From Flavivirga jejuensis (GTDB taxonomy: Bacteria; Bacteroidota; Bacteroidia; Flavobacteriales; Flavobacteriaceae), in contig NZ_JAUOEL010000001.1 of the NCBI RefSeq assembly GCF_030540765.1, positions 372,001 to 436,000 on the forward strand: a DNA stretch of 64,000 nt. Reading direction: 5' to 3'. The notes under the pieces were generated by a model that saw only the letters and a program-made list of their open reading frames with translations, did not search any database and was not told the DNA's origin. Position numbers and translations under genes: made by a program. Shown piece after piece: positions 1-64,000 of the stretch; positions within the stretch are counted from its first letter, which is position 1, and the number at the start of each line of letters is the position of its first letter.

Positions 1-252
1 AATTATAGAATCTGCTTTTGTTTTGATGTTTTTAGTATTATCTAAGGTAATGTCAATTTTTTCTACTTTTTTGATTTCCTCTTTTTCTTTTAAAGCTTCA
101 GACTTTATTGAAAAATATAAACCAGACAAAATTAAAATACCACCGACAAGCACAAGAAAATACTTGTCATATTTGTCGTTAGTTAAATCTAATATATAAG
201 ATAGTATAGCAAGTATTGCTGCAATTACCAATGTAATTATGATATATTTCAT
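1..252 (-). CDS. Partial small membrane protein, function unknown
   Basis: The reading frame starts with an ATG on the minus strand at 250-252 and runs off the left edge of the window, so only the first 84 codons are visible. The N-terminal 25 residues are hydrophobic (MKYIIITLVIAAILAILSY), and a second hydrophobic stretch follows at about residues 30-48, giving two predicted membrane segments. A charged, lysine- and glutamate-rich tail comes next. I do not recognise a family. It reads away from ahcY's terminator and shares no operon with it. Confidence 0.55.
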   Translation of the reverse strand, partial: MKYIIITLVIAAILAILSYILDLTNDKYDKYFLVLVGGILILSGLYFSIKSEALKEKEEIKKVEKIDITLDNTKNIKTKADSII

Positions 253-590
253 GATTTAGATTTATTGTTAAAAGAAGAAGAATTTAAATATAAGAATAAT
301 TTCACTTTTTAGTAAATATTTTTTGCAATAGTGATTGATACTGCATCCTTTTTTGAGGTACTAGAAAAAGATATAGCGTAAAGCGCGGTTTGTTTTTGCT
401 TTTTCTGTTAAAACAAAATAGCTCTAATTAACCAAGTTCTAGCTAAGTTGTTTTATAAGAATTTAAAAATCAGTTAACTAATTATACGATTTATCTTGTC
501 GTCGGCAGAAATGACAGAAAAACAAAAACCCTCACATGTCTGTAAGGGTGTAAGTATTTTTAAGCGATTAAACGCTATAATGTCCTAAAT
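253..590. other. Intergenic stretch, 338 bp
   Basis: There is no convincing reading frame here. The only structure I can support is the ahcY terminator at 521-549. The rest is AT-rich sequence with a few short runs resembling the decayed intergenic repeats found elsewhere in the window (for example 'gtcggcagaaatgacag' near 501-517). Confidence 0.5.
521..549 (-). terminator. Rho-independent terminator of ahcY
   Basis: On the minus strand the transcript reads ACCCTTACA-GACA-TGTGAGGGT followed by TTTTTGTTTTT. This is a 9 bp stem with one G-U pair, a 4 nt loop and a U tract, about 40 bp past the ahcY stop codon. Confidence 0.75.
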
Positions 591-1907
591 CTAGTATCTG
601 TAATGCTCTGGCTTATAAGGGCCATCAACAGTTACACCAATATAACTTGCTTGATCTTCACGAAGTTCTGTTAACTCCACTCCAATTTTTGCTAAGTGTA
701 ATTTTGCTACTTTCTCGTCTAAAGATTTAGGTAGCATATAAACATCATTTTTATAAGCATCAGCGTTAGTCCAAAGTTCGATCTGCGCCAAAGTTTGGTT
801 TGTAAACGAGTTACTCATTACAAAACTTGGGTGTCCTGTTGCACAACCTAAGTTTACTAAACGACCTTCGGCAAGAATAATAACATCTTTCCCGTTTATA
901 GTATATTTATCTACTTGAGGTTTAATGGTGTTTTTTGTATGTCCGTGGTTTTTATTTAACCAAGCCATATCAATTTCGTTATCAAAATGTCCAATATTAC
1001 AAACAATAGCCTTGTCTTTTAAAGCTTCAAAATGTCTACCTTGAATAATATCTTTATTTCCTGTTGTTGTAATAACGATATCTGTATTACCAATTACAGT
1101 TTCTAGTTTTTTAACTTCAAAACCATCCATAGCAGCTTGTAACGCACAAATAGGATCGATTTCTGTAACCGTTACAATACCTCCAGCCCCTTTAAAAGAA
1201 GCGGCAGTACCTTTACCAACATCGCCATAACCACAAACGGTTACACGTTTTCCAGCAAGCATAATATCGGTAGCACGACGAATCGCATCTACCGCAGATT
1301 CTTTACAACCGTATTTATTATCGAATTTCGATTTTGTAACCGAGTCGTTAACATTAATAGCAGGCATTGGTAACGTACCATTTTTTACACGCTCGTAAAG
1401 TCTGTGAACACCCGTTGTAGTTTCTTCAGATAAACCATTAATACCTTCAGCTAACTCAGGATATTTATCTAAAACCATATTAGTTAAATCACCACCATCA
1501 TCAAGTATCATATTAAGTGGTTTTCTATCTTCACCAAAGAAAAGTGTTTGCTCAATACACCAATCGAATTCCTCTTCTGTCATGTCCTTCCAGGCGTAAA
1601 CTGCCGTTCCAGCATCAGCAATTGCAGCAGCAGCTTGATCTTGAGTAGAAAATATGTTACAAGAACTCCAGGTAACTTCTGCACCTAAAGCCTGTAAAGT
1701 TTCAATTAAAACCGCCGTTTGGATTGTCATGTGTAAACATCCAGCAATTCTAGCACCCTTAAGAGGTTGTGAATTTTTGTATTCTTCACGTAAACTCATA
1801 AGTCCTGGCATTTCAGCTTCGGCTAATTCTATTTCTTTTCGTCCCCAAGCGGCAAGTGAAATATCTTTTACTTTGCTAGCTACGTAAGGAATTGTTTTTG
1901 TACTCAT
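591..1907 (-). CDS. ahcY: Adenosylhomocysteinase (S-adenosylhomocysteine hydrolase)
   Basis: This cytosolic NAD+-dependent enzyme splits S-adenosylhomocysteine into adenosine and homocysteine, which closes the activated-methyl cycle and relieves inhibition of methyltransferases. The 438 residues match the usual family length of about 430-440. Visible signatures include the [16 protein letters not shown] block near residues 56-71, the catalytic lysine region '[13 protein letters not shown]', the NAD-binding loop [12 protein letters not shown], and the C-terminal KPEHYRY end typical of the family. The start codon is an ATG about 100 nt downstream of a TATCTTTG promoter element, and a terminator follows the gene, so it is probably transcribed alone. 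Confidence 0.97.
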
Positions 1908-2008
1908 ATCTATATTTCTTTTTTGTTTTTAACCCTAACAAGATTGTGATTACCACTTAAATAGTTAAATTCGCTTGTCAAAAAATACAATCCTAGATTT
2001 AGGAAGTG

Positions 2009-2016
2009 CAAAGATA
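2009..2016 (-). promoter_or_regulatory. Predicted ahcY promoter (-7 box)
   Basis: On the minus strand the sequence is TATCTTTG, a perfect match to the Bacteroidetes -7 consensus TAnnTTTG, followed by GCAC. It would start transcription near 2003 and leave a leader of about 95 nt. A small hairpin (TCCTA-GATT-TAGGA, 1991-2004) lies at the very start of this leader. I see no match to a SAM or SAH riboswitch in the leader. Confidence 0.6.
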
Positions 2017-2039
2017 ACTAATAACTTTTAGAAAAGTAA

Positions 2040-2666
2040 ATGCCACTTTATAAAAACATAAGTCCAAACTTACAAACTAATGTTAAGATTTGGAAGATTG
2101 ATGAGTCTTACGATGATTTAATAAAATCTGTATGCTTAAAACCTAAAAGTTTAGAGCGTGTTTTAGATATGAAAAGTGAGATGCATCAACGTGGGTTTTT
2201 AAGTGTACGTTGTTTGTTATCTGAATTTGGATATCAAGATTCCGATTTGTTTTATGATGAAAACGGGAAACCACATTTAAAAGATGGAAAACAAATCTCT
2301 ATTACACATTCGTTTAATTTTTCAGCAGTAATTATTAGTGATCTAATTGTTGGAATAGATGTTGAAAAACAACGTGATAAAATTACTATTATAGCCCATA
2401 AATTTATTGGTTATGAGCATGATTATTTAAATGAAGATGATGAAAACTATATAAAAAAACTAACTGCTATTTGGTGTGTAAAAGAATCGCTGTATAAACT
2501 ATTTGCCACCCCAGGATTAAGTTTTAAAAAACACTGTTTAGTAATTCCGTTTTCTGTTAATGATCATGAAACCATTGCCTGGATAGATTATAAAACAAAA
2601 AAGCATTGTTACAATATTCGCTTTTTAACGTTTGAAGGATTTACCTGTGCTTACGCCATTTCTTAA
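2040..2666 (+). CDS. 4'-phosphopantetheinyl transferase superfamily protein
   Basis: Enzymes of this type move the phosphopantetheine arm of CoA onto a conserved serine of acyl- or peptidyl-carrier proteins. At 208 residues it has the Sfp-like (two-lobed) size rather than the AcpS size. The magnesium-binding motif GIDVEKQRDK lies in the middle, and the WCVKESLYKLF signature (W-x-x-K-E) follows about 45 residues later, both intact. Its stop codon is directly followed by the ATG of the next gene, so the two are co-transcribed. Which carrier protein it modifies cannot be told from the sequence. Confidence 0.88.
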   Translation: MPLYKNISPNLQTNVKIWKIDESYDDLIKSVCLKPKSLERVLDMKSEMHQRGFLSVRCLLSEFGYQDSDLFYDENGKPHLKDGKQISITHSFNFSAVIISDLIVGIDVEKQRDKITIIAHKFIGYEHDYLNEDDENYIKKLTAIWCVKESLYKLFATPGLSFKKHCLVIPFSVNDHETIAWIDYKTKKHCYNIRFLTFEGFTCAYAIS

Positions 2667-3434
2667 ATGAAGCCTATTTATAAAGACATATTAGCATCAA
2701 CTCTTAAAGGAGAAAAACTACTTGCTGTTTTAATAGATCCAGATAAAATGACTCTGGATACAGTACCGAGTTTTATTGAAAAAGTAAATACATCTATAAC
2801 AACTCATATTTTTGTTGGAGGAAGCACTGTTGATGAGAATGTTACCGATGTTTTGGTCGAAAAGATTAAGAAATATACAACCCTCCCCGTTGTTTTATTT
2901 CCTGGTGATGTGACTCAAATTACTAATAAAGCAGATGCCATTTTATTTCTATCTTTAATTTCTGGAAGTAACCCCGAGTATTTAATAGGTAAACATATAG
3001 CGTCCATTTCGAAACTAAAAGAGACAGATCTTGACGTTATTTCAACAGGCTATATTTTAATTGAAAGTGGAAAAAAAACGGCAGTAGAAAGAGTAACAGG
3101 CACAGAGCCGTTATCAAGAACTAATATTCAACATATTGTAGATACAGCAAAAGCAGGCGAATTACTTGGAATGAAATTGATGTATCTAGAAGCAGGAAGT
3201 GGCGCAAAGCTTTCAGTTTCAAAAGACATTATATTAAAAGTAAAAAAAGCATTAAATATTCCGTTAATTGTAGGTGGAGGCATTAGAAGTAAAGAACAGT
3301 TAGATAATGCATACAATGCTGGAGCCAATTTAGTAGTAATTGGTACGGCTTTTGAAGAAAATAATTCTTTTTTTGATGAACTAAATCCCCATGGGGCGTT
3401 GAGCATTTTCCCAAAGAAGGAAAAAATAAAGTGA
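2667..3434 (+). CDS. Geranylgeranylglyceryl/heptaprenylglyceryl phosphate synthase family protein
   Basis: This is a TIM-barrel prenyltransferase of the PcrB/GGGPS family. Members join a polyprenyl diphosphate to glycerol-1-phosphate, the first step of archaeal-type ether lipids, and Bacteroidetes members are a recognised subgroup. The 255 residues contain the family landmarks: AVLIDPDK near the N-terminus, the GGSTVDENV loop, the LEAGSGA segment and the phosphate-binding VGGGIRS followed by VVIGTAFE. It begins on the base after the upstream stop codon. The product lipid and prenyl chain length in this organism are unknown. Confidence 0.9.
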   Translation: MKPIYKDILASTLKGEKLLAVLIDPDKMTLDTVPSFIEKVNTSITTHIFVGGSTVDENVTDVLVEKIKKYTTLPVVLFPGDVTQITNKADAILFLSLISGSNPEYLIGKHIASISKLKETDLDVISTGYILIESGKKTAVERVTGTEPLSRTNIQHIVDTAKAGELLGMKLMYLEAGSGAKLSVSKDIILKVKKALNIPLIVGGGIRSKEQLDNAYNAGANLVVIGTAFEENNSFFDELNPHGALSIFPKKEKIK

Positions 3435-3462
3435 AGATATAACAAATTATAGATTAAGTTTA

Positions 3463-3723
3463 ATGCGAATATCAGTAGAATTAACCATGACGCCGTTGCA
3501 GGACGATTTCGAACCTGCCATTATTCATTTTATAAAAAAACTAAGAGCATCAAACCTTAAGGTTCTTGAAAATCCATTAAGCACGCAGGTTTATGGAGAT
3601 TATGATGAGGTAATGAAACTACTTACCGTAGAGATTAAAGAAGCTTTCGAGCTTATTGAAAAAGGCTTACTATATATGAAGATTGTAAAATCGGATAGAC
3701 ACGATTATGAACCTCATTTTTGA
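3463..3723 (+). CDS. Thiamine-binding protein (YkoF / MTH1187 family)
   Basis: This is a short (86 residue) single-domain protein of the Thiamine_BP/DUF77 family. It has the typical opening ISVELTMTPL, a central ENPLSTQVYGDYDEVMKLL segment and a conserved helix after it. Family members fold as a ferredoxin-like domain and bind thiamine or related molecules in the cytoplasm. The next gene, a PnuC-type transporter, overlaps its 3' end by 17 bp, so co-translation is likely. The association supports a thiamine-uptake role for the pair. Confidence 0.85.
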   Translation: MRISVELTMTPLQDDFEPAIIHFIKKLRASNLKVLENPLSTQVYGDYDEVMKLLTVEIKEAFELIEKGLLYMKIVKSDRHDYEPHF

Positions 3724-4339
3724 TTTTTTTTTCGAACAATATTCTAATTATGAAACGGTAGATGTACTATTAGAAATAATAGCCGTTATTTTCGGGTTTC
3801 TTTCTGTTTGGTATTCAAAACAAAATAAGATTTGGGTATTTCCAACAGGTATGATAAGTACCATAATATTTGTGTATTTATTATTCAAGTGGGAGCTCTT
3901 GGGGGATATGATGATAAATGGCTACTATTTTATAATGAGCGTTTATGGTTGGTATATTTGGACAAGAAAAGTAGATGAAACACATGTAACACCTATTTCA
4001 ACAACAACAAGTAAAGAGAAAACAATTGGTGTATTTATATTTATAGGAACCTTATTGTTTGTGTTTTTGGTTTATAAAGCCTTTAATAAATGGACAAGTT
4101 GGGTCGCTTACATAGATACGCTTACAACAGCCATCTTTTTTGTTGGAATGTGGTTAATGGCAAGAAGAAAATTAGAAAATTGGATTTTTTGGATTATAGG
4201 TGATTTAATATCAATTCCACTATATTTTTATAAAGGGTTTACATTTACTAGTTTTCAATATTTAGGATTTACATTTATAGCAATATTTGGTTATTTAGCA
4301 TGGAAGAAAAGTATAAACAGCAACCAGCAAACTGTATAA
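3707..4339 (+). CDS. PnuC-family vitamin transporter (probable thiamine transporter PnuT)
   Basis: This inner-membrane facilitator of 210 residues has about seven hydrophobic segments. It carries the hallmark GWYIWTRK motif near residues 80-90 and repeated W/F-rich membrane segments. The PnuC family moves vitamins (nicotinamide riboside, thiamine or riboflavin) by diffusion, and uptake is pulled by phosphorylation inside the cell. Its overlap with a thiamine-binding protein upstream, and the TPP riboswitch with TonB receptor 2.5 kb downstream, favour thiamine as the cargo (PnuT). Nicotinamide riboside remains possible because the following kinase is NadR-like. Confidence 0.85.
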   Translation: MNLIFDFFFEQYSNYETVDVLLEIIAVIFGFLSVWYSKQNKIWVFPTGMISTIIFVYLLFKWELLGDMMINGYYFIMSVYGWYIWTRKVDETHVTPISTTTSKEKTIGVFIFIGTLLFVFLVYKAFNKWTSWVAYIDTLTTAIFFVGMWLMARRKLENWIFWIIGDLISIPLYFYKGFTFTSFQYLGFTFIAIFGYLAWKKSINSNQQTV

Positions 4340-4863
4340 AAGTAGTTTTATTTGGACCAGAATCTACTGGTAAAACTACTTTGTCGAAACAGTTGGCACG
4401 TTACTACGACTCCGTTTGGGTGCCAGAATATGCACGGGAATATCTCCAGAATAAATGGAATAACGAACGTAAAACTTGTGAGCCTGATGATTTATTACCT
4501 ATTGCAGAAGGGCAGATGAGACTTGAAAATAAATTGGCAAAAAAAACGGATACGATTTTAATTTGCGATACCGATTTATTAGAAACCAAAGTGTATTCTG
4601 AAGCCTATTACTTAGGTAGTTGTGATCCATTACTTGAAAAATATGCGTTAGAAAATACTTACGATTTGTATTTTTTAACTTATATTGACACGCCTTGGGA
4701 GGCCGATGATTTACGTGATAGACCTGAGGAGAGAAAAACGATGTTTGAAGTTTTTCAAAATGAATTAATAAAAAGCAAAAAACATTATGTATTGCTTAAA
4801 GGAGATAAAAAAGAACGTCTGGAAACAGCGGTTATACATATAGATAAATTATTAAAAAGATAA
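4300..4863 (+). CDS. NadR-like P-loop kinase
   Basis: This 187-residue ATPase resembles the C-terminal ribosylnicotinamide kinase domain of NadR. It has an intact Walker A loop GPESTGKTTL at about residues 19-28, the following WVPEYAREYL segment, the CDTDLLETKVY block and a lid-like RDRPEER motif. It overlaps the transporter gene by 40 bp. PnuC-type import depends on trapping by phosphorylation, so it is likely the trapping kinase for the imported vitamin. The substrate may be thiamine or nicotinamide riboside. No nucleotidyltransferase domain is present. Confidence 0.8.
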   Translation: MEEKYKQQPANCIKVVLFGPESTGKTTLSKQLARYYDSVWVPEYAREYLQNKWNNERKTCEPDDLLPIAEGQMRLENKLAKKTDTILICDTDLLETKVYSEAYYLGSCDPLLEKYALENTYDLYFLTYIDTPWEADDLRDRPEERKTMFEVFQNELIKSKKHYVLLKGDKKERLETAVIHIDKLLKR

Positions 4864-4866
4864 TTG

Positions 4867-6429
4867 ATGTTTACTGAAAAAGATATTCAACAGATACAAA
4901 ATAAAGGCATTACTGAAGAACAAGTTAATGCTCAGGTAGCACGTATAAAGAATGGTATGTCCTATTCTAATTTAGTGGCAGCAGCAAATATAGGTAGCGG
5001 TATTGATAGTTATAATGAGGATGAAATAAAAGATTTTATCAAGTTATATGAGACAAAGCAAAATGATTTATCTACTTTAAAATTTGTGCCAGCATCTGGA
5101 GCGGCTACCAGAATGTTTAAGTTTTTATTTCTGTTTTTAAAAAATTTCAACCCTTCAAAAGAAAGTATTGAAAACTATGCTGAAACGTATAAGGATACAT
5201 CGATTAAGACCTTTGTCTCTAATTTGGAGCAATTCCCGTTTTATAATCAAGTCGTATTAAAAGCTAAAGAAATGAATTCAAATTTCGATAATTTGTCGAA
5301 AGATGAAAAATATTTACAGTTTGTAAAATCCATGTTGGATGAAAATAACCTTAACTATAGTTTTTTTCCTAAAGGATTACTTCCTTTTCATAAATATGAA
5401 GATGCTGTGATAACGGCTTTTCAAGAACACTTATTTGAATCTACATTGTACGCATCATCAAATAATAAAGCAAACCTTCATTTTACCGTTTCAGAAAAAC
5501 ATCATGCTTATTTTATTGATGAGTTAAATCGTTTAAAACAAGATATAGAACAAAAAACGAATACGACGTTTAATGTGTCGTTTTCATACCAAAAAGAAGC
5601 AACAGAAACCGTTGCGTTAACTAAAGAAGGAACGGTTTTTAGAAATGAAGATGGCTCTATTTTATTCAGGCCAGCAGGACATGGTGCCTTATTAGAAAAT
5701 TTAAACGACTTAAATAGTGATCTTGTTTTTATTAAAAATGTAGATAATATTGTGGTTTCTGATAAAAATAAAGAGGTGTCTGAATATAAAAAGTTACTCG
5801 CTGGCATTCTTTTAAATGTTCAAGAACAGGTTTATGCGTTTTTGTATAAGCTTGACGAAGAAGTTGTTTTGGAAGAAACACTCCTTAAAATAGCCTTGTT
5901 TTTATCTAATAAGATGAATGTGACTATAGATGCAGATTTTGAAGATTTTACATTAGAAGAAAAAAAGACCTACCTAAAGAAAAAACTAAACCGCCCAATT
6001 CGAGTATGTGGTATGGTTAAAAATGAAGGAGAACCTGGAGGAGGCCCATTTTGGGTAAAAGATGAAAGCGGAGAAATATCATTACAAATAGTAGAATTTG
6101 CTCAAATTAATATTCAAGACAAAGAGCAACAAGACATCGTAAAAAATGCTACTCATTTTAATCCAACAGACCTAGCTTGTGGTGTTAAAAATTATAAGGG
6201 AGACATGTTTAACCTTAAAGATTTCGTAGATCCTGAAGCTGCTTTTATAACCATAAAAACTCAAAATGGTATAGATATAAAAGCATTGGAGCTTCCTGGG
6301 TTATGGAATGGTAGTATGGCAGATTGGAATTCTATTTTTGTAGAGGTGCCTTTAGAGACTTTTAACCCTGTAAAAACGGTTAACGATTTACTTAAACCAG
6401 CACATCAAGTAGCGTATAATAATGTTTAA
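4867..6429 (+). CDS. DUF4301 family protein, possibly nucleotidyltransferase-like
   Basis: This is a 520-residue soluble protein. I chose the ATG at 4867 rather than the TTG directly before it. The N-terminal third contains VPASGAATRMFKFL (about residues 75-88), which resembles the G-x-G-x-R nucleotide-binding loop of sugar-phosphate nucleotidyltransferases. Later come FRPAGHGALLENLNDL and a 'KNVDNIV' block, similar to the UTP-sugar pyrophosphorylase pattern. A cysteine-containing MVKNEGEPGGGPFWV segment lies near residue 385. It is translated directly after the NadR-like kinase and overlaps the ArfB gene by 8 bp. The biochemical role is unknown; the nucleotidyltransferase reading is inference from motifs. 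Confidence 0.75.
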   Translation: MFTEKDIQQIQNKGITEEQVNAQVARIKNGMSYSNLVAAANIGSGIDSYNEDEIKDFIKLYETKQNDLSTLKFVPASGAATRMFKFLFLFLKNFNPSKESIENYAETYKDTSIKTFVSNLEQFPFYNQVVLKAKEMNSNFDNLSKDEKYLQFVKSMLDENNLNYSFFPKGLLPFHKYEDAVITAFQEHLFESTLYASSNNKANLHFTVSEKHHAYFIDELNRLKQDIEQKTNTTFNVSFSYQKEATETVALTKEGTVFRNEDGSILFRPAGHGALLENLNDLNSDLVFIKNVDNIVVSDKNKEVSEYKKLLAGILLNVQEQVYAFLYKLDEEVVLEETLLKIALFLSNKMNVTIDADFEDFTLEEKKTYLKKKLNRPIRVCGMVKNEGEPGGGPFWVKDESGEISLQIVEFAQINIQDKEQQDIVKNATHFNPTDLACGVKNYKGDMFNLKDFVDPEAAFITIKTQNGIDIKALELPGLWNGSMADWNSIFVEVPLETFNPVKTVNDLLKPAHQVAYNNV

Positions 6430-6829
6430 TACAGATGCCTTATTACAAGAATTAAACTTTAAAGCTATTAGAAGCTCGGGTAGTGGCGGGCAACATGTAA
6501 ATAAAGTGTCTTCGAAGGTTGAGCTAACTTTTAATTTAATAGAAACACTCGTATTTAGTGAGAGACAAAAAGAGCGTCTTCAAAATAAACTCCAACACAG
6601 ATTAACTAAAGAGGGTGTTTTAATTTTACAATGTGGTGAAAGTCGCAGCCAACATAAAAACAAAGAGCTGGTTATTAAACGCTTTTTAGAATTAATCCGT
6701 TTAGGGTTAGCTGTTCAAAAAAAACGTATTCCCACTAAAATTCCCAAAGCAGTTATTAGAAAACGGTTAAAAAATAAACGTAATCTTTCTGATAAAAAGG
6801 CTAATAGAAAGAAGCCAAATATTGATTAA
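6422..6829 (+). CDS. arfB: Alternative ribosome-rescue aminoacyl-tRNA hydrolase ArfB
   Basis: This 135-residue release-factor-like protein hydrolyses peptidyl-tRNA on stalled ribosomes. The catalytic GGQ lies in RSSGSGGQHVNKVSSKVEL at residues 17-35. The C-terminal 35 residues are very basic, matching the tail that ArfB places in the empty mRNA channel. There is no codon-recognition domain, which separates it from RF1 and RF2. Its start overlaps the end of the DUF4301 gene by 8 bp, so it is the last gene of the run that begins at 2040. Confidence 0.92.
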   Translation: MFNTDALLQELNFKAIRSSGSGGQHVNKVSSKVELTFNLIETLVFSERQKERLQNKLQHRLTKEGVLILQCGESRSQHKNKELVIKRFLELIRLGLAVQKKRIPTKIPKAVIRKRLKNKRNLSDKKANRKKPNID

Positions 6830-6860
6830 TTGTTTATACCTTTGCTGCGTTCTCAAAAAA

Positions 6861-6970
6861 GGGGTGCCTTTCTGTTTAAAAACCTTTAATCAAAATTTTA
6901 AAGATTTTTAAACTTCCAAAGAGCTGAGATCATACCCAATGAACCTGGAACAGGTAATGCTGTTTAGGGA
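6861..6970 (+). promoter_or_regulatory. TPP riboswitch (THI element)
   Basis: The two conserved halves of the thiamine pyrophosphate aptamer are present. GGGGTGCC opens it at 6861-6868. The pyrimidine-sensor arm CTGAGATCATACCC lies around 6923-6937, then GAACCTGGAACAGGTAATGC and the closing AGGGA at 6966-6970. The P3 arm is long, AT-rich and extends over about 40 nt. The aptamer sits 140 bp upstream of a TonB-dependent receptor gene and should lower its expression when TPP is plentiful. Confidence 0.93.
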
Positions 6971-6983
6971 CACCGAATGTTAA

Positions 6984-7006
6984 AAAAACATCTACTAGAT
7001 GTTTTT
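6984..7006 (+). terminator. Hairpin of the riboswitch expression platform
   Basis: AAAAACATC (6984-6992), a 5 nt loop and GATGTTTTT (6998-7006) form a stem just after the aptamer and end in T residues. This is a candidate attenuator, although it is weak because it is A-T rich. A second hairpin lies at the start codon of the receptor (7091-7109), so translational control is an alternative. Confidence 0.45.
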
Positions 7007-7090
7007 AGTAAGTATAAAAACGGATAAGCTTTTTTTACAATACATTCAAAAATTAATTAATAACAATAAGAATAATTACCTCTTTTTATT

Positions 7091-7109
7091 CGATTATAAA
7101 ATATAATCG
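7091..7109 (+). promoter_or_regulatory. Hairpin two bases before the receptor start codon
   Basis: CGATTATA-AAA-TATAATCG is a perfect 8 bp stem with a 3 nt loop that ends two bases before the ATG at 7112. If it forms in the mRNA it would cover the ribosome landing site, so it may be part of the TPP-dependent switch. That role is inference. Confidence 0.4.
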
Positions 7110-7111
7110 TA

Positions 7112-9367
7112 ATGAAAAATTTATTTCTTTTTTTAACACTATTGGTGTTAACAGTCTGTGCCAATGCGCAAGACAACCAAAAACAACAAGATTCTACCAA
7201 AACACGAAAACTAGATCAAGTGCTTCTTTCTGCTACCAGAGCTAAAGATAAAACGCCAGTGGCATTCACAAATATTAAAAAAGAACAGTTGGAGTCTATA
7301 AACTTAGGTCAAGATTTACCTATTTTGTTAGATCAGTTACCTTCTGTTGTTACAACAAGTGATGCTGGTGGAGGCGTAGGATATACTGGGATTCGTGTTC
7401 GAGGGAGTGATGCCACCAGAGTAAACGTGACTATTAATGGCATTCCGTATAACGATGCTGAAAGCCAAGGGACATTTTGGGTAAACATGCCAGATTTTGT
7501 GTCTTCTGTAGAAGATATCCAGTTACAACGAGGTGTGGGCACATCAACCAATGGCTCAAGTGCATTTGGGGCAAGTTTGAATCTAAAAACCTTAAAGCCT
7601 TCAACTCAAGGGTACGCCACAACTACTAATGTGGTTGGAAGTTTTGGAACCAGAAAACACAATATTAGTATAGGTTCGGGTCTTAAAAATAACTTTTATG
7701 CAGAAGGAAGATTATCTAATATTCAAAGTGATGGCTATATAGATAGAGCAAGAGCCGATTTAAATTCTTATTATTTAGAAACAGGTTTTTTAAATGAAAA
7801 AACAGCTATAAAAGCTATTGTGTTTGGAGGTAAGGAAGAAACCTATCAGTCTTGGTATGGTACGCCAGAAGCAGTTGTGAATAATGATAGAGACGGTATA
7901 CAGGCATTTATCGATAGAAATTTTCCATCTGATGAAGAAACTCAAAATTTATTAAATTCTGGAAGAACCTATAATTTTTATACTTACGATAATGAGGTCG
8001 ATAACTATGAACAAACACACTATCAGTTGCACGGTTCTCATCAATTTAGTTCTAGTTTTTCTGCTAATATTTCAGGAAACTTTACTAGGGGAAAAGGATA
8101 TTTTGAACAGTATAAAGATGACGAAGAATTAGGGGATTACTTTCCTAATAATACAAACGCATCTGATGAAGGAGATGTTATTAGAAGACGTTGGTTAGAT
8201 AATAATTTTTATGCACTAGTATATTCTCTAAACTACACAAAAGAGAACCTGAACTTGTATTTAGGAGGTGGGTATAATAGTTATAAAGGGGATCATTTTG
8301 GTGAAGTTATTTGGGACTCTTTTCCTGCTTCAATACCAATTAGAAGCAATTACTATTTTAGTTATGGAGATAAAGAAGATTTTAATACCTATGTAAAAGC
8401 CGAATATAATATTGGCAATAATGTATTTGCCTTATTGGATTTGCAATATAGAAGGGTAAACTATGAATCTGTTGGAACAAGTTCCGATCTATTAAGCATT
8501 AATGTAAAGGAATCGTATGATTTTTTCAATCCGAAATTGGGATTAACATATAAATTAAATAATCATAGTAGTGTCTATGGTTCTTACGCTGTGGCGAATA
8601 GAGAGCCAAATAGGGATGATTTGACTAAAAACCCAATACGTCCAAAATCTGAACGCCTGCATGACTTTGAGTTTGGTTACAAACTAAGAAAAGCCAATTT
8701 TTATGCTACAGCAAATCTGTATTACATGAATTATAACGATCAGTTAGTTTTAACAGGAGATTTAGATGATGTAGGGGATCCTATTAGAGAAAATGTAGCA
8801 AAGAGTTATAGAGCAGGAATAGAATTGCAAACGGGTTACAAGGTGTCAGATCAATTTAGAGTAGATGCGAATGCTACGTTTAGTCAAAATAAAATAAAAG
8901 CATTTGATTACATCATTTACGATACGCAATATGATCCAAACACATTTGATAGTGTTTCCTATGAACCCGTAGTAACCCAATTTGAAGATACAGATATCTC
9001 CTTTTCACCAAGTGTTATTTTTGGAAATACTTTAACGTATGCTCCAATAAAAAACGGAAGTATTGTGTTACTATCTAAATATGTAGGTAAGCAATATCTA
9101 GATAATACCTCTAGCGATGCTAAAAGTATTGATGCTTATTTTGTGAATAATTTAAATGTATCCTACAAAATTCAACCAAAATGGATTAAAGAAATAGCAC
9201 TTAATTTGTTGGTGAATAACTTATTTAATTCAGAGTATGTTTCTAATGGTTATACCTACAGTTATTTTTACAGACCAGTAGGATCTTCTGATGCGCCTAT
9301 AACTGAGAATTTTTATTACCCACAAGCAACTACTAATTTTTTGATAGGTGCTACATTAAAATTTTAA
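7112..9367 (+). CDS. TonB-dependent outer-membrane receptor, probably for thiamine
   Basis: This 751-residue receptor starts with a clear signal peptide (MKNLFLFLTLLVLTVCANAQ). A plug domain follows (about residues 40-160, with the QLPSVVTTSDAGGGVGYTGIRVRGSD segment), then a 22-strand-type beta barrel that ends in an aromatic residue (ATLKF). No carboxypeptidase-like regulatory domain precedes the plug. A TPP riboswitch in the leader implies that the ligand is thiamine or a phosphorylated form, taken across the outer membrane at TonB cost. It then fits with the periplasm-to-cytoplasm PnuC transporter encoded upstream. It is followed by a long hairpin at 9382-9423. Confidence 0.93.
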   Translation: MKNLFLFLTLLVLTVCANAQDNQKQQDSTKTRKLDQVLLSATRAKDKTPVAFTNIKKEQLESINLGQDLPILLDQLPSVVTTSDAGGGVGYTGIRVRGSDATRVNVTINGIPYNDAESQGTFWVNMPDFVSSVEDIQLQRGVGTSTNGSSAFGASLNLKTLKPSTQGYATTTNVVGSFGTRKHNISIGSGLKNNFYAEGRLSNIQSDGYIDRARADLNSYYLETGFLNEKTAIKAIVFGGKEETYQSWYGTPEAVVNNDRDGIQAFIDRNFPSDEETQNLLNSGRTYNFYTYDNEVDNYEQTHYQLHGSHQFSSSFSANISGNFTRGKGYFEQYKDDEELGDYFPNNTNASDEGDVIRRRWLDNNFYALVYSLNYTKENLNLYLGGGYNSYKGDHFGEVIWDSFPASIPIRSNYYFSYGDKEDFNTYVKAEYNIGNNVFALLDLQYRRVNYESVGTSSDLLSINVKESYDFFNPKLGLTYKLNNHSSVYGSYAVANREPNRDDLTKNPIRPKSERLHDFEFGYKLRKANFYATANLYYMNYNDQLVLTGDLDDVGDPIRENVAKSYRAGIELQTGYKVSDQFRVDANATFSQNKIKAFDYIIYDTQYDPNTFDSVSYEPVVTQFEDTDISFSPSVIFGNTLTYAPIKNGSIVLLSKYVGKQYLDNTSSDAKSIDAYFVNNLNVSYKIQPKWIKEIALNLLVNNLFNSEYVSNGYTYSYFYRPVGSSDAPITENFYYPQATTNFLIGATLKF

Positions 9368-9690
9368 AAAGGAATGTGTTATACCAATTATTATTTATAG
9401 TTTATTTTAAATAATAATTGGTATTAAAAGACTTGAAAAGTAAGTTCAATGTTATTAATTTAAGGGCTTTTATCTCTTCAATTGTCTGGTTGAGCCTTTC
9501 GGCTCCGCTCAAGACAGGCTAAAGTCGAAACCCTCTTTATTTGTTAGAATGATGGGTTCTCAACAAACTATGCTTGCTGCTTTCACAACAAAATATATTT
9601 TGTTGTTCAGTAATGCTCGAATAGACATAAATTCCCTAATGACATTGAGGGCAACCTAACAAATCAAATTATAAACATTTTTTAGACCTC
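9368..9690. other. Intergenic stretch with repeat-like sequence, 323 bp
   Basis: After the 9382-9423 hairpin there is no gene. The segment at about 9480-9530 has the look of a decayed flavobacterial intergenic repeat: GAGCCTTTCGGCTCCGCTC and an AGGC/GCCT inverted pair. Around 9585-9605 a further palindromic AT-rich stretch (ACAACAAAATATATTTTGTTGT) is present. Similar words recur at about 30,590-30,630. Confidence 0.5.
9382..9423 (+). terminator. Long AT-rich hairpin after the TonB receptor gene
   Basis: TACCAATTATTATTTA (9382-9397) pairs perfectly over 16 bp with TAAATAATAATTGGTA (9408-9423) around a 10 nt loop, 15 bp after the stop codon. No clear U tract follows, so it may be an mRNA 3'-end stabiliser, a weak terminator or an interspersed palindrome. 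Confidence 0.5.
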
Positions 9691-10119
9691 TTAATTAAAG
9701 ATTAAGAGGTTATTTCCGTTTAGTTCTACTCTATAATTTTTTAAACTACAAGGTAAGTTGTTACTGCCTAAATACCGTCCAGTAATTAAACTATATGTAT
9801 TTTCATCTTCACAACTACTGGTGGCTTCTAAACCAGAAGGAACAAGTACAGAACAAGTGCTAGAGATATGATTTGGGTCGCCAGCATCCCATGCATAAAA
9901 ATCTGCACCTGTACTGGCAACAATAATTCCAGCATTTCCAGCATTAGCGATGTACACAGAGTTTCCAGCAAAGGGCAATTGACTATATTGGGGTAAGCTA
10001 AGATTTATGTTAATGTTAACTCCTATGTCTAATAAAAAATTACAATTTTTGTTGTCTATAGAATTTTTACTACAAGACGATAGAATAATGATGCAAATGA
10101 GTGAGAAAACAAGTTTCAT
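9691..10119 (-). CDS. Rieske-like lipoprotein with degenerate cluster ligands
   Basis: I chose the ATG at 10117-10119 because it gives a clean lipoprotein signal (MKLVFSLICIIILSSCS). An earlier ATG would add 14 non-hydrophobic residues. The mature part of about 125 residues follows the pattern of flavobacterial Rieske-domain lipoproteins: YIANAGNAGIIVAS, then YAWDAGDPNHISSTC, then ATSSCEDENTYSLITGRYLG and a terminal KNYRVELNGNNLLI. Where a Rieske protein has C-x-H and C-x-x-H cluster ligands, this one shows DPNH and SSCEDE, so a normal 2Fe-2S cluster is unlikely. It is divergent from greA. Confidence 0.65.
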   Translation of the reverse strand: MKLVFSLICIIILSSCSKNSIDNKNCNFLLDIGVNININLSLPQYSQLPFAGNSVYIANAGNAGIIVASTGADFYAWDAGDPNHISSTCSVLVPSGLEATSSCEDENTYSLITGRYLGSNNLPCSLKNYRVELNGNNLLIFN

Positions 10120-10179
10120 AGTAGTTAAAAAGTTAGAAATGCAATTTACAATAAAAAGCAAATTGAGTTAAATATTTTG

Positions 10180-10187
10180 TATATTTG
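10180..10187 (+). promoter_or_regulatory. Predicted greA promoter (-7 box)
   Basis: TATATTTG matches TAnnTTTG, with a TTG at 10163-10165 as a possible -33 element, though the spacing (14 bp) is short. The leader of about 100 nt contains an inverted repeat, ATGCTGAA (10221-10228) and TTCAGCAT (10258-10265), that could form a leader hairpin. Confidence 0.5.
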
Positions 10188-10291
10188 TTATACAATCTCG
10201 TGTAAGCGGGATTTTTTTTTATGCTGAACTCTTCACTAAATTATGACGAAGTGTGGTTTCAGCATCTTTTATTAAGTTAAACGATGAAGTT

Positions 10292-10765
10292 ATGAGTAAA
10301 GTATCTTACTATACACCAGAAGGGCTAAAAAAATTAAGAGATGAGCTAAAGCAATTAAAGGATGTAGAGCGTGTAAAAGCCTCTAAGGCAATTGCTGAAG
10401 CTCGAGATAAAGGTGATTTAAGTGAAAATGCCGAATATGATGCTGCTAAAGAAGCCCAAGGTATGCTAGAAATGCGTATTGCTAAATTAGAAGATGCCTT
10501 AGCAGGAGCGCGTGTTATTGATGAATCTCAGTTAGATAATTCTAAGGTATTAGTGTTATCTAAAGTTAAAATAAAGAATCAAACTAATGGTATGGAAATG
10601 GATTATACCTTAGTAGCCGATGGAGAAGCAGATTTAGCTTCGGGTAAAATTTCGGTAAATTCTCCCATAGGTAAAGGTTTACTAGGGAAGTCTGTTGGCG
10701 ATGTTGCCGAAATTCAAGTGCCTAATGGTGTCATGAAATTCGATATAATAGAAATTTCCAGATAA
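10292..10765 (+). CDS. greA: Transcription elongation factor GreA
   Basis: GreA inserts a coiled coil into the RNA polymerase secondary channel and triggers cleavage of backtracked RNA. The 157 residues from the ATG at 10292 (MSKVSYYTPEGLKKL) match the usual length of 158; an in-frame upstream ATG at 10253 would add 13 unconserved residues. The coiled-coil tip GDLSENAEYDAAKEAQ carries the catalytic acidic residues, and the C-terminal FKBP-like domain ends with SPIGKGLLGKSVGD and VPNGVMKFDI. The next gene, a HIT protein, is 86 bp downstream on the same strand. Confidence 0.96.
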   Translation: MSKVSYYTPEGLKKLRDELKQLKDVERVKASKAIAEARDKGDLSENAEYDAAKEAQGMLEMRIAKLEDALAGARVIDESQLDNSKVLVLSKVKIKNQTNGMEMDYTLVADGEADLASGKISVNSPIGKGLLGKSVGDVAEIQVPNGVMKFDIIEISR

Positions 10766-10851
10766 GAAGTTATATACCATTACTGTCTAACCAACAAAAA
10801 ATAAGTTTAAGTAAAACATTTTCTGAATAACCTAACGCTCTCAATTAATAT

Positions 10852-11241
10852 ATGGCTTCAATTTTCACAAAAATAGTTAACGGAGATATTCCTTGTTATA
10901 AAATCGCCGAAACAGATGCATTTTTAGCATTTTTAGACGTAAACCCAAATAGTAAAGGACACACACTTTGTATCCCAAAACAAGAAGTTGATAAGATCTT
11001 TGATTTAGACGAGTCGACTTATAATGGTTTAATGAGTTTTTCAAGACGTGTTGCCTTAGCAATAGAAAAGGCATTACCTTGTGAGCGAGTAGGAATGTCT
11101 GTTATAGGGCTAGAAGTACCACACGCACATATACACTTAATTCCATTACATACCATGGAAGATGCTCGTTTTATTCAAAAAGAAAAACTTACAACAGAAG
11201 AATTCCAAAATACAGCAAAAGCTATTAAAGACCAATTATAA
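10852..11241 (+). CDS. HIT family nucleotide hydrolase
   Basis: This 129-residue histidine-triad protein has the catalytic motif PHAHIHLIPL at residues 83-92 and the N-terminal IFTKIVNGDIPCYKI signature of the Hint branch. Such proteins hydrolyse purine nucleotide phosphoramidates such as AMP-lysine. Position downstream of greA is the usual flavobacterial arrangement. Its stop codon is only 1 bp from the convergent gene's stop codon. Confidence 0.93.
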   Translation: MASIFTKIVNGDIPCYKIAETDAFLAFLDVNPNSKGHTLCIPKQEVDKIFDLDESTYNGLMSFSRRVALAIEKALPCERVGMSVIGLEVPHAHIHLIPLHTMEDARFIQKEKLTTEEFQNTAKAIKDQL

Positions 11242-11242
11242 A

Positions 11243-11593
11243 TTAAGCATTGTTCATTATTGATAGTGCTATTACAGCGATAGCTGCTATAATAATTAAA
11301 ATAATAGCAATCCACGATGCTTTCTTTAAATAGGTCGATGCTTTTTTTGGAACAAATGCTTTTTTATGATATTCAAAAACAAGCTCAATATCATCGGTCC
11401 ATTTTACGGGATAAATAACAGTATTACATGTTCTACACTCAATTTCATGGTTAATTTGAGAAGTGATAGACCTATAAAGCTTGGTATTAATTATTTTTTG
11501 TTTAAAAATTAAGCGCAAGCCTTCTGTACTATAACACTCTGGGCAGTTGTTTTTTAATACAACTTCTTTCACGGTAACTAGTTTTTTAGACAT
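11243..11593 (-). CDS. Small zinc-ribbon membrane protein, unknown function
   Basis: I prefer the ATG at 11591-11593 (MSKKLVTVKE), which overlaps the upstream kinase gene by 8 bp; another ATG lies four codons earlier. Two CxxC pairs (CPEC near residue 17 and CRTC near residue 54) suggest a zinc ribbon. A single strongly hydrophobic helix closes the protein (about residues 92-113), so it is probably tail-anchored with the ribbon in the cytoplasm. Co-transcription with the histidine kinase upstream suggests a linked role, but I do not recognise a named family. Confidence 0.7.
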   Translation of the reverse strand: MSKKLVTVKEVVLKNNCPECYSTEGLRLIFKQKIINTKLYRSITSQINHEIECRTCNTVIYPVKWTDDIELVFEYHKKAFVPKKASTYLKKASWIAIILIIIAAIAVIALSIMNNA

Positions 11594-12749
11594 AATTTGG
11601 GGCACGTTTTAAGCTAATTTGTATAGTAGTTCCTTTTTTAATTTGAGATTGTAAAACCTTTATTTTACCATCATGAAAATCTTCGATAATACGCCTGGTA
11701 AGGGATAAACCTAATCCCCATCCACGTCTTTTTGTGGTGTATCCTGGGGTGAAAATTTTATTAAAATCTTTTTTAGGGATTCCTTTTCCAGTATCTGTAA
11801 TACTAACTTTTACATTGTTTTCTAATTGAGAAATCTCAACAATAAGTTTGCCTCTGCCTTTCATGGCATCTATGGCATTTTTTACTAGATTTTCGATAGT
11901 CCAGCTATATAATTGTTTATTAAGGTTTACAGGAATATCTCCTTCTGGAGTTATAATTTCAAAGTCTATAAGTTTCGAAGATCGCGCTTTTAAATAATCA
12001 TAAGAATCAATGGTTTCTTTAATAATATCGGTTACTTTTAAAGTTGGGATGGATCCAATTTTGCTAAAACGCTCTGTAATAGTTTTTAATCGGTCTACAT
12101 CTTTTTCGATTTCAGCAATATAATCTGAGTTTACATGCTCACTTTTTAAAATTTCTGTCCAACCTATTAAAGAAGATAAAGGCGTTCCGATCTGATGAGC
12201 CGTTTCTTTAGCCATCCCAGACCATAATTTATTTTGGGTAGCATTCTTATTACTACTATAAAAAAAGAAGATTACTGCTCCAAATAAAATGACAATAAGT
12301 ATTAAAGCTAATGGATAATATTTTAATTTGTTTAATAAAGGAGAATTTCCGTAATAAATAGTACCAGCAATACTGTTTCCTATTTTTATGCTAATAGGAT
12401 TGTTTTCTTTTTCAAAATTTGAAATTAGTTTTTTAACATATAAAGAATCAGTCATTTTAGTATCATCTATATTGTTATAAAGATCTAAATCACCATTTTC
12501 ATCAATAACAATCATTGGGGTTGTTTTATTGCTAGTAAGAATTTGCAGTGTAAGTTCCCCCATGTTGGAATCAATCTCAGAATTCACAAATTCATTTTGG
12601 GCTAACGACCAATGTTCCATTTTAGTACGCTCTTCCTCTTTAAAGTGCTGAAAAAACTCATAGGTTTTCCATAAAATAAGGGATACAATAACGAAAGACG
12701 CTATTATAATAATCCAACGAAATGCGTTACCATACTTTGTAAAAACCAT
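11586..12749 (-). CDS. Sensor histidine kinase
   Basis: This 387-residue kinase has an N-terminal membrane helix (about residues 10-30), a periplasmic region of about 110 residues and a second helix (about 140-160). A dimerisation domain with the phospho-acceptor in KETAHQIGTPLSSLIGW follows, then an HATPase domain with N-box NLVKNAIDAM, GKGIPKKDF and GWGLGLSL. There is no HAMP domain and no adjacent response regulator, so its partner is encoded elsewhere. It is followed by, and overlaps, a small zinc-ribbon gene. Confidence 0.9.
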   Translation of the reverse strand: MVFTKYGNAFRWIIIIASFVIVSLILWKTYEFFQHFKEEERTKMEHWSLAQNEFVNSEIDSNMGELTLQILTSNKTTPMIVIDENGDLDLYNNIDDTKMTDSLYVKKLISNFEKENNPISIKIGNSIAGTIYYGNSPLLNKLKYYPLALILIVILFGAVIFFFYSSNKNATQNKLWSGMAKETAHQIGTPLSSLIGWTEILKSEHVNSDYIAEIEKDVDRLKTITERFSKIGSIPTLKVTDIIKETIDSYDYLKARSSKLIDFEIITPEGDIPVNLNKQLYSWTIENLVKNAIDAMKGRGKLIVEISQLENNVKVSITDTGKGIPKKDFNKIFTPGYTTKRRGWGLGLSLTRRIIEDFHDGKIKVLQSQIKKGTTIQISLKRAPNYV

Positions 12750-12931
12750 TAACTACTTAGATTGAATTTGTAATATAATGCAAATCTGTTAATATTATTG
12801 TTTAAGATGTTAGTAAATTGGTTTTTAATTGGGCGAAAAATTAATTATTTTAACAGAGGAAAACTAATAATAAACACTAGATTAAGTTTTAACGAATTTT
12901 TTAATTAGTTTTGTTGAAACAAAAAAAGTTA

Positions 12932-13801
12932 ATGACGTCTTTAGATCCAAAAAGCTTACCAACCAGTAAATTACATGGTTATTTATTAAGCGCAGTTGCT
13001 CCAAGACCAATTGCTTTTGCGAGTACTATTGATGTAAATGGAAACCCAAATTTGTCTCCATTTAGCTTTTTTAATGTGTTTAGTGCGAATCCGCCAATCA
13101 TGATATTTTCGCCTGCACGTCGTGTTAGAGATAACACGACAAAACATACATTACAGAACGTTGAGGCGACAAAAGAAGTGGTTATTAATGTGGTGAATTA
13201 CGATATGGTACATCAAATGTCGTTAAGCAGTACAGAATATCCTGATGGTGTGAATGAGTTTGATAAATCGGGATTAACGATGTTGAAATCTGATATTGTT
13301 AAACCTTTTCGTGTGGCAGAAGCTCCCGTACAGTTTGAATGTAAGGTGAATGATGTTATTAAATTAGGAACAGAAGGTGGTGCAGGAAATTTAATTATTT
13401 GTGAAGTTGTTAAACTTCATATTGATGACGATGTGCTTGATGAAAATGGCGTTATAAACCAACAAAAATTAGATTTGGTTGCCAGAGCAGGTGGTAGTTA
13501 TTATACCCGTGCTAAAAAAGGTTTTTTTGAAATACCTAAACCTTTGTCAACCTTAGGAATTGGTGTCGATAGTTTCCCAGAACATGTTAAAAACAGCATG
13601 GTTTTAACTGGAAATGATTTAGGTATGCTAGCGAATATAGAAGCCCTGCCTTCTGATGAAAGTGTTAAAAGCTTTGTTGAAGATTTAGGAGAACGGTATT
13701 CGAATATTAAAAAGGCAACACATAGACAAAAACATAAATTAGCACGTAATTACCTAAGTTTTGGTGATGTTGAGAGTGCATGGAAAATATTATTAAGTTA
13801 A
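12932..13801 (+). CDS. Flavin reductase family / FMN-binding split-barrel protein
   Basis: The start is the ATG at 12932; an in-frame TTG seven codons earlier is not conserved-looking. The 289 residues contain the flavin-binding split barrel near the N-terminus (APRPIAFASTID, NLSPFSFFNVFS, PPIMIFSP), which binds FMN and typically reduces it or holds it for a partner oxygenase. The C-terminal 80 residues form an unassigned helical extension. Neighbouring genes do not name a partner. It is cytoplasmic, with no signal peptide. Confidence 0.85.
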   Translation: MTSLDPKSLPTSKLHGYLLSAVAPRPIAFASTIDVNGNPNLSPFSFFNVFSANPPIMIFSPARRVRDNTTKHTLQNVEATKEVVINVVNYDMVHQMSLSSTEYPDGVNEFDKSGLTMLKSDIVKPFRVAEAPVQFECKVNDVIKLGTEGGAGNLIICEVVKLHIDDDVLDENGVINQQKLDLVARAGGSYYTRAKKGFFEIPKPLSTLGIGVDSFPEHVKNSMVLTGNDLGMLANIEALPSDESVKSFVEDLGERYSNIKKATHRQKHKLARNYLSFGDVESAWKILLS

Positions 13802-13829
13802 AATACTAATAGAATATAAATAATAATTA

Positions 13830-14207
13830 ATGGAAGTTCAAGGAAGAATAAAAATGGTAGGAGAAACTCAAACTTTTGGGAGTAATGGGTTTAGAAAAAG
13901 AGAGGTTGTAATAACAACGGAAGAGCAATACCCACAGCATATCCTAGTGGAGTTTGTTCAGGACAAAACAGATTTATTAAACAGTTATCAAGTAGGACAA
14001 CAAGTTAAGATTAGTATTAACCTACGAGGTAGAGATTGGGTAAATCCACAAGGAGAGACTAAATACTTTAACTCTATTCAAGGTTGGAGAATTGAAGCTT
14101 TACAAGCCGAAGCTTCAGGTGAAAACATGCCACCTGTACCACCAGCAGATGCTTTTGAACCAGCTGGAGATTTAAAAGAAGGCGATCACGACGATCTTCC
14201 TTTCTAA
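13830..14207 (+). CDS. DUF3127 domain protein, OB-fold-like
   Basis: This 125-residue protein, typical of Bacteroidetes, starts MEVQGRIKMVGETQTFG and keeps the REVVITTEEQYPQHILVEF and NLRGRDWVNPQG segments of DUF3127. The pattern of alternating strands and an acidic C-terminal tail (DLKEGDHDDLPF, ending in two acidic residues before PF) recalls single-stranded DNA-binding proteins. The acidic DDLPF tip is like the SSB tail that recruits partner proteins. A DNA-binding role is inference. It lies 28 bp after the flavin-reductase-like gene. Confidence 0.8.
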   Translation: MEVQGRIKMVGETQTFGSNGFRKREVVITTEEQYPQHILVEFVQDKTDLLNSYQVGQQVKISINLRGRDWVNPQGETKYFNSIQGWRIEALQAEASGENMPPVPPADAFEPAGDLKEGDHDDLPF

Positions 14208-14500
14208 AACAACTTGTTGTATTAGTTGCTTCACTTATACAGGGAGGCGCAAGTACCGAGCTTGATTCAGTATGTATTTTGACTTAATAAAGAATCAAAA
14301 TACAGAAGGATCGATACATTAAAACCTCAATATTATAATTAATGTTGAGGTTGTTTTGTTTTAAAATATTAATGAAACAAATGAGGTTTCAAAAGGTTTT
14401 GAAGCAGCTGGCAATAAAAACTAGAAATATTTATTAGAATATCTTATAAAACCGCCCTCTGGTTAATTTGAGACTATAGAGAGTGATTAAATAATAATTA
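14208..14500. other. Intergenic region with two hairpins, 293 bp
   Basis: It holds two structured elements. TGTATTTTGA (14273-14282) pairs with TCAAAATACA (14295-14304) over 10 bp. A terminator-type hairpin follows at 14323-14352. Upstream of the first hairpin lies GGGAGGCGCAAGTACCGAG, which is GC-rich compared with its surroundings. No reading frame is evident. Nothing definite is seen from 14363 to the aat start. Confidence 0.5.
14323..14362 (+). terminator. Terminator after the DUF3127 gene
   Basis: AACCTCAA and TTGAGGTT form an 8 bp stem around an AT-rich loop, followed by GTTTTGTTTT. It lies 115 bp past the DUF3127 stop codon, and the first hairpin (14273-14304) precedes it. Confidence 0.65.
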
Positions 14501-15124
14501 ATGAAATACTTAACCCAGGAAATATGGTTCCCAGATGTTAATGAAGCCAACGAAGATGGTATATTAGCAATAGGGGGCGATTTATCTGTTGAGCGTTTAG
14601 TATATGCTTATAAAAAAGGCGTATTTCCTTGGTTTGAGGCTGAAGAACCTATTCTATGGTGGTCTCCAGATCCTCGTTTTGTACTATTTCCAGATAAACT
14701 AAAAGTATCTAAGAGTATGAAACAAATATTACGTAATAAGAACTATGTTGTTACTGTTAATAAAGCTTTTAAAGAAGTGGTTGGAGCATGCTCTAAAATA
14801 AAGCGTGAAGGCCAAGGAGGTACCTGGATTACAAATAATATGATTGATGCCTATATAAAACTTCATGAATTAGGTTTTGCAAAATCTGTAGAGGTTTGGA
14901 AAGATGATATGTTAGTTGGTGGACTTTATGGTGTCGATTTAGGGAATGATGTGTTTTGTGGAGAAAGTATGTTTGCTAAAGAAAGCAATGTTAGTAAGGT
15001 TGGTTTTATAACATTTATTCAGAATACTAATTATAAACTTATAGACTGTCAGGTGTATACAAATCATTTAGAAAGTTTGGGGGCTGAAGAGATTTCTAGG
15101 GATGTGTTTTTAAAATATTTGTAA
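14501..15124 (+). CDS. aat: Leucyl/phenylalanyl-tRNA--protein transferase
   Basis: This enzyme adds Leu or Phe from charged tRNA to proteins with an N-terminal Arg or Lys, marking them for ClpS/ClpAP degradation. The 207 residues have the expected length and the signature GILAIGGDLSVERLVYAYKKG near the N-terminus, then FPWF and WWSPDPRFVLFP, and later GGLYGVDLGNDVFCGESMF. It stands alone on the + strand. Confidence 0.95.
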   Translation: MKYLTQEIWFPDVNEANEDGILAIGGDLSVERLVYAYKKGVFPWFEAEEPILWWSPDPRFVLFPDKLKVSKSMKQILRNKNYVVTVNKAFKEVVGACSKIKREGQGGTWITNNMIDAYIKLHELGFAKSVEVWKDDMLVGGLYGVDLGNDVFCGESMFAKESNVSKVGFITFIQNTNYKLIDCQVYTNHLESLGAEEISRDVFLKYL

Positions 15125-15263
15125 ACAACATCTTACATTATAAATAGTATAAAGAAGAATTGATGGAACAGAAAAAAGGATATTGAAAGATATTAAAAAT
15201 GAAAAAAATAACGAAATATTAACAATGGTAGTCGTTGCACAAGATCAATAAAAAAACAAGATC

Positions 15264-15707
15264 ATGAAATACAGTTGTTCAGTTGAAATAAATTTATCTA
15301 TAGATAAAACAGTGGAGCTTTGGGAAAACGAAACTAATTTTAAAGAATGGCAAGATGGGTTTAAAAGTATTGAACATTTAAGTGGAATACCAAATTCAAA
15401 AGGCGCAAAATCAAAAATAATTTATCAAGGAGAACAGAAAATTGAATTATTGGAAACAATCATTTTATCAGATTTACCTAACAAGAAAATAGCTCTTTAT
15501 GAACACATTCATATGACAAATACTCAGACAACTCGTTTTAAAGTAATCGAAAAGAATAAAACAGAATACATATCAGAAGTTGAATACACGAAATTCAATG
15601 GATTTATGATTAAGTTGATGGCAAAACTTTTCCCAAGTAAATTTAAAGGGCAAAGTCAAAAATGGATGAATCAATTTAAGGAATTTGCTGAAAAAACGGG
15701 TAACTAA
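15264..15707 (+). CDS. SRPBCC family protein
   Basis: This 147-residue protein fits the START/Bet v1-like SRPBCC fold. It opens with a strand (YSCSVEINLSIDKTVELW), a helix and then the NFKEWQDGFKSIEHLSG segment, and ends in a long C-terminal helix (about residues 115-145) that closes the lipid-binding cavity. Such proteins bind hydrophobic small molecules. The specific ligand is unknown, and the neighbours give no lead. Confidence 0.75.
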   Translation: MKYSCSVEINLSIDKTVELWENETNFKEWQDGFKSIEHLSGIPNSKGAKSKIIYQGEQKIELLETIILSDLPNKKIALYEHIHMTNTQTTRFKVIEKNKTEYISEVEYTKFNGFMIKLMAKLFPSKFKGQSQKWMNQFKEFAEKTGN

Positions 15708-15735
15708 ACAAATACAGAAAGGTTTAAGAACATCA

Positions 15736-16302
15736 TTAAACCTCTTTGTGCCTAAAACAATCTATTACATGATCGTTTACCATGCCTGTAGCTTGCATAT
15801 GAGCATAAACAACCGTAGTGCCTACAAATTTAAACCCTCGTTTTTTTAAGTCTTTACTAATAGTATCACTTAAAGGCGTGTTTGCTGGCACATCTTTTAA
15901 AGTTTTAAAATTGTTTTTTATAGGTTTTCCATCTACAAACCCCCAGATATATTTACTAAAACTTCCAAATTCTTCTTGAACCTTTATAAAAGCCTGTGCG
16001 TTAGTAATTGTTGCATTTACTTTTAATTTATTTCGAATAATACCAGCATCTTGTAAAAGAGAATCTATCTTATCTTGTTTATAATTAGCTATCTTTTTAT
16101 AATTAAAACCATCAAAAGCTTTTCTAAAATTTTCACGTTTTCGCAAAACAGTAATCCAACTTAAACCCGCTTGAAACGTTTCTAAAATTAAAAATTCAAA
16201 AAGGCGATCATCCTCATAAACAGGAGTGCCCCATTCTTTATCGTGATAGGTTTCATATAAATCATCACCAACACACCAATGGCACCTAAGTTTTGTTTTC
16301 AT
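15736..16302 (-). CDS. tag: DNA-3-methyladenine glycosylase I
   Basis: Tag removes 3-methyladenine from alkylated DNA as the first step of base-excision repair. The 188 residues start with RCHWCVGDDLYETYHDKEWG, including the cysteines that help bind zinc, and continue with FEFLILETFQAGLSWITVL, the family's helix-hairpin-like signature. The C-terminal histidine-containing segment THVVYAH-like (VGTTVVYAHMQATGMVNDH) completes the zinc snap. It converges with the SRPBCC gene. Confidence 0.95.
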   Translation of the reverse strand: MKTKLRCHWCVGDDLYETYHDKEWGTPVYEDDRLFEFLILETFQAGLSWITVLRKRENFRKAFDGFNYKKIANYKQDKIDSLLQDAGIIRNKLKVNATITNAQAFIKVQEEFGSFSKYIWGFVDGKPIKNNFKTLKDVPANTPLSDTISKDLKKRGFKFVGTTVVYAHMQATGMVNDHVIDCFRHKEV

Positions 16303-16398
16303 AAAATTTTTCGTAAGGTTTAAAATAAAAGTATGACAAATATCATCTTAATTAGAAAAGCAAGATACTAATTTTGTGTTACTCATTAAAAGAAGATT

Positions 16399-17016
16399 AT
16401 GAAGACGATTATAAAAAATAGTTTAAATAAAAGTATATCCTATCTGGCATATAGAGATTTAGTAAAGCAACTAGCTGAAGCTAACTCCAATACTGGAAAT
16501 GAAAAAACAGAAGCCTTAGCAGATTACACTAAGCTTAATGACCGACGCATGAAACGTTGGGATAAAACTATAAAGATAACTAGTGAGTCTTTAAGTAAAA
16601 TCAAAACTTTTAAAGAACCTATTACTTGGTTAGTAATTACAGAAAGTTGGTGTGGGGATGCTGCACACGTAATGCCCGTAATAAATAAAGTTGCCGAATT
16701 AAATGATAATATTGATTTGAAAGTAGTGCTTCGTGATGAAAATCCTGAGTTAATGGATGCTTTTTTAACTAATGGTAATAAAGCGATTCCTAAATTAATA
16801 ATATTAGATAATAATACAGGCGATGTTTTAAATACCTATGGACCAAGACCTAGCGAAGCAACTAATTATGTTAGTAGATTTAAGGCAAAGCACGGAGCGT
16901 TGACTCCTGAATTTAAAGAAGATTTACAACATTGGTATAATACCAACAAAGGACAAAATATTATAGATGATTTAACCGATGTACTGTGTGAGTTAGAACC
17001 TAGTGTTTGCCAATAA
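16399..17016 (+). CDS. Thioredoxin-family protein with a single active-site cysteine
   Basis: The protein has 205 residues with no signal peptide. The core region (about residues 75-150) has the thioredoxin-like WLVITESWCGDAAHVMPVI. The usual second cysteine of the CxxC motif is alanine (C-G-D-A), as in the Thioredoxin_9 family. A helical N-terminus of about 60 residues precedes the domain. A disulfide reductase role is unlikely with one cysteine; it may bind or deglutathionylate partners. The 3' end overlaps the convergent TonB-like gene by 17 bp. Confidence 0.85.
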   Translation: MKTIIKNSLNKSISYLAYRDLVKQLAEANSNTGNEKTEALADYTKLNDRRMKRWDKTIKITSESLSKIKTFKEPITWLVITESWCGDAAHVMPVINKVAELNDNIDLKVVLRDENPELMDAFLTNGNKAIPKLIILDNNTGDVLNTYGPRPSEATNYVSRFKAKHGALTPEFKEDLQHWYNTNKGQNIIDDLTDVLCELEPSVCQ

Positions 17017-17716
17017 AGTAAAACGTTATAGAGCCTAATTGTGTTTTCTTAGAAGGATCTGGACTAAACTGTGAATCTTTAGCATACTCTAAAGCATGTT
17101 CTATAAGGCATTCGTTATTTGAAGTTGAAGTGGTGTTTATATAAGTATCTATCACACTTCCTTTATCATTAACAGTAATATTCACAACTATTTTACCATC
17201 GACCTCACATAAGTAAATAGGAATTGGTATAAATACTTTGTCTCTATCAACTAACGAAAAACTAATGGAGCTTTTTGTATTAGCACCCTCTTCTTCTTGC
17301 TGCTTTTTTAATAAATCATTTACTTTACTAAATAATGATAGCTCCTCTTTATTTACTTTAGTATCCTCGGAAGCCTTATACTCTTTAGTGTAAGCTTCTG
17401 TACCTTCTGGTATGCTGGATCTTGGCACATAGTCTTCTGGTGGAGCAATAGGTTTAAAAGCTTCAGCAAAGTGCTTGCTGTTTTTCGTTTCGTTAAAAGC
17501 CTTATTTGTTTCTGCCTTGCTGGCGTTTAGTTTTTCTAAAGCCTCTATTATTTTAATTTCTTCTTCGGTTAATTCCTCTTCAGGTTCTATTTCATAATAA
17601 CTTTCCGAAGCGAATTTATCTTGTTTTTTAAGGCTTAAATTGAATACAGACAGGACTACCGTTCCTGATATAAGGAAGGTAAGTAGCAGGGCTTTATGTT
17701 GATTTGTTAGGTCCAA
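17000..17716 (-). CDS. TonB-like C-terminal domain protein, membrane anchored
   Basis: It comprises 238 residues. A single N-terminal membrane helix (about residues 8-27) is followed by a long charged linker rich in Glu and Lys. The C-terminal 75 residues match the TonB C-terminal fold (CEVDGKIVVNITVNDKGSV, then IEHALEYAKDSQFSP). It probably spans the periplasm and contacts an outer-membrane protein, but the linker lacks the Pro-rich pattern of a classical TonB. The N-terminal region is glutamate-rich (YEIEPEEELTEEEIKIIE). Confidence 0.75.
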   Translation of the reverse strand: MDLTNQHKALLLTFLISGTVVLSVFNLSLKKQDKFASESYYEIEPEEELTEEEIKIIEALEKLNASKAETNKAFNETKNSKHFAEAFKPIAPPEDYVPRSSIPEGTEAYTKEYKASEDTKVNKEELSLFSKVNDLLKKQQEEEGANTKSSISFSLVDRDKVFIPIPIYLCEVDGKIVVNITVNDKGSVIDTYINTTSTSNNECLIEHALEYAKDSQFSPDPSKKTQLGSITFYFIGKH

Positions 17717-17760
17717 ATCATATTGATTAGAGAGAATTATTTACGAAATATACGTAAAAA

Positions 17761-18462
17761 TTATGTTTTTTGGTCTTTTAAGCTAGAAATAAAGGCTTCT
17801 ATAGTAACCGAATCATCAATATGGAAGTCACCAATTTTGGTACGACAAAGTTTTGATAGGTGTGCTCCAGAGTTTAATGCTTTCCCAAAATCGTTTGCTA
17901 AAGAGCGAATATAAGTCCCTTTACTACAAACCACTCTAAAATCAATATTTAAACGATCTATTCTGGTGATTTCAAATTCTGAAATACTTACAATTCTTGG
18001 TTTTATTTCAACGGTTTCACCAACTCTGGCATATTCATACAATCGCTTTCCATCTTTTTTTAATGCAGAAAAAATAGGCGGATATTGTTGAATATCTCCT
18101 ATAAATTGTTTCGTTGTATCATGGATTAATGCCTCTGTAATATGCTTGGTAGAAAAAGTTTCGGTTATCTCGGTTTCTAAATCATAAGAAGGTGTCGTAC
18201 CGCCTAAAGTAATGGTGCCCGTATATTCTTTAACCTGCCCTTGAAATGTGTCAATTTGCTTGGTCATTTTCCCCGTACAAATAACTAGTAGTCCTGTTGC
18301 TAAAGGATCAAGTGTACCAGCATGGCCTACTTTTATTTTTTTTATTTCAAAAGCTTGGCGGATTTCCCAACGCAACTTGTTAACTACTTGAAAAGAAGTC
18401 CAATTTAACGGTTTGTCTATTAAAAGCACCTGTCCAGAAAGGTAGTCTTCTTTCGATATCAT
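17761..18462 (-). CDS. truB: tRNA pseudouridine(55) synthase
   Basis: TruB converts U55 in the T-arm of tRNAs to pseudouridine. The 233 residues include the catalytic aspartate motif in VGHAGTLDPLATGLLVICTGK near residues 42-62 and the RNA-binding loop around YPPIFSALKKDGKRLYE. The ATG at 18460-18462 directly follows the uppP stop codon, so truB is the last gene of the DUF3098-uppP-truB operon. Confidence 0.96.
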   Translation of the reverse strand: MISKEDYLSGQVLLIDKPLNWTSFQVVNKLRWEIRQAFEIKKIKVGHAGTLDPLATGLLVICTGKMTKQIDTFQGQVKEYTGTITLGGTTPSYDLETEITETFSTKHITEALIHDTTKQFIGDIQQYPPIFSALKKDGKRLYEYARVGETVEIKPRIVSISEFEITRIDRLNIDFRVVCSKGTYIRSLANDFGKALNSGAHLSKLCRTKIGDFHIDDSVTIEAFISSLKDQKT

Positions 18463-18463
18463 T

Positions 18464-19261
18464 TTATAAATTTAATAATGAAAATACAATAGCACTAATA
18501 CCAGCAATAATACAGTAGATTGCAAAATAACTTAGTTTGCTTTTTTTAACCAAAGCAATCATCCATGTACATGCAAATAGACCTGCAATAAAAGCTGACA
18601 CAAAACCAATGGATAATGATGTGAAATTCTCACTATCATAGGTAAGATCACCACTAATAATATCTTTTGCAATTTTTCCGAAAATTAAGGGGACCACCAT
18701 TAAGAATGAAAAACGAGCTGCTTTAGTTTTGTCGTTTCCTAATAAAACGGAAGTTGAAATAGTAGCACCAGAACGTGATATTCCAGGAAGCATAGCAATG
18801 GCTTGAGAAATTCCAATAATAAAGGCGTTTTTAAAAGATACTTTTTTATTAGTGTTTTTAGCTTTATCTGCTAAAAAAAGTAAAATAGCTGTAACAATTA
18901 GCATGCAGCCTACCAGTAAAATATTACTTCCAAAAAGTTGTTCTAATTGTTTTTCAAAAAATACACCTACAATAACTGCAGGAATCATAGACACTATAAT
19001 TTTTGAAACGAATTGTAAATCCTCATTCCATTCAAATTTTAGTATACCTTTAATAATATCTAAAATGTCTTTTCTAAAAATCACGATAGTACTTAATGCC
19101 GTTGCAAAGTGAAGTACAACTGTAAATAGAAGGCTTTCTTCGGGAATTGAGTTGTCGCCTAGTATGGCTTTTCCGAGTTCTAAATGCCCGCTTGATGATA
19201 CAGGTAAAAACTCAGTAAGTCCTTGAATGATACCTAAAATAATTGCATCGATTATTTCCAT
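18464..19261 (-). CDS. uppP: Undecaprenyl-diphosphate phosphatase
   Basis: UppP recycles undecaprenyl diphosphate to the monophosphate carrier used for peptidoglycan export, and also confers bacitracin tolerance. The 265-residue membrane protein has the two conserved motifs GLTEFLPVSSSGHLEL near the N-terminus and PGISRSGATIST in the middle, with eight hydrophobic segments. It sits between the DUF3098 gene and truB in the common flavobacterial cluster. Confidence 0.96.
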   Translation of the reverse strand: MEIIDAIILGIIQGLTEFLPVSSSGHLELGKAILGDNSIPEESLLFTVVLHFATALSTIVIFRKDILDIIKGILKFEWNEDLQFVSKIIVSMIPAVIVGVFFEKQLEQLFGSNILLVGCMLIVTAILLFLADKAKNTNKKVSFKNAFIIGISQAIAMLPGISRSGATISTSVLLGNDKTKAARFSFLMVVPLIFGKIAKDIISGDLTYDSENFTSLSIGFVSAFIAGLFACTWMIALVKKSKLSYFAIYCIIAGISAIVFSLLNL

Positions 19262-19319
19262 GCGGCAAAAGTATTAAAATAGGAATAGTAAAAAACTAAA
19301 GTGCGTTGGAATTTAGAAT

Positions 19320-19586
19320 TTATTTTTTAGAATTGGAATTTTCAGGATTTAATAAAATGGCGTAAACTTCGATACCAAATCCCAAGAGAATAATAGCTGG
19401 AGCAAGTCTTATACGTCTCCAATGAAAAATTTCAGGATTAAAAACATTAGGATCGTCGCTACCTCCACCAGACATTAAAATAAAACCAACAGCGATACAA
19501 GCTAAACCAATAAACATGAATTTATAGTTTTTCTTTCCAAAAACAAATATACTTTTAGCGTTTTCTTTTCTTTTTTTCTCTCCCAT
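19320..19586 (-). CDS. DUF3098 small membrane protein
   Basis: This 88-residue protein has a basic N-terminus, two hydrophobic segments (about residues 23-40 and 59-75) and the NPEIFHWRRIRLAPAII block between them that is typical of DUF3098. In Bacteroidetes this gene sits between ftsX and uppP, as here. A link to cell-envelope assembly is inferred from position only. Confidence 0.85.
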   Translation of the reverse strand: MGEKKRKENAKSIFVFGKKNYKFMFIGLACIAVGFILMSGGGSDDPNVFNPEIFHWRRIRLAPAIILLGFGIEVYAILLNPENSNSKK

Positions 19587-19748
19587 AATTAGTTAAATTC
19601 ACTATAGATAATATCCTTACCAATGGCTATTTGCGAAATGTGCTCGGAGATTGCAAACCAACCGCCAAGAACTTTTGCAAAGTGCAAAGTAACCTTTTTA
19701 TTTAAAACTTTAGTGTTAAGAAAATCTAAATTTAATCTACTTGCCTTA

Positions 19749-20624
19749 TTAATACAATTGATCGGTCTTTAAATTCAAAAAGCGTTGCGTTGCAAAATGT
19801 GTGCTTATCCATGTAATAATAATTCCTAAAGCAAAAATAAAAAGAAATAAGAAAACGATTAAAATAGGATTGCTTAATAATCCTAGTTCTAAAAATGTTT
19901 TATTAAGATAATACAAAACTATAGCCATTCCTATAAGAGCCAGAGCAGCTCCAATCATTCCCAAACGAACACTTTTCCATATAAAAGGACGTCTAATAAA
20001 TTGCTTGGTAGCACCAACCATTTGCATGGTTTTAATGGTGAAACGCTTAGAAAAAACAGCTAATCTTATGGAACTATTAATAAGTAAAACAGCAATTAAA
20101 GTAAAAATAGCACTTATAATAAGCACCCAAAAACTAATCTTTTTTACATTATCGTTCATTAAATTAACGAGATCATTATCGTAGTTAACCTCGTCAACAA
20201 AATCTTTATTTAATGCTTCCGCAGAAATTTTTTCAAGATGTTCAGACGTTACGAAATCTGCTTTCAAATGCACGTCGATTGAATTTTGCAAAGGATTATA
20301 TCCGACAAAATCCATAAAGTCTTCACCGTTTTCCGCTTTCATAAATTCGGCAGCTTGATCTTTAGAAACGTATTCGGTAGATTTTACATAATCTGCCATC
20401 GCTAAACTTTTTTCAAGTTGTTTTGTTTCAACCTCTTTAGCAGAATCTTTAATATAGATGGTAACAACTACTTGCTCCTTAAAGTGATCAGACACTTTTT
20501 TAGCATTAAGAATAAGCATGCCTAATAAGCCCAATAAAAACAAAACTAAAGCAATACTTAATACGACTGAAAAGTATGAAGAAATAAGTCTGCGCTTTTG
20601 ATGTTTTTCGAATGATGAACTCAT
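19749..20624 (-). CDS. ftsX: Cell division protein FtsX
   Basis: FtsX is the membrane half of the FtsEX complex, which couples division to peptidoglycan hydrolase activation. The 291 residues show an N-terminal membrane helix (about 18-38) and a large extracellular domain up to residue 160 with the IYIKDSAKEVE segment. Three further helices follow, with the permease-like KTMQMVGATKQFIRRPF loop between them. FtsE is not in the window. Confidence 0.93.
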   Translation of the reverse strand: MSSSFEKHQKRRLISSYFSVVLSIALVLFLLGLLGMLILNAKKVSDHFKEQVVVTIYIKDSAKEVETKQLEKSLAMADYVKSTEYVSKDQAAEFMKAENGEDFMDFVGYNPLQNSIDVHLKADFVTSEHLEKISAEALNKDFVDEVNYDNDLVNLMNDNVKKISFWVLIISAIFTLIAVLLINSSIRLAVFSKRFTIKTMQMVGATKQFIRRPFIWKSVRLGMIGAALALIGMAIVLYYLNKTFLELGLLSNPILIVFLFLFIFALGIIITWISTHFATQRFLNLKTDQLY

Positions 20625-20827
20625 AAAAATGGATTAATGTCGTAAAAATAATAAAGTATAAGCAAAGAATCTTCAAAAGATTTAAGTCTTTTGATTTCAA
20701 ATAAAAATGTCTTTCAAATAGATATGAGAATCTTATTAAATATAATTTGAAATACAGTTAGATGTTAACCTTATTTCAAACAGATGTAAATACAACGTTT
20801 AAACTTTCAACATTGTTATAATAAGCT

Positions 20828-20835
20828 TAAATTTG
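20828..20835 (+). promoter_or_regulatory. Predicted leuS promoter (-7 box)
   Basis: TAAATTTG followed by CGCC matches the Bacteroidetes -7 element, 57 bp upstream of the leuS ATG. A clean -33 TTG is not evident at the expected distance. Confidence 0.5.
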
Positions 20836-20891
20836 CGCCTTTATTAAGCAAGCAATATTTAGTTGGCAGTAATACGAAAATAAGAATTTAG

Positions 20892-23800
20892 ATGAAATAC
20901 GATTTTAACGAGGTAGAAGCCAAATGGCAAAAATATTGGGCAGAGAACCAAACGTTTAAAGCTGTTAATAATAGCGAAAAACCAAAATATTATGTGTTAG
21001 ATATGTTCCCTTACCCAAGTGGAGCAGGTTTACATGTTGGGCATCCATTAGGATATATAGCTTCAGATATTTACGCACGTTACAAACGTCATAAAGGCTT
21101 TAATGTATTGCATCCACAAGGCTATGATAGTTTTGGTTTACCAGCAGAACAATATGCCATTCAAACAGGGCAACATCCAGCAATAACTACTGCTGAAAAT
21201 ATAAAAACATATCGTAGACAGTTAGATCAAATAGGTTTTTCGTTCGATTGGTCTCGTGAGGTTAGAACGTCAGACGCTAGTTATTACAAATGGACGCAAT
21301 GGATTTTTATTCAGTTGTTCGAGTCTTGGTATAATAATGATTCTAATAAAGCTGAAGATATTTCTGGTTTAGTAACTATTTTCGAAACAGAAGGGAATAC
21401 AAATGTAAATGCCGTTAGCGATGATAATGTTGAGGTGTTTTCTGCTGAAGATTGGAAAGTGTTTTCTTCTAAAAAACAACAAGAAATTTTGCTACAATAC
21501 AGGTTAACGTATTTAGCAGAAACAGAAGTGAACTGGTGTCCTGTTTTAGGAACTGTTTTAGCAAATGATGAAATTGTAAATGGTGTTTCAGAACGTGGCG
21601 GACACCCCGTAATTCGTAAAAAAATGACCCAATGGAGCATGCGTATTTCTGCCTATGCAGAACGTTTGCTTCAAGGATTAAATACTATTGATTGGACAGA
21701 TTCTTTAAAAGAAAGTCAGCGTAATTGGATTGGAAAATCGGTTGGGGCGTCAGTTTTGTTCCCCATCCTATCCTTCCCTAGAGGGGAAGAGAAAGCTGGT
21801 TCGTATACTCGTGCGGGTTATATGACGGGAGGAAATAATTCACACTTATTATTGGAACGAGCCAAAGAGATGCGTGCTAATCCAACTCAGGCAGAAGCCG
21901 TATTGTGGGAACAGCTTAGAAATAAAAATTTAGAAGCAAAATTCAGACAACAACACTTAATAGGGGACTATATTGTTGATTTTGTATGTTTAAAAAAGCG
22001 ATTAATCATTGAAGTTGACGGGAAAATCCATGAATCTCAAATAGAAGAAGATGCAAAACGCACAGAAATTCTTGAAAATGATTACTATAAAGTTATCCGT
22101 TTTACAAATGAGGAAGTTTTAGGAGATATTGAAAGTGTTTTAGAAAATATAAAAAAAGAACTAGCACAAAGAGAATCAATTCAGAGTAAATCACAACAGA
22201 GTGAGCAAGAGCAGAGTGAGCAAGTTCCCCCTTCGGGGGCTAGGGGGATTGAAGTATTCACGACTCGTCCTGATACCATCTTCGGTGTGTCATTTATGAC
22301 TCTAGCACCAGAACATGAGCTAGTGTCACAAATAACAACACCAGAACAGAAGGAAGCTGTTGATGCTTATATTCTTGCGACAGCAAAGCGCAGTGAACGT
22401 GATAGAATGGCAGATGTAAAAACCATTTCAGGTGTATTCACAGGTGCCTATGCCGAACACCCGTTTACAAAAGAACCGATTCCAATTTGGATTGGCGATT
22501 ATGTATTGGCAGGCTATGGAACAGGAGCGGTAATGTCGGTGCCATGTGGAGATCAGCGCGATTACGATTTCGCGAAGCATTTTAATATTTCAATTCCTAA
22601 TATTTTTGAAGGCGTAGATATTTCTGAAGAAGCTTTTTCGGATAAAGAAAAAACCATCATAGCAAATAGTGATTTCCTTAATGGGATGAACTATAAAAAA
22701 GCCACTAAACGTGCCATTTACGAATTGGAACAATTGGGACAAGGCGAAGGTAAAACCAATTATAGATTACGGGATGCTGTATTTAGCAGACAGCGATATT
22801 GGGGCGAACCATTTCCTGTATATTACGTGAATGGGATGCCACAAATGATTGCTAAGGAGCACTTGCCAATCAAATTACCAGAAGTTGAAAAATATTTACC
22901 CACCGAAACAGGTGAACCACCATTAGGAAATGCAACCGTTTGGGCTTGGGATACAAATACGAATCAAGTAGTAAGTAACGACCTAATCACCCAGAGCACA
23001 GTCGGAGGAAACCAAGATAAGGGTATCTATCCGCTCGAACTAAACACCATGCCAGGTTGGGCAGGAAGTTCATTCTATTTTAACAGATATATGGATCCTG
23101 ATAATGATAATGAGATGGCTTCCAAAGAAGCACTGGATTATTGGCAGGATGTCGATTTGTATATAGGAGGTAGTGAACATGCCACAGGACACTTATTGTA
23201 TTCTCGTTTTTGGCAAAAATTCTTGTTTGATAAAGGCGTTGTGCCAGTAGATGAATATGCTAAAAAACTTATTAACCAAGGGATGATTTTGGGTACTAGC
23301 GCTATAGTATATCGTATTTCAGGAACTAATAAATATGTTTCCAAAGGGTTAAAAGATAGTTATGATGTTGAAGAAATACGAGTTGATGTTAATATGGTTA
23401 ACGCTTCAGATGAAATTGATATTGAAGCATTAAAAAAATGGCAACCGCAATTCAATAATGCTGAATTTATTTTAGAAGGAAGTAGTTATATTGTTGGGAG
23501 AGAAGTTGAAAAAATGTCAAAACGGTGGTATAATGTTGTTAATCCTGATGCTATTTGTGCACAGTATGGCGCAGACAGTTTAAGACTCTACGAAATGTTC
23601 TTAGGTCCATTAGAGCAATACAAACCATGGAATACAGCAGGAATTACAGGAGTACACAATTTCTTAAAAAAATTATGGAAACTATACCATCAAGGAGAAA
23701 ACGGAACTTTTCACGTAACGAGTTCCCCTCCTAAGGAGAGGTTAGGGGAGGCTCTTAAAACACTCCATAAAACCATAAAGAAAGTAGAAGAAGATATTGA

Positions 23801-24206
23801 GAATTTCTCATTCAATACATCGGTGTCTACTTTTATGATAGCCGTTAATGAATTAACAGCTCAAAAATGTAAAAGTAAAGAGATCCTTGAACCTCTATTG
23901 ATTCTGATATCTCCCTATGCACCACATATCGCAGAGGAGTTATATAGTCAGTTAGGGCATAATGAGTCCATTTCAACAGCAGATTTCCCAAAATTTGATG
24001 CAAGTCATTTAGTAGAAAGCAGTAAAAATTATCCGATTTCATTTAATGGAAAAATGCGTTTTACTTTAGAGTTGCCATTAGATTTGAGTAAAGATGCTAT
24101 TGAAGCTGCAGTTATGGCACATGAAAAAACAAAAGAACAACTTGGAGGTAGAACACCGAAAAAAGTGATCGTGGTTCCAGGGAAAATAGTCAATATTGTA
24201 GGTTGA
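20892..24206 (+). CDS. leuS: Leucyl-tRNA synthetase with an in-frame DUF559 endonuclease insert
   Basis: This enzyme charges tRNA-Leu. It has HVGH (in GAGLHVGHPLGYIASD), the KMSKR motif near the end of the catalytic core, the editing-domain TTRPDT loop and a C-terminal anticodon-binding domain. At 1104 residues it is about 165 longer than usual. The extra length is a complete DUF559-type nuclease (residues about 290-452) placed in a beta-turn between GKSVGAS and IEVFTTRPDT, where normal enzymes have only a few residues. A second short insert (residues 945-953, SPPKERLGE) occurs near the C-terminus. The frame is open throughout, so the enzyme is presumably active; both inserts are translated. 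It is transcribed from its own promoter, divergent from ftsX. Confidence 0.95.
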   Translation: MKYDFNEVEAKWQKYWAENQTFKAVNNSEKPKYYVLDMFPYPSGAGLHVGHPLGYIASDIYARYKRHKGFNVLHPQGYDSFGLPAEQYAIQTGQHPAITTAENIKTYRRQLDQIGFSFDWSREVRTSDASYYKWTQWIFIQLFESWYNNDSNKAEDISGLVTIFETEGNTNVNAVSDDNVEVFSAEDWKVFSSKKQQEILLQYRLTYLAETEVNWCPVLGTVLANDEIVNGVSERGGHPVIRKKMTQWSMRISAYAERLLQGLNTIDWTDSLKESQRNWIGKSVGASVLFPILSFPRGEEKAGSYTRAGYMTGGNNSHLLLERAKEMRANPTQAEAVLWEQLRNKNLEAKFRQQHLIGDYIVDFVCLKKRLIIEVDGKIHESQIEEDAKRTEILENDYYKVIRFTNEEVLGDIESVLENIKKELAQRESIQSKSQQSEQEQSEQVPPSGARGIEVFTTRPDTIFGVSFMTLAPEHELVSQITTPEQKEAVDAYILATAKRSERDRMADVKTISGVFTGAYAEHPFTKEPIPIWIGDYVLAGYGTGAVMSVPCGDQRDYDFAKHFNISIPNIFEGVDISEEAFSDKEKTIIANSDFLNGMNYKKATKRAIYELEQLGQGEGKTNYRLRDAVFSRQRYWGEPFPVYYVNGMPQMIAKEHLPIKLPEVEKYLPTETGEPPLGNATVWAWDTNTNQVVSNDLITQSTVGGNQDKGIYPLELNTMPGWAGSSFYFNRYMDPDNDNEMASKEALDYWQDVDLYIGGSEHATGHLLYSRFWQKFLFDKGVVPVDEYAKKLINQGMILGTSAIVYRISGTNKYVSKGLKDSYDVEEIRVDVNMVNASDEIDIEALKKWQPQFNNAEFILEGSSYIVGREVEKMSKRWYNVVNPDAICAQYGADSLRLYEMFLGPLEQYKPWNTAGITGVHNFLKKLWKLYHQGENGTFHVTSSPPKERLGEALKTLHKTIKKVEEDIENFSFNTSVSTFMIAVNELTAQKCKSKEILEPLLILISPYAPHIAEELYSQLGHNESISTADFPKFDASHLVESSKNYPISFNGKMRFTLELPLDLSKDAIEAAVMAHEKTKEQLGGRTPKKVIVVPGKIVNIVG
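21761..22248 (+). mobile_element. DUF559 nuclease element inserted in frame in leuS
   Basis: About 163 codons are bounded by GC-rich palindromes unlike the surrounding AT-rich gene: CTTCCC-TAGA-GGGGAAG (21773-21789) at the left and CCCCC-TTC-GGGGG (22227-22239), then CTAGGGGG, at the right. The translated core has the full PD-(D/E)xK-like pattern of DUF559: HLIGDYIVDFVCL with D363, LIIEVDGKIHE with E374 and D376, and the closing VIRFTNEEVLGD. The segment GYMTGGNNSHLLLERAKEMR precedes it. A Glu/Gln/Ser-rich tail leads back into LeuRS. There are no intein splice residues. I read this as a selfish endonuclease element tolerated as an inserted protein domain. Confidence 0.85.
23724..23751 (+). 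repeat. Short palindromic repeat inserted in frame in leuS
   Basis: The sequence TCCCCTCCTAAGGAG followed by AGGTTAGGGGAGG is GC-rich and partly self-complementary. It encodes SPPKERLGE between the GTFHVTS and ALKTLHKTIKKVEE stretches of LeuRS. It resembles the GC-rich ends of the DUF559 insert and the 62,343-62,428 repeat. Confidence 0.7.
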
Positions 24207-24375
24207 AAAATGTGTATTCTTAAAGAAAGAGGCGCTTTTAGTCATGTCGAAATGAGACACGATTGAGACATCACATAATGTATTGAGAATAATTATATAA
24301 TTTTTCCTAAAAGTTATTATTGAGCTTGTAGAAGAGAATGCAGGAATTCAATATTTTTTAAATAGTATTATTAAA

Positions 24376-24636
24376 ATGAATTATACAGAAATAATAGGTT
24401 TTATAGCGGCAATTTTAACAACTGCAGCCTTTTTACCTCAAGTTTATAAAACTTGGAAGACCAAAGATGTTTCTAGTTTATCGTTCCCTATGTTGCTTCT
24501 CTTTTTTGTTGGTGTTTTAATGTGGTTAATTTATGGTTTTCTAAAACATAGCACACCTATAATTTTTGCAAATACGATTACTATCGTATCTATATTTCTA
24601 TTGGTGTCTTTTAAAATTAGATACAATAAAAAATAA
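24376..24636 (+). CDS. SemiSWEET family sugar transporter
   Basis: This 86-residue three-helix membrane protein has the first-helix PQ-like motif (IAAILTTAAFLPQVYKTWKTKDVSSLS) and the second and third helices expected for a SemiSWEET half-transporter. Such proteins work as dimers and let sugars move down their gradient. The substrate is not known from the sequence. It is a stand-alone gene between leuS and ald. Confidence 0.9.
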   Translation: MNYTEIIGFIAAILTTAAFLPQVYKTWKTKDVSSLSFPMLLLFFVGVLMWLIYGFLKHSTPIIFANTITIVSIFLLVSFKIRYNKK

Positions 24637-24807
24637 ATCAACTTGATAATTTCGAAGCTAAATTTTGGTGCTGAATTTTCTATTTAATAAAATAATCTTT
24701 CAGTTTTATTAAATTCATAAAAATCATCCAATCTTCATAATCTAGTATATTAATTCTGTATTTCATTGTAATTTGGAGGCATAAAAAACAACCTAAAAAT
24801 TACAGCT

Positions 24808-25914
24808 ATGAAAATTGGTATTCCTATTGAAATTAAAAATAATGAAAATAGAGTGGGTATGACACCTGCTGGCGTTTTTGAACTAACAAAAAACAGTCAT
24901 ACGGTTTATGTACAAGCTAATGCTGGTTTCGGAAGCGGCTTTTTCGATGAAGATTATCAAGAAGCTGGAGCAGTTATTTTGAATTCCATTGAGGAAGTGT
25001 ATGCATCCAGCGATATGATCGTGAAAGTAAAAGAACCGATAGAAAAGGAATACGCACTAATAAAACCAAATCAAGTCGTTTTTACTTATTTTCATTTTGC
25101 TTCAAGTGAAACGTTAACAAAGGCTATGATTAAAAGTAATGCGATCTGTATTGCTTATGAAACGGTTGAAGATGCTGATGGTGCTTTGCCTTTATTAGTT
25201 CCAATGTCTGAAGTAGCAGGTAGAATGTCTATTCAACAAGGCGCTAAATATTTAGAGAAACCTATAAAAGGAAGAGGCGTATTGCTAGGTGGTGTTCCAG
25301 GTGTTCCGCCAGGTAAAGTTTTAGTTTTAGGAGCTGGCGTTGTTGGTATTCAAGCAGCAAAAATGGCTGCAGGATTAGGAGCCCATGTTACTATTATGGA
25401 TATTAATATGAAACAATTACGCTATGTAAATGATGTGATGCCAAATCATGTCGTTACAGAATTTTCGAGCGAATATAATATTAGAAAACGTATTAAAGAA
25501 TCTGATTTGATTGTAGGTGGTGTTTTAATAAAAGGCGCAAAAGCCCCAAAGTTAATTACCAAAGATATGCTTAAAGATATGCGACCAGGAACGGTCGTTG
25601 TAGATGTAGCAGTAGATCAGGGTGGGTGCTTTGAAACTACCAAAGCAACTACGCATGAAGACCCAACTTATATGATTGATGATGTGGTTCACTATTGTGT
25701 AGCCAATATGCCTGGTGCTGTACCTTGCACTTCAACAGTAGCATTAACGAATGTAACCTTACCATATATTGTTAACCTTGCCAATTTGGGTTGGAAAAAA
25801 GCTTGTGATATGAATCCCTTATTAGCAAAAGGTCTTAATATTGTAAAAGGAGAGATTGTTTATGAAGAAATAGCAGAAGCTTTTAACTGGAATACCAAAG
25901 TTTTACAAAACTGA
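24808..25914 (+). CDS. ald: Alanine dehydrogenase
   Basis: This NAD-dependent enzyme interconverts L-alanine with pyruvate and ammonia. The 368 residues begin MKIGIPIEIKNNENRVGMTPAGV, as in the family, and contain the Rossmann loop VLVLGAGVVGIQAAKMAAGLGA in the middle. The VDVAVDQGGCFETTKATTHEDP segment matches the substrate/NAD-binding signature. It reads on the same strand as the flanking genes, but the spacing suggests its own promoter. Confidence 0.95.
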   Translation: MKIGIPIEIKNNENRVGMTPAGVFELTKNSHTVYVQANAGFGSGFFDEDYQEAGAVILNSIEEVYASSDMIVKVKEPIEKEYALIKPNQVVFTYFHFASSETLTKAMIKSNAICIAYETVEDADGALPLLVPMSEVAGRMSIQQGAKYLEKPIKGRGVLLGGVPGVPPGKVLVLGAGVVGIQAAKMAAGLGAHVTIMDINMKQLRYVNDVMPNHVVTEFSSEYNIRKRIKESDLIVGGVLIKGAKAPKLITKDMLKDMRPGTVVVDVAVDQGGCFETTKATTHEDPTYMIDDVVHYCVANMPGAVPCTSTVALTNVTLPYIVNLANLGWKKACDMNPLLAKGLNIVKGEIVYEEIAEAFNWNTKVLQN

Positions 25915-25983
25915 CATTATTTCAGAAGTCAACATTGGCGTTATTTTTGCTATATTTATTTATAATTTAAAAAAAATAAAACA

Positions 25984-26679
25984 ATGCTAGGATATTATGT
26001 ATTATTAGGAGCTATTGCCTTAGTGAGTTGGTTGGTGAGCAGTACTTTAAAAAGAAAATTTGAAAAGTATTCTAAAGTCCAGTTACGCAATGGTATGAGT
26101 GGGGCAGAAATTGCCGAAAAAATGTTAGCAGATCATGGTATAAGTGATGTTGAAGTTATTTCTACACCAGGACGCTTAACAGATCATTATAACCCCAAAA
26201 ACAAAACGGTTAACTTAAGTGAAGCTGTATATAATCAGCGTAATGCAGCCGCAGCCGCAGTTGCTGCACACGAATGTGGACATGCTGTGCAACATGCTCA
26301 AGCTTATAATTGGTTACAAATGCGTTCTGCATTAGTGCCAGTAGTAAGTGTAACATCAGGGATGTCGCAATGGGTGGTTATTGGTGGTTTAATGTTAGGA
26401 GCTGCTGCTGGTTTAGGTTTTGGGTATTATGTAGCAGTCGCTGGTTTAGTGATGATGGGGTTTGCTACTTTATTTAGCTTTATAACACTACCTGTAGAAT
26501 ACGATGCGAGTAACCGTGCTTTGGCTTGGTTAAAAAATAAAAACATGGTATCTCAAGAAGAATATGCTGGTTCGAAAGATGCACTAAAATGGGCTGCAAG
26601 AACATATTTAGTTGCTGCAATTGGAGCCTTAGCATCTTTGGTGTACTGGGCACTTCAAGTATTTGGAGGTCGAGACTAA
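25984..26679 (+). CDS. Zinc metallopeptidase, YugP-type membrane protease
   Basis: This 231-residue membrane protein has a short N-terminal helix, then the zinc motif AAHECGHAVQHA at about residues 94-105 with a coordinating glutamate further on. Several hydrophobic helices follow in the second half (about residues 118-165 and 201-222). It matches the YugP/Peptidase_M48-like membrane protease family, whose substrates are unknown. A terminator follows at 26702-26728. Confidence 0.88.
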   Translation: MLGYYVLLGAIALVSWLVSSTLKRKFEKYSKVQLRNGMSGAEIAEKMLADHGISDVEVISTPGRLTDHYNPKNKTVNLSEAVYNQRNAAAAAVAAHECGHAVQHAQAYNWLQMRSALVPVVSVTSGMSQWVVIGGLMLGAAAGLGFGYYVAVAGLVMMGFATLFSFITLPVEYDASNRALAWLKNKNMVSQEEYAGSKDALKWAARTYLVAAIGALASLVYWALQVFGGRD

Positions 26680-26701
26680 TAATAAAATTTGAAATTAATT
26701 A

Positions 26702-26728
26702 AGCTCTGATATATTTCAGGGCTTTTTT
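26702..26728 (+). terminator. Terminator after the Zn peptidase gene
   Basis: AGCTCTGA-TATATT-TCAGGGCT is an 8 bp stem with one G-T pair, followed by a run of six T. It lies 20 bp past the stop codon of the peptidase gene. Confidence 0.85.
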
Positions 26729-26825
26729 ATTTCTTTGTTTGAAAAGAATACCTCGATGTGATACGTTTGAGGTTTTCTATGAATTACCATTCTCGCAGCA
26801 CGAGAATCTAAATCAAAAATTAAAA

Positions 26826-28595
26826 ATGAGTGACCATTTATCATATTATAAAAAACATTTAGAAACATATAAATCTGAAGGCCAAAGATTATACAAACAA
26901 ATGACAGCCTTAAGCATGTTAAGGTTGTCCGTATTTTTGGTGACAGGGTTTGGGATCTATTTCACGTTTCAATATTGGCAAATAGCGGTTGTTATTGCCA
27001 TTGTTGGTATTGCTGCATTTGTTTATTTATTATCAAAATACACCGATATAAAATCGCAAAGAAACTTCAATAAAGCTTTAGCAGAAATAAACGAAGCAGA
27101 AATCAAGATTGCTTCTGGTGATTTTCATGAGCGCGATAAGGGGCTGCAGTTTCAAGACCCTGGTCATTTTTATAGTTTAGATATTGATTTGTTTGGACGC
27201 GGTTCATTTTTTCAATTTATAAACAGAACAACCATCAACGAAGGCTCTCAAAAGCTAGCCGATGCTTTAAAAGCAAATAACATTGAGGCTATTACATTAC
27301 GTCAAGAAGCTATTAAAGAATTAAACTCTAAACCGCAATGGAGGCAGTATTATTCGGCTACATCAAGTTTGGTTGAAGTTGAAACACCTGCTAAAAGTAT
27401 TATAAGTTGGTTACAGGGCTATCAATCTTTTTTACCAAAAGTGATGCGATGGCTACCAATAATCTTTGTTATATGTTCTATTGTAATATTTGGTCTAACG
27501 GTTTTAAGTTTTATAACCCCCGAAATTATTGGATATTGGTTGCTTTTAGGACTTGGTATCACAGGTGCTTATATTAAAAAAACAAATGTTTTATCTTCAA
27601 ATACCGATAGAGTTAAAGATACTTTTCGTCAATATGCATTGTTATTAGATTTAATAGAGAACGAAACGTTTACTTCAGAATTATTACAACAAAAACAGCA
27701 ACAAATTCAATTAGATACAGAAAAAGCATCCCATATCTTTAAAAGGCTTTCAAAATCTTTAGACGCCTTAGATAATAGGAATAATATTATAGGAGCCATT
27801 TTTGCTAACGGATTGTTTTTATCAGACATAAAAAACGGTTATAACATTGAAAAATGGATTGAACAATATGCTAATAAGGTTGCCGATTGGTTTGAGATTG
27901 TATCGTTTTTTGATGCCTATAATTCACTAGGGAATTTCGCATTTAATCACCCTGATTTTATATTTCCAGAAATACAGGAAAAAGGAGCCGTTATTAATGC
28001 TGGTAGTTTAGGGCATCCTTTATTGGATAAAAATAAACGTGTAGATAGCGATTTAATAATTGAAAATGAACAATTTTTTATTGTTACTGGTGCTAATATG
28101 GCAGGGAAAAGCACATTTTTACGTACAGTATCTTTGCATATTGTTATGGCTAATGTTGGACTTCCCATTTGCGCTAAAACAAGTACATACTCGCCAGTAA
28201 AATTAATTACCAGTATGCGAACAACCGATTCTTTAGCAGATGATAGTTCGTATTTCTTTTCAGAATTAACCCGTTTGAAATATATTGTTGATGCGATTCA
28301 ACAAGAACCTTATTTTATTATTTTAGATGAGATTTTAAAAGGCACAAATAGTACAGATAAAGCGATAGGTTCCAGAAAATTTGTTGAAAAACTAGTAGCT
28401 TCAAATGCGACAGGGATTATTGCTACTCACGATTTAAGTTTATGTGAGATTGAACAAGAATTAGAGGATGTGAAAAACTATTATTTTGATGCCGAGATTA
28501 TTAATGACGAGCTTCACTTTGATTATAAATTAAAAGTTGGAGTTTGTCAAAATATGAATGCTAGTTTTTTGCTTAAGAAGATGAATATTGTTTAG
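26826..28595 (+). CDS. MutS-related ATPase with membrane helices
   Basis: I chose the ATG at 26826 (MSDHLSYYKKHLETYK); an earlier in-frame TTG at 26739 lies just after the terminator and adds an unlikely N-terminus. The 589 residues start with two hydrophobic segments (about residues 30-70), then further helices around residues 205-255. The C-terminal third is a MutS-type ABC ATPase with Walker A GANMAGKSTFLRT, the DSLADDSSYFFSELTRL signature and Walker B YFIILDEILKGTNSTD, then the TGIIATHDLSL switch. It lacks the mismatch-binding N-terminal domains, so it is not MutS1 or MutS2. The role of the membrane-bound form is unknown. Confidence 0.85.
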   Translation: MSDHLSYYKKHLETYKSEGQRLYKQMTALSMLRLSVFLVTGFGIYFTFQYWQIAVVIAIVGIAAFVYLLSKYTDIKSQRNFNKALAEINEAEIKIASGDFHERDKGLQFQDPGHFYSLDIDLFGRGSFFQFINRTTINEGSQKLADALKANNIEAITLRQEAIKELNSKPQWRQYYSATSSLVEVETPAKSIISWLQGYQSFLPKVMRWLPIIFVICSIVIFGLTVLSFITPEIIGYWLLLGLGITGAYIKKTNVLSSNTDRVKDTFRQYALLLDLIENETFTSELLQQKQQQIQLDTEKASHIFKRLSKSLDALDNRNNIIGAIFANGLFLSDIKNGYNIEKWIEQYANKVADWFEIVSFFDAYNSLGNFAFNHPDFIFPEIQEKGAVINAGSLGHPLLDKNKRVDSDLIIENEQFFIVTGANMAGKSTFLRTVSLHIVMANVGLPICAKTSTYSPVKLITSMRTTDSLADDSSYFFSELTRLKYIVDAIQQEPYFIILDEILKGTNSTDKAIGSRKFVEKLVASNATGIIATHDLSLCEIEQELEDVKNYYFDAEIINDELHFDYKLKVGVCQNMNASFLLKKMNIV

Positions 28596-28625
28596 TTACG
28601 TACTGTCAACTCCGAGACCCGTGTT

Positions 28626-28777
28626 AAAAATTTTAATTACAATTAGTTCTCGATACAATTCTGTAAAAAAAACAGAATTATTCGAACTGACAACATAGTT
28701 AGCAGTTTAATTTAGAATTCTATTATCACTTCGAGTGAATTTGTGAAGTAAAACGGAACAAATTTGTATCGAGAAGT
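28626..28777 (+). repeat. Direct repeat copy A upstream of the GIY-YIG gene
   Basis: This 152 bp copy starts with AAAAATTTTAATTACAATTAG, which is identical to the last seven codons (KNFNYN-stop) of the GIY-YIG gene. It continues with TTCTCGATACAATTCTGT and ends ACAAATTTGTATCGAGAA, so its ends form an inverted pair. It matches copy B with about six substitutions and one single-base indel (roughly 95% identity). Confidence 0.9.
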
Positions 28778-28790
28778 CAATTCTTAGATT

Positions 28791-29087
28791 ATGAAAACGT
28801 ATTATGTTTACATTTTAAAATGTTCAGACGGAACTTATTATACTGGGTTTACTTCAAATTTAGAACAACGTTTTGTAGCTCATAAAGGAGGAAAACATAA
28901 AGATAGTTATACTTATTCTAGAAGACCATTGTCGTTAGTTTTTTATGCAGAATTCACAGATCCAAGTATTGCTATTAAGACCGAAAAACAAATAAAAAAA
29001 TGGTCAAAAGCAAAGAAAGAAGCTTTAATTAATAATGAATTTGAAAAATTGCCCAATCTTTCAAAGAAAAATTTTAATTACAATTAG
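28791..29087 (+). CDS. GIY-YIG nuclease family protein
   Basis: This 98-residue single-domain nuclease has YYVYILKCSDGTYYTGFTSNL at residues 3-23, the conserved FVAHKGG and TYSRRPLSLVFYAEF segments with the catalytic arginine, and the SIAIKTEKQIKKWSKAKKEALI helix containing the catalytic glutamate. It is the UvrC-like minimal form found in multiple copies in many Bacteroidetes. The gene is enclosed by two 151-152 bp direct repeats, and its final seven codons are the first bases of the downstream copy. A cytoplasmic DNA-cutting role is expected; the repeat context suggests a mobile element. Confidence 0.92.
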   Translation: MKTYYVYILKCSDGTYYTGFTSNLEQRFVAHKGGKHKDSYTYSRRPLSLVFYAEFTDPSIAIKTEKQIKKWSKAKKEALINNEFEKLPNLSKKNFNYN

Positions 29088-29217
29088 TTCTCGATACAAT
29101 TCTGTAAAAAAACAGAATCACTCGAACTGACAACATAGTTAATAATTTAATTTAGAATTCTATTGTCACTTCGAGTGAATTTGTGAAGTAAAACGGAACA
29201 AATTTGTATCGAGAAGT
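29067..29217 (+). repeat. Direct repeat copy B overlapping the GIY-YIG 3' end
   Basis: This 151 bp copy begins at codon 93 of the GIY-YIG gene and ends with GAGAAGT. Its ends, TTCTCGATACAA and TTGTATCGAGAA, are inverted. Two internal hairpins are likely: CTGT with ACAG around an A run, and the arm starting TTCGAGTGAATTTGT. Confidence 0.9.
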
Positions 29218-29394
29218 TATTTCTTCTCTGATCTCACTTTCTCAATCATTTTAACAGCACGCTCATCATTAATTAATAATGCAGATGATTATAGTTAATT
29301 TACAAACGACATTTTGGACGTTGGTAATGGCAAAACAGGTTTTTATACATAATTCTTGATAGTTATAGCTTTTCTATTTACTTTTCATTAGAAT
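29217..29394. other. Intergenic stretch with remnant of a lost gene
   Basis: Minus strand codons 29217-29288 give a 23-residue open stretch ending in a stop codon (LLINDERAVKMIEKVR, then SEKK). It reads like the last residues of a protein whose body has gone. The stop falls exactly at the end of direct repeat copy B. The remaining 100 bp hold nothing I can support. Confidence 0.35.
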
Positions 29395-30369
29395 ATGACT
29401 TTTGTAAAGAAACATAGCTCGCAAATTTTGGTTCACATCCTGTTTTGGATGCTGTTTGTATTTGTCTCATTGTTTCTGTTTTCAGATTTTTATTGGAAAG
29501 AAAACCCTTTTCTTCAATACCTGGCACTTTTAGTTATTATCGTATATGGAAACAACCTTTTACTACTGCCTTTCTTTGTTAGGAAGAAAATGTACACTCC
29601 TTACATTTTTGTTTTTGCTGCAATTTCATTTCTAGCGACCCTGTTATATTGTTATACGTTTGCGAAATGTGGATGTACTATTTTGAAATGTTTAAGCGAC
29701 TATTTATGGCAATCACTAGTACCATTAATTTTCTTTTCTTTTATATGGATATTATATCGTTTTATTGATAAAGAAAATGAAGTTGAAGCCATTAAAAAGG
29801 AGCATGTTGAAATGGAGTTGAAGTTTTTAAAATCACAAATAAACCCACATGTGTTGTTTAATAATTTGAATACAATTTATTCCTATTCATTAGAAAAACC
29901 AAACGAGGTTCCAGAGATGATTTTAATGCTATCTGATAACCTGAAGCATGTTTTATATGAAAGCAATTCTAAAACAATTTCCTTAGAAAAGGAGATTCAG
30001 TTTATAGATAATTACATGAAGTTTCAAATACTAAGAACAGAAGGAACGAAGCAAGTTCATTATAAAAAGGATATAGATACATATAACCATCAAATAGCAC
30101 CATTGCTTTTAATAACTATTATAGAAAACGCTTTTAAACATAGTACCCTATATAGTGATGTTTCTATTTTTATTAAAGTTGAAAAAGATACCTTAGAATG
30201 TATTTGTGAAAATGATTATAAAAAAGAAAGAGTAAGTACCACAGATTTTAGAATTGGTTTGCAGAATTTAGAGAAAAGGCTAGAGCTTATTTATAAAGAT
30301 GATTATGAATTTAAAATCAATAAAGGAGAAAAATTTAAAGTGTATTTAAAACTTAATTTATTATACTAA
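29395..30369 (+). CDS. LytS-type sensor histidine kinase
   Basis: The protein has 324 residues. Four hydrophobic segments occupy the N-terminal 125 residues. The His_kinase domain then has its acceptor in LKSQINPHVLFNNLNTIYSYS (about residues 145-165), and an HATPase domain follows with TIIENAFKHST and GLQNLEKRLELIY. This is the Bacteroidetes-type partner of LytTR response regulators, and one is encoded 275 bp downstream on the same strand. The signal is unknown. Confidence 0.9.
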   Translation: MTFVKKHSSQILVHILFWMLFVFVSLFLFSDFYWKENPFLQYLALLVIIVYGNNLLLLPFFVRKKMYTPYIFVFAAISFLATLLYCYTFAKCGCTILKCLSDYLWQSLVPLIFFSFIWILYRFIDKENEVEAIKKEHVEMELKFLKSQINPHVLFNNLNTIYSYSLEKPNEVPEMILMLSDNLKHVLYESNSKTISLEKEIQFIDNYMKFQILRTEGTKQVHYKKDIDTYNHQIAPLLLITIIENAFKHSTLYSDVSIFIKVEKDTLECICENDYKKERVSTTDFRIGLQNLEKRLELIYKDDYEFKINKGEKFKVYLKLNLLY

Positions 30370-30644
30370 AATAACGTAAATTAAAAAAAGTAAATAGTAT
30401 TTTGTCATGTCGACAGAGCGAAGCATGAGTGACGAGACATCTTATAAAGATGAGATGCTTCTTCAAAAGCTACGCTTCATATCTTCAAACAAAATATAAT
30501 CTGTTTTCGATAGCGTTCGGAATGACACAATTCTATTATTTATATGCGCAAATTGCTTATTATTAATTGTTTAATATGTCGAACTGACGTTAAAATAGTA
30601 TCAGAAGCTTAGCCGAAAGGCCAGACCATACAAATTGATAAACA
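30370..30644. repeat. Intergenic palindromic repeat region, 275 bp
   Basis: An imperfect inverted pair flanks 30403-30529: TGTCATGTCGA at the left and TCGGAATGACACA (complement TGTGTCATTCCGA) at the right. The interior has further self-complementary words (GATGAGATGCTTC). It resembles the common flavobacterial intergenic repeat that opens TGTCATNNCGA; decayed relatives lie at about 24,230-24,268 and 31,690-31,730. No gene is seen. Confidence 0.5.
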
Positions 30645-31337
30645 ATGAATTGTATTATTATAGAAGACGAAATTCCCGCTCAGAAAATTTTAAAGAGTTT
30701 TATAGGTAAAATGCCTAGTATCATATTAGTAGATACTTTTAAAGCAGCTATCGAAGCAAATACTTTTTTAAATAATAACACAGTTGATGTTGTTTTTTTG
30801 GATATTAATTTACCCGATATGTCTGGATTAGATTTTATCAAAACCATTAAAAACCCTCCTGCTATAATTATGACTACGGCGTATCCAGAATATGCCGTAA
30901 ACAGTTTTGAATTAGATACAATTGTTGACTATTTGGTAAAACCATTTTCTTTCGATCGATTTTTAAAAGCTGTTAATAAGGCAAAAGATAGAATAGAAAT
31001 ATCCGAAAATATTCCAGAAGAAAACAACGACGATACCATCTTTTTAAATGTAGATAAAACACTGCATAAAATTGACTTGAGTACTATATTATACATAGAA
31101 TCAGATAGGAATTATATCACTATAGTAACAGAAACTCAAAAGTTATCTTATATAGATTCGTTAAAAAATTGGACAGAAAAGCTTCCTGAAAATCAATTTA
31201 TTCAAGTACATAAATCGTATATAATAAACAGGAAATTTGTGGACAAACTTTCTGGCAATACCATTTTTGTAAAAGCTAATAAAATTCCTATTGGGAGAAC
31301 GTATAAACAAACATTATTAAAAGTATTAGGGATATAA
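30645..31337 (+). CDS. LytTR-type response regulator
   Basis: This 230-residue regulator has a receiver domain (about residues 1-115) with acidic DE near the start, the phospho-acceptor in VVFLDINLPDMSGLDFI and the LVKPF lysine. A LytTR DNA-binding domain follows (about 135-230), including YIESDRNYITIVT and FIQVHKSYIINRKFVDKLSG. It is the partner of the LytS-type kinase upstream. Targets are not evident; a repeat-rich gap separates the two genes. Confidence 0.92.
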   Translation: MNCIIIEDEIPAQKILKSFIGKMPSIILVDTFKAAIEANTFLNNNTVDVVFLDINLPDMSGLDFIKTIKNPPAIIMTTAYPEYAVNSFELDTIVDYLVKPFSFDRFLKAVNKAKDRIEISENIPEENNDDTIFLNVDKTLHKIDLSTILYIESDRNYITIVTETQKLSYIDSLKNWTEKLPENQFIQVHKSYIINRKFVDKLSGNTIFVKANKIPIGRTYKQTLLKVLGI

Positions 31338-31812
31338 ATTTTAAATTGAAAAGAACCTCTAAATACTTTATTTTGTAGGTGTTATGCTAGTTCTTATTTT
31401 GAGTGATACTTGGTGTTAGTTTCAAGAAAGTCTTTATTACACCGTTTCGAACACTTTCTGCATTTTTTATAGGTAAGTTGTTATATTTACATTGGATAAC
31501 AATTGAAAAATGGCGTGGATATAAAATTCAGGAAAGCTAGAACGAAAGATCTACCCAGTATTATAGACATGATTGCTGATGATGAATTTTGTTCATTTAA
31601 AGCAAATAAGAATCTTATTTGTTTGAAAATAAAAACATTAAAATTTTAAGAGATTTTTCACAACTTTACTGCTACCTTCGAAACAAAAATATTTTGTTTC
31701 TCGATAATATTCAGAACGACATTTTTTAGAATTTAGCCGCTTTCCATTGAAATTGTTATTTCCGTAAAGTGGGAATCAAATTTTTAAGAAATAGAAAAAG
31801 ACAAAAAACACT
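31338..31812. other. Intergenic stretch holding a GNAT gene remnant, 475 bp
   Basis: Apart from the acetyltransferase fragment at 31503-31649 I see only decayed repeats. A palindrome-rich segment (AAACAAAAATATTTTGTTT, about 31,682-31,700) is followed by TCTCGATAATATTCAGAACGACA, a relative of the GIY-YIG-flanking repeat. TGTTATTTCCGTAAAGTGGG (about 31,757-31,776) also recurs near 52,811. Confidence 0.5.
31503..31649 (+). pseudogene. Truncated GNAT acetyltransferase gene
   Basis: A TTG-started frame of 48 codons reads KNGVDIKFRKARTKDLPSII then DMIADDEFCS, the first beta strand and helix of GNAT-family N-acetyltransferases. It then degenerates into an unrelated tail and a stop codon. The remainder of the domain, including the acetyl-CoA loop, is missing, so this is a broken gene. 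Confidence 0.6.
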
Positions 31813-32955
31813 ATGCAACATCAATCTAAGCTTCCTAATGTAGGAACGACTATTTTTTCAATTATGAGTAAGTTGTCTAATGAGTACAATGCGATCAACT
31901 TATCTCAAGGATTTCCCAATTTTGAAAGTGACCAAAAATTAACTGATTTAGTTAATAAAGCTATGAATTCGGGGTATAATCAATACGCACCCATGGCTGG
32001 AAATTTAGAATTGCGAGAAGCCATTGCTAAAAAAATAGACTTATTATATGGTACGAGCTATCATCCTGAGAATGAAATCACAGTTACTGCAGGAGCGACA
32101 CAAGCTATTTTTACAATTATTACAACATTTATAAATCCAAATGATGAAGTTATCATTTTCAGACCTGCTTACGATAGTTACGAACCTGCCATAACACTTA
32201 ACGGCGGAAAAACAGTTTCAATACAACTAGAAGCACCCAATTTTAGTGTGAATTGGAGCGATGTAAAATCAAAGGTGAACAGCAGAACTAAAATGATTAT
32301 TGTTAACACACCGCATAATCCTTCTGGTACGGTATTTTCAAAAGAAGATATGATGCAGCTAGAAGACATTACGAAGAATACGAATATTATTGTGTTAAGT
32401 GATGAGGTTTATGAACATATGATTTTTGATGACGAAAAACACCAGAGTGCGTGTATATTTTCCGATTTAAAATCGCGAAGTTTTGTAGTGGCTTCCTTTT
32501 GTAAAACATTTCATAATACAGGATGGCGGGTAGGCTATTGTTGTGCGCCGAAAGCACTCATGGAAGAATTTATGAAAGTACACCAATTTAATGTGTTTTG
32601 TATTCATCATCCAACGCAAAAAGGAATTGCAGACTATATGAAAGCCCCCAGTCATTATCTAGATTTACCTGTTTTTTATCAACAGAAGCGAGATTTGTTT
32701 TTAGACCTTATTAAAGATTCCAGGTTTAAATTTACAGCCTCAAAAGGTACCTATTTCCAGGTGTTAGATTATTCTGAAATAACCCAGGAATATGATGTTG
32801 ACTATGCGAAACGGTTAACTATGGAATATGGGATAGCTTCCATTCCATTATCGGTTTTTAATAACAATAATTTAGATAATAAAGTACTTCGATTTTGTTT
32901 CGCAAAAACCGATGATACTTTAAAAAGAGCTGCAGATGTTTTGAATGGTATTTAA
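31813..32955 (+). CDS. Methionine aminotransferase-type PLP enzyme
   Basis: This 380-residue fold-type I aminotransferase starts in the family's INLSQGFPNFES pattern and has NPHNPSGTVFS-like (VNTPHNPSGTVF), the aspartate in VLSDEVYEHMIFD and the PLP lysine in SFCKTFHNTGWRVGYC. It is closest in layout to YbdL/kynurenine aminotransferases, which use methionine or glutamine as amino donors with 2-oxo acids. An omega-amidase gene lies two genes downstream, which fits the transamination/amide-hydrolysis pair of 2-oxo acid salvage. Confidence 0.9.
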   Translation: MQHQSKLPNVGTTIFSIMSKLSNEYNAINLSQGFPNFESDQKLTDLVNKAMNSGYNQYAPMAGNLELREAIAKKIDLLYGTSYHPENEITVTAGATQAIFTIITTFINPNDEVIIFRPAYDSYEPAITLNGGKTVSIQLEAPNFSVNWSDVKSKVNSRTKMIIVNTPHNPSGTVFSKEDMMQLEDITKNTNIIVLSDEVYEHMIFDDEKHQSACIFSDLKSRSFVVASFCKTFHNTGWRVGYCCAPKALMEEFMKVHQFNVFCIHHPTQKGIADYMKAPSHYLDLPVFYQQKRDLFLDLIKDSRFKFTASKGTYFQVLDYSEITQEYDVDYAKRLTMEYGIASIPLSVFNNNNLDNKVLRFCFAKTDDTLKRAADVLNGI

Positions 32956-33009
32956 GTGACTTTTTAATTGATATATGGTCTAAATCATATAACGATTAAA
33001 GAAAAGATT

Positions 33010-33450
33010 ATGAAATTATTTGCAGTATTATTATTTTTAGTGGCATCATTAACCATACAAGCGCAAGAGGTTGCGTTTAATGGAACGACTTATAAGGTTA
33101 AAGGAAAAACTATTTTAAAAGATAATACGGACATAACAAAGACATTGTCTGTTGAAGAAAAAACAAAAATTTTAGAGACTCTAAAAGAGCAAAAAACTTT
33201 AGAAGCTGAACGTGTAAAGGCTGAAAAAAAAGCAGAAAAGAAAGAGAAAAAGATTCAAAAAGCTTTAAAACAGAAAGAAAAGGCGCAATCTAATTTTGAA
33301 AAATCTAGTCGTAAGTTCGATAAAGCTACGGCTAAATACGAAAGCTTAAAAAAAAGAGGTAGACTATCACCAATTAAAGAAATTAAATGGGTTGAAAAAG
33401 TTGAAAAACTAAGATATAAAAGAGATAAATTTGAAGGTAAATTAAAATAA
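33010..33450 (+). CDS. Secreted lysine-rich coiled-coil protein, unknown function
   Basis: The ATG at 33010 begins an uncleaved-looking hydrophobic signal of about 18 residues ending QAQ. The remaining roughly 125 residues are highly charged, with long Lys/Glu heptad-like runs (TLEAERVKAEKKAEKKEKK) that suggest a coiled coil from residues 60 to 110. It is directly followed by the amidase gene, whose ATG comes next to its stop codon. The presence of a periplasmic helical protein between two cytoplasmic enzymes is odd. Confidence 0.7.
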   Translation: MKLFAVLLFLVASLTIQAQEVAFNGTTYKVKGKTILKDNTDITKTLSVEEKTKILETLKEQKTLEAERVKAEKKAEKKEKKIQKALKQKEKAQSNFEKSSRKFDKATAKYESLKKRGRLSPIKEIKWVEKVEKLRYKRDKFEGKLK

Positions 33451-34230
33451 ATGCAAGACGAACTTAAAATAGCCTTAATTCAATCTGATTTGGTTTGGGA
33501 AAACCCTAAACAGAACTGTGAAAATTTTTCTAAGAAAATAAAAAACCTTCCCGAAGCAGTTGACTTAGTCATACTTCCAGAAATGTTCACAACAGGTTTT
33601 ACCATGAATGCAAAAGATGTTGCCGAAACTATGGATGGAGATACGGTTGCATGGATGCGATCTACAGCTTTAAAAACCAATGCTGTTATTATTGGTAGTC
33701 TTGTTATTTTGGAGGAAAAAAACTATTACAATCGATTGCTTTTTGTCGAACCATCTGGAGCTATACAACATTACGATAAGCGACATACTTTTACATTGGT
33801 AGGCGAAGATAAAATTTACACTGCAGGAACAAAAAAGCTAATTATCGATTATAAAGGCTGGAAAATTTGCCCGCTAATTTGTTACGATTTGCGTTTCCCT
33901 GTATGGGCAAGAAATACCGAAGATTATGATGTTTTGCTATACATTGCCAACTGGCCAAAACCCAGAGTTTCTGCGTGGGATGCATTGCTAAAAGCACGAG
34001 CTATTGAGAATATGAGTTATTGCATTGGAGTAAACCGTGTTGGTGTTGATGGCGTTAATAGTGACTACTCGGGGCATTCCGCAGTATATGATGTACTAGG
34101 GAATATAATCACTTCAATGGAACCAAGTAAAGAGCAAGCTCAAATAGTGACTCTAGAAAAAAGACATATTCAAGCTTACAGAAATAAATTAAAATTTTTA
34201 AACGATAGAGATCTTTTTACTCTGAAGTAA
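33451..34230 (+). CDS. Nitrilase-superfamily amidohydrolase, probable omega-amidase
   Basis: This 259-residue carbon-nitrogen hydrolase has the catalytic triad in place: glutamate in LVILPEMFTTGF, lysine in HYDKRHTFTLVGED and cysteine in PLICYDLRFPVW. The HTFTLVGED context and the length match YafV-type omega-amidases, which convert 2-oxoglutaramate or 2-oxosuccinamate to the 2-oxo acid and ammonia. This matches the aminotransferase encoded upstream, so a two-step recycling of glutamine- or methionine-derived 2-oxo acids is likely. It overlaps the convergent Ig-like lipoprotein gene by 14 bp. Confidence 0.9.
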   Translation: MQDELKIALIQSDLVWENPKQNCENFSKKIKNLPEAVDLVILPEMFTTGFTMNAKDVAETMDGDTVAWMRSTALKTNAVIIGSLVILEEKNYYNRLLFVEPSGAIQHYDKRHTFTLVGEDKIYTAGTKKLIIDYKGWKICPLICYDLRFPVWARNTEDYDVLLYIANWPKPRVSAWDALLKARAIENMSYCIGVNRVGVDGVNSDYSGHSAVYDVLGNIITSMEPSKEQAQIVTLEKRHIQAYRNKLKFLNDRDLFTLK

Positions 34231-35827
34231 ATTGAAGTGTTGTAGATTCATCCCAACCTGCTCTAATTTCTATTTCTTTGAAATGACTTACACGTTCTGG
34301 TTGTCTTTTTTTAAGATAACTTCCAGAGTCATATTTTTTGTTCCCATTAGTATCGTGTATAACACGAATGTGATAGATGCCAGGATTTAAGTTTAAAAAA
34401 TCAAAGGAGCCAGAATTCTCAATAAATTGTTCAATTTTTACTTTTCCATCTTTATCTGTTAGTTGTACAATAACTGGATACGTCGCATTTACTAATGTGA
34501 AACGCGCATTACCAAAATCGGATATTTTTTTTGTTTTTAGAACATAACTTAAAGTATCATTTTTGTTATCAAAAAAGTCTACAAAAGCTTCGGGCAGAAA
34601 TTTTATGTTATAGGCATGCTCTTCTTTCTTTTTAAAATAAAAAGCATACGTATTTGTAAGTGTATCAAAATCGGTAGTAAAATCGATTTGAGTAGAATCT
34701 TTGTCTATAAGCGTAATTTTAGAAGTATCTAAACTAGTAAAAGGTATCGCACTAGAAATTATAAAAGGTTCATCATAACCAATGGTGCCAGATGGCGATG
34801 ATTCAATGACTAAGGAGTCTACTTTTTGCTTGCTAATTCTTACTGTATAGTCTTCTTTTTCAATTGAAGGATGCGTCACCTTAAAAAGAAGCGAGTCAAC
34901 TTCAAGACGGGGTTTATACCAATAGTTAAGAGTGTCCGTTTTTTTATCTTGTGTTATGCGAGATTCAAACTCAGGAGGCGTTTCAGATAATAAATGAATC
35001 GCCATTCCAGTAGGGTCGCCTTCATATCCAAAAGCAATTTTTTCACCAGATAATAATCGAGGTCTGGTGGGCTTAAAGTCTAATGCTTCAGAAAATAGTT
35101 TTAAAGTATAAAGCGTATCTGTAGGCACTTCAATAAAGTCTTTATAAAATGCAATTTGATCGGTCTTTTGCTGAAATTTATTGTCTCCATTGCCATCCTT
35201 TAAGGCGATAAGCATATACTTGCCTTCTTTAAGATTTTCGATAGAAAATGTGGTAAGACTGTCAAGTGTATTGGTAATATATTTAGGCGTTTCTTTATAA
35301 ATAATAGAATCATTAAAAGTGGAATCGACTTCGTATAAAGATACCGAAACAAAGGTTTCTGGTTTTGTTTTTATGGCATCCACTATTTTACCGCTTACTT
35401 TAAGGGAATCTATATAATCGCCAGTTGATAATACATATCTGTAATATGGATACGGATTTCCTTCATTATTATCGGTAATACTATTTCCAAAGTTAAATGC
35501 GTATGTGGTATTAGGTTGTAACGTATCGTAAATTTTAATAGTAATGTATTTACTCGCACTACCCAAGGGTGTAACATCAGGCTGTATTTTCATAGGGGGC
35601 GAAATAATGAGTTGTTTTTGAAGGTCTTTTATTTTAACATATTCGTCAAAATAGACTCTTATTTCATTACCAGTAAAATTGGTTGAATAATTCTCTGGAA
35701 TAGACTTAATAATGATTGGAGGATCTTCATCTTTTGGACCCCCATCAGGCGTACCTCGGTTGGCACAGTTTATGAAAAACAAGCTTAGAAAAACGACTAA
35801 AATAAGATTTGAAAGTGTTTTATTCAT
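34217..35827 (-). CDS. Ig-like (SbsA-type) domain lipoprotein
   Basis: The ATG at 35825-35827 gives a lipoprotein signal (MNKTLSNLILVVFLSLFFINC), with Cys as the lipidation site. The N-terminal 110 residues follow the SbsA Ig-like pattern with TPDGGPKDEDPP, then YFDEYVKIKDLQKQLIISPPMK. The rest holds beta-rich repeats, ending with a carboxypeptidase-regulatory-like segment (GSFDFLNLNPGIYHIRVIHDTNGN). The protein is anchored to the outer membrane. This family is common beside comF in flavobacteria. The function is unknown. Confidence 0.85.
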   Translation of the reverse strand: MNKTLSNLILVVFLSLFFINCANRGTPDGGPKDEDPPIIIKSIPENYSTNFTGNEIRVYFDEYVKIKDLQKQLIISPPMKIQPDVTPLGSASKYITIKIYDTLQPNTTYAFNFGNSITDNNEGNPYPYYRYVLSTGDYIDSLKVSGKIVDAIKTKPETFVSVSLYEVDSTFNDSIIYKETPKYITNTLDSLTTFSIENLKEGKYMLIALKDGNGDNKFQQKTDQIAFYKDFIEVPTDTLYTLKLFSEALDFKPTRPRLLSGEKIAFGYEGDPTGMAIHLLSETPPEFESRITQDKKTDTLNYWYKPRLEVDSLLFKVTHPSIEKEDYTVRISKQKVDSLVIESSPSGTIGYDEPFIISSAIPFTSLDTSKITLIDKDSTQIDFTTDFDTLTNTYAFYFKKKEEHAYNIKFLPEAFVDFFDNKNDTLSYVLKTKKISDFGNARFTLVNATYPVIVQLTDKDGKVKIEQFIENSGSFDFLNLNPGIYHIRVIHDTNGNKKYDSGSYLKKRQPERVSHFKEIEIRAGWDESTTLQFTSE

Positions 35828-35885
35828 TACCAATTTAAAATTTTACACAAACCTACATAATTTTAGAGATATAACGGTGAACTCA

Positions 35886-36563
35886 TTAGGCTATTGCCAT
35901 GGTGGCTATACTTATTTTTATGTTTTTTACTTGATTTAATGTTGCTATACAAGCTTCTAAAGTTGCACCAGTAGTAATAATATCGTCTACTAACAAGATA
36001 TGTTTGTTTTTAAGAACTTCAGAATTAACAAGTGTAAATAATTCGGAATCACCATTCCAACGTGCCAATCGTTGTTTATTGGCTTGCGATTTAGTATTAG
36101 TTACTTTTAAGAGGGTATTGTCTATATAATCTGCTTCTAATGCTTCAGCAATTTGTTGACCAAATTTTGCGACTTGATTAAAACCTCTTTTTTTTAGTTT
36201 CTTTTTATGAAGTGGTACAGGAATTACCAGATCAATAGATTTATAAGGTGCGATATTCTTTAATTCGCCTCCTAACCAATTTCCAAGGACAAAACCAATA
36301 TTTTCATAGCCTTTATATTTTAATCCGTGAATGAGCTGTTGAACAATTCCTTTTTTTTCAAATCTAAAAAGTGCAGTTCCATTTTCAATTTTGGCACGTC
36401 CGTAAAGTACTTTTTCAACAGTATCATCATTATCAAAATGGAAATTTGTAACAGGTAAATCATGTCGGCAATCTGTACAGATTGTTGTTTCATTATCATT
36501 TAATAAATTAAGACATGCGTAACATATTTTTGGGAAGAATAGCTTGATTATTGAATTAATCAT
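35886..36563 (-). CDS. ComF family phosphoribosyltransferase-like protein
   Basis: The 225 residues carry an N-terminal zinc-finger pair, CYACLNLL and CTDCRHDL. A PRTase-type domain follows with the PRPP loop LLVDDIITTGATLEAC and the conserved VPLHKKKLKKRGFNQV block. ComF proteins are needed for DNA uptake in competent bacteria. Whether this strain takes up DNA is not shown here. Confidence 0.92.
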   Translation of the reverse strand: MINSIIKLFFPKICYACLNLLNDNETTICTDCRHDLPVTNFHFDNDDTVEKVLYGRAKIENGTALFRFEKKGIVQQLIHGLKYKGYENIGFVLGNWLGGELKNIAPYKSIDLVIPVPLHKKKLKKRGFNQVAKFGQQIAEALEADYIDNTLLKVTNTKSQANKQRLARWNGDSELFTLVNSEVLKNKHILLVDDIITTGATLEACIATLNQVKNIKISIATMAIA

Positions 36564-36636
36564 TTATTGTGAAGAAGTTTTTATATTAACTTTGGGAAAT
36601 CAGGCTAGTTCTTTTAAATAAGATTATTGGAGGCAT

Positions 36637-37044
36637 TTATTCTTTTCGTTTTTTATTAATCAGATTTTCATAGTCTTCTCGTTTGGATTTATTAACGTCC
36701 TTAATTACTATCTCACCATTTTTTAGATAAAAATAAATAGAATCAGAACCTTTTATTTTAGAAACAGAATCACCAATTGCCATATTAGCGTAAAGGCTAT
36801 TTGATACATGAATTTTACGATAATTTTCTAAAAAAACATATCTGGATGCTCGTGGGTAATCACCGTCTTCTTTCTTTTTTATAACTTTCCCTGAATATTC
36901 TTCGTCTCTTGTTTTTTCATATCTCTTTTTTACACGGTCAAGATTATTTTCTTGGAAGTAAACAATAGGAATAATTATTGCAATTATTGGAAGAAAAACT
37001 TTGAGTAAAGGTATTCGAATCTCTCTTTCTTGTTTTGTATTCAT
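36637..37044 (-). CDS. Single-pass membrane protein, unknown
   Basis: This 135-residue protein has one N-terminal membrane helix (about residues 14-30, PLLKVFLPIIAIIIPIVYF). A charged, Lys-rich soluble region follows, with YSGKVIKKKEDGDYPRASR and KGSDSIYFYLKNGEIVI beta segments. I do not recognise a family. It lies between comF and the phytochrome block and shares no clear operon with either. Confidence 0.55.
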   Translation of the reverse strand: MNTKQEREIRIPLLKVFLPIIAIIIPIVYFQENNLDRVKKRYEKTRDEEYSGKVIKKKEDGDYPRASRYVFLENYRKIHVSNSLYANMAIGDSVSKIKGSDSIYFYLKNGEIVIKDVNKSKREDYENLINKKRKE

Positions 37045-37220
37045 TTTTAATTACCTACAAAGTTTATAGTTAGTTGTGTTTGCAACGCTCTAAATTAGTA
37101 AAAGAAAATGAACTAGAATTTTTGCTATCAACATATTCATGTGCAACATACTTTAGGGAAGAATAGGTTGGCTATGGATTTGCGCATTTATTTAAGAACG
37201 CAAAGCTCTGTAAGCCAGTC

Positions 37221-37634
37221 TTAAAACTCCCACTCTTCGATAAGTTTTATGATTTGATGTATATCAATAGGTTTTTTTAGGGTGATATTTGCGCCTAATG
37301 ACTGTACTATTTCTTCTGTGGAAATAGTCGTATTATTTCCTTCGCGGAAGAAGCCTGTAACAGCTATAATTAAAGATTTTTTATTATATGATGCATTACG
37401 TTTTCTAATTTGGCCAATACTTCTTATACCGCCATCAGGAAGAAATTGATTGTTTTGAACATGAAATAAATCAATTACAAAACAATCATAATCATTTGAA
37501 AGTAATATTTTTGCATCACTTGAATTAGCCGCTATATCAACTTCGTACCCTTTTGCCAATAATTCGTTTTGCCATTCTGTAGCAAGTTGATAATCATCTT
37601 CAATAAGAAGTATGCTTTCTACTTTATTTGTCAT
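37221..37634 (-). CDS. Single-domain response regulator of the phytochrome cluster
   Basis: The protein has 137 residues: a receiver domain with DD near the start (LLIEDDYQLA), the phospho-acceptor aspartate in YDCFVIDLFHVQNNQF and the conserved lysine in ITLKKPIDIH. There is no output domain. The ATG overlaps the phytochrome stop codon by one base (TAATG), so the two are translationally coupled. It probably receives phosphate from the phytochrome kinase or its receiver. Confidence 0.88.
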   Translation of the reverse strand: MTNKVESILLIEDDYQLATEWQNELLAKGYEVDIAANSSDAKILLSNDYDCFVIDLFHVQNNQFLPDGGIRSIGQIRKRNASYNKKSLIIAVTGFFREGNNTTISTEEIVQSLGANITLKKPIDIHQIIKLIEEWEF

Positions 37635-40180
37635 TAATTACTATTTAAAATATGTTTATCTATTATTCCTTTTAGTTTATCAGTTCTAATAGGTTTTAAA
37701 ATTACTGGAGCTTTAGGGAAAGTGCTTTCTTCTAGAAAAGAATTTCCGTAACCTGTAATATAGTAAAAGGAAACACCCCTTTTTTCACATTCAAAAGCAA
37801 CTTTCATACAGGTTTCTTTTTTTAAGTTAACATCTAAAAATGCAAGATCGTAATGTGTGTCTTCCAATGATTTTAATGCCTGTTTTTGATTTGAAAAAGC
37901 ATCTATTTTATTCACTTTAGGACCAGATATAACTTGCTTAATGTCTTGCGCTATAATAAAATCATCTTCTAAAATAAACGCATTTATTACTTTATATTTT
38001 TTTGGTTTTTTAATTGGTATGGCTTGTTGTACTTGTTCTAAAACGAAAATACTGTCTTTACTTTCTCCTATAAGATTTTTTGGGATTTGAAATTTTACAT
38101 AAAGTCCGTCTTTTTGGAATTCAACCTTTGAACTCCCAGCAAACTCATAATTTATGGCGTTTTCAATAATGGTTGTTCCAAAACCGGTTTTATTTGGCGC
38201 TTTTATTTGTGGTCCATCTAACTCTTTCCATTCAATTGTTAAACCTTCAGAATTGGTTTTCCACATAATTCTCACCTTCCCTTTTTGCGTTGACAGCGAT
38301 CCGTATTTTATGGCATTTGTAGTAAGTTCATGAACAATCAAAACCATCATCGAGATAATTTCGGATGTTATTTTAACACCAGATCCTTCCAAAATTATAT
38401 TTTCTGGATTATTACAAAGTGGTTTGATAATTCTTTCAAATAAATTTTTTAATTCAACCGAGGTATATGAGTTTTCCGTTAATAAGCTATTCGCTTTGGC
38501 TAATGCAAGAATACGATGCTCTAAAGAATTCGCATAATCATCAATGGAATCTATGTCATTTATTGTTTGTTTTGAGATAGACCTAACTAATGCTAATATA
38601 TTTCTTATACGATGATTAAGCTCCCTAATTACAATTTTAAATCGCTCTGTAGTTGCCTTTTCAGCATGTACTGCTTTTTGAAAAGTGGTAACAGCAATTT
38701 CTGCAAGTGTTAAGGTTTCAGAATCCCAAATTTTGGATTGTTCTTTACTCAAATCACAAAATTCGTTAAAGGAGCTTCTTGGGTGGAGACGAACTTTTTC
38801 TTTTTCAAAAACTAAGTCTTTTTTGGGGTTGCCCGCCCATAAGATATTCTTTTTAATTTCATTTCTAAAAAAGTAAATACATATTTTAGGATTGTTGACA
38901 TGTATTCGCAAAGCCAGAACACCTCTACAATGATCTAAATTTTTAATTTGGAGTTCGCTTAAATTATTGGAATAAAAAATATTATTTGTTTTAACATCAC
39001 TAAAGTTAGTTGCAATAGCATCAATAGCATTTTTTGTTGGGCAATCACCATGCAGTAATACTTTTTTATCAATTTGATATGCAACGCCATCACATTTTAT
39101 AAGAGATTTAAGTTTGTCTGCATAATCTTCCCAAAACATTTGAAGATAAATAGGATTTTGGTTGAGTGTTATAAACTCTTCTCCTTCTAAATGTAACTTA
39201 TTGATTTTCTTTTCTACTTTCTGTTCTATTTTCTGCTCAAGAATCGTCCCAGCAATTTGACCGATTAATTCTAAAGAATAAGTGACTTCTGAAGAAAGTT
39301 GTTTAACATCCTGATTGTGTAATGCAAATAACCCCCAAAGTTTACCTTTTATTATTATTGGAAGTGTTAGGGTGGAAGACACTTGCATATTTTTTAAATA
39401 CTGCCCATGAATAGGTGAATTACCTCTTAAAATACCTAAAGTTAAATTTAAAGGTTTAAGCGTTTTATTAGCACTTTTTAATTTTACTCCAGCATCAGAT
39501 GTGTTATGTATGTGCCTTATAGGTGTTTTTAAGAAAATTTCTCTTGCTTTTGGAGGAATATCGAATGCAGGAAAATGTAAACCCAAATAAGAATCCATTC
39601 TTCCGCTATTAAATTCTGCAATGACCTCACCTGAGTTATCTGGATGAAATTTATAGGCTTTAACTCTATCGAACTGGGTAATGTTTCTTAATGCAATAAC
39701 AGATTGATTTAAAATGGCATTTACATTTTCTAGTTTTTTAATAGTGTCAAGTGTCCATTTTAAATGCGCATTGATTTTAAATACTTCTACAGATTCAATT
39801 ATTGGAGTAATTTCAATAACGACATTTTCATCAACTCTGAATAAAGAGATATCAACTTTTTGCTCTTTTAAAACAATTATTTTTGCTTGTTCTCTCTGTT
39901 GGTAAGTAGATTTGTGAGATGCAATATTGCTAATGGCGTGAAAACTTTCTCTATCAAATAAATCTCTAATAGATAGATTAAATAGATTATCAACCTCAAA
40001 GTCAAAATAATCGTTTAAATTTTCTGAAGCATAGGTAATAGCCAAAGAATTAAAGTTAAATGCTACTAAAGCACCATAACTTTGTATTATACCAGGAAAC
40101 TCTATGGGTTCATTATTGCATTCTTCTAAGGCTTTAGCTTCTGATGCCTTGGAGTTTTGTATTTCTTTTTTGAAGTTCAT
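37634..40180 (-). CDS. Bacteriophytochrome histidine kinase with C-terminal receiver
   Basis: This 848-residue photoreceptor has all the standard phytochrome parts: PAS (chromophore cysteine C21 in EECNNEPIEFPG), GAF with PAFDIPPKAREI near residue 203 and SPIHGQYL near 256, and PHY with its tongue (WAG near 447 and HPRSSFNEF near 465). An HWE/HisKA_2-type kinase follows (RELNHRIRNILALVRS near 523), then the ATPase region and a C-terminal receiver with LAFLDVNL near 781. The aspartate and histidine of the chromophore pocket are intact, but the usual PASDIP serine is phenylalanine. The upstream heme oxygenase overlaps it by 47 bp, so biliverdin is made beside it. Confidence 0.95.
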   Translation of the reverse strand: MNFKKEIQNSKASEAKALEECNNEPIEFPGIIQSYGALVAFNFNSLAITYASENLNDYFDFEVDNLFNLSIRDLFDRESFHAISNIASHKSTYQQREQAKIIVLKEQKVDISLFRVDENVVIEITPIIESVEVFKINAHLKWTLDTIKKLENVNAILNQSVIALRNITQFDRVKAYKFHPDNSGEVIAEFNSGRMDSYLGLHFPAFDIPPKAREIFLKTPIRHIHNTSDAGVKLKSANKTLKPLNLTLGILRGNSPIHGQYLKNMQVSSTLTLPIIIKGKLWGLFALHNQDVKQLSSEVTYSLELIGQIAGTILEQKIEQKVEKKINKLHLEGEEFITLNQNPIYLQMFWEDYADKLKSLIKCDGVAYQIDKKVLLHGDCPTKNAIDAIATNFSDVKTNNIFYSNNLSELQIKNLDHCRGVLALRIHVNNPKICIYFFRNEIKKNILWAGNPKKDLVFEKEKVRLHPRSSFNEFCDLSKEQSKIWDSETLTLAEIAVTTFQKAVHAEKATTERFKIVIRELNHRIRNILALVRSISKQTINDIDSIDDYANSLEHRILALAKANSLLTENSYTSVELKNLFERIIKPLCNNPENIILEGSGVKITSEIISMMVLIVHELTTNAIKYGSLSTQKGKVRIMWKTNSEGLTIEWKELDGPQIKAPNKTGFGTTIIENAINYEFAGSSKVEFQKDGLYVKFQIPKNLIGESKDSIFVLEQVQQAIPIKKPKKYKVINAFILEDDFIIAQDIKQVISGPKVNKIDAFSNQKQALKSLEDTHYDLAFLDVNLKKETCMKVAFECEKRGVSFYYITGYGNSFLEESTFPKAPVILKPIRTDKLKGIIDKHILNSN

Positions 40181-40721
40181 TTGTAGCTATTTGATAAATA
40201 AGATTAAAAGTGTTTTGTGCGGATTCTATAACTTCGCTTTCAATGAACTCTCTCTTAGACAATAATTCTTTTAAACTATTCATTTGTTCCTGACTGCTGT
40301 TTGCTAAGGCTGTAAAGTAGTAGAAAGGTTTTATAATTGTTTGTTTTTTAGCTGATGCTAAAAGCACTTTTGCACCTGCGGCAGATCCCGCAAATACATA
40401 ATACGCACCTAATTGCGTACTGAAATTTATGCTTTTAAAGTTACAGTACCGATATTTTTCAACCTCATTGGTTATACTATAATCGATTAACTTTAAATCT
40501 TTTTTTAATGCGTTTATTAGATGCTCATTATAAGTGTTAACATGGCATGTAGCAAGATTCTCTAAAAGAGGTTTGCAATAGTATCTTGCAATAAGCATGG
40601 TGTTATAAAAAAGATCTAATTTTTCTTCATTTATTCCATCGTTAAACTTAAAAATGTGCTCTAAAGCATTATGAAGTTCTTTTGTTGATGTATATAATTT
40701 TTTTCTAAAAGTATTTTCCAT
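40134..40721 (-). CDS. Bacterial heme oxygenase (biliverdin-producing)
   Basis: This 195-residue protein has the layout of BphO-type heme oxygenases, which open heme to biliverdin IX-alpha, carbon monoxide and iron. The proximal histidine lies in KELHNALEH at about residues 15-21, and the distal-helix glycines are in YYVFAGSAAGAKVLL (about 107-121). Its 3' end overlaps the phytochrome start by 47 bp, the classical pairing of a chromophore enzyme with its photoreceptor. It is the second gene of the block that begins with the CheB/CheR fusion; an 86 bp gap separates them. Confidence 0.88.
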   Translation of the reverse strand: MENTFRKKLYTSTKELHNALEHIFKFNDGINEEKLDLFYNTMLIARYYCKPLLENLATCHVNTYNEHLINALKKDLKLIDYSITNEVEKYRYCNFKSINFSTQLGAYYVFAGSAAGAKVLLASAKKQTIIKPFYYFTALANSSQEQMNSLKELLSKREFIESEVIESAQNTFNLIYQIATNELQKRNTKLQGIRS

Positions 40722-40807
40722 AGTCAGTTATATTTGCTATCAAATAAATAGTAAAACTTGTCTTGTAAAAGCAGATAGTTTTATATTCGATTACTTAAGT
40801 ATAAATT

Positions 40808-43800
40808 TTAATTAAGCCATTTGTTAAGGGTGCTGAACAATTCATCTTTTATTACGGGTTTAGATAAAAAATCCACGCAACCTTTATTATAGCATTTTTC
40901 TTTTTCTTCAGGCATAGCATATGCTGTTTGCATAATTACTTTTGCCTCAGGGTTCATTTTTAAAATTTTATCCATGGCAGTAATCCCGTTCATTTCTGGC
41001 ATTCTTATGTCTAATAATATGATATCAATATTTGAGTTGTTCTTATAGGTGTTTACAGCAACTTTTCCTGTTTCTGCAAAAAGAATTTTTGCTCCAGTAT
41101 TTTTTAATACAATTTGAAATAAAAGTCGTATTAAAGAATCATCTTCTGCTATTAGAATAGTTTTATTCTTTAAGAAATCTTCAGAATTAGGAGCTTCAAT
41201 TTTTATAGTTTTCTTATTTTCTTTTGTTGATTTTAAAGGTATAGTAAACTCAAATAAAGTACCAACTTTATATTTTGAACTTACAGTAATATACCCCCCT
41301 AAAAGTGTTATGATTCCTCTACAAATAGCTAAACCTAGTCCAGTGCCTCCGTATTTAGCATTATTTTCATAATTAATTTGTTTAAATCGCTCAAATATTT
41401 CAACCTGTTTATCTTTTTCAATACCTATGCCTTGATCTTTTACAAAGAATTTCAAATACCCTTGTTCAACTTCAAACCCAAAAGAAATTTTTCCTTTTTC
41501 AGAAAACTTTAGTGCATTATTTAGAAGATTAGATAGAACTTGTTGTAACCTTTGTGGATCTGTAATAATTATTAAATCTTTATATTCATCTGGTATAGAT
41601 GTTTTAAAAATAATGTTGTCTTTGTCTTTAGATTTTTTTAATTCGTTATATGAAATTTCTAAATGATTTATAAGTTTAGGTATATGACATTCTTTATAAA
41701 TCATTTTTATTTCGTTCGACTCTATTTTGGCTACGTCAATAATATCATCAATTAAATTTAAAAGTTGTTTAGAATTGCTATCGATAATCTCTAGATATTT
41801 TAACCTGTCTTTTTGATTAAGATAATTATTTTTAAGTAATTCTGAGAACCCCAGAACACTATTCATAGGCGTTCTAATTTCGTGGCTCATATTGGCCAAA
41901 AAATAATTCTTATGAATATTTGCTGCTTCTGCGTCCTTTTTTGCTTTTATAAGCTCTTCTTCAATAAATTTTTGCTGAGTTATATCTTGAGTAGCCCCTC
42001 TTAATCCAATAATTTCACCATCACCATTTCTAACTGCTTCGCCTTGTGCCCACAACCAACCAAATTCGCCATTTTGCTTAATTATATTCAATTCCATATC
42101 ATAAGGAGTACCTTCGGTTATGGCTTTTTTTACTGAAGAAGACAATAATTTCCAACTATCTTTTGTGAACAATTTTTCATGCTCTGTGAATGGCGGTGGT
42201 GGTAATTTAGGATTAAATCCATAAATTTTATAAAGTTGTAAAGTCCATGTAACCTCGTTAGTAGCTATATCCATATACCAACTACCTACATGTGTTATTT
42301 CCTGTATGCGTTTTAGTTCTATTTCACTTTTACTGAGTGCTATTTTATTTTTCTTTTCTTCAGTAACATCTAAAATAGTACCCGCAAACTCACCTTTTCT
42401 CGGGCTAAAAGCATTCACAACAAAATACTTACCAAGGTCTGATACATAACTTTCTATGGTTTGATCTTTGCCTGTTAATGCAACTTCACTATATAATTGT
42501 ATCCAATTATTAGGATCTTTTTTTAAACCTGGTAAGATTTCAGAGATTTTTTTTCCGATTAGGTTTTCTGCATTTATACCTAATATTTTTTCATAGGACG
42601 GATTTACATCAATATATTCCCAATCTATAGGAGTATCATTTTTGTCAGTAATAATTTTAGCGTGAATAAAGCCTTCATTTAGACTTTCGAATAGTTTCTG
42701 GTACTTTTTGTCTTTTTCAGCAAGTTCCTTTTCTGTTTCTTTAAGTTTGTTTATGTTATTTAATGTAATAACGACACCATTAATAACTTTATCGGTTGTA
42801 ATAAATGGGCTTATTCTCTTAAGATAAAAGTTATTGTCCTTGTCTTTTACTTGTTTTTCTACAACAATTAATTTTTCAAGAACTAATTTTGAGTTTTCAA
42901 TTATTGAAGCCCTTATGTCTTCTTCAAAGTTAGAAGTAAAGCTAGAAAGGGGTCTGCCAAGATCTAATTCATGTAAATTAAACACTTCTTTTAGTGCTGG
43001 AGTAAACTTTCTAATACGTAAATCTGTATCTAAAAAAACAGTTGCAATCTCTGTATTATCAAGAAGATTTGTAACATCATTACTTAGGTTGGTGAGCTCT
43101 TTGTTTTTTTCCTGCATTTCAGAGTTTACGGTATACAACTCTTCATTTACAGATTGAAGTTCTTCGTTGGTACTTTGAAGCTCTTCGTTAGATGCCATTA
43201 ACTCTTCATTAGAAGATTGAAGCTCTTCATTACTGGTTTCTAACTCTTCAATAGCATTTTGTAATTCAGTTTTAACAACCTTAAGCTCCGTTTCAAGATC
43301 TTCCAAGCGTTGGTTAGAAACTTCATCAACATCAATATTATTTATGATTAAAGGTTCTTCATATTCTAGAACTTTATCATTAGCGAATTCTATTAAGTAG
43401 CATCCATTTAACTCATCATCAAAATCAGGCATATGAAATTTTAAATCAAAAGAAAAGTTTTTTTCGTTAGATTTATTTACAACCCCCTTAATAATAATAT
43501 CTTGCTTTTTGTTTTCAATTCTTCTAATACCACTTCTTATTACTGCCGCAATATCTGGATTTACAATTTTTAATAAATTGTTTTGAAAAATCCCTTCGTT
43601 ATGAGATAAACGTTTGCCAGCATCACCTTTTATATAAAGAATATTAAAGTTTTTATCTATAAAAATTGATGCAGGACTAAACTTTTTACTTAAGTATTTA
43701 TGAAATATTGATACAGGATCTTCTTTTGTTTTAAATTGAGGAGTATTTATAGGTAATGTCGTGTTTTTATAAGTTATTGACGAAATTCTTTCAAGATTAC

Positions 43801-45241
43801 TATTTTGAGAGGGAATTTGTCTTGTAGTGGATACGTTTTGATAAATTTTCCATTTAACATCAATAGTTTTAAAATATTTTGCAGTTTCACCTAGAGATTC
43901 GCTATTTCCTAAAAATAAATAAGAGAATTGATTTAATGCAAACTGAAAGCTAAACATGACTTTCTTTTGAATTTTATTATCAAAATAAATAAGTAAATTT
44001 CTGCAAGAAATAAGATCCATTCTTATAAAAGGAGGATCTTTAATAAGATTATGATTAGAAAACACTATTTTTTCTCTAACGCGTTTTATAATTTGAATTT
44101 TATCTCCAGTCTTTAAGAAATATTGATCCAGGTAAGGTTTCTCTATTTCGTTAACAATATTAATATGATACATGCCAATGCCTGCAACAGTTAATGCCTT
44201 TGGGTTAATATCTGTTGCAAATATTTTATAATCAAGATTTAATTGGTGTGTTCTAATGTAATCATCAATTAGAATAGCGATGGAATACACTTCTTCGCCT
44301 GTAGAACAACCTGCTACCCATATCCGAACTGTTTCAGATTTATTTTTGGACTTGCATATATCTGGGATTACTTTATCTTTAAGATTACTGAAAGCTTCTG
44401 TATCTCTAAAAAAACGTGTTACACCTATTAAAAAATCTTCTTTTAAAGTTTGCTTTTCATCTAAATTGCTAGACAAAAATGTGACATAATCAAATAGATG
44501 CTCTATATTGTTTATGTTCATACGTTTTTCTAGTCTACGTATAAGTGTGTTTTTTTTGTACTCTCTAAAATCTATTCCAGAAAATTTATAAACAATAGTT
44601 AAAATATTATTTATTAAAGTCTCGTCAGACGAATTAATATTAAAATCTTTAGATATTAATTTTTTGTTTGCAGGTATTTTGCAAAACAACCTGGCAATTT
44701 TTTCTGGATTTAGAATATAGTCTGCTATATTAGTTCCTATAGCAGAATTAGGCATCCCATCAAACTGTGCAGAAATTGGGTCTTGAACTATAATAGTACC
44801 ACTACCTTCTTTAATAGTACGTATGCCTCTAGAGCCATCAGATCCTGTACCAGATAGAATTACACCAATAGCCTTTTCTTTAAACTCTTCCCCCAAAGTG
44901 TGAAAAAAAATATCTATGGGTAAGTTTAAATTGTGTTTTGGCCCTTTATTTAACAAATAAAGTTTCTTGCCTTTTATATGAAGGTTTTTGTTTCTTTGGT
45001 TAAAATAAATGCAGTTGGGCTTAATAACCTGTTTATCTTCTGCTGTGTAGATAGGCATATCTGTATGCTTACTAAGTAATTCGGGCATTAAACTTTTAAA
45101 GTCAGGCGAGAGGTGTTGAATAATTATAAAAGTCATCCCAGTGTTGTTAGGTATGTGATCAAACAGAGTTTGTATAGCATCCAAACCTCCTGCCGAAGCA
45201 CCAATACCAACAACATACAAGTTGGAATTTTTATTCTTCAT
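40808..45241 (-). CDS. CheB-CheR-PAS-histidine kinase-receiver fusion protein
   Basis: This is a single 1477-residue polypeptide. A CheB methylesterase domain comes first (about residues 1-190; catalytic serine in GIGASAGGLDA, IQHLSP histidine and GTGSDGSRGI aspartate). A CheR methyltransferase follows (about 215-480; RVWVAGCSTGEEVYS near 310). Next is a coiled coil at about 650-725 built from NEELQSSNEEL-type repeats, then about three PAS domains (730-1110). A kinase core has MSHEIRTPMNS near 1118, an HATPase domain follows, and a terminal receiver has LLDIRMPEMNG near 1410. Such proteins are found in Bacteroidetes without chemotaxis gene neighbours. The phytochrome and heme oxygenase downstream suggest a linked light-response pathway, though the target for its methyl groups is unknown. 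Confidence 0.93.
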   Translation of the reverse strand: MKNKNSNLYVVGIGASAGGLDAIQTLFDHIPNNTGMTFIIIQHLSPDFKSLMPELLSKHTDMPIYTAEDKQVIKPNCIYFNQRNKNLHIKGKKLYLLNKGPKHNLNLPIDIFFHTLGEEFKEKAIGVILSGTGSDGSRGIRTIKEGSGTIIVQDPISAQFDGMPNSAIGTNIADYILNPEKIARLFCKIPANKKLISKDFNINSSDETLINNILTIVYKFSGIDFREYKKNTLIRRLEKRMNINNIEHLFDYVTFLSSNLDEKQTLKEDFLIGVTRFFRDTEAFSNLKDKVIPDICKSKNKSETVRIWVAGCSTGEEVYSIAILIDDYIRTHQLNLDYKIFATDINPKALTVAGIGMYHINIVNEIEKPYLDQYFLKTGDKIQIIKRVREKIVFSNHNLIKDPPFIRMDLISCRNLLIYFDNKIQKKVMFSFQFALNQFSYLFLGNSESLGETAKYFKTIDVKWKIYQNVSTTRQIPSQNSNLERISSITYKNTTLPINTPQFKTKEDPVSIFHKYLSKKFSPASIFIDKNFNILYIKGDAGKRLSHNEGIFQNNLLKIVNPDIAAVIRSGIRRIENKKQDIIIKGVVNKSNEKNFSFDLKFHMPDFDDELNGCYLIEFANDKVLEYEEPLIINNIDVDEVSNQRLEDLETELKVVKTELQNAIEELETSNEELQSSNEELMASNEELQSTNEELQSVNEELYTVNSEMQEKNKELTNLSNDVTNLLDNTEIATVFLDTDLRIRKFTPALKEVFNLHELDLGRPLSSFTSNFEEDIRASIIENSKLVLEKLIVVEKQVKDKDNNFYLKRISPFITTDKVINGVVITLNNINKLKETEKELAEKDKKYQKLFESLNEGFIHAKIITDKNDTPIDWEYIDVNPSYEKILGINAENLIGKKISEILPGLKKDPNNWIQLYSEVALTGKDQTIESYVSDLGKYFVVNAFSPRKGEFAGTILDVTEEKKNKIALSKSEIELKRIQEITHVGSWYMDIATNEVTWTLQLYKIYGFNPKLPPPPFTEHEKLFTKDSWKLLSSSVKKAITEGTPYDMELNIIKQNGEFGWLWAQGEAVRNGDGEIIGLRGATQDITQQKFIEEELIKAKKDAEAANIHKNYFLANMSHEIRTPMNSVLGFSELLKNNYLNQKDRLKYLEIIDSNSKQLLNLIDDIIDVAKIESNEIKMIYKECHIPKLINHLEISYNELKKSKDKDNIIFKTSIPDEYKDLIIITDPQRLQQVLSNLLNNALKFSEKGKISFGFEVEQGYLKFFVKDQGIGIEKDKQVEIFERFKQINYENNAKYGGTGLGLAICRGIITLLGGYITVSSKYKVGTLFEFTIPLKSTKENKKTIKIEAPNSEDFLKNKTILIAEDDSLIRLLFQIVLKNTGAKILFAETGKVAVNTYKNNSNIDIILLDIRMPEMNGITAMDKILKMNPEAKVIMQTAYAMPEEKEKCYNKGCVDFLSKPVIKDELFSTLNKWLN

Positions 45242-45598
45242 GGGGTATAGTAATATAAATTATAATATAAAAACGTCTCTATCTAAATGGATATTTTCCT
45301 ACAATATAAGTAAGAATTGGATGTAAACAAACGATAAGTTGTTTTTTTTATAAGAAAATTATTCACATACTACAGTAATATTCCTTTTTAATAAACATAA
45401 AAGAAAATTTTTTATTGAGAATATTAAATCTGTTTTCTGTGTAACCATTTCATATTTATATAGTTGTGATTTGTGTAATATCTTTAAATTACAATTTTAT
45501 AGCCTTCACCAGACCTCAATATCCATATCATAAAAAAACTTTTCAAGAATAGTTTTATAATTTGTAGATTTGATAATACACTATAAACTAACCTATTT
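45242..45598. other. Intergenic stretch, 357 bp
   Basis: This region separates the divergent CheB/CheR fusion and the secreted 203-residue gene. It is AT-rich, with long A and T runs and no reading frame or strong repeat. It probably holds both promoters, but no clean TAnnTTTG box stands out on either strand. Confidence 0.5.
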
Positions 45599-46210
45599 AT
45601 GAAAAAGCTTGCACTATTTAGTATTACCTTATTATTAATATGTAATAAAACCTATACTCAAAACACTCCTGAAGCTACAGGGTTATCTGCAATAACCTTC
45701 ATTACAATTGAATCTGACAAAAAAGCTATTGCTAAGGAAATAGCACAATTTAGATCTAAAGAATATATCATTAATAATATAATAGGTAGAACAAACGGAA
45801 AAGATATTCGATTTGAAACTGAAAGTTTAGCTTCAGATGATAGTTCAAGTTTAGTTTCAATTGCTTTTAATTGTAATGAACTAAATGAAAAAGGTCTGCT
45901 TCTTGCATTTTTTGGACCAAATACAGATGCAAATGGAGAATTAAAGGATGCCTATGGATTTAGGTATATTCCTTTAAAAGAAGCCCAAGATTTATTTAAG
46001 AGAATAGATAAAGTCCAAGATGATAATAAAAAGTATTTGTCTAGTGATAATGACGTTAACAACGTTTATATAGAATTTGAAGATGTTAAATTTGTCATTT
46101 ATAAAGATGATGGTGAACAGATAAGAGTTTTTTGGAATGGCTTTCAGATTGTTTGGGAAAGAACTGCTTTTGATAGAAGTAAAAGACGATTAAAGAAATG
46201 GTTTGATTAA
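45599..46210 (+). CDS. Secreted hypothetical protein
   Basis: This 203-residue protein has a signal peptide (MKKLALFSITLLLICNKTYTQ). The mature region is polar with a mixed alpha/beta pattern, and it ends in a basic, Arg-rich segment (RTAFDRSKRRLKKWF). There is no lipobox and no T9SS tail. I do not recognise a family. It reads toward glyS but is separated from it by about 180 bp. Confidence 0.6.
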   Translation: MKKLALFSITLLLICNKTYTQNTPEATGLSAITFITIESDKKAIAKEIAQFRSKEYIINNIIGRTNGKDIRFETESLASDDSSSLVSIAFNCNELNEKGLLLAFFGPNTDANGELKDAYGFRYIPLKEAQDLFKRIDKVQDDNKKYLSSDNDVNNVYIEFEDVKFVIYKDDGEQIRVFWNGFQIVWERTAFDRSKRRLKKWFD

Positions 46211-46379
46211 TATATTAACTTTATACTAACTCTAGATTTAAGCTCTAACCAAGAGACCATAACCTCAGTTTTAAACCATTAACAATGCTTATTTAAAAGC
46301 AATAAGACATCGTAGCTAAAAAAAATGCATATACATTGTTTTTTTTAGTAAACAACTCCCTTTGTTTCAAGCGGTTTTT

Positions 46380-46387
46380 TATTTTTG
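46380..46387 (+). promoter_or_regulatory. Predicted glyS promoter (-7 box) giving a near-leaderless mRNA
   Basis: TATTTTTG matches TAnnTTTG, with a TTG at 46362-46364 as a possible -33 element (15 bp spacer). The start codon at 46392 is only four bases past the box, so the transcript would start at or within a base or two of the ATG. Confidence 0.5.
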
Positions 46388-46391
46388 CACC

Positions 46392-47936
46392 ATGGCAAAT
46401 CAAGACGATAAATTTAAGAAGGTTATTTCGCATGCGAAAGAGTACGGTTACGTGTTTCAAAGTAGCGAAATATATGATGGATTAAGTGCGGTTTACGACT
46501 ATGCACAGAATGGTGCAGAGTTAAAGAAGAACATACGCGATTACTGGTGGAAAGCGATGGTTCAAATGAATGAAAATATTGTAGGTATAGACGCTGCTAT
46601 TTTTATGCATCCAACCACTTGGAAAGCTTCAGGGCACGTAGATGCTTTTAACGATCCATTAATTGATAACAAAGATTCTAAAAAAAGATATCGCGCCGAT
46701 GTTTTAGTTGAAGACTATTGTGCTAAGATTGAAGCAAAAATTAATAAAGAGGTTGCCAAAGCAGCAAAGCGTTTTGGGGAATCTTTTAACAAAGAAGAAT
46801 TTGTTTCTACGAACGGACGTGTTTTAGGTTATCAAGAAAAAATAAAGACAACGCTTTCGCGGATGGCAAAATCTTTGGAAAGTGAAGATTTGGCTGATGT
46901 TAAAGCCCTTATTGAAGAGTTAGAAATTGCTGATCCTTTAACAGGAAGTAAAAACTGGACAGATGTTAAGCAGTTTAACCTCATGTTTGGCACCAAACTA
47001 GGTGCTTCTGCAGAGTCTGCGATGGATTTATATTTACGCCCAGAAACAGCTCAAGGTATTTTTGTGAATTTTTTAAACGTTCAGAAAACAGGACGTATGA
47101 AGATTCCATTCGGAATCGCACAAACAGGAAAAGCCTTTAGGAATGAAATTGTAGCAAGACAATTTATTTTTAGAATGCGTGAGTTTGAGCAAATGGAGAT
47201 GCAGTTTTTTATAAAACCAGGGACTCAAAAAAAATGGTATAAGCATTGGAAAGAACACCGAATGAAATGGCATTTGTCTTTAGGTATGGGAGCAGATAAT
47301 TATCGTTTTCACGATCATGAGAAATTAGCACATTACGCGGATGCAGCTTCCGATATTGAATTTAAATTCCCATTTGGTTTTAAAGAATTAGAAGGTATTC
47401 ATTCACGTACAGATTTCGATTTAAAAGCGCATGAAGAGCACTCTGGAAAAAAACTACAGTATTTTGACCATGAAGATAACGCCAGTTATACACCATACGT
47501 TTTAGAAACCTCTATCGGTTTAGACAGAATGTTTTTAGCTGTATTTTCTAATTCATTGCAAGAAGAAGCCTTAGAAAACGGAACAACACGTACTGTTTTT
47601 AAACTACCAAGTGTTTTAGCACCAGTAAAAGCGGCTATTTTACCATTGGTTAAAAAAGATGGCTTACCAGAGGTTGCTCGTAAGATTGTAGACGAATTAA
47701 AATGGGATTTTAATGTTATTTATGATGAAAAAGATGCCGTGGGAAGACGTTACAGAAGGCAAGATGCCAACGGAACACCATTTTGTATCACTGTAGATCA
47801 TGATACTTTAGAAGATAATATGGTTACCATTAGACACAGAGATACTATGGAACAGCAACGTGTTAAAATAGAAGATTTAAGAAATATCATTAAAGAAGAA
47901 GTAGATGTACGCTCTTGGTTAATGAAGATGTCATAA
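46392..47936 (+). CDS. glyS: Glycyl-tRNA synthetase (single-chain type)
   Basis: This class II synthetase charges tRNA-Gly. I chose the ATG at 46392 (MANQDDKFKKVISHAKEYG), because an earlier in-frame TTG lies in the promoter. The 514 residues are of the homodimeric eukaryote-like type found in Bacteroidetes. Motifs include YDYAQNGAELKKNIRDYWW, the class II motif 2 region RNEIVARQFIFRMREFEQMEMQ and motif 3 near the C-terminus ETSIGLDRMFLAVF. A terminator follows at 47981-48012. Confidence 0.95.
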   Translation: MANQDDKFKKVISHAKEYGYVFQSSEIYDGLSAVYDYAQNGAELKKNIRDYWWKAMVQMNENIVGIDAAIFMHPTTWKASGHVDAFNDPLIDNKDSKKRYRADVLVEDYCAKIEAKINKEVAKAAKRFGESFNKEEFVSTNGRVLGYQEKIKTTLSRMAKSLESEDLADVKALIEELEIADPLTGSKNWTDVKQFNLMFGTKLGASAESAMDLYLRPETAQGIFVNFLNVQKTGRMKIPFGIAQTGKAFRNEIVARQFIFRMREFEQMEMQFFIKPGTQKKWYKHWKEHRMKWHLSLGMGADNYRFHDHEKLAHYADAASDIEFKFPFGFKELEGIHSRTDFDLKAHEEHSGKKLQYFDHEDNASYTPYVLETSIGLDRMFLAVFSNSLQEEALENGTTRTVFKLPSVLAPVKAAILPLVKKDGLPEVARKIVDELKWDFNVIYDEKDAVGRRYRRQDANGTPFCITVDHDTLEDNMVTIRHRDTMEQQRVKIEDLRNIIKEEVDVRSWLMKMS

Positions 47937-47980
47937 ATTCCTTTGAAGAAAGGCATCTTAAATTCCAAAAATAAAATTCT

Positions 47981-48012
47981 AAAATCCCAAACATTCTTGT
48001 TTTGGGATTTTT
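47981..48012 (+). terminator. Terminator after glyS
   Basis: AAATCCCAAA (47982-47991) pairs with TTTGGGATTT (48001-48010) around a 9 nt loop and is followed by TTCTTTTTT. It lies 45 bp past the glyS stop codon. Confidence 0.85.
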
Positions 48013-48155
48013 CTTTTTTAATGTCATTTATTAGAGTGAGAAGCTCTACACTGAATTGGTATATCCGTTTTTTAGTCAGTGAGTTAAAAAAATCCTTAAA
48101 TCTTACGTCATATAGCAAAGCGGTCTTACGTCTTTTTTGTCGACACTAACACGCC

Positions 48156-48626
48156 CTATATCCGTATTTGCCTATCAATTTGTTGATCTAAAGAAATAAT
48201 AGATTCTGTTCTTAAAACCCCCACGATACTTTGAATTTTATTATTTAATAATTGCATTAAGTGGTTATTATTGTAAGCTAGTATTTTTATAAAAATATTC
48301 CAGTTGCCAGTAGTATAATGACATTCTAAAACTTCGGGAACTTTCTTTAAAGCTCTAATAACATCCTCATTGTTTACCGCTTTTTCAAGGTAAATACCAA
48401 CAAAAGCCATGGTAGAATAGCCTAACACTTTTGGATTGATAATAAATTGTGATCCAGAAATAAGTTTAGATTTTTCTAATTTTCGTAGACGTTGATGAAT
48501 AGCAGCACCAGAAATACCAACATTTCTTGCAATCTCTAAAATGGGCGTTCTAGCATCTGATGTTAAGGCACGGAGGATTTTTTTATCAATACCATCTATT
48601 ATTATAGGTTTGATTTTAGATTTCAT
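48156..48626 (-). CDS. Lrp/AsnC family transcriptional regulator
   Basis: This 156-residue regulator has an N-terminal helix-turn-helix (DKKILRALTSDARTPILEIAR then NVGISGAAIHQRL) and a C-terminal RAM ligand-binding domain (YSTMAFVGIYLEKAV and ECHYTTGNWNIFIKI). Lrp-type proteins respond to amino acids. The saccharopine dehydrogenase-like gene lies about 620 bp upstream on the same strand and is a reasonable but unproven target. Confidence 0.92.
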   Translation of the reverse strand: MKSKIKPIIIDGIDKKILRALTSDARTPILEIARNVGISGAAIHQRLRKLEKSKLISGSQFIINPKVLGYSTMAFVGIYLEKAVNNEDVIRALKKVPEVLECHYTTGNWNIFIKILAYNNNHLMQLLNNKIQSIVGVLRTESIISLDQQIDRQIRI

Positions 48627-48775
48627 TAGTTGAATTTTAAAACATAAAAATAGGTATTTGATTTCAAATTGAAACCATGAAGCATATAAAAGCTTTACAT
48701 TTTAATAAAAGCCAAAGGTGTGAGGCCAATAATATTAATAAACTATTATTAGTTAGATAAATATATGTTACTTGT

Positions 48776-48785
48776 CTCCTTGAGC
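48776..48785. repeat. Target-site duplication, left
   Basis: CTCCTTGAGC lies directly before the left inverted repeat and is repeated exactly directly after the right one (49104-49113). Confidence 0.8.
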
Positions 48786-49103
48786 CTACAGTGTACCCAC
48801 AAATATTAATATTATAGATATGCTTAAAAAATATACTATATAAAAAGGTAGACACGAATTTCACGAATTTTCCTGCCTACCGGCAGATTTCAAACCTGTA
48901 TAAGTATTATGACAGACTGAAAGTCTGATTCGTGTTAATGTTAGGTATAGAGATTTCAACGACATTGAGATTCTATTCGTGTAAATTTGTGCAATTCGTG
49001 TCTTAATTATCGTTTTATGCTCAGGGTTTAGTTTGCTGTATTAGTTTATATAGCTTAGAGTTTGTAGGGAAAATAACTTAAAAAAGATGTGGGTACACCG
49101 TAG
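48786..49103. mobile_element. MITE with 16 bp terminal inverted repeats
   Basis: The left end is CTACAGTGTACCCACA (48786-48801) and the right end is TGTGGGTACACCGTAG (49088-49103). Their inverse complements match at 15 of 16 positions. The 318 bp interior contains no transposase frame. A 10 bp direct repeat (CTCCTTGAGC) flanks the element, as a target duplication left by insertion. It must be moved by a transposase elsewhere in the genome. The family cannot be named from these ends alone. Confidence 0.85.
48851..49002. repeat. Inverted-repeat element nested in the MITE
   Basis: GACACGAATTTCACGAATTT (48851-48870) and AAATTTGTGCAATTCGTGTC (48983-49002) are inverse complements at 18 of 20 positions. 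The 152 bp unit resembles a common flavobacterial 'aattcgtg' repeat and lies wholly inside the larger element. Confidence 0.65.
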
Positions 49104-49113
49104 CTCCTTGAGC
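49104..49113. repeat. Target-site duplication, right
   Basis: This is a second exact copy of CTCCTTGAGC, adjoining the right end of the 318 bp element. Confidence 0.8.
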
Positions 49114-49243
49114 GCAGTCTAGAGGTTGTTAATTTCAATACCTTTAACAGGTCTCGACTAGTCTATTTTTAGCTGATTCGAAAACCTCGACCAGACATGT
49201 ATATGTATTAATGGTTATAAACAAAATAAAAACCGAACTCAGC

Positions 49244-50608
49244 TTAATTATTCAAAGGATTATAACCTAAATAAGGTATTTCCTTTTCGTGAAATGTAAC
49301 ACCAAAAGATTCCAGTTCTTTTAAAATAGGTTCGTAAACTTCTTTATTGATAGGAATTTGAACACCAGGAGAGGTGATTTTTTTATTTAGAATGGCAAGT
49401 GTAGCTATAGCAACTGGCAAGCCTACCGTTTTTGCCATAGCTGTATAGGTTTGATCTTCTCCCAAAACGACCATACTAGCATCTATTTGATGTTTTTTTC
49501 CATCTTTTTCGTAACCGAACTTATGATACATTACAATCATATCTTTATCATGGGGATCAAGAGTCCAACTGTCCATAAGTATTTTTTGGAGTATTTGTGC
49601 AGGGGTTGCTTTTTTAAGACCTACTTTTTTATCAGCATTAAAAATGTCGAGCTCCGTAAGTTTATCCCACACAATATCATCCTGATCAATTTTTAGCGCA
49701 TGTCTTAATTTTAATTCTACAGAATCTGTAGGGCTATAGGTTAAAAAAGCATTTATAAAATCGCGATAACTCATAGTTTCGCTACCGTCTATAGTATAAC
49801 TGTCATCTGTCATTCCTAGCATAACGAAAATATTCCATGCACGACTAAAACCAACACGCCTCATAGTTCCTCTATATAAAGTCTTAACGTTATTGAGTCC
49901 ATAAACACTTTGATATTTTAGAGAGTCTCTATTTGCATAGGCTTCAAAACGTCCAAAACCATCAATGTCTAGAAATTCGGTGCGTCTAAACAAATGATGA
50001 TAGGGAATGTATTTATAAGTGCCTTCTTGTAAAAATTTTGCAGCGCCACCTTGTCCCGCAGTGACTACATTTCTGGGGTTCCAGGTAAACTTATAATTCC
50101 ATAAGTTAGTATCACTTTCGGGCGCTACTAACCCACCAGTAAACGATTCAAACAAGATGACTTTCCCGCCATTATTGCGAATACGGTCTAAAACTTGCAT
50201 CGCACTCATATGATCTATACCTGGATCTACACCAATTTCATTCATTAGTATAAGTCCTTTGGCTTTCGCATCGGCATCTAAAGCTTGCATTTCTGGACTG
50301 ACATAAGATGCTGTAACCATATGCTTTCCAAACAAAACACAATCTTTAGCAACCTCTATATGAAAACGGGCAGGAAGCATAGATATAACAATATCTGCAT
50401 CTTTTATAGCATCGGTGCGAGATGTATCATCGAAAACATCTAACAATATGGCCTTAGTATTTTGATGATTGCCAGTTAGTTTTTTTGCAGCATTAAGGTT
50501 TAAATCACCAACTGTAATAAAAAGATTTTCGGCAGTCGATTTATCTAATAAGTATTTTAGAAGACTAGAAGTTGATTTTCCTGAACCAATGACTAAAATT
50601 TTTCGCAT
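49244..50608 (-). CDS. Saccharopine dehydrogenase family protein
   Basis: This 454-residue oxidoreductase has an N-terminal Rossmann fold (KILVIGSGKSTSSLLKYLLD) and the saccharopine dehydrogenase C-terminal region containing EIGVDPGIDHMSAMQVLD and ESFTGGLVAPESDTNLWNYK. Members of this group catalyse the glutamate-forming saccharopine reaction of lysine degradation, or related substrate chemistry. The Lrp-type regulator downstream on the same strand fits amino-acid control. No lysine-ketoglutarate reductase gene adjoins it, so the exact substrate is uncertain. Confidence 0.85.
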   Translation of the reverse strand: MRKILVIGSGKSTSSLLKYLLDKSTAENLFITVGDLNLNAAKKLTGNHQNTKAILLDVFDDTSRTDAIKDADIVISMLPARFHIEVAKDCVLFGKHMVTASYVSPEMQALDADAKAKGLILMNEIGVDPGIDHMSAMQVLDRIRNNGGKVILFESFTGGLVAPESDTNLWNYKFTWNPRNVVTAGQGGAAKFLQEGTYKYIPYHHLFRRTEFLDIDGFGRFEAYANRDSLKYQSVYGLNNVKTLYRGTMRRVGFSRAWNIFVMLGMTDDSYTIDGSETMSYRDFINAFLTYSPTDSVELKLRHALKIDQDDIVWDKLTELDIFNADKKVGLKKATPAQILQKILMDSWTLDPHDKDMIVMYHKFGYEKDGKKHQIDASMVVLGEDQTYTAMAKTVGLPVAIATLAILNKKITSPGVQIPINKEVYEPILKELESFGVTFHEKEIPYLGYNPLNN

Positions 50609-50688
50609 AATGAGAATAGTTAATTAGTTTTGTGATAACGAATTTAATAAATACAATAGTTTTTAATAGCCTTGATTAAATACATATT

Positions 50689-51087
50689 ATGAACAAAAAA
50701 ATATTAATTACAGCATCAATTTTTGGAATATTGGCTGTCATTTTAGGAGCATTTGGAGCACATGCGCTAAAAAAAATAATGACTGTTGAAGCTCAACAAA
50801 CTTTTGAAACTGGGGTAAGATACCAGATGTATCATGCTATTTTACTACTATTTATAGGTAGCACTACATACATTCAACAAAAAAAGAAGAAAATCTTATA
50901 CTATTTAATTGTAATAGGAATCATTTTATTCTCAGGATCTATTTACGGATTAGCAACAAACTTGTTAACAACTTTTAATTTCAAAACTATTGGTTTTGCA
51001 ACTCCAATCGGCGGATTACTTCTAATTTTAGCATGGGGGTTTCTAATTATGAATTTCTTAAAAAATGAACCTAAAAACGATAATTAA
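50689..51087 (+). CDS. DUF423 membrane protein
   Basis: This 132-residue protein has four hydrophobic helices and the DUF423 signature FGAHALKKIMTVEAQQTFETG followed by YQMYHAILLL. The C-terminal PIGGLLLILAWGFLI helix completes the pattern. The function is unknown. It is divergent from the saccharopine dehydrogenase-like gene and lies about 60 bp upstream of pckA. Confidence 0.9.
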   Translation: MNKKILITASIFGILAVILGAFGAHALKKIMTVEAQQTFETGVRYQMYHAILLLFIGSTTYIQQKKKKILYYLIVIGIILFSGSIYGLATNLLTTFNFKTIGFATPIGGLLLILAWGFLIMNFLKNEPKNDN

Positions 51088-51113
51088 TAATAAATAGTTT
51101 GAAATAATTGTCT

Positions 51114-51121
51114 TAATTTTG
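51114..51121 (+). promoter_or_regulatory. Predicted pckA promoter (-7 box)
   Basis: TAATTTTG followed by CACA matches TAnnTTTG and is 27 bp upstream of the pckA start codon. TTG lies at 51099-51101, closer than the usual spacing. Confidence 0.5.
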
Positions 51122-51147
51122 CACAATAAATAATTTTATAACAAATT

Positions 51148-52764
51148 ATGGTAAATTACAATCAAGTCACGAAAACGATTTCGTTGGAAACATACGGAAT
51201 AAAAAATGCCAATGTAAAGTATCAACTTTCTCCAGAACAACTTCATGATATTGCTATTGAAAAAGGGCAAGGTTTAGAAGCTTCATCTGGAGCTTTAGCA
51301 GTTAACACAGGTGAGTTTACAGGGCGCTCTCCAAAAGATAGGTTTATTGTTAAAGATGCTATAACGAAAGACCGAGTTTGGTGGGGAGATATTAATATTC
51401 CGTTTGATCCTGATAAGTTTGATGCCCTATATAATAAGGTTGTAGATTATTTATCTAATAAGGAGCTTTTTGTAAGAGATAGCCTCGCCTGTGCAGATGT
51501 AGATTATAAATTAAATATTCGTATTATTAATGAATATCCTTGGAGCAATCAATTTGCCTATAATATGTTTTTGCGTCCAACAGAGGATGCGTTAAAAGAT
51601 TTTGATCCCGAGTGGACGGTAGTCAATGCTCCTGGTTTTATGGCAGATCCCGAAAAAGATGGTACGCGCCAACATAATTTTGCTATTTTAAATTTTTCTA
51701 AAAAGATAGCTTTAATTGGTGGTACAGGATATACAGGTGAAATTAAAAAAGGCATTTTTTCTGCTCTTAATTTTATACTTCCAGTATTTAAAAACACATT
51801 ACCAATGCATTGTAGTGCTAATGTTGGTAAAGATGGTGATACAGCTATTTTCTTCGGATTATCAGGTACAGGAAAAACAACATTATCTACAGATCCAAAT
51901 AGAAGTTTAATTGGAGATGATGAACATGGTTGGACTGCAGAAAATTCGGTGTTTAATTTTGAAGGAGGCTGTTATGCTAAGGTTATTAACCTTTCGAGAG
52001 ATAACGAGCCAGAAATATATGATGCTATTAAAAAAGGCGCTATTCTGGAAAATGTTATTTTAGATACAGATGGGCATGTAAATTTTGAGGATACTTCTAT
52101 TACTCAAAACACAAGAGTTAGTTATCCGATTAATCATATTGAAAACATCCAAATTCCTTCTATAGGAAAGAACCCAAAAAATATTTTCTTTTTAACAGCA
52201 GATGCTTTTGGAGTATTGCCTCCAATATCAAAGTTAACACCTAGTCAGGCAGCATATCACTTTATTTCTGGATATACCGCAAAAGTAGCAGGAACAGAAG
52301 CAGGCGTTGTAGAACCACAACCATCCTTTTCTGCATGTTTTGGTGCACCATTTATGCCTTTGCACCCAGCTAAATATGCCGAGATGTTAAGTGAAAAAAT
52401 GAAAGATTCTGGTGTTAATGTGTGGTTGGTAAATACAGGATGGACTGGCGGTCCTTACGGTATTGGTACAAGGATGAAATTAAAATATACACGTGCCATG
52501 ATTAATGCAGTATTAAACGGAGAGCTTGGGTTGTATAATTATGATGACTACCATATACATTCTGTTTTTGGAGTGGCACAACCTAGAGAATGTCCAGGCG
52601 TACCAACAAGCGTTTTAAGTCCTAGAGCGACTTGGAATGATGATGAAAATTATTATAAAACAGCTTTTAAATTAACCAATGCATTTCGTGAGAACTTTAA
52701 AAAATTCGAGGCTCATTGTAATGAGGAAATAAGACGTGGCGGTCCGCAACGTTATGCGTTTTAG
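51148..52764 (+). CDS. pckA: Phosphoenolpyruvate carboxykinase (ATP)
   Basis: PckA turns oxaloacetate and ATP into phosphoenolpyruvate, the entry step of gluconeogenesis. The 538 residues include the GEFTGRSPKDRFIV substrate loop near residues 50-63, the kinase-1a loop FFGLSGTGKTTLSTD near residue 235, the kinase-2 motif LIGDDEHGWT and the C-terminal TGWTGGPYGIGTRM. A strong terminator follows at 52882-52915. Confidence 0.97.
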   Translation: MVNYNQVTKTISLETYGIKNANVKYQLSPEQLHDIAIEKGQGLEASSGALAVNTGEFTGRSPKDRFIVKDAITKDRVWWGDINIPFDPDKFDALYNKVVDYLSNKELFVRDSLACADVDYKLNIRIINEYPWSNQFAYNMFLRPTEDALKDFDPEWTVVNAPGFMADPEKDGTRQHNFAILNFSKKIALIGGTGYTGEIKKGIFSALNFILPVFKNTLPMHCSANVGKDGDTAIFFGLSGTGKTTLSTDPNRSLIGDDEHGWTAENSVFNFEGGCYAKVINLSRDNEPEIYDAIKKGAILENVILDTDGHVNFEDTSITQNTRVSYPINHIENIQIPSIGKNPKNIFFLTADAFGVLPPISKLTPSQAAYHFISGYTAKVAGTEAGVVEPQPSFSACFGAPFMPLHPAKYAEMLSEKMKDSGVNVWLVNTGWTGGPYGIGTRMKLKYTRAMINAVLNGELGLYNYDDYHIHSVFGVAQPRECPGVPTSVLSPRATWNDDENYYKTAFKLTNAFRENFKKFEAHCNEEIRRGGPQRYAF

Positions 52765-52881
52765 TTTAAAAGAATACCTTTAGGTTTAGCCCCGAGGTTT
52801 TTATTTAAATTGTTATTTCCGTGAAATCGTAAGATTCATGAATTTATTATTATATAATGAATAAAACGGGAATCTAAATAC

Positions 52882-52915
52882 AAAAAGGGATGATTTGAAA
52901 AAATCATCCCTTTTT
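52882..52915. terminator. Bidirectional terminator between pckA and hemD
   Basis: AAAAAGGGATGATTT (52882-52896) and AAATCATCCCTTTTT (52901-52915) form a perfect 15 bp stem with a 4 nt loop, with T runs on both strands. It separates the convergent pckA and hemD genes. Confidence 0.95.
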
Positions 52916-52958
52916 GTTTATGAAGTAAGTAGTTTAAACTACTTCTATGATATAAGGT

Positions 52959-53708
52959 TTACTTTCCTTTATTAACTTTATCAATATATTTCTGTAAAGC
53001 CATTGTCATTGATGGCGTTTCAGGTGTTGGAGCGGCAATGTCTACTCGTAAGCCTTTATCTTCTACAGCCTTTATTGTTGTATTTCCAAAAACAGCAATT
53101 CGTGTTTCGTTTTGTTTGAAATCTGGAAAGTTATGAAATAAAGATTCTATCCCAGAAGGACTAAAAAACACTAAAACATCATAATACACATTAGCTAAAT
53201 CGGATAAGTCGCTAACCACTGTTTTGTAAAAAGTGGCTTGTTTCCAATTAACACCTAAGGCGTCTAAAGTGGAAGGAACTTCTGGTTTTACTTTATCTGT
53301 ATTCGGTAATAAGAATGTTTCTTCTTTATACTTCTTAATTAATGGCGATAATTCTGAAAACGTACGTTTACCAACATAAATTTTACGCTTTCTATATACC
53401 ACATATTTTTGAAGATAGTATGCAACAGCTTCAGACTGACAAAAATATTTCATACTATCTGGAACTTTAAATCGCATGTCTTCTGCAATTCTAAAAAAAT
53501 GATCTACAGCGTTTCTACTAGTTAAAATAATAGCAGTGTAGTTATTTAAATCTACTTTTTGTTGTCTAATGTCTTTTGCAGATACGCCCTCTACATGAAT
53601 AAAAGGTCTGAAATCTATTTTAACCTTTAGCTTATCTTGTAAATCAAAGTAGGGTGAGTTTTCTATTTTAGGTTCTGGTTGAGATACTAAAATTGTTTTT
53701 ACTTTCAT
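52959..53708 (-). CDS. hemD: Uroporphyrinogen-III synthase
   Basis: HemD cyclises hydroxymethylbilane to uroporphyrinogen III, the branch point of tetrapyrrole synthesis. The 249 residues have the two-lobed layout of the family with SRNAVDHFFRIAEDM near the N-terminus, a central LLPNTDKVKPEVPSTLDALG and the FFSPSGIESLFHNFPD signature with its strand-helix. HemD sequences vary widely, so the match rests on layout plus this block. It is co-transcribed with the DUF4271 gene upstream (22 bp gap). Confidence 0.9.
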   Translation of the reverse strand: MKVKTILVSQPEPKIENSPYFDLQDKLKVKIDFRPFIHVEGVSAKDIRQQKVDLNNYTAIILTSRNAVDHFFRIAEDMRFKVPDSMKYFCQSEAVAYYLQKYVVYRKRKIYVGKRTFSELSPLIKKYKEETFLLPNTDKVKPEVPSTLDALGVNWKQATFYKTVVSDLSDLANVYYDVLVFFSPSGIESLFHNFPDFKQNETRIAVFGNTTIKAVEDKGLRVDIAAPTPETPSMTMALQKYIDKVNKGK

Positions 53709-53730
53709 ACACGCAAGTAGTTGGTTCTAT

Positions 53731-54378
53731 TTAATTGGTAAAAAACACCTTGTATAAAATAATATAAGGTGAGATTTCGAGAGTGCAAAGATACAAAATA
53801 AAATAAAAGTAATTGTGTTTTATTAAATTTTGATGCGTTTTAAAAGAAGTAATAAGCCCAATAATATTAACAATTAGCATTAAAATGATGATTATATATA
53901 TAATTGGTAAAGAAGGATTAAAGCTAAATAATAGTAAAGCGTTTATAGGGAGCAATAAAATACCTAAGTAATTTTTATAGCTAATTTTCTGAAAAAGATA
54001 TTCGTCCATTAGTTTGTCAATTCCAAAAAGACTCCCAAATAGGCGTTCGATAAGAACCTTTATTAAAATTAAAACGCCAATGCTAAACCCTATTTTAAAT
54101 AAGGCATCTATAGATAAAAGCTTGCCATCTGTTATGTGTTGGTAAGCAATAAAGGTGAAAACGGATAAGGAAAGGATTAAATTTCCAAATAGTAAGGCAT
54201 CAAAATTGTCGAAGAATTTTTGATCTCTAGAATAAATTTTAAGGTATTTAGAATTTCCCAAAAGAGATATAAACTCATCAAACCGCTTTTGAGAAGTCAA
54301 TTTTGCGATAGCTACAATAAGTAGTCCTGCAACTAATAAAATTGTAAATAATTCATTTGATATAGTCTCCCGAAGCAT
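53731..54378 (-). CDS. DUF4271 membrane protein
   Basis: This 215-residue protein has five to six hydrophobic helices and the SQKRFDEFISLLGNSKYLKI segment near residues 28-47 typical of DUF4271. In Bacteroidetes it usually precedes hemD, as here. No function is established. Confidence 0.85.
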   Translation of the reverse strand: MLRETISNELFTILLVAGLLIVAIAKLTSQKRFDEFISLLGNSKYLKIYSRDQKFFDNFDALLFGNLILSLSVFTFIAYQHITDGKLLSIDALFKIGFSIGVLILIKVLIERLFGSLFGIDKLMDEYLFQKISYKNYLGILLLPINALLLFSFNPSLPIIYIIIILMLIVNIIGLITSFKTHQNLIKHNYFYFILYLCTLEISPYIILYKVFFTN

Positions 54379-54436
54379 GCCATAAAATTATTATAATTAT
54401 TAACACGACGCTTATAATTATTAAGGAATATTTAAA

Positions 54437-54599
54437 GAAGTGGTTTAAACTTTTTTTCAATTGGCTACAAAATGCTCTTTTTCACTCAATTTTTGCCTTT
54501 TTATTGTTCCATAGAACTACTATGAATTACAAAAAAAATGCTTTAATTGACGATAAAACAACTATTTTTTGCTTCAATCAAAAAAGTTTAAACCACTTC
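54437..54599. mobile_element. 163 bp foldback element
   Basis: GAAGTGGTTTAAACTTTTTT (54437-54456) and its exact inverse complement (54580-54599) form a perfect 20 bp terminal inverted repeat. The interior continues as an imperfect palindrome down to a CATAG/CTATG tip around 54512-54526, so the entire 163 bp can fold into one long hairpin. It lies in the 287 bp gap between the divergent DUF4271 gene and the DPM1-like gene. No reading frame is present. Confidence 0.75.
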
Positions 54600-54622
54600 A
54601 AAAAAATAAACGGTTATTAATG

Positions 54623-54630
54623 TACATTTG
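54623..54630 (+). promoter_or_regulatory. Predicted promoter of the DPM1-like gene (-7 box)
   Basis: TACATTTG matches TAnnTTTG, 36 bp upstream of the ATG. It sits just after the foldback element, whose right end is at 54599, so the element occupies the -33 region or just upstream of it. Confidence 0.45.
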
Positions 54631-54665
54631 CTAAAAATTAAAAAGTTTTTTAACAAAATTAGAGA

Positions 54666-55388
54666 ATGAAAGATACGGTTGTTATCATTCCAACATATAA
54701 TGAGATAGAAAATATTGAAGCTATTATAAGGGCGGTGTTCCTTCAATCGGATAGTATTCATATCCTTATTGTAGACGATAATTCGCCAGATTTAACAGCT
54801 TTAAAAGTAAAAGAACTTCAAACCGATTTTCCCGACAGGTTATTTTTAGAAAGAAGAAAAGAAAAATCGGGGCTAGGAACTGCCTATATTTACGGCTTTA
54901 AATGGTGTTTGGCTAAGGCATATAAGTATATTTTTGAAATGGATGCCGATTTCTCACATAATCCAAGCGATTTAATAAAGTTACATAATGCTTGTCATGT
55001 TGATGGAGCAGATTTATCTATTGGTTCAAGATATGTAACAGGTGTAAATGTGGTTAACTGGCCAATGAATCGAGTTCTTATGTCTTATTGTGCATCAAAA
55101 TATGTGCGTATTATTACAGGTATGAAAATTCATGATACCACAGCGGGTTATGTTTGTTATAAACGACAAGTGCTTGAGACGATTAATTTAGACACTATAA
55201 AATTTATTGGTTATGCATTTCAAATTGAAATGAAATTTAAAACTTATTTAAAGAAGTTTAAGATTATTGAAGTGCCAGTTATTTTTACCGATAGAACAAA
55301 AGGAGAATCAAAATTAAGCTCAGGTATTATTTCTGAAGCTATTTTTGGAGTGATATCTATGAAGCTTAAAAGTATTTTTAAAAAATAA
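54666..55388 (+). CDS. Polyprenol monophosphomannose synthase (DPM1-like GT2)
   Basis: This 240-residue GT-A glycosyltransferase has the family opening VVIIPTYNEIENIEAIIRAV, the nucleotide-binding IVDDNSPD, the metal-binding EMDADFSHNP and SIGSRYVTG motifs, and the acceptor-loop FTDRTKGESKLS. Such enzymes transfer mannose from GDP-mannose to a polyprenyl phosphate carrier for envelope glycans. It starts a short run with dihydroorotase and the DUF4296 gene. Confidence 0.92.
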   Translation: MKDTVVIIPTYNEIENIEAIIRAVFLQSDSIHILIVDDNSPDLTALKVKELQTDFPDRLFLERRKEKSGLGTAYIYGFKWCLAKAYKYIFEMDADFSHNPSDLIKLHNACHVDGADLSIGSRYVTGVNVVNWPMNRVLMSYCASKYVRIITGMKIHDTTAGYVCYKRQVLETINLDTIKFIGYAFQIEMKFKTYLKKFKIIEVPVIFTDRTKGESKLSSGIISEAIFGVISMKLKSIFKK

Positions 55389-55395
55389 AATTTAT

Positions 55396-56736
55396 ATGAA
55401 ATCAACACTTATTAAAAATGCGAATATTGTAAATGAAGGAGTTGTTTTTAATGGCGATATACTAATAGAAGGCGAATACATTAAAGAAATAAGTAATTCA
55501 ATAAGTGTTAAATCTGCCGATGTACACGTTGTAGATGCTGAAGGAAAATATTTATTGCCTGGTGTTATTGATGATCAAGTGCACTTTAGAGAGCCAGGAT
55601 TAACTCATAAAGGTAATATAGAAACAGAATCTAAAGCAGCTATAGCTGGAGGGATTACTTCTTTTATTGAAATGCCAAATACCAACCCTCAAACAACTAC
55701 TATTGAGAAGTTAGAAGAGAAATTTGAGATCGCTTCAAAAACATCATCCGCTAATTATTCGTTTATGTTTGGCGGAACCAATGATAATTTAGAAGAAATT
55801 TTAAAATTAGATATAAATCAGGCAGCAGGACTAAAATTATTTTTAGGATCTTCAACAGGTAATATGCTGGTTGATGATGTGGCCGTACTTGAGAAAATCT
55901 TTAAAAGTACCAATATGCTTATATCTGTTCATTGTGAAGATGAAGGCACTATAAAAAAGAATTTTCAAGAGCATATTGAAACGTTTGGAGACGATATTCC
56001 TGTTAAATACCATCCAGTTATAAGGAGTGAAGACGCATGTTATTTATCATCTTCCAAAGCCATAGAATTAGCAAAAAAAACAGGAGCGAGGTTACATGTA
56101 TTTCATCTTTCAACAGGAAAAGAAACAAATTTATTTAGTAATAAAATTCCTTTAAAAGAAAAACGAATTACTTCAGAAGTTTGTATCCACCATTTGTGGT
56201 TTAGTGATGAAGATTATGATAAAAAGGGCACGTTGATAAAGTGGAATCCAGCGGTAAAAACAAAAGAAGACAGAACGCAATTATGGGAAGCTTTATTAGA
56301 TGATAGAATAGATGTTATAGCTACAGACCATGCGCCACATACTTTAGAGGAAAAGAAAAACGTTTATACTAAAGCACCATCTGGGGGACCGTTAGTACAG
56401 CATGCATTACCAGCTATGTTAGAAATGTATCATAAAGGTAAAATTTCTATAGAAAAGGTGGTTGAAAAGATGTGCCATAACCCCGCAATTTTATTTCAAA
56501 TTGCAAGAAGAGGTTTTATTAAAGAAGGCTATTTTGCAGATTTAGTATTAGTGGATTTAAATAACCCATGGACCGTAAATAAAGATAACATTTTATATAA
56601 ATGTGAGTGGTCTCCTTTTGAAGGAGCAACCTTTAAATCTAGAATTACACATACATTTTTAAACGGTAGTTTAGTGTATCAAAATTCTAAATTCAGCGAT
56701 GTGAAAGCTGCTCAACGATTAACTTTTAATAGATGA
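55396..56736 (+). CDS. pyrC: Dihydroorotase (class I)
   Basis: This zinc amidohydrolase cyclises carbamoyl aspartate to dihydroorotate in pyrimidine synthesis. The 446 residues hold the metal-binding GVIDDQVHFREPGLTHKG motif near residues 55-72, a central HCEDEGTI, HVFHLSTGKE and the C-terminal ATDHAPHTLEEK. The HxH pair of the first motif reads QVHFR, with only one clear histidine (the usual pattern is D-x-H-x-H-x-R), so the metal centre may be altered. The gene lies 7 bp after the DPM1-like gene and overlaps the DUF4296 gene by 4 bp. Confidence 0.88.
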   Translation: MKSTLIKNANIVNEGVVFNGDILIEGEYIKEISNSISVKSADVHVVDAEGKYLLPGVIDDQVHFREPGLTHKGNIETESKAAIAGGITSFIEMPNTNPQTTTIEKLEEKFEIASKTSSANYSFMFGGTNDNLEEILKLDINQAAGLKLFLGSSTGNMLVDDVAVLEKIFKSTNMLISVHCEDEGTIKKNFQEHIETFGDDIPVKYHPVIRSEDACYLSSSKAIELAKKTGARLHVFHLSTGKETNLFSNKIPLKEKRITSEVCIHHLWFSDEDYDKKGTLIKWNPAVKTKEDRTQLWEALLDDRIDVIATDHAPHTLEEKKNVYTKAPSGGPLVQHALPAMLEMYHKGKISIEKVVEKMCHNPAILFQIARRGFIKEGYFADLVLVDLNNPWTVNKDNILYKCEWSPFEGATFKSRITHTFLNGSLVYQNSKFSDVKAAQRLTFNR

Positions 56737-57431
56737 TTTTGAAACGACTTGCCATATATCTAGGTATTATTATAGTTGCTTCGGCTTGCTATGATTTAGA
56801 TAAACCAAAGAAACCTGATAATTTAATATCTAAGGATAAAATGGTTGAGATTTTAATTGACGCTAAGATAGTAGCATCTATTAGTTCTAATTCTGTAAAC
56901 AGAAAAGTCATATTAGATCATGGTGTTAAATTAAACTCATACGTTTATAGAAAACACAATATTGATAGTTTGCAGTTTGCTTTAAGCAATGCGTACTATT
57001 CATTTTATATAAAAGACTACGAAGAAATTTACCTTAAGGTTAAAGATAGCCTAGATACGCTTCTGGTTAAATTTAAGAAAGAGGCAGAAATCGTAAGAAT
57101 AGAGAAAGAAAAAAGAAGAATAGATTCTCTTAAATTGGTATTTAAAGAGATGGATTCCTTAGGATTATTAAAAGTTAAAGATTCTGTAGGACTACTTAAA
57201 ATAAAAGATACATTAGTCGAAACATTAATACAAAAGGTGTTTGAAGAAAAAAGAATAATAGATTCCCTTAAGGTGGTATTTAAAGACATGGATTCCTTAG
57301 GATTATTAAAAGTTAAAGATTCTATAGAATTACTTAAAACAAAGGATACACTAGCCGATACATTAATACAAGATATACTCGAAGAAAAAGGAAGGCTAAT
57401 TGCCCCTATTTCAGATAAAGATCACCAATAG
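56733..57431 (+). CDS. DUF4296 lipoprotein with a tandem 46-residue repeat
   Basis: This 232-residue lipoprotein has the lipobox cysteine at residue 19 (IIIVASACYDLDKP). The DUF4296 domain covers residues 33-115 (DKMVEILIDAKIVAS, YRKHNIDSLQFALSNAYY). The second half holds two near-identical units of 46 residues (DSLKLVFKEMDSLGLLKVKD and DSLKVVFKDMDSLGLLKVKD, starting at residues 131 and 177), predicted to be helical. In relatives the protein ends at about 130 residues, so the repeat is a recent expansion. It overlaps the convergent epimerase gene by 26 bp. Confidence 0.85.
   Translation: MILKRLAIYLGIIIVASACYDLDKPKKPDNLISKDKMVEILIDAKIVASISSNSVNRKVILDHGVKLNSYVYRKHNIDSLQFALSNAYYSFYIKDYEEIYLKVKDSLDTLLVKFKKEAEIVRIEKEKRRIDSLKLVFKEMDSLGLLKVKDSVGLLKIKDTLVETLIQKVFEEKRIIDSLKVVFKDMDSLGLLKVKDSIELLKTKDTLADTLIQDILEEKGRLIAPISDKDHQ
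57123..57398 (+). repeat. Two tandem 138 bp repeats in the DUF4296 gene
   Basis: Units 57123-57260 and 57261-57398 are nearly identical at DNA level (for example ATGGATTCCTTAGGATTATT in both) and encode 46 residues each, starting DSLK. The few differences are mostly single bases, consistent with a recent in-frame duplication. Confidence 0.85.
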
Positions 57432-58407
57432 TAGCTATAGTTTCATCAATAGGTTTAAACTTGTAATTTAAGGTCTCCTTAATTTTATGACTACTGTACT
57501 TGGTTTCTGTTGATAAGGATATAGCCAGGTGTCTTGTTAACTGTCTTCGTTTGCCAGTTAGTTTGGTTTTTAGCCAATCCAATTTCCATACTAATTGTAA
57601 TAACCAACCACTAGCCATTTTTTCTGGAAGTTTCGCATGAACCGACTTGGATAAAGCTTGTAAAAATTGTTTATAAGTCCAATGCTCGGCAACTAATACA
57701 AAACGTTCATTTATAATATCGCTGTTAATAAGAGTTATCATAATAGAAACGACATCTTCGATAGCTATAAGAGCAATTGTTCCAGAGGTGTAATATTTTA
57801 ATCCCTTATGTGCTTTCTTAAATAAACTCCCAGTTCCATAATGCCAAATACCAGCGCCTAGAATAACACCAGGGTTAACAATCACAACATCAAGACCTTC
57901 TTGAGTAGCGCGCCAAACTTCCATTTCGGCACCATATTTTGTGATAGCATACACACTATTATCATCCTCAGGGTTCCAAATAGTGTCTTCTGTAATGTCT
58001 TCGTTATTAATAGTCTTCCCTAAAGTAGCAATAGAACTTACATAGCAAAGTTTACTAATAGCATATGATATACACAGATTTACAATATTTGCGGTTCCTT
58101 CAATATTCGTTTTTCGTAGGATTTGATATTTATCTGGGTCAAAAGAGACGAATGCAGCACAATGATACACATGAGTAACCCCAATAAAAGCTTCAGATAA
58201 TGAAGGAATATCTAAAAGATCTGCCTTTACCCATTCAATAGTTTTAAAAAGAGACTCGTAATTAGAAGTATAAGTAGCAAAAACAGACCTTACATTGGCA
58301 AGTTTGTGTTCTGTTCTGTAGATAGCTCTAACTTTCTCGTTATTGCTAGCAAGCTTATAAAGTAAATGAGAACCAACTAAGCCTGTACTTCCTGTTACTA
58401 AAATCAT
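57406..58407 (-). CDS. NAD-dependent epimerase/dehydratase family protein
   Basis: This 333-residue extended-SDR protein has the N-terminal GxxGxxG motif (MILVTGSTGLVGSHLLYKLA), the catalytic YAITKYGAE (YxxxK) and the VIVNPGVILGAGIW segment. There is no signal peptide. The exact substrate, sugar nucleotide or other, cannot be told, as the C-terminal substrate domain is variable. It converges with the DUF4296 gene. Confidence 0.9.
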   Translation of the reverse strand: MILVTGSTGLVGSHLLYKLASNNEKVRAIYRTEHKLANVRSVFATYTSNYESLFKTIEWVKADLLDIPSLSEAFIGVTHVYHCAAFVSFDPDKYQILRKTNIEGTANIVNLCISYAISKLCYVSSIATLGKTINNEDITEDTIWNPEDDNSVYAITKYGAEMEVWRATQEGLDVVIVNPGVILGAGIWHYGTGSLFKKAHKGLKYYTSGTIALIAIEDVVSIMITLINSDIINERFVLVAEHWTYKQFLQALSKSVHAKLPEKMASGWLLQLVWKLDWLKTKLTGKRRQLTRHLAISLSTETKYSSHKIKETLNYKFKPIDETIATIGDLYLK

Positions 58408-58460
58408 GCAACTAAAGTAAAGAATTATTCATAATACTAAAGTAATTATGCATTGATTTT

Positions 58461-58468
58461 TATCTTTG
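58461..58468 (+). promoter_or_regulatory. Predicted tyrS promoter (-7 box)
   Basis: TATCTTTG followed by CATAG matches TAnnTTTG exactly, 27 bp upstream of the tyrS ATG. Confidence 0.55.
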
Positions 58469-58494
58469 CATAGTTTTGTAAAAATTCAAGAATA

Positions 58495-59790
58495 ATGATA
58501 AAGAACTTTGTTGAGGAATTAACGTGGAGAGGTATGATACATACCGTAATGCCAGGAGCGGAAGAACACCTAATGGAAAGCATGCGTAGTGCTTATGTGG
58601 GGTTTGATCCTACAGCAGATTCTTTACATATAGGAAACTTGGTGCCTATTATGCTTTTAGCGCATTATCAACGTTGTGGACACAGACCTTTAGCTTTGGT
58701 TGGTGGGGCAACAGGAATGATTGGTGACCCATCTGGTAAATCGAATGAACGTAATTTGCTAGATGAAAAAACATTACGCCATAATCAAGATGCTATTAAA
58801 AACCAATTATCACATTTTTTAGATTTTGAAAGTGATGCCGAAAACGCAGCGCTTTTAGTGAATAATTACGATTGGATGAAAGACTTTTCATTTCTTGAAT
58901 TTATTCGTGATGTTGGGAAGCATATTACTGTAAACTATATGATGGCTAAAGATTCTGTAAAAAATAGAATTTCATCAGAGTCGTCTGAAGGGATGAGCTT
59001 TACAGAGTTTACATATCAATTAGTTCAAGGGTATGATTTTCTTCATTTATTTAAAGAAAATGATTGCTCCATACAAATGGGAGGAAGCGATCAATGGGGC
59101 AATATTACAACAGGAACCGAATTAATTAGAAGAATAGCCAGTGGAAAAGGGTTTGCTATAACCTGTCCGTTAATTACAAAGTCTGATGGTTCTAAATTCG
59201 GGAAATCTGAAGGTGGAAATGTGTGGTTAGATGCCAATAGAACATCGCCATATAAATTCTATCAATATTGGTTAAACTCTAGTGATGCAGATGCTGAAAA
59301 ATATATTAAGATTTTTACTTTTTTAAACAAAGAAGACATTAATACTCTCATTGAAACGCATAACGAGGCACCGCATTTACGTGTTTTACAGAAGCGTTTA
59401 GCAGAAGAGATTACAATGATGGTGCACTCTAAAGGAGATTTAGAAAATGCTATAAAAGCGAGTGACATTCTTTTTGGGAAATCTACTAGTGATGATTTAA
59501 AAGCGCTAAACGAACAAACTTTTTTAGATGTATTTGATGGTGTGCCACAAACAGAAGTAACTCAATCGGACATTGACAACGGCATAGATATTATCGCAGC
59601 TTTAGCAGAAAAAGGTGGGTTTTTAAAATCTAACGGTGAAGCAAGAAGAGCACTTAAAGAGAATTCTATTTCTGTAAATAAAGAAAAAGTAAAGGACGAT
59701 TATAAAATAACCAATAAAGACTTAATAAATAATAAGTTTGTTTTGTTGCAACGCGGAAAGAAAAACTATTTTGTTTTACGCATCAAATAA
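58495..59790 (+). CDS. tyrS: Tyrosyl-tRNA synthetase
   Basis: This class I synthetase attaches tyrosine to its tRNA. The 431 residues have the first class I motif (HIGN in [13 protein letters not shown]), the tyrosine-binding [11 protein letters not shown] and the [12 protein letters not shown] (KFGKS variant of KMSKS), plus a C-terminal S4 RNA-binding domain ([17 protein letters not shown]). A strong terminator follows at 59831-59866. Confidence 0.97.
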
Positions 59791-59830
59791 AATTTGATGG
59801 ACTCTTAACGGTTAAATCACCTCATTAAAT

Positions 59831-59866
59831 AAAAATTGCCTTTTTGATTTTTCAAAAAGGCAATTT
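59831..59866. terminator. Strong terminator after tyrS
   Basis: AAATTGCCTTTTTGA pairs over 15 bp with TCAAAAAGGCAATTT around a 4 nt T loop, with T runs on both sides, between the convergent tyrS and the lipoprotein gene at 59898. Confidence 0.95.
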
Positions 59867-59897
59867 TGCTAAAAATGAGTATGAATGTTTAGTTTAA

Positions 59898-60890
59898 CTA
59901 CTGTATTGGAGTATCACTAATATAATTTGTAGAAAAATTAGTCCAATTATATTTGTCTTTTAAATATTGTGCAGGGTTTTTACAAAGCACACCATTCTCC
60001 CATCCCCAAGGCGTACTAGCTTTATTGCTTCCGTTGCCATTGTCACCTACAAGAGCTGTACCAGTTATAGTTAAAGGATTGTTGCGTTGAAGCCACAACG
60101 TGCTTTCCAAAGCAAGTAAATTATAATGTACAGTTTGAGGCAAATTATTAGAATCTTTGTCTGGAGTAACAGCTGGGGCGCTATCATGATAATACTCGAT
60201 ATACGAACCATCCTTGTCTGACGAACCGTTCATTTTTCTAATACCATGTCCTTTGGCTTCAATAAAGAACTCAGAAGTATTAGATGTTATTAATAATTCA
60301 CTATTAGTATAATCGTAAATATCCGAATGCCAAATAGTCTGAGCATTTATAATGCTTCCAAAACTACCATCAGCGTTTCTTTCTGCAGCAATTAATACAG
60401 CTTCCATATCGTTTTCATGAGAATCTAGAGAACATAAAAATAAGACATCTGTCCAATCTCTAGGGTGGTACACACTATACAGAATGAAAAAATGTGTTGC
60501 TGTGTAAGTTACATAATAATAAACATAAGGTATTAGCTGTCCAGAATTTCTACCAGAAACCATGTTGTCCCAGTTGTTAGAAGTGTTCCAGTCACCATCA
60601 TAATCAACCGCTGCTATCCAATCTGCAGAGCCACTTTTGGATTGGTTACTACACAGACCATCAGTAGTATCAACATCCTGAAAAAATTGAGGAGCATACT
60701 CTTGTGCAATAGCTTCATCGGTGTATATAACTACCTTTTGTATTGCATTTGAAGCTTTAGTCTCTTCTTTTGTTATTGTTGTTTCTGGAATTTCGGAATT
60801 TTCTATGCTATCTGTACTGCAAGAAAACAGGACTAAAACGATAGATGTTAATAATAAAATGCTGGTAAAATGTGTTGTTTTTGTTTTCAT
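59898..60890 (-). CDS. Hypothetical lipoprotein, 330 residues
   Basis: A lipoprotein signal (ILLLTSIVLVLFSCSTDS) is followed by a Ser/Thr/Glu-rich linker to about residue 50. A beta-rich globular region (about residues 75-330) comes next, with tryptophan-rich segments (DGDWNTSNNWDNMVSGRNSG, YSVYHPRDWTDVLFLC) and an SHENDMEAVLIAAER block. The HPRDW plus HENDMEAV order faintly recalls NPP1/Vps62-type secreted proteins, where H and D/E residues bind metal, but I cannot make that assignment. It is probably an outer-membrane lipoprotein. The function is unknown. Confidence 0.6.
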   Translation of the reverse strand: MKTKTTHFTSILLLTSIVLVLFSCSTDSIENSEIPETTITKEETKASNAIQKVVIYTDEAIAQEYAPQFFQDVDTTDGLCSNQSKSGSADWIAAVDYDGDWNTSNNWDNMVSGRNSGQLIPYVYYYVTYTATHFFILYSVYHPRDWTDVLFLCSLDSHENDMEAVLIAAERNADGSFGSIINAQTIWHSDIYDYTNSELLITSNTSEFFIEAKGHGIRKMNGSSDKDGSYIEYYHDSAPAVTPDKDSNNLPQTVHYNLLALESTLWLQRNNPLTITGTALVGDNGNGSNKASTPWGWENGVLCKNPAQYLKDKYNWTNFSTNYISDTPIQ

Positions 60891-61346
60891 AATAATTTGG
60901 TTTATATTAAAGTAAACTTAGGATTCCAGCATAAATATTTCGTTAAAGGAAAGTAAATAAAATGTTGTTTTTACTACATAATGGTGTTTTAAAAGTGTTT
61001 AAATATTAATAGCTTATTGGTGTATAAAGTCAATAAGCTACTCTTTTTACAGGTTTTTGGTCTTAGCAATGAATGCCGTTGCTATAAATAATATGAAATA
61101 AAATTTACTTTTAACGGATGAAAACTTTTCTAAAAGGGATTTTTGCTTGAAGAGAGATATAAAAGGATTTACTAATTAGCAGTAGTTTTCCTAAAATAAC
61201 AAAGCCTGATCTTAAAATCAGGCTTTGTTTTAACCAACCAACTAAAAACTAAAAATTTTCCTTTTTCTTAGCTGGTAATTTTGTCGTATTTATTTTAAAA
61301 AACTTACATAAAAATTTAATTTGTCTTTCTGGGTTTATCTTAATGA
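60891..61346. other. Intergenic stretch, 456 bp, with two hairpins
   Basis: It lies between the lipoprotein gene and the LuxE-type gene, both on the minus strand. TAGCTTATTG (61010-61019) pairs with CAATAAGCTA (61031-61040), followed by CTCTTTTT on the + strand. A second strong hairpin is at 61201-61224. No reading frame is convincing. Confidence 0.55.
61201..61230 (-). terminator. Terminator of the LuxE-type gene
   Basis: AAAGCCTGAT-CTTA-AAATCAGGCTTT is a 10 bp perfect stem with T runs on both sides (GTTTT on the + strand, TTATTTT on the minus strand). It lies about 120 bp past the stop codon of the LuxE-type gene and could serve either strand. Confidence 0.85.
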
Positions 61347-62327
61347 TTAGATTACCATAAGATTACACCCTCGAATATCTGAATTATCAAAACGACCGAT
61401 AACCTCAAATGTTCCATTATCATTAACGCGACCTAGATCTTGAGTAGCAATAAAGGAGCAGGAATTTATGTTAGCTAAATCAATAACGTTTATTCCTCCA
61501 GTTTTCCCTAATGATTGTATAGAGAGTGGGTCTTCTGTATCGCGTGTTAAAATACGCATCCAGTTAGGGTAATTAAAAACACCATGCCCTTTAGAATAGC
61601 CTTGACTTAAAAGTTCGGTCATCCCATATTCGCTATGTATTGCGTCTACTCCAAAACCTGTTTTTAATTTTGTATGTAGAGCCTCTCTAATAAGCTCTTT
61701 TCTTCTCCCTTTCATACCACCAGTTTCCATGATAATCGTATTACTCAAGTCGAATTGATAAGCTTCAACGAGGTCTAATAACGCAAAAGAAACACCTATT
61801 AATAATATCTTTTTTCCTTGGGAATCTAATGCTATTAATGTGTCTTTTAAGTCAGAATAATTATCTAAATAAAATCCACTTTCAGCATATTTTGATTGTT
61901 TAATCATAGCATCCACCATATATATTAATGAAGAGCCTTTACGCTCTAAATAAGAAGGTAATAATGCAAGAATGACATAGTCTTCAATGTTTCCGTAGGA
62001 TTGCTGAAACCCTTTGGTAAAGCTTTGATTGTAAATGTCTAAATCTGTTATATAATGTTTACTCGTTATATTACCAGTAGTACCAGAACTAGAGAACGTT
62101 GTTTTAATGGTGTCTTTAGTACTCAGTATTTTATGAGATTTAAAGAACTGAATAGGTAAAAAAGGAATATCTTTTATAGTTTTTACATCGCTAGGATGTT
62201 TATATAATAAATCACAAAAAGAACGATAAACGCTATTGTTTTCAAATTGGAATTTAAAAATTTGTAAAGCCAAACCTTCAAACTCAGTTTGATTATTAAT
62301 ATTGAAAATGGAATTAGTGTCGATCAT
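61347..62327 (-). CDS. LuxE-domain acyl-protein synthetase-like protein
   Basis: This 326-residue protein belongs to the adenylate-forming LuxE/PaaK-like family. It contains the AMP-binding Ser/Thr/Gly loop FSSSGTTGNITSKHYI near residue 80, IIMETGGMKGRRKELIRE near 205-222, and GMTELLSQGYS near the C-terminal third. LuxE activates fatty acids and passes them to a partner reductase, but no LuxC or LuxD is adjacent, so this copy has another acyl substrate. Similar orphan genes are widespread in Flavobacteria. Confidence 0.75.
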   Translation of the reverse strand: MIDTNSIFNINNQTEFEGLALQIFKFQFENNSVYRSFCDLLYKHPSDVKTIKDIPFLPIQFFKSHKILSTKDTIKTTFSSSGTTGNITSKHYITDLDIYNQSFTKGFQQSYGNIEDYVILALLPSYLERKGSSLIYMVDAMIKQSKYAESGFYLDNYSDLKDTLIALDSQGKKILLIGVSFALLDLVEAYQFDLSNTIIMETGGMKGRRKELIREALHTKLKTGFGVDAIHSEYGMTELLSQGYSKGHGVFNYPNWMRILTRDTEDPLSIQSLGKTGGINVIDLANINSCSFIATQDLGRVNDNGTFEVIGRFDNSDIRGCNLMVI

Positions 62328-62342
62328 AATTAAAATCTAAAA

Positions 62343-62428
62343 ACTCTCCGACCCTTGGGGCGGAGTTTCCAATTCACCTCTCCGAAGGAGAGGTCAGAAC
62401 TGCCTTTTTTGTCAGTTCTGGGTGAGGT
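62343..62428. repeat. GC-rich compound palindromic repeat
   Basis: Three nested hairpins are packed in 86 bp: AAACTC/GAGTTT with a CCGACCC-TTGGGGCGG core, ACCTCTCC/GGAGAGGT and CAGAACTG/CAGTTCTG. It ends in GGGTGAGG. It is GC-rich against an AT-rich background, and its CTCC/GGAG words resemble the ends of the DUF559 insert in leuS. Confidence 0.7.
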
Positions 62429-62473
62429 AAATACAAAATTCAAGAATTTTTTATTAGAAGACAAAAGTATAAA

Positions 62474-62510
62474 ATAAAAAAAGCGTTACCATTGGTAACG
62501 CTTTTTTTAT
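62474..62510 (-). terminator. Terminator of the T9SS sorting-domain gene
   Basis: AGCGTTACC-ATT-GGTAACGCT is a 9 bp stem flanked by A and T runs. On the minus strand it ends in TTTTTTT, 15 bp past the stop codon. Confidence 0.9.
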
Positions 62511-62525
62511 TTATGAATTGTGATT

Positions 62526-62867
62526 TTACTTAATCACTAACTTTCTTGTTTCGCTAATTTTGTTTTCAGTAATTTTTAAAATATAAACACCTTTATTTAA
62601 ATTTGAAATATTTAATTCTTTACCTGTTAGTACGATAGAATAAACTTTCTTTCCTAAAACATTAAAGAATTCAATTTTCTTGGTTAAATTGTATTTTGAT
62701 GTTATATATATGTATGTTCTACCGCTTGTAGAAGGGTTTGGATATATAGATAAACCTTCTATATCTTGCGGTACAGGAGGTGTGTTAACATTGTTTTGAG
62801 CAAAGCCAAATTGCGCAGTTGTAAATGTTAATACTAATAATAAAATGAATAAGTAGTTTTTTTTCAT
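62526..62867 (-). CDS. Small secreted protein with T9SS type A sorting domain
   Basis: The 113 residues consist of a signal peptide (MKKNYLFILLLVLTFTTAQFGFAQ) and a short linker leading to LSIYPNPSTSGRTYIYI, the beginning of a type A T9SS C-terminal domain. The GVYILKI and final KLVIK of that domain are present. The cargo between signal and sorting domain is only about 15 residues, so there is almost nothing to secrete. It may be a remnant, a decoy or a substrate for the PorU sortase. A terminator follows it. Confidence 0.85.
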   Translation of the reverse strand: MKKNYLFILLLVLTFTTAQFGFAQNNVNTPPVPQDIEGLSIYPNPSTSGRTYIYITSKYNLTKKIEFFNVLGKKVYSIVLTGKELNISNLNKGVYILKITENKISETRKLVIK

Positions 62868-63069
62868 ACGTTCTTTTCGACATTATAAAGGTAATAAATA
62901 ACAGCAAAAGTGATGCCAAAAAATTGTTAAAGATTTAGTTATTTGGTCGAAAGTTTAAATTACTGTAACTTGGTTGTTACTTTAATGTTATTAATTTTGG
63001 AATACCAATAAAACCGTATTATTAGTTTTATCTTTACTTTAAGAAATAAATATAATTTGTTGTTTAAGT

Positions 63070-63750
63070 ATGAAAAAGAATGATATTAAGATACTTTTAG
63101 TGGATGATGAGCCAGATATTTTAGAGATAGTTGGATATAACCTGTCAAATGAAGGTTATAAAGTTATTACTGCAGAGAATGGTGCTGAAGGTGTTAAAAA
63201 AGCAAAAAAGGAACAACCACAATTAATTATTTTAGATGTAATGATGCCTGAAATGGATGGTATTGAAGCTTGTGAATTAATTCGGAAAAACCCAGATTTA
63301 AAAAATAGTATCATTACTTTTTTAACAGCAAGAGGAGAAGATTACTCTCAAGTTGCAGGTTTTGATGCTGGTGCAGACGACTATATCACTAAACCAATAA
63401 AACCTAAAGTGTTGGTTAGTAAAGTGAAGGCGCTTTTAAGACGTTTTAAAGAGGAAGATATTGCCGATACTGTTAAAATAGGGAGTTTGGAAATAAATAG
63501 AGATGAGTATAAAATTATTTCTAAAGGGGAAGAAATTATTTTACCAAGAAAAGAATTTGAATTACTATCTTTATTAGCTTCAAAACCAGGAAAGGTTTTT
63601 AAAAGAGATGAAATTCTTGATGCAGTTTGGGGAAACGAAGTTGTTGTTGGTGGTAGAACAATCGATGTACACATTCGTAAATTAAGAGAAAAATTAGGAG
63701 ATAATAGTTTTAAAACAATAAAAGGAGTAGGCTACAAGTTTGTAGAATAA
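63070..63750 (+). CDS. PhoB-type response regulator
   Basis: This 226-residue OmpR/PhoB-class regulator has a receiver with DDEPD, the phosphorylated aspartate in LIILDVMMPEMDGIEACELI and the KPIKPK lysine. A winged-helix DNA-binding domain follows (about residues 130-226: GEEIILPRKEFELLSLLAS, VVGGRTIDVHIRKLREKLG). The stop codon overlaps the ATG of the next gene (TAATG), a sensor kinase, so the pair is translationally coupled. Confidence 0.93.
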   Translation: MKKNDIKILLVDDEPDILEIVGYNLSNEGYKVITAENGAEGVKKAKKEQPQLIILDVMMPEMDGIEACELIRKNPDLKNSIITFLTARGEDYSQVAGFDAGADDYITKPIKPKVLVSKVKALLRRFKEEDIADTVKIGSLEINRDEYKIISKGEEIILPRKEFELLSLLASKPGKVFKRDEILDAVWGNEVVVGGRTIDVHIRKLREKLGDNSFKTIKGVGYKFVE

Positions 63751-64000
63751 TGCAGACCAAATTTAAAAGATCATACAGGTTTTCGGTAAAGACATCATTT
63801 TTTATATCATTATATACAACACTCTTAGTGAGTGTTTTTTTATATTATTTAGATGTGTTTAAGTGGTATTATATGCTTATTTTTTTAGTAAGTGTTTATG
63901 CTTTTTCTTTTGTAATAATTCAATTTAGTGTAGAGCAATTTATATATAAACGTGTTAAGAAAATATATGACGATTTAACACTTTTAGAGTCGGCTAACAT
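63750..64000 (+). CDS. Partial sensor histidine kinase (PhoR-like), N-terminus
   Basis: An ATG at 63750 overlaps the regulator's stop codon. The visible 83 codons start MQTKFKRSYRFSVKTSFFI and form two hydrophobic helices (about residues 17-36 and 40-62), followed by a basic QFIYKRVKKIYDDLTLLE stretch like a HAMP-type linker. The kinase core lies beyond the window. Together with the PhoB-type regulator this is the standard flavobacterial phosphate-like sensing pair. Confidence 0.85.
   Translation, partial: MQTKFKRSYRFSVKTSFFISLYTTLLVSVFLYYLDVFKWYYMLIFLVSVYAFSFVIIQFSVEQFIYKRVKKIYDDLTLLESAN

Follow-up and report, generated by a model that had tools for sequence, protein, structure and literature searches.

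A DUF559 nuclease domain carried in frame within leucyl-tRNA synthetase of Flavivirga jejuensis: a candidate homing-type element with hairpin ends in Bacteroidota

The window analysed here, a stretch of 64,000 nucleotides from the Flavivirga jejuensis genome (6.02 Mb in 33 contigs), carries leuS, the gene for leucyl-tRNA synthetase (LeuRS), and within it a block of DNA encoding a nuclease domain of the DUF559 family (Table 1). The product of the reading frame matches the NCBIfam model leuS_bact with 868.5 bits, and the Pfam match to DUF559 inside it (E = 3.9e-35) scores 124.7 bits against a curated cut-off of 20.6. LeuRS is an essential enzyme, needed for making all other proteins, and a search of the genome gave a single LeuRS match, so the insert-bearing enzyme presumably works. 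The nuclease coding region has no start or stop codon of its own, and as far as the sequence tells the insert is translated with its host and not spliced out, as a preliminary description of the locus had proposed. That description had also set the insert between the catalytic core and the editing domain, and the order of the Pfam domains bears this out; where the insert lies in the folded enzyme is judged from these Pfam borders, the AlphaFold model of the whole LeuRS being too poor for the purpose (mean pLDDT 58; alignment of 31 rows, the window and 30 of 42 loci tried). In the window 169 residues lie between the motifs NWIGKS.G and VFTTRPDT, and the empty loop usually has 15, which puts the insert at about 154 codons (~462 bp) with blurred edges. 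The insert first described is in frame, in an open reading frame, but its size of exactly 489 bp was not upheld.

Table 1. Features of leuS and of the inserted block (window coordinates)
Feature	Position	Strand	Basis or remark
leuS ORF, leucyl-tRNA synthetase, 1104 aa, contains the insert	20892..24206	+	ORF call, Pfam, NCBIfam
Entire insert, in order: 5' hairpin end, linker, DUF559, linker, 3' hairpin end	21759..22247	+	In frame; variation of the empty loop leaves the edges approximate
5' end: C-rich stretch and hairpin CTTCCC-TAGAG-GGGAAG (21773-21789)	21759..21789	+	Translated FPILSFPRGE
DUF559 (PF04480) nuclease domain, residues 322-424; D363, E374, D376	21855..22163	+	Pfam
C-terminal linker, fast-evolving; 15-bp SEQ-rich stretch missing in F. 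aquimarina	22164..22223	+	
3' end: hairpin CCCCC-TTC-GGGGG (22227-22239) and outer G-run (22243-22247)	22224..22247	+	Translated VPPSGARG
LeuRS editing domain, residues 451-610, directly after the insert	22242..22721	+	Pfam

Comparison with orthologues, the check proposed at the outset, argues that the block is not native to the enzyme. It was present in 61 and absent in 44 of 105 LeuRS genes, a set enriched for filled genes by the many loci fetched through searches for the insert and missing those with unmatched junction motifs (e.g., L181). The empty genes include that of a congener (G019, locus L103), and a native LeuRS domain is thereby ruled out. The outcome named beforehand as refuting a mobile insert, the same block in every orthologue of the family with neither free-standing relatives nor palindromic ends, did not occur. 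A second congener (G248) had three matches to the block, in IleRS, in RecG and free-standing, and none in LeuRS. Across the family, 146 of 397 genomes matched the block at E ≤ 1e-10, the match lying in LeuRS in at least 27 of them (loci L052-L076, L078 and L095). On a host tree built from LeuRS with the insert removed, the distribution of the 61 filled and 44 empty genes takes 24 changes to explain, starred branches forcing at least 19 of these, and the window gene, L018 and L019 each have empty LeuRS genes as their closest neighbours. Presence was also more clustered on this tree than in any of 500 shuffles (shuffle mean 33.7 changes), which speaks for inheritance besides gain and loss. On these gene comparisons, the LeuRS block is an insertion with patchy presence.

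The empty loop was 15-54 residues long in 27 genes and 13-45 in the other 17, and exactly 15 in 24 of the 44. In 11 of the 44 it exceeded 20 residues with no nuclease, and several of these longer loops hold other translated repeats. Such repeats were seen in L114, L116, L119, L121, L187, L191 and L194, and are of IASEAKQS-like and NEMLNQVQHD...SALDAES-like types. That unrelated repeats settle at one place suggests that the loop is permissive and not a specific target, and this counts against homing.

The preliminary description had considered a single insert in LeuRS, which is indeed there, but this view was too narrow, the family being found in 11 kinds of host protein. Translated DUF559 occupies 15 sites in these 11 families in Bacteroidota, mostly as one lineage, and 13 of the 15 sites are interior to the host protein. 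Hosts were identified by reading, motifs and Pfam, and several of the 15 sites rest on one or two loci. Two sites each were found in LeuRS, the methionine synthase MetH, the restriction subunit HsdR and UvrD-type helicases, and one each in IleRS and RecG; HisD carries the domain at its C-terminal end and HemD at its N-terminal end. The other hosts are a methylmalonyl-CoA mutase fusion protein, an M23 peptidase and HsdM, the last found on a short contig that bears the label of a Spirochaetes MAG and is of uncertain source. Phylum-wide, 126 of 395 genomes matched at E ≤ 1e-15, free-standing copies counted in. The second LeuRS loop corresponds to window positions 22941-23030 (residues 684-713), and a DUF559 insert was seen at the corresponding place, before TMPGWAGSS, in three other Bacteroidota (L222, L225 and L226).

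A tree of 132 DUF559 cores placed 83 in-gene and 3 free-standing copies in one lineage of 86 rows, with support of 93/90, just under the tool's star. It lies apart from groups of 36 and 7 free-standing rows, and three HemD fusions fall outside it. The RecG, IleRS and HisD copies each form their own clade and the MetH copies group together. In a wider tree with phylum-wide rows, in which LeuRS was thinned to 23 rows and L051, L078 and L095 were dropped, the lineage (SH-aLRT 92) comprised 60 of the 62 in-gene rows together with 4 free-standing rows, and the two HsdR copies lay outside. Removal of identical repeated rows left 92 rows, 86 of them in-gene. The MetH gene of locus L086 carries two copies at different sites; they are 82% identical, their homology ends at AGCCCCCC...GGGGGGGCT, and their ends read by eye as AGCCCC/GGGGCT. 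They are sisters in the DUF559 tree (support 100/90), which points to copying between the sites or to conversion between them.

The catalytic pattern reported for the insert is present, and its three positions are conserved across the in-gene copies as D in 86/86, E in 85/86 and D in 86/86. Core dN/dS was 0.02-0.16 in 10 of 15 chosen pairs (two of the others were missing from the run and three gave no core dS), as compared with 0.02-0.12 for LeuRS itself; in the C-terminal linker it reached 1.75, over few codons. By these ratios the nuclease core is under purifying selection. Two of the 61 filled LeuRS genes nevertheless hold decayed copies: L095 has D in place of the catalytic E, and L182, by eye, is decayed and still in frame. 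The AlphaFold model of the core (pLDDT 86; the 84 aligned rows were the window copy and 83 sequences out of 135 candidates) matched PDB 3hrl (E = 1.1e-6), which was also the sole significant match by sequence (E = 2.2e-16). It further matched 3r3p, the catalytic domain of the homing endonuclease I-Bth0305I (E = 4.5e-5; TM 0.69 on the query and 0.79 on the target), and, with a weak score, Vsr (1cw0, E = 0.03). Caulobacter cells that lack a cytosine methyltransferase are reported to need VsrA, a DUF559 protein, for their response to DNA damage (PMC12907096), which makes nuclease activity of the family plausible in vivo.

An intact catalytic site under purifying selection would also be expected of a domesticated domain, a nuclease that serves its host, for example in defence or repair tied to LeuRS, and the clustering of the insert on the host tree fits a domain that is in part inherited. 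We think this improbable. Close relatives do without the insert (the congener G019 and the empty neighbours of L018 and L019), the same domain sits in frame in functionally unrelated proteins, and the two decayed copies persist in frame. A known defence system was also sought with PADLOC, which gave no match.

The in-frame position in a conserved essential gene is reminiscent of inteins, and removal of the block from the protein or from the RNA has to be weighed for this reason. We give it almost no credence. Inteins have conserved splice residues; the junctions here are variable hairpin-coded peptides that lack them, as had been noted from the start, and neither Pfam nor NCBIfam scans found an intein or splicing-domain family. 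For a group I or group II intron, no Rfam ribozyme was found in 20800-24300 up to E = 1, two matches lying far below their gathering scores. The frame moreover stays open through the fast-evolving linkers.

Particular pairs of genes point to movement of the insert apart from its host. Between the window and Flavivirga aquimarina, 2 of 28 fourfold-degenerate sites differ in the insert and 149 of 313 elsewhere in LeuRS (p = 1.3e-5, or 0.02 after correction for 1585 pairs). Between L018 and L019 the counts are 4/29 in the insert and 124/296 in the host (p = 2.6e-3); here the two genes share some 340 bp with a single mismatch, a tract essentially limited to the insert that stops no more than about 20 bp from the 3' junction, and the DNA on both sides of it differs throughout. 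The exchanged tracts cover the nuclease core. Some copies were thus exchanged between species independently of the gene that carries them. Across the full set of 1585 pairs, median divergence was 0.625 for the insert and 0.640 for the host, and the insert was less diverged at p < 1e-3 in three pairs and more diverged in none, about 1.6 being expected by chance if pairs were independent. Exchange is thus seen in particular pairs, as against a general rate. The LeuRS flanks show no clear co-conversion, so the tracts fit gene conversion from one filled copy to another and not the invasion of an empty allele.

The ends of the insert had been described as GC-rich palindromes. Both ends do carry hairpins, a perfect one at the 3' end and a shorter one at the 5' end, but in this copy no inverted-repeat relation between the two ends is detectable, their score of 6.0 lying below the 99% point of shuffles (10.5). 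The pattern CCCC N2-8 GGGG occurs three times in the window, twice overlapping at the 3' end of the insert, where 0.19 would be expected from dinucleotide shuffling. Among 105 in-gene copies, the score of the ends was above the shuffle 99% point in 43 and not in 62, so that terminal inverted repeats of the kind found in DNA transposons are seen in part of the copies. Where the ends are clearest, both consist of a hairpin with a C-run (or G-run) beside it, as in L068 (5' TCCCCCTAGCCCCCAAAGGGGGAAC, 3' GTTCCCCCTTCGGGGGTTAGGGGGA). In Flavivirga sp. 57AJ16 (L007, about 3480-3540) the LeuRS insert has a tandem duplication of its 3' hairpin.

Hairpins were counted on both sides of the nuclease, within 170 bp and from a score of 10 upwards, against control windows. 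At score 10 they flanked 45/86 in-gene copies (controls 16/342) and 27/44 free-standing ones (controls 21/172). The corresponding counts were 35/86 (controls 1.2%) and 24/44 (controls 8.1%) at score 12, and 5/86 (controls 0%) and 13/44 (controls 5.8%) at score 14. Measured against swapped flanks, the inverted-repeat scores of free-standing loci passed the 99% swap level in 4/45, with the whole distribution shifted (p = 5e-9), a test weakened by hairpin families shared among the loci. Free-standing relatives with the same ends had been suggested as a thing to search for. The F. jejuensis genome does hold two further DUF559 genes, both free-standing, but the hairpins at free-standing copies mostly differ in sequence from those of the window. 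At G000:C12:815529-816853 in this genome (L002, L247 and L248), a free-standing DUF559 lies in or beside an array of tandem units of about 266 bp each, with the hairpin CCTCCCTTATTTTTAAGGGAGG at five sites.

Hairpins also occur without the nuclease. The motif CCCCNAACCCCN{2,6}GGGG gave about 250 matches (overlaps counted) in 397 genomes, against 11 for the reversed control, with no match in the F. jejuensis genome. DUF559 was found in 39 of the 49 genomes with the motif and in 107 of the 348 without it (p = 7e-11, kinship uncorrected and hairpins bounding the inserts included); 10 of the 49 have no DUF559 match. Solo hairpins lie in frame in MetH, where L080 has one at site 2 and L087, L093 and L094 have one N-terminally, and inverted pairs about 110-140 bp apart lie between genes in L200 and L202 with no DUF559 between them. 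By eye, the outer runs of the latter are near apparent stop or start codons. A single hairpin in L207 is translated within a membrane-protein-like reading frame (SISPLTPKGGIL).

From such observations it could be argued that the nuclease is passive cargo, a DUF559 gene caught between two hairpins of the REP or RPE kind that are moved by other machinery (a transposase, slippage or recombination). The hairpins that occur alone or as empty pairs, the motif-bearing genomes with no DUF559 match and the other short repeats taken up by the same LeuRS loop would all suit this account. Mere cargo should, however, lose both its purifying selection and its catalytic residues, and here selection on the core is strong and the D/E/D set is kept in 85/86 copies. 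The strong association of hairpins and DUF559 between genomes and the position of the exchanged tracts on the nuclease core likewise speak against it, and we regard the cargo account as unlikely, if less so than domestication.

Our preferred reading is that the insert is probably, though far from surely, a homing-type mobile element that has neither intron nor intein and is kept as a permanent domain of its host protein. It draws on the patchy presence, the exchange in particular pairs, the selection on the core, the mostly site-specific clades within one main in-gene lineage, the two MetH copies of L086, the hairpins and their association with DUF559 between genomes, the I-Bth0305I fold and the VsrA report. 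It is weakened by the equal median divergence of insert and host, the lack of clear co-conversion of the flanks, the clustered presence, the permissive loop, the motif-bearing genomes that have no DUF559 match, the low number of in-gene copies with hairpins on both sides at the strictest threshold (5/86) and the ends of the window copy and of 62 others that fail the inverted-repeat comparison. On this homing reading, a Vsr-like DUF559 coding region sits between GC-rich hairpin ends that can be read in frame, so that the block would form a permanent extra domain between the catalytic part of LeuRS and its editing domain, and insert and LeuRS would be translated as one unspliced protein. The LeuRS-borne nuclease would cut or nick either leuS that lacks the insert or hairpin DNA, and the insert would then be installed when the break is repaired with a filled copy as template, which is homing. 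Rare moves to other genes would start at the hairpin ends, and imprecise loss would be barred because leuS is essential. The nuclease would thus drive the spread of the element, which could in that sense be called 'selfish'.

Most known mobile nuclease elements of essential genes come with splicing of the RNA or the protein, or lie next to the gene. Inteins are found in frame in conserved proteins, form site-specific clades, are patchily distributed and carry a nuclease, and the DUF559 insert has these features in common with them; it differs in that no splicing domain was found and that it seems to stay in the protein. The WHO elements of yeast are described in the cited account as a homing nuclease at a conserved gene with allele-specific cutting, gene conversion and transpositions elsewhere (PMC7282813). 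Both would be homing-type nuclease elements at a conserved gene that do without protein splicing, but WHO replaces the 3' end of FBA1 and encodes an intein-related protein with a zinc finger according to the same account (PMC7282813), whereas the DUF559 insert is internal, retained, hairpin-ended, Vsr-like, bacterial and found in many host genes, its cutting being predicted. In the rps3 fusions of fungal mitochondria, as outlined in the source, a homing endonuclease sequence likewise shares the reading frame of the host gene (PMC10448965). There it is a LAGLIDADG sequence within a group I intron (PMC10448965), and the DUF559 insert in contrast is internal, lies in bacterial chromosomes and in many genes, and has hairpin ends and no intron.

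Other parallels concern the palindromes and the fold. Rickettsia palindromic elements and intragenic REPs place short palindromes in coding genes, as do the hairpins of the insert (PMC3733652). Those elements carry no nuclease domain, whereas the insert has one of about 100 residues between two palindromes (PMC3733652). Set beside the usual description of palindromic elements, an in-frame palindrome fits the insert and a short element free of cargo does not. REPs, for their part, are described there with a terminal GTAG or CGTC tag (PMC3733652). REPtrons resemble the DUF559 element in having the gene of a DNA-cutting enzyme flanked by palindromic repeats, with solo repeats elsewhere, but their RAYT is an HUH tyrosine transposase in the account given, as against a Vsr-like nuclease with copies in frame in host proteins (PMC3733652). 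PARCELs are palindromic coding elements thought to spread horizontally, as the insert may do, and as characterised in the source they differ from it in consisting of tandem amphipathic repeats with no nuclease (PMC2996958). I-Bth0305I and the EDxHD homing endonucleases appear, on the predicted model, to share the catalytic-domain fold of the DUF559 core. I-Bth0305I is a phage-type enzyme with a long DNA-binding region (PMC3943268), and in the insert the catalytic domain alone is recognised, inside a host enzyme. The insert itself had three phage matches, all below 38% identity.

We found no description, in the open-licence literature, of nuclease domains kept in host proteins between translated hairpins, and no paper there on DUF559 in a tRNA synthetase. 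The element may be seen as a homing-type nuclease element crossed with an in-frame palindromic element, and there is a real chance that it forms a class of its own. A bolder version, which we put forward tentatively and hold to be possible rather than probable, is a new class of mobile element: a hairpin-bounded, wholly translatable nuclease that settles in loops of essential proteins across the phylum and homes by cutting DNA while still part of the functioning host protein, with solo hairpins as its non-autonomous forms and hosts such as LeuRS as its means of expression. The hosts named for this class are tRNA synthetases, methionine synthase, RecG, HisD, the mutase, restriction enzymes and others.

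Here, at many sites, essential enzymes tolerate what looks like an intact nuclease as a lasting part of themselves, and in some pairs it was exchanged between species. Should homing be shown, a selfish nuclease would have one more means of hiding within essential genes. The sites also provide a list of protein loops that tolerate a domain of 150 residues, and the element suggests what DUF559, a widespread 'domain of unknown function', and its accompanying GC-rich hairpins may do. Reading by eye, without statistics, also showed GC-rich hairpins near the DUF559 genes of single records from E. coli, Azospirillum and Synechocystis.
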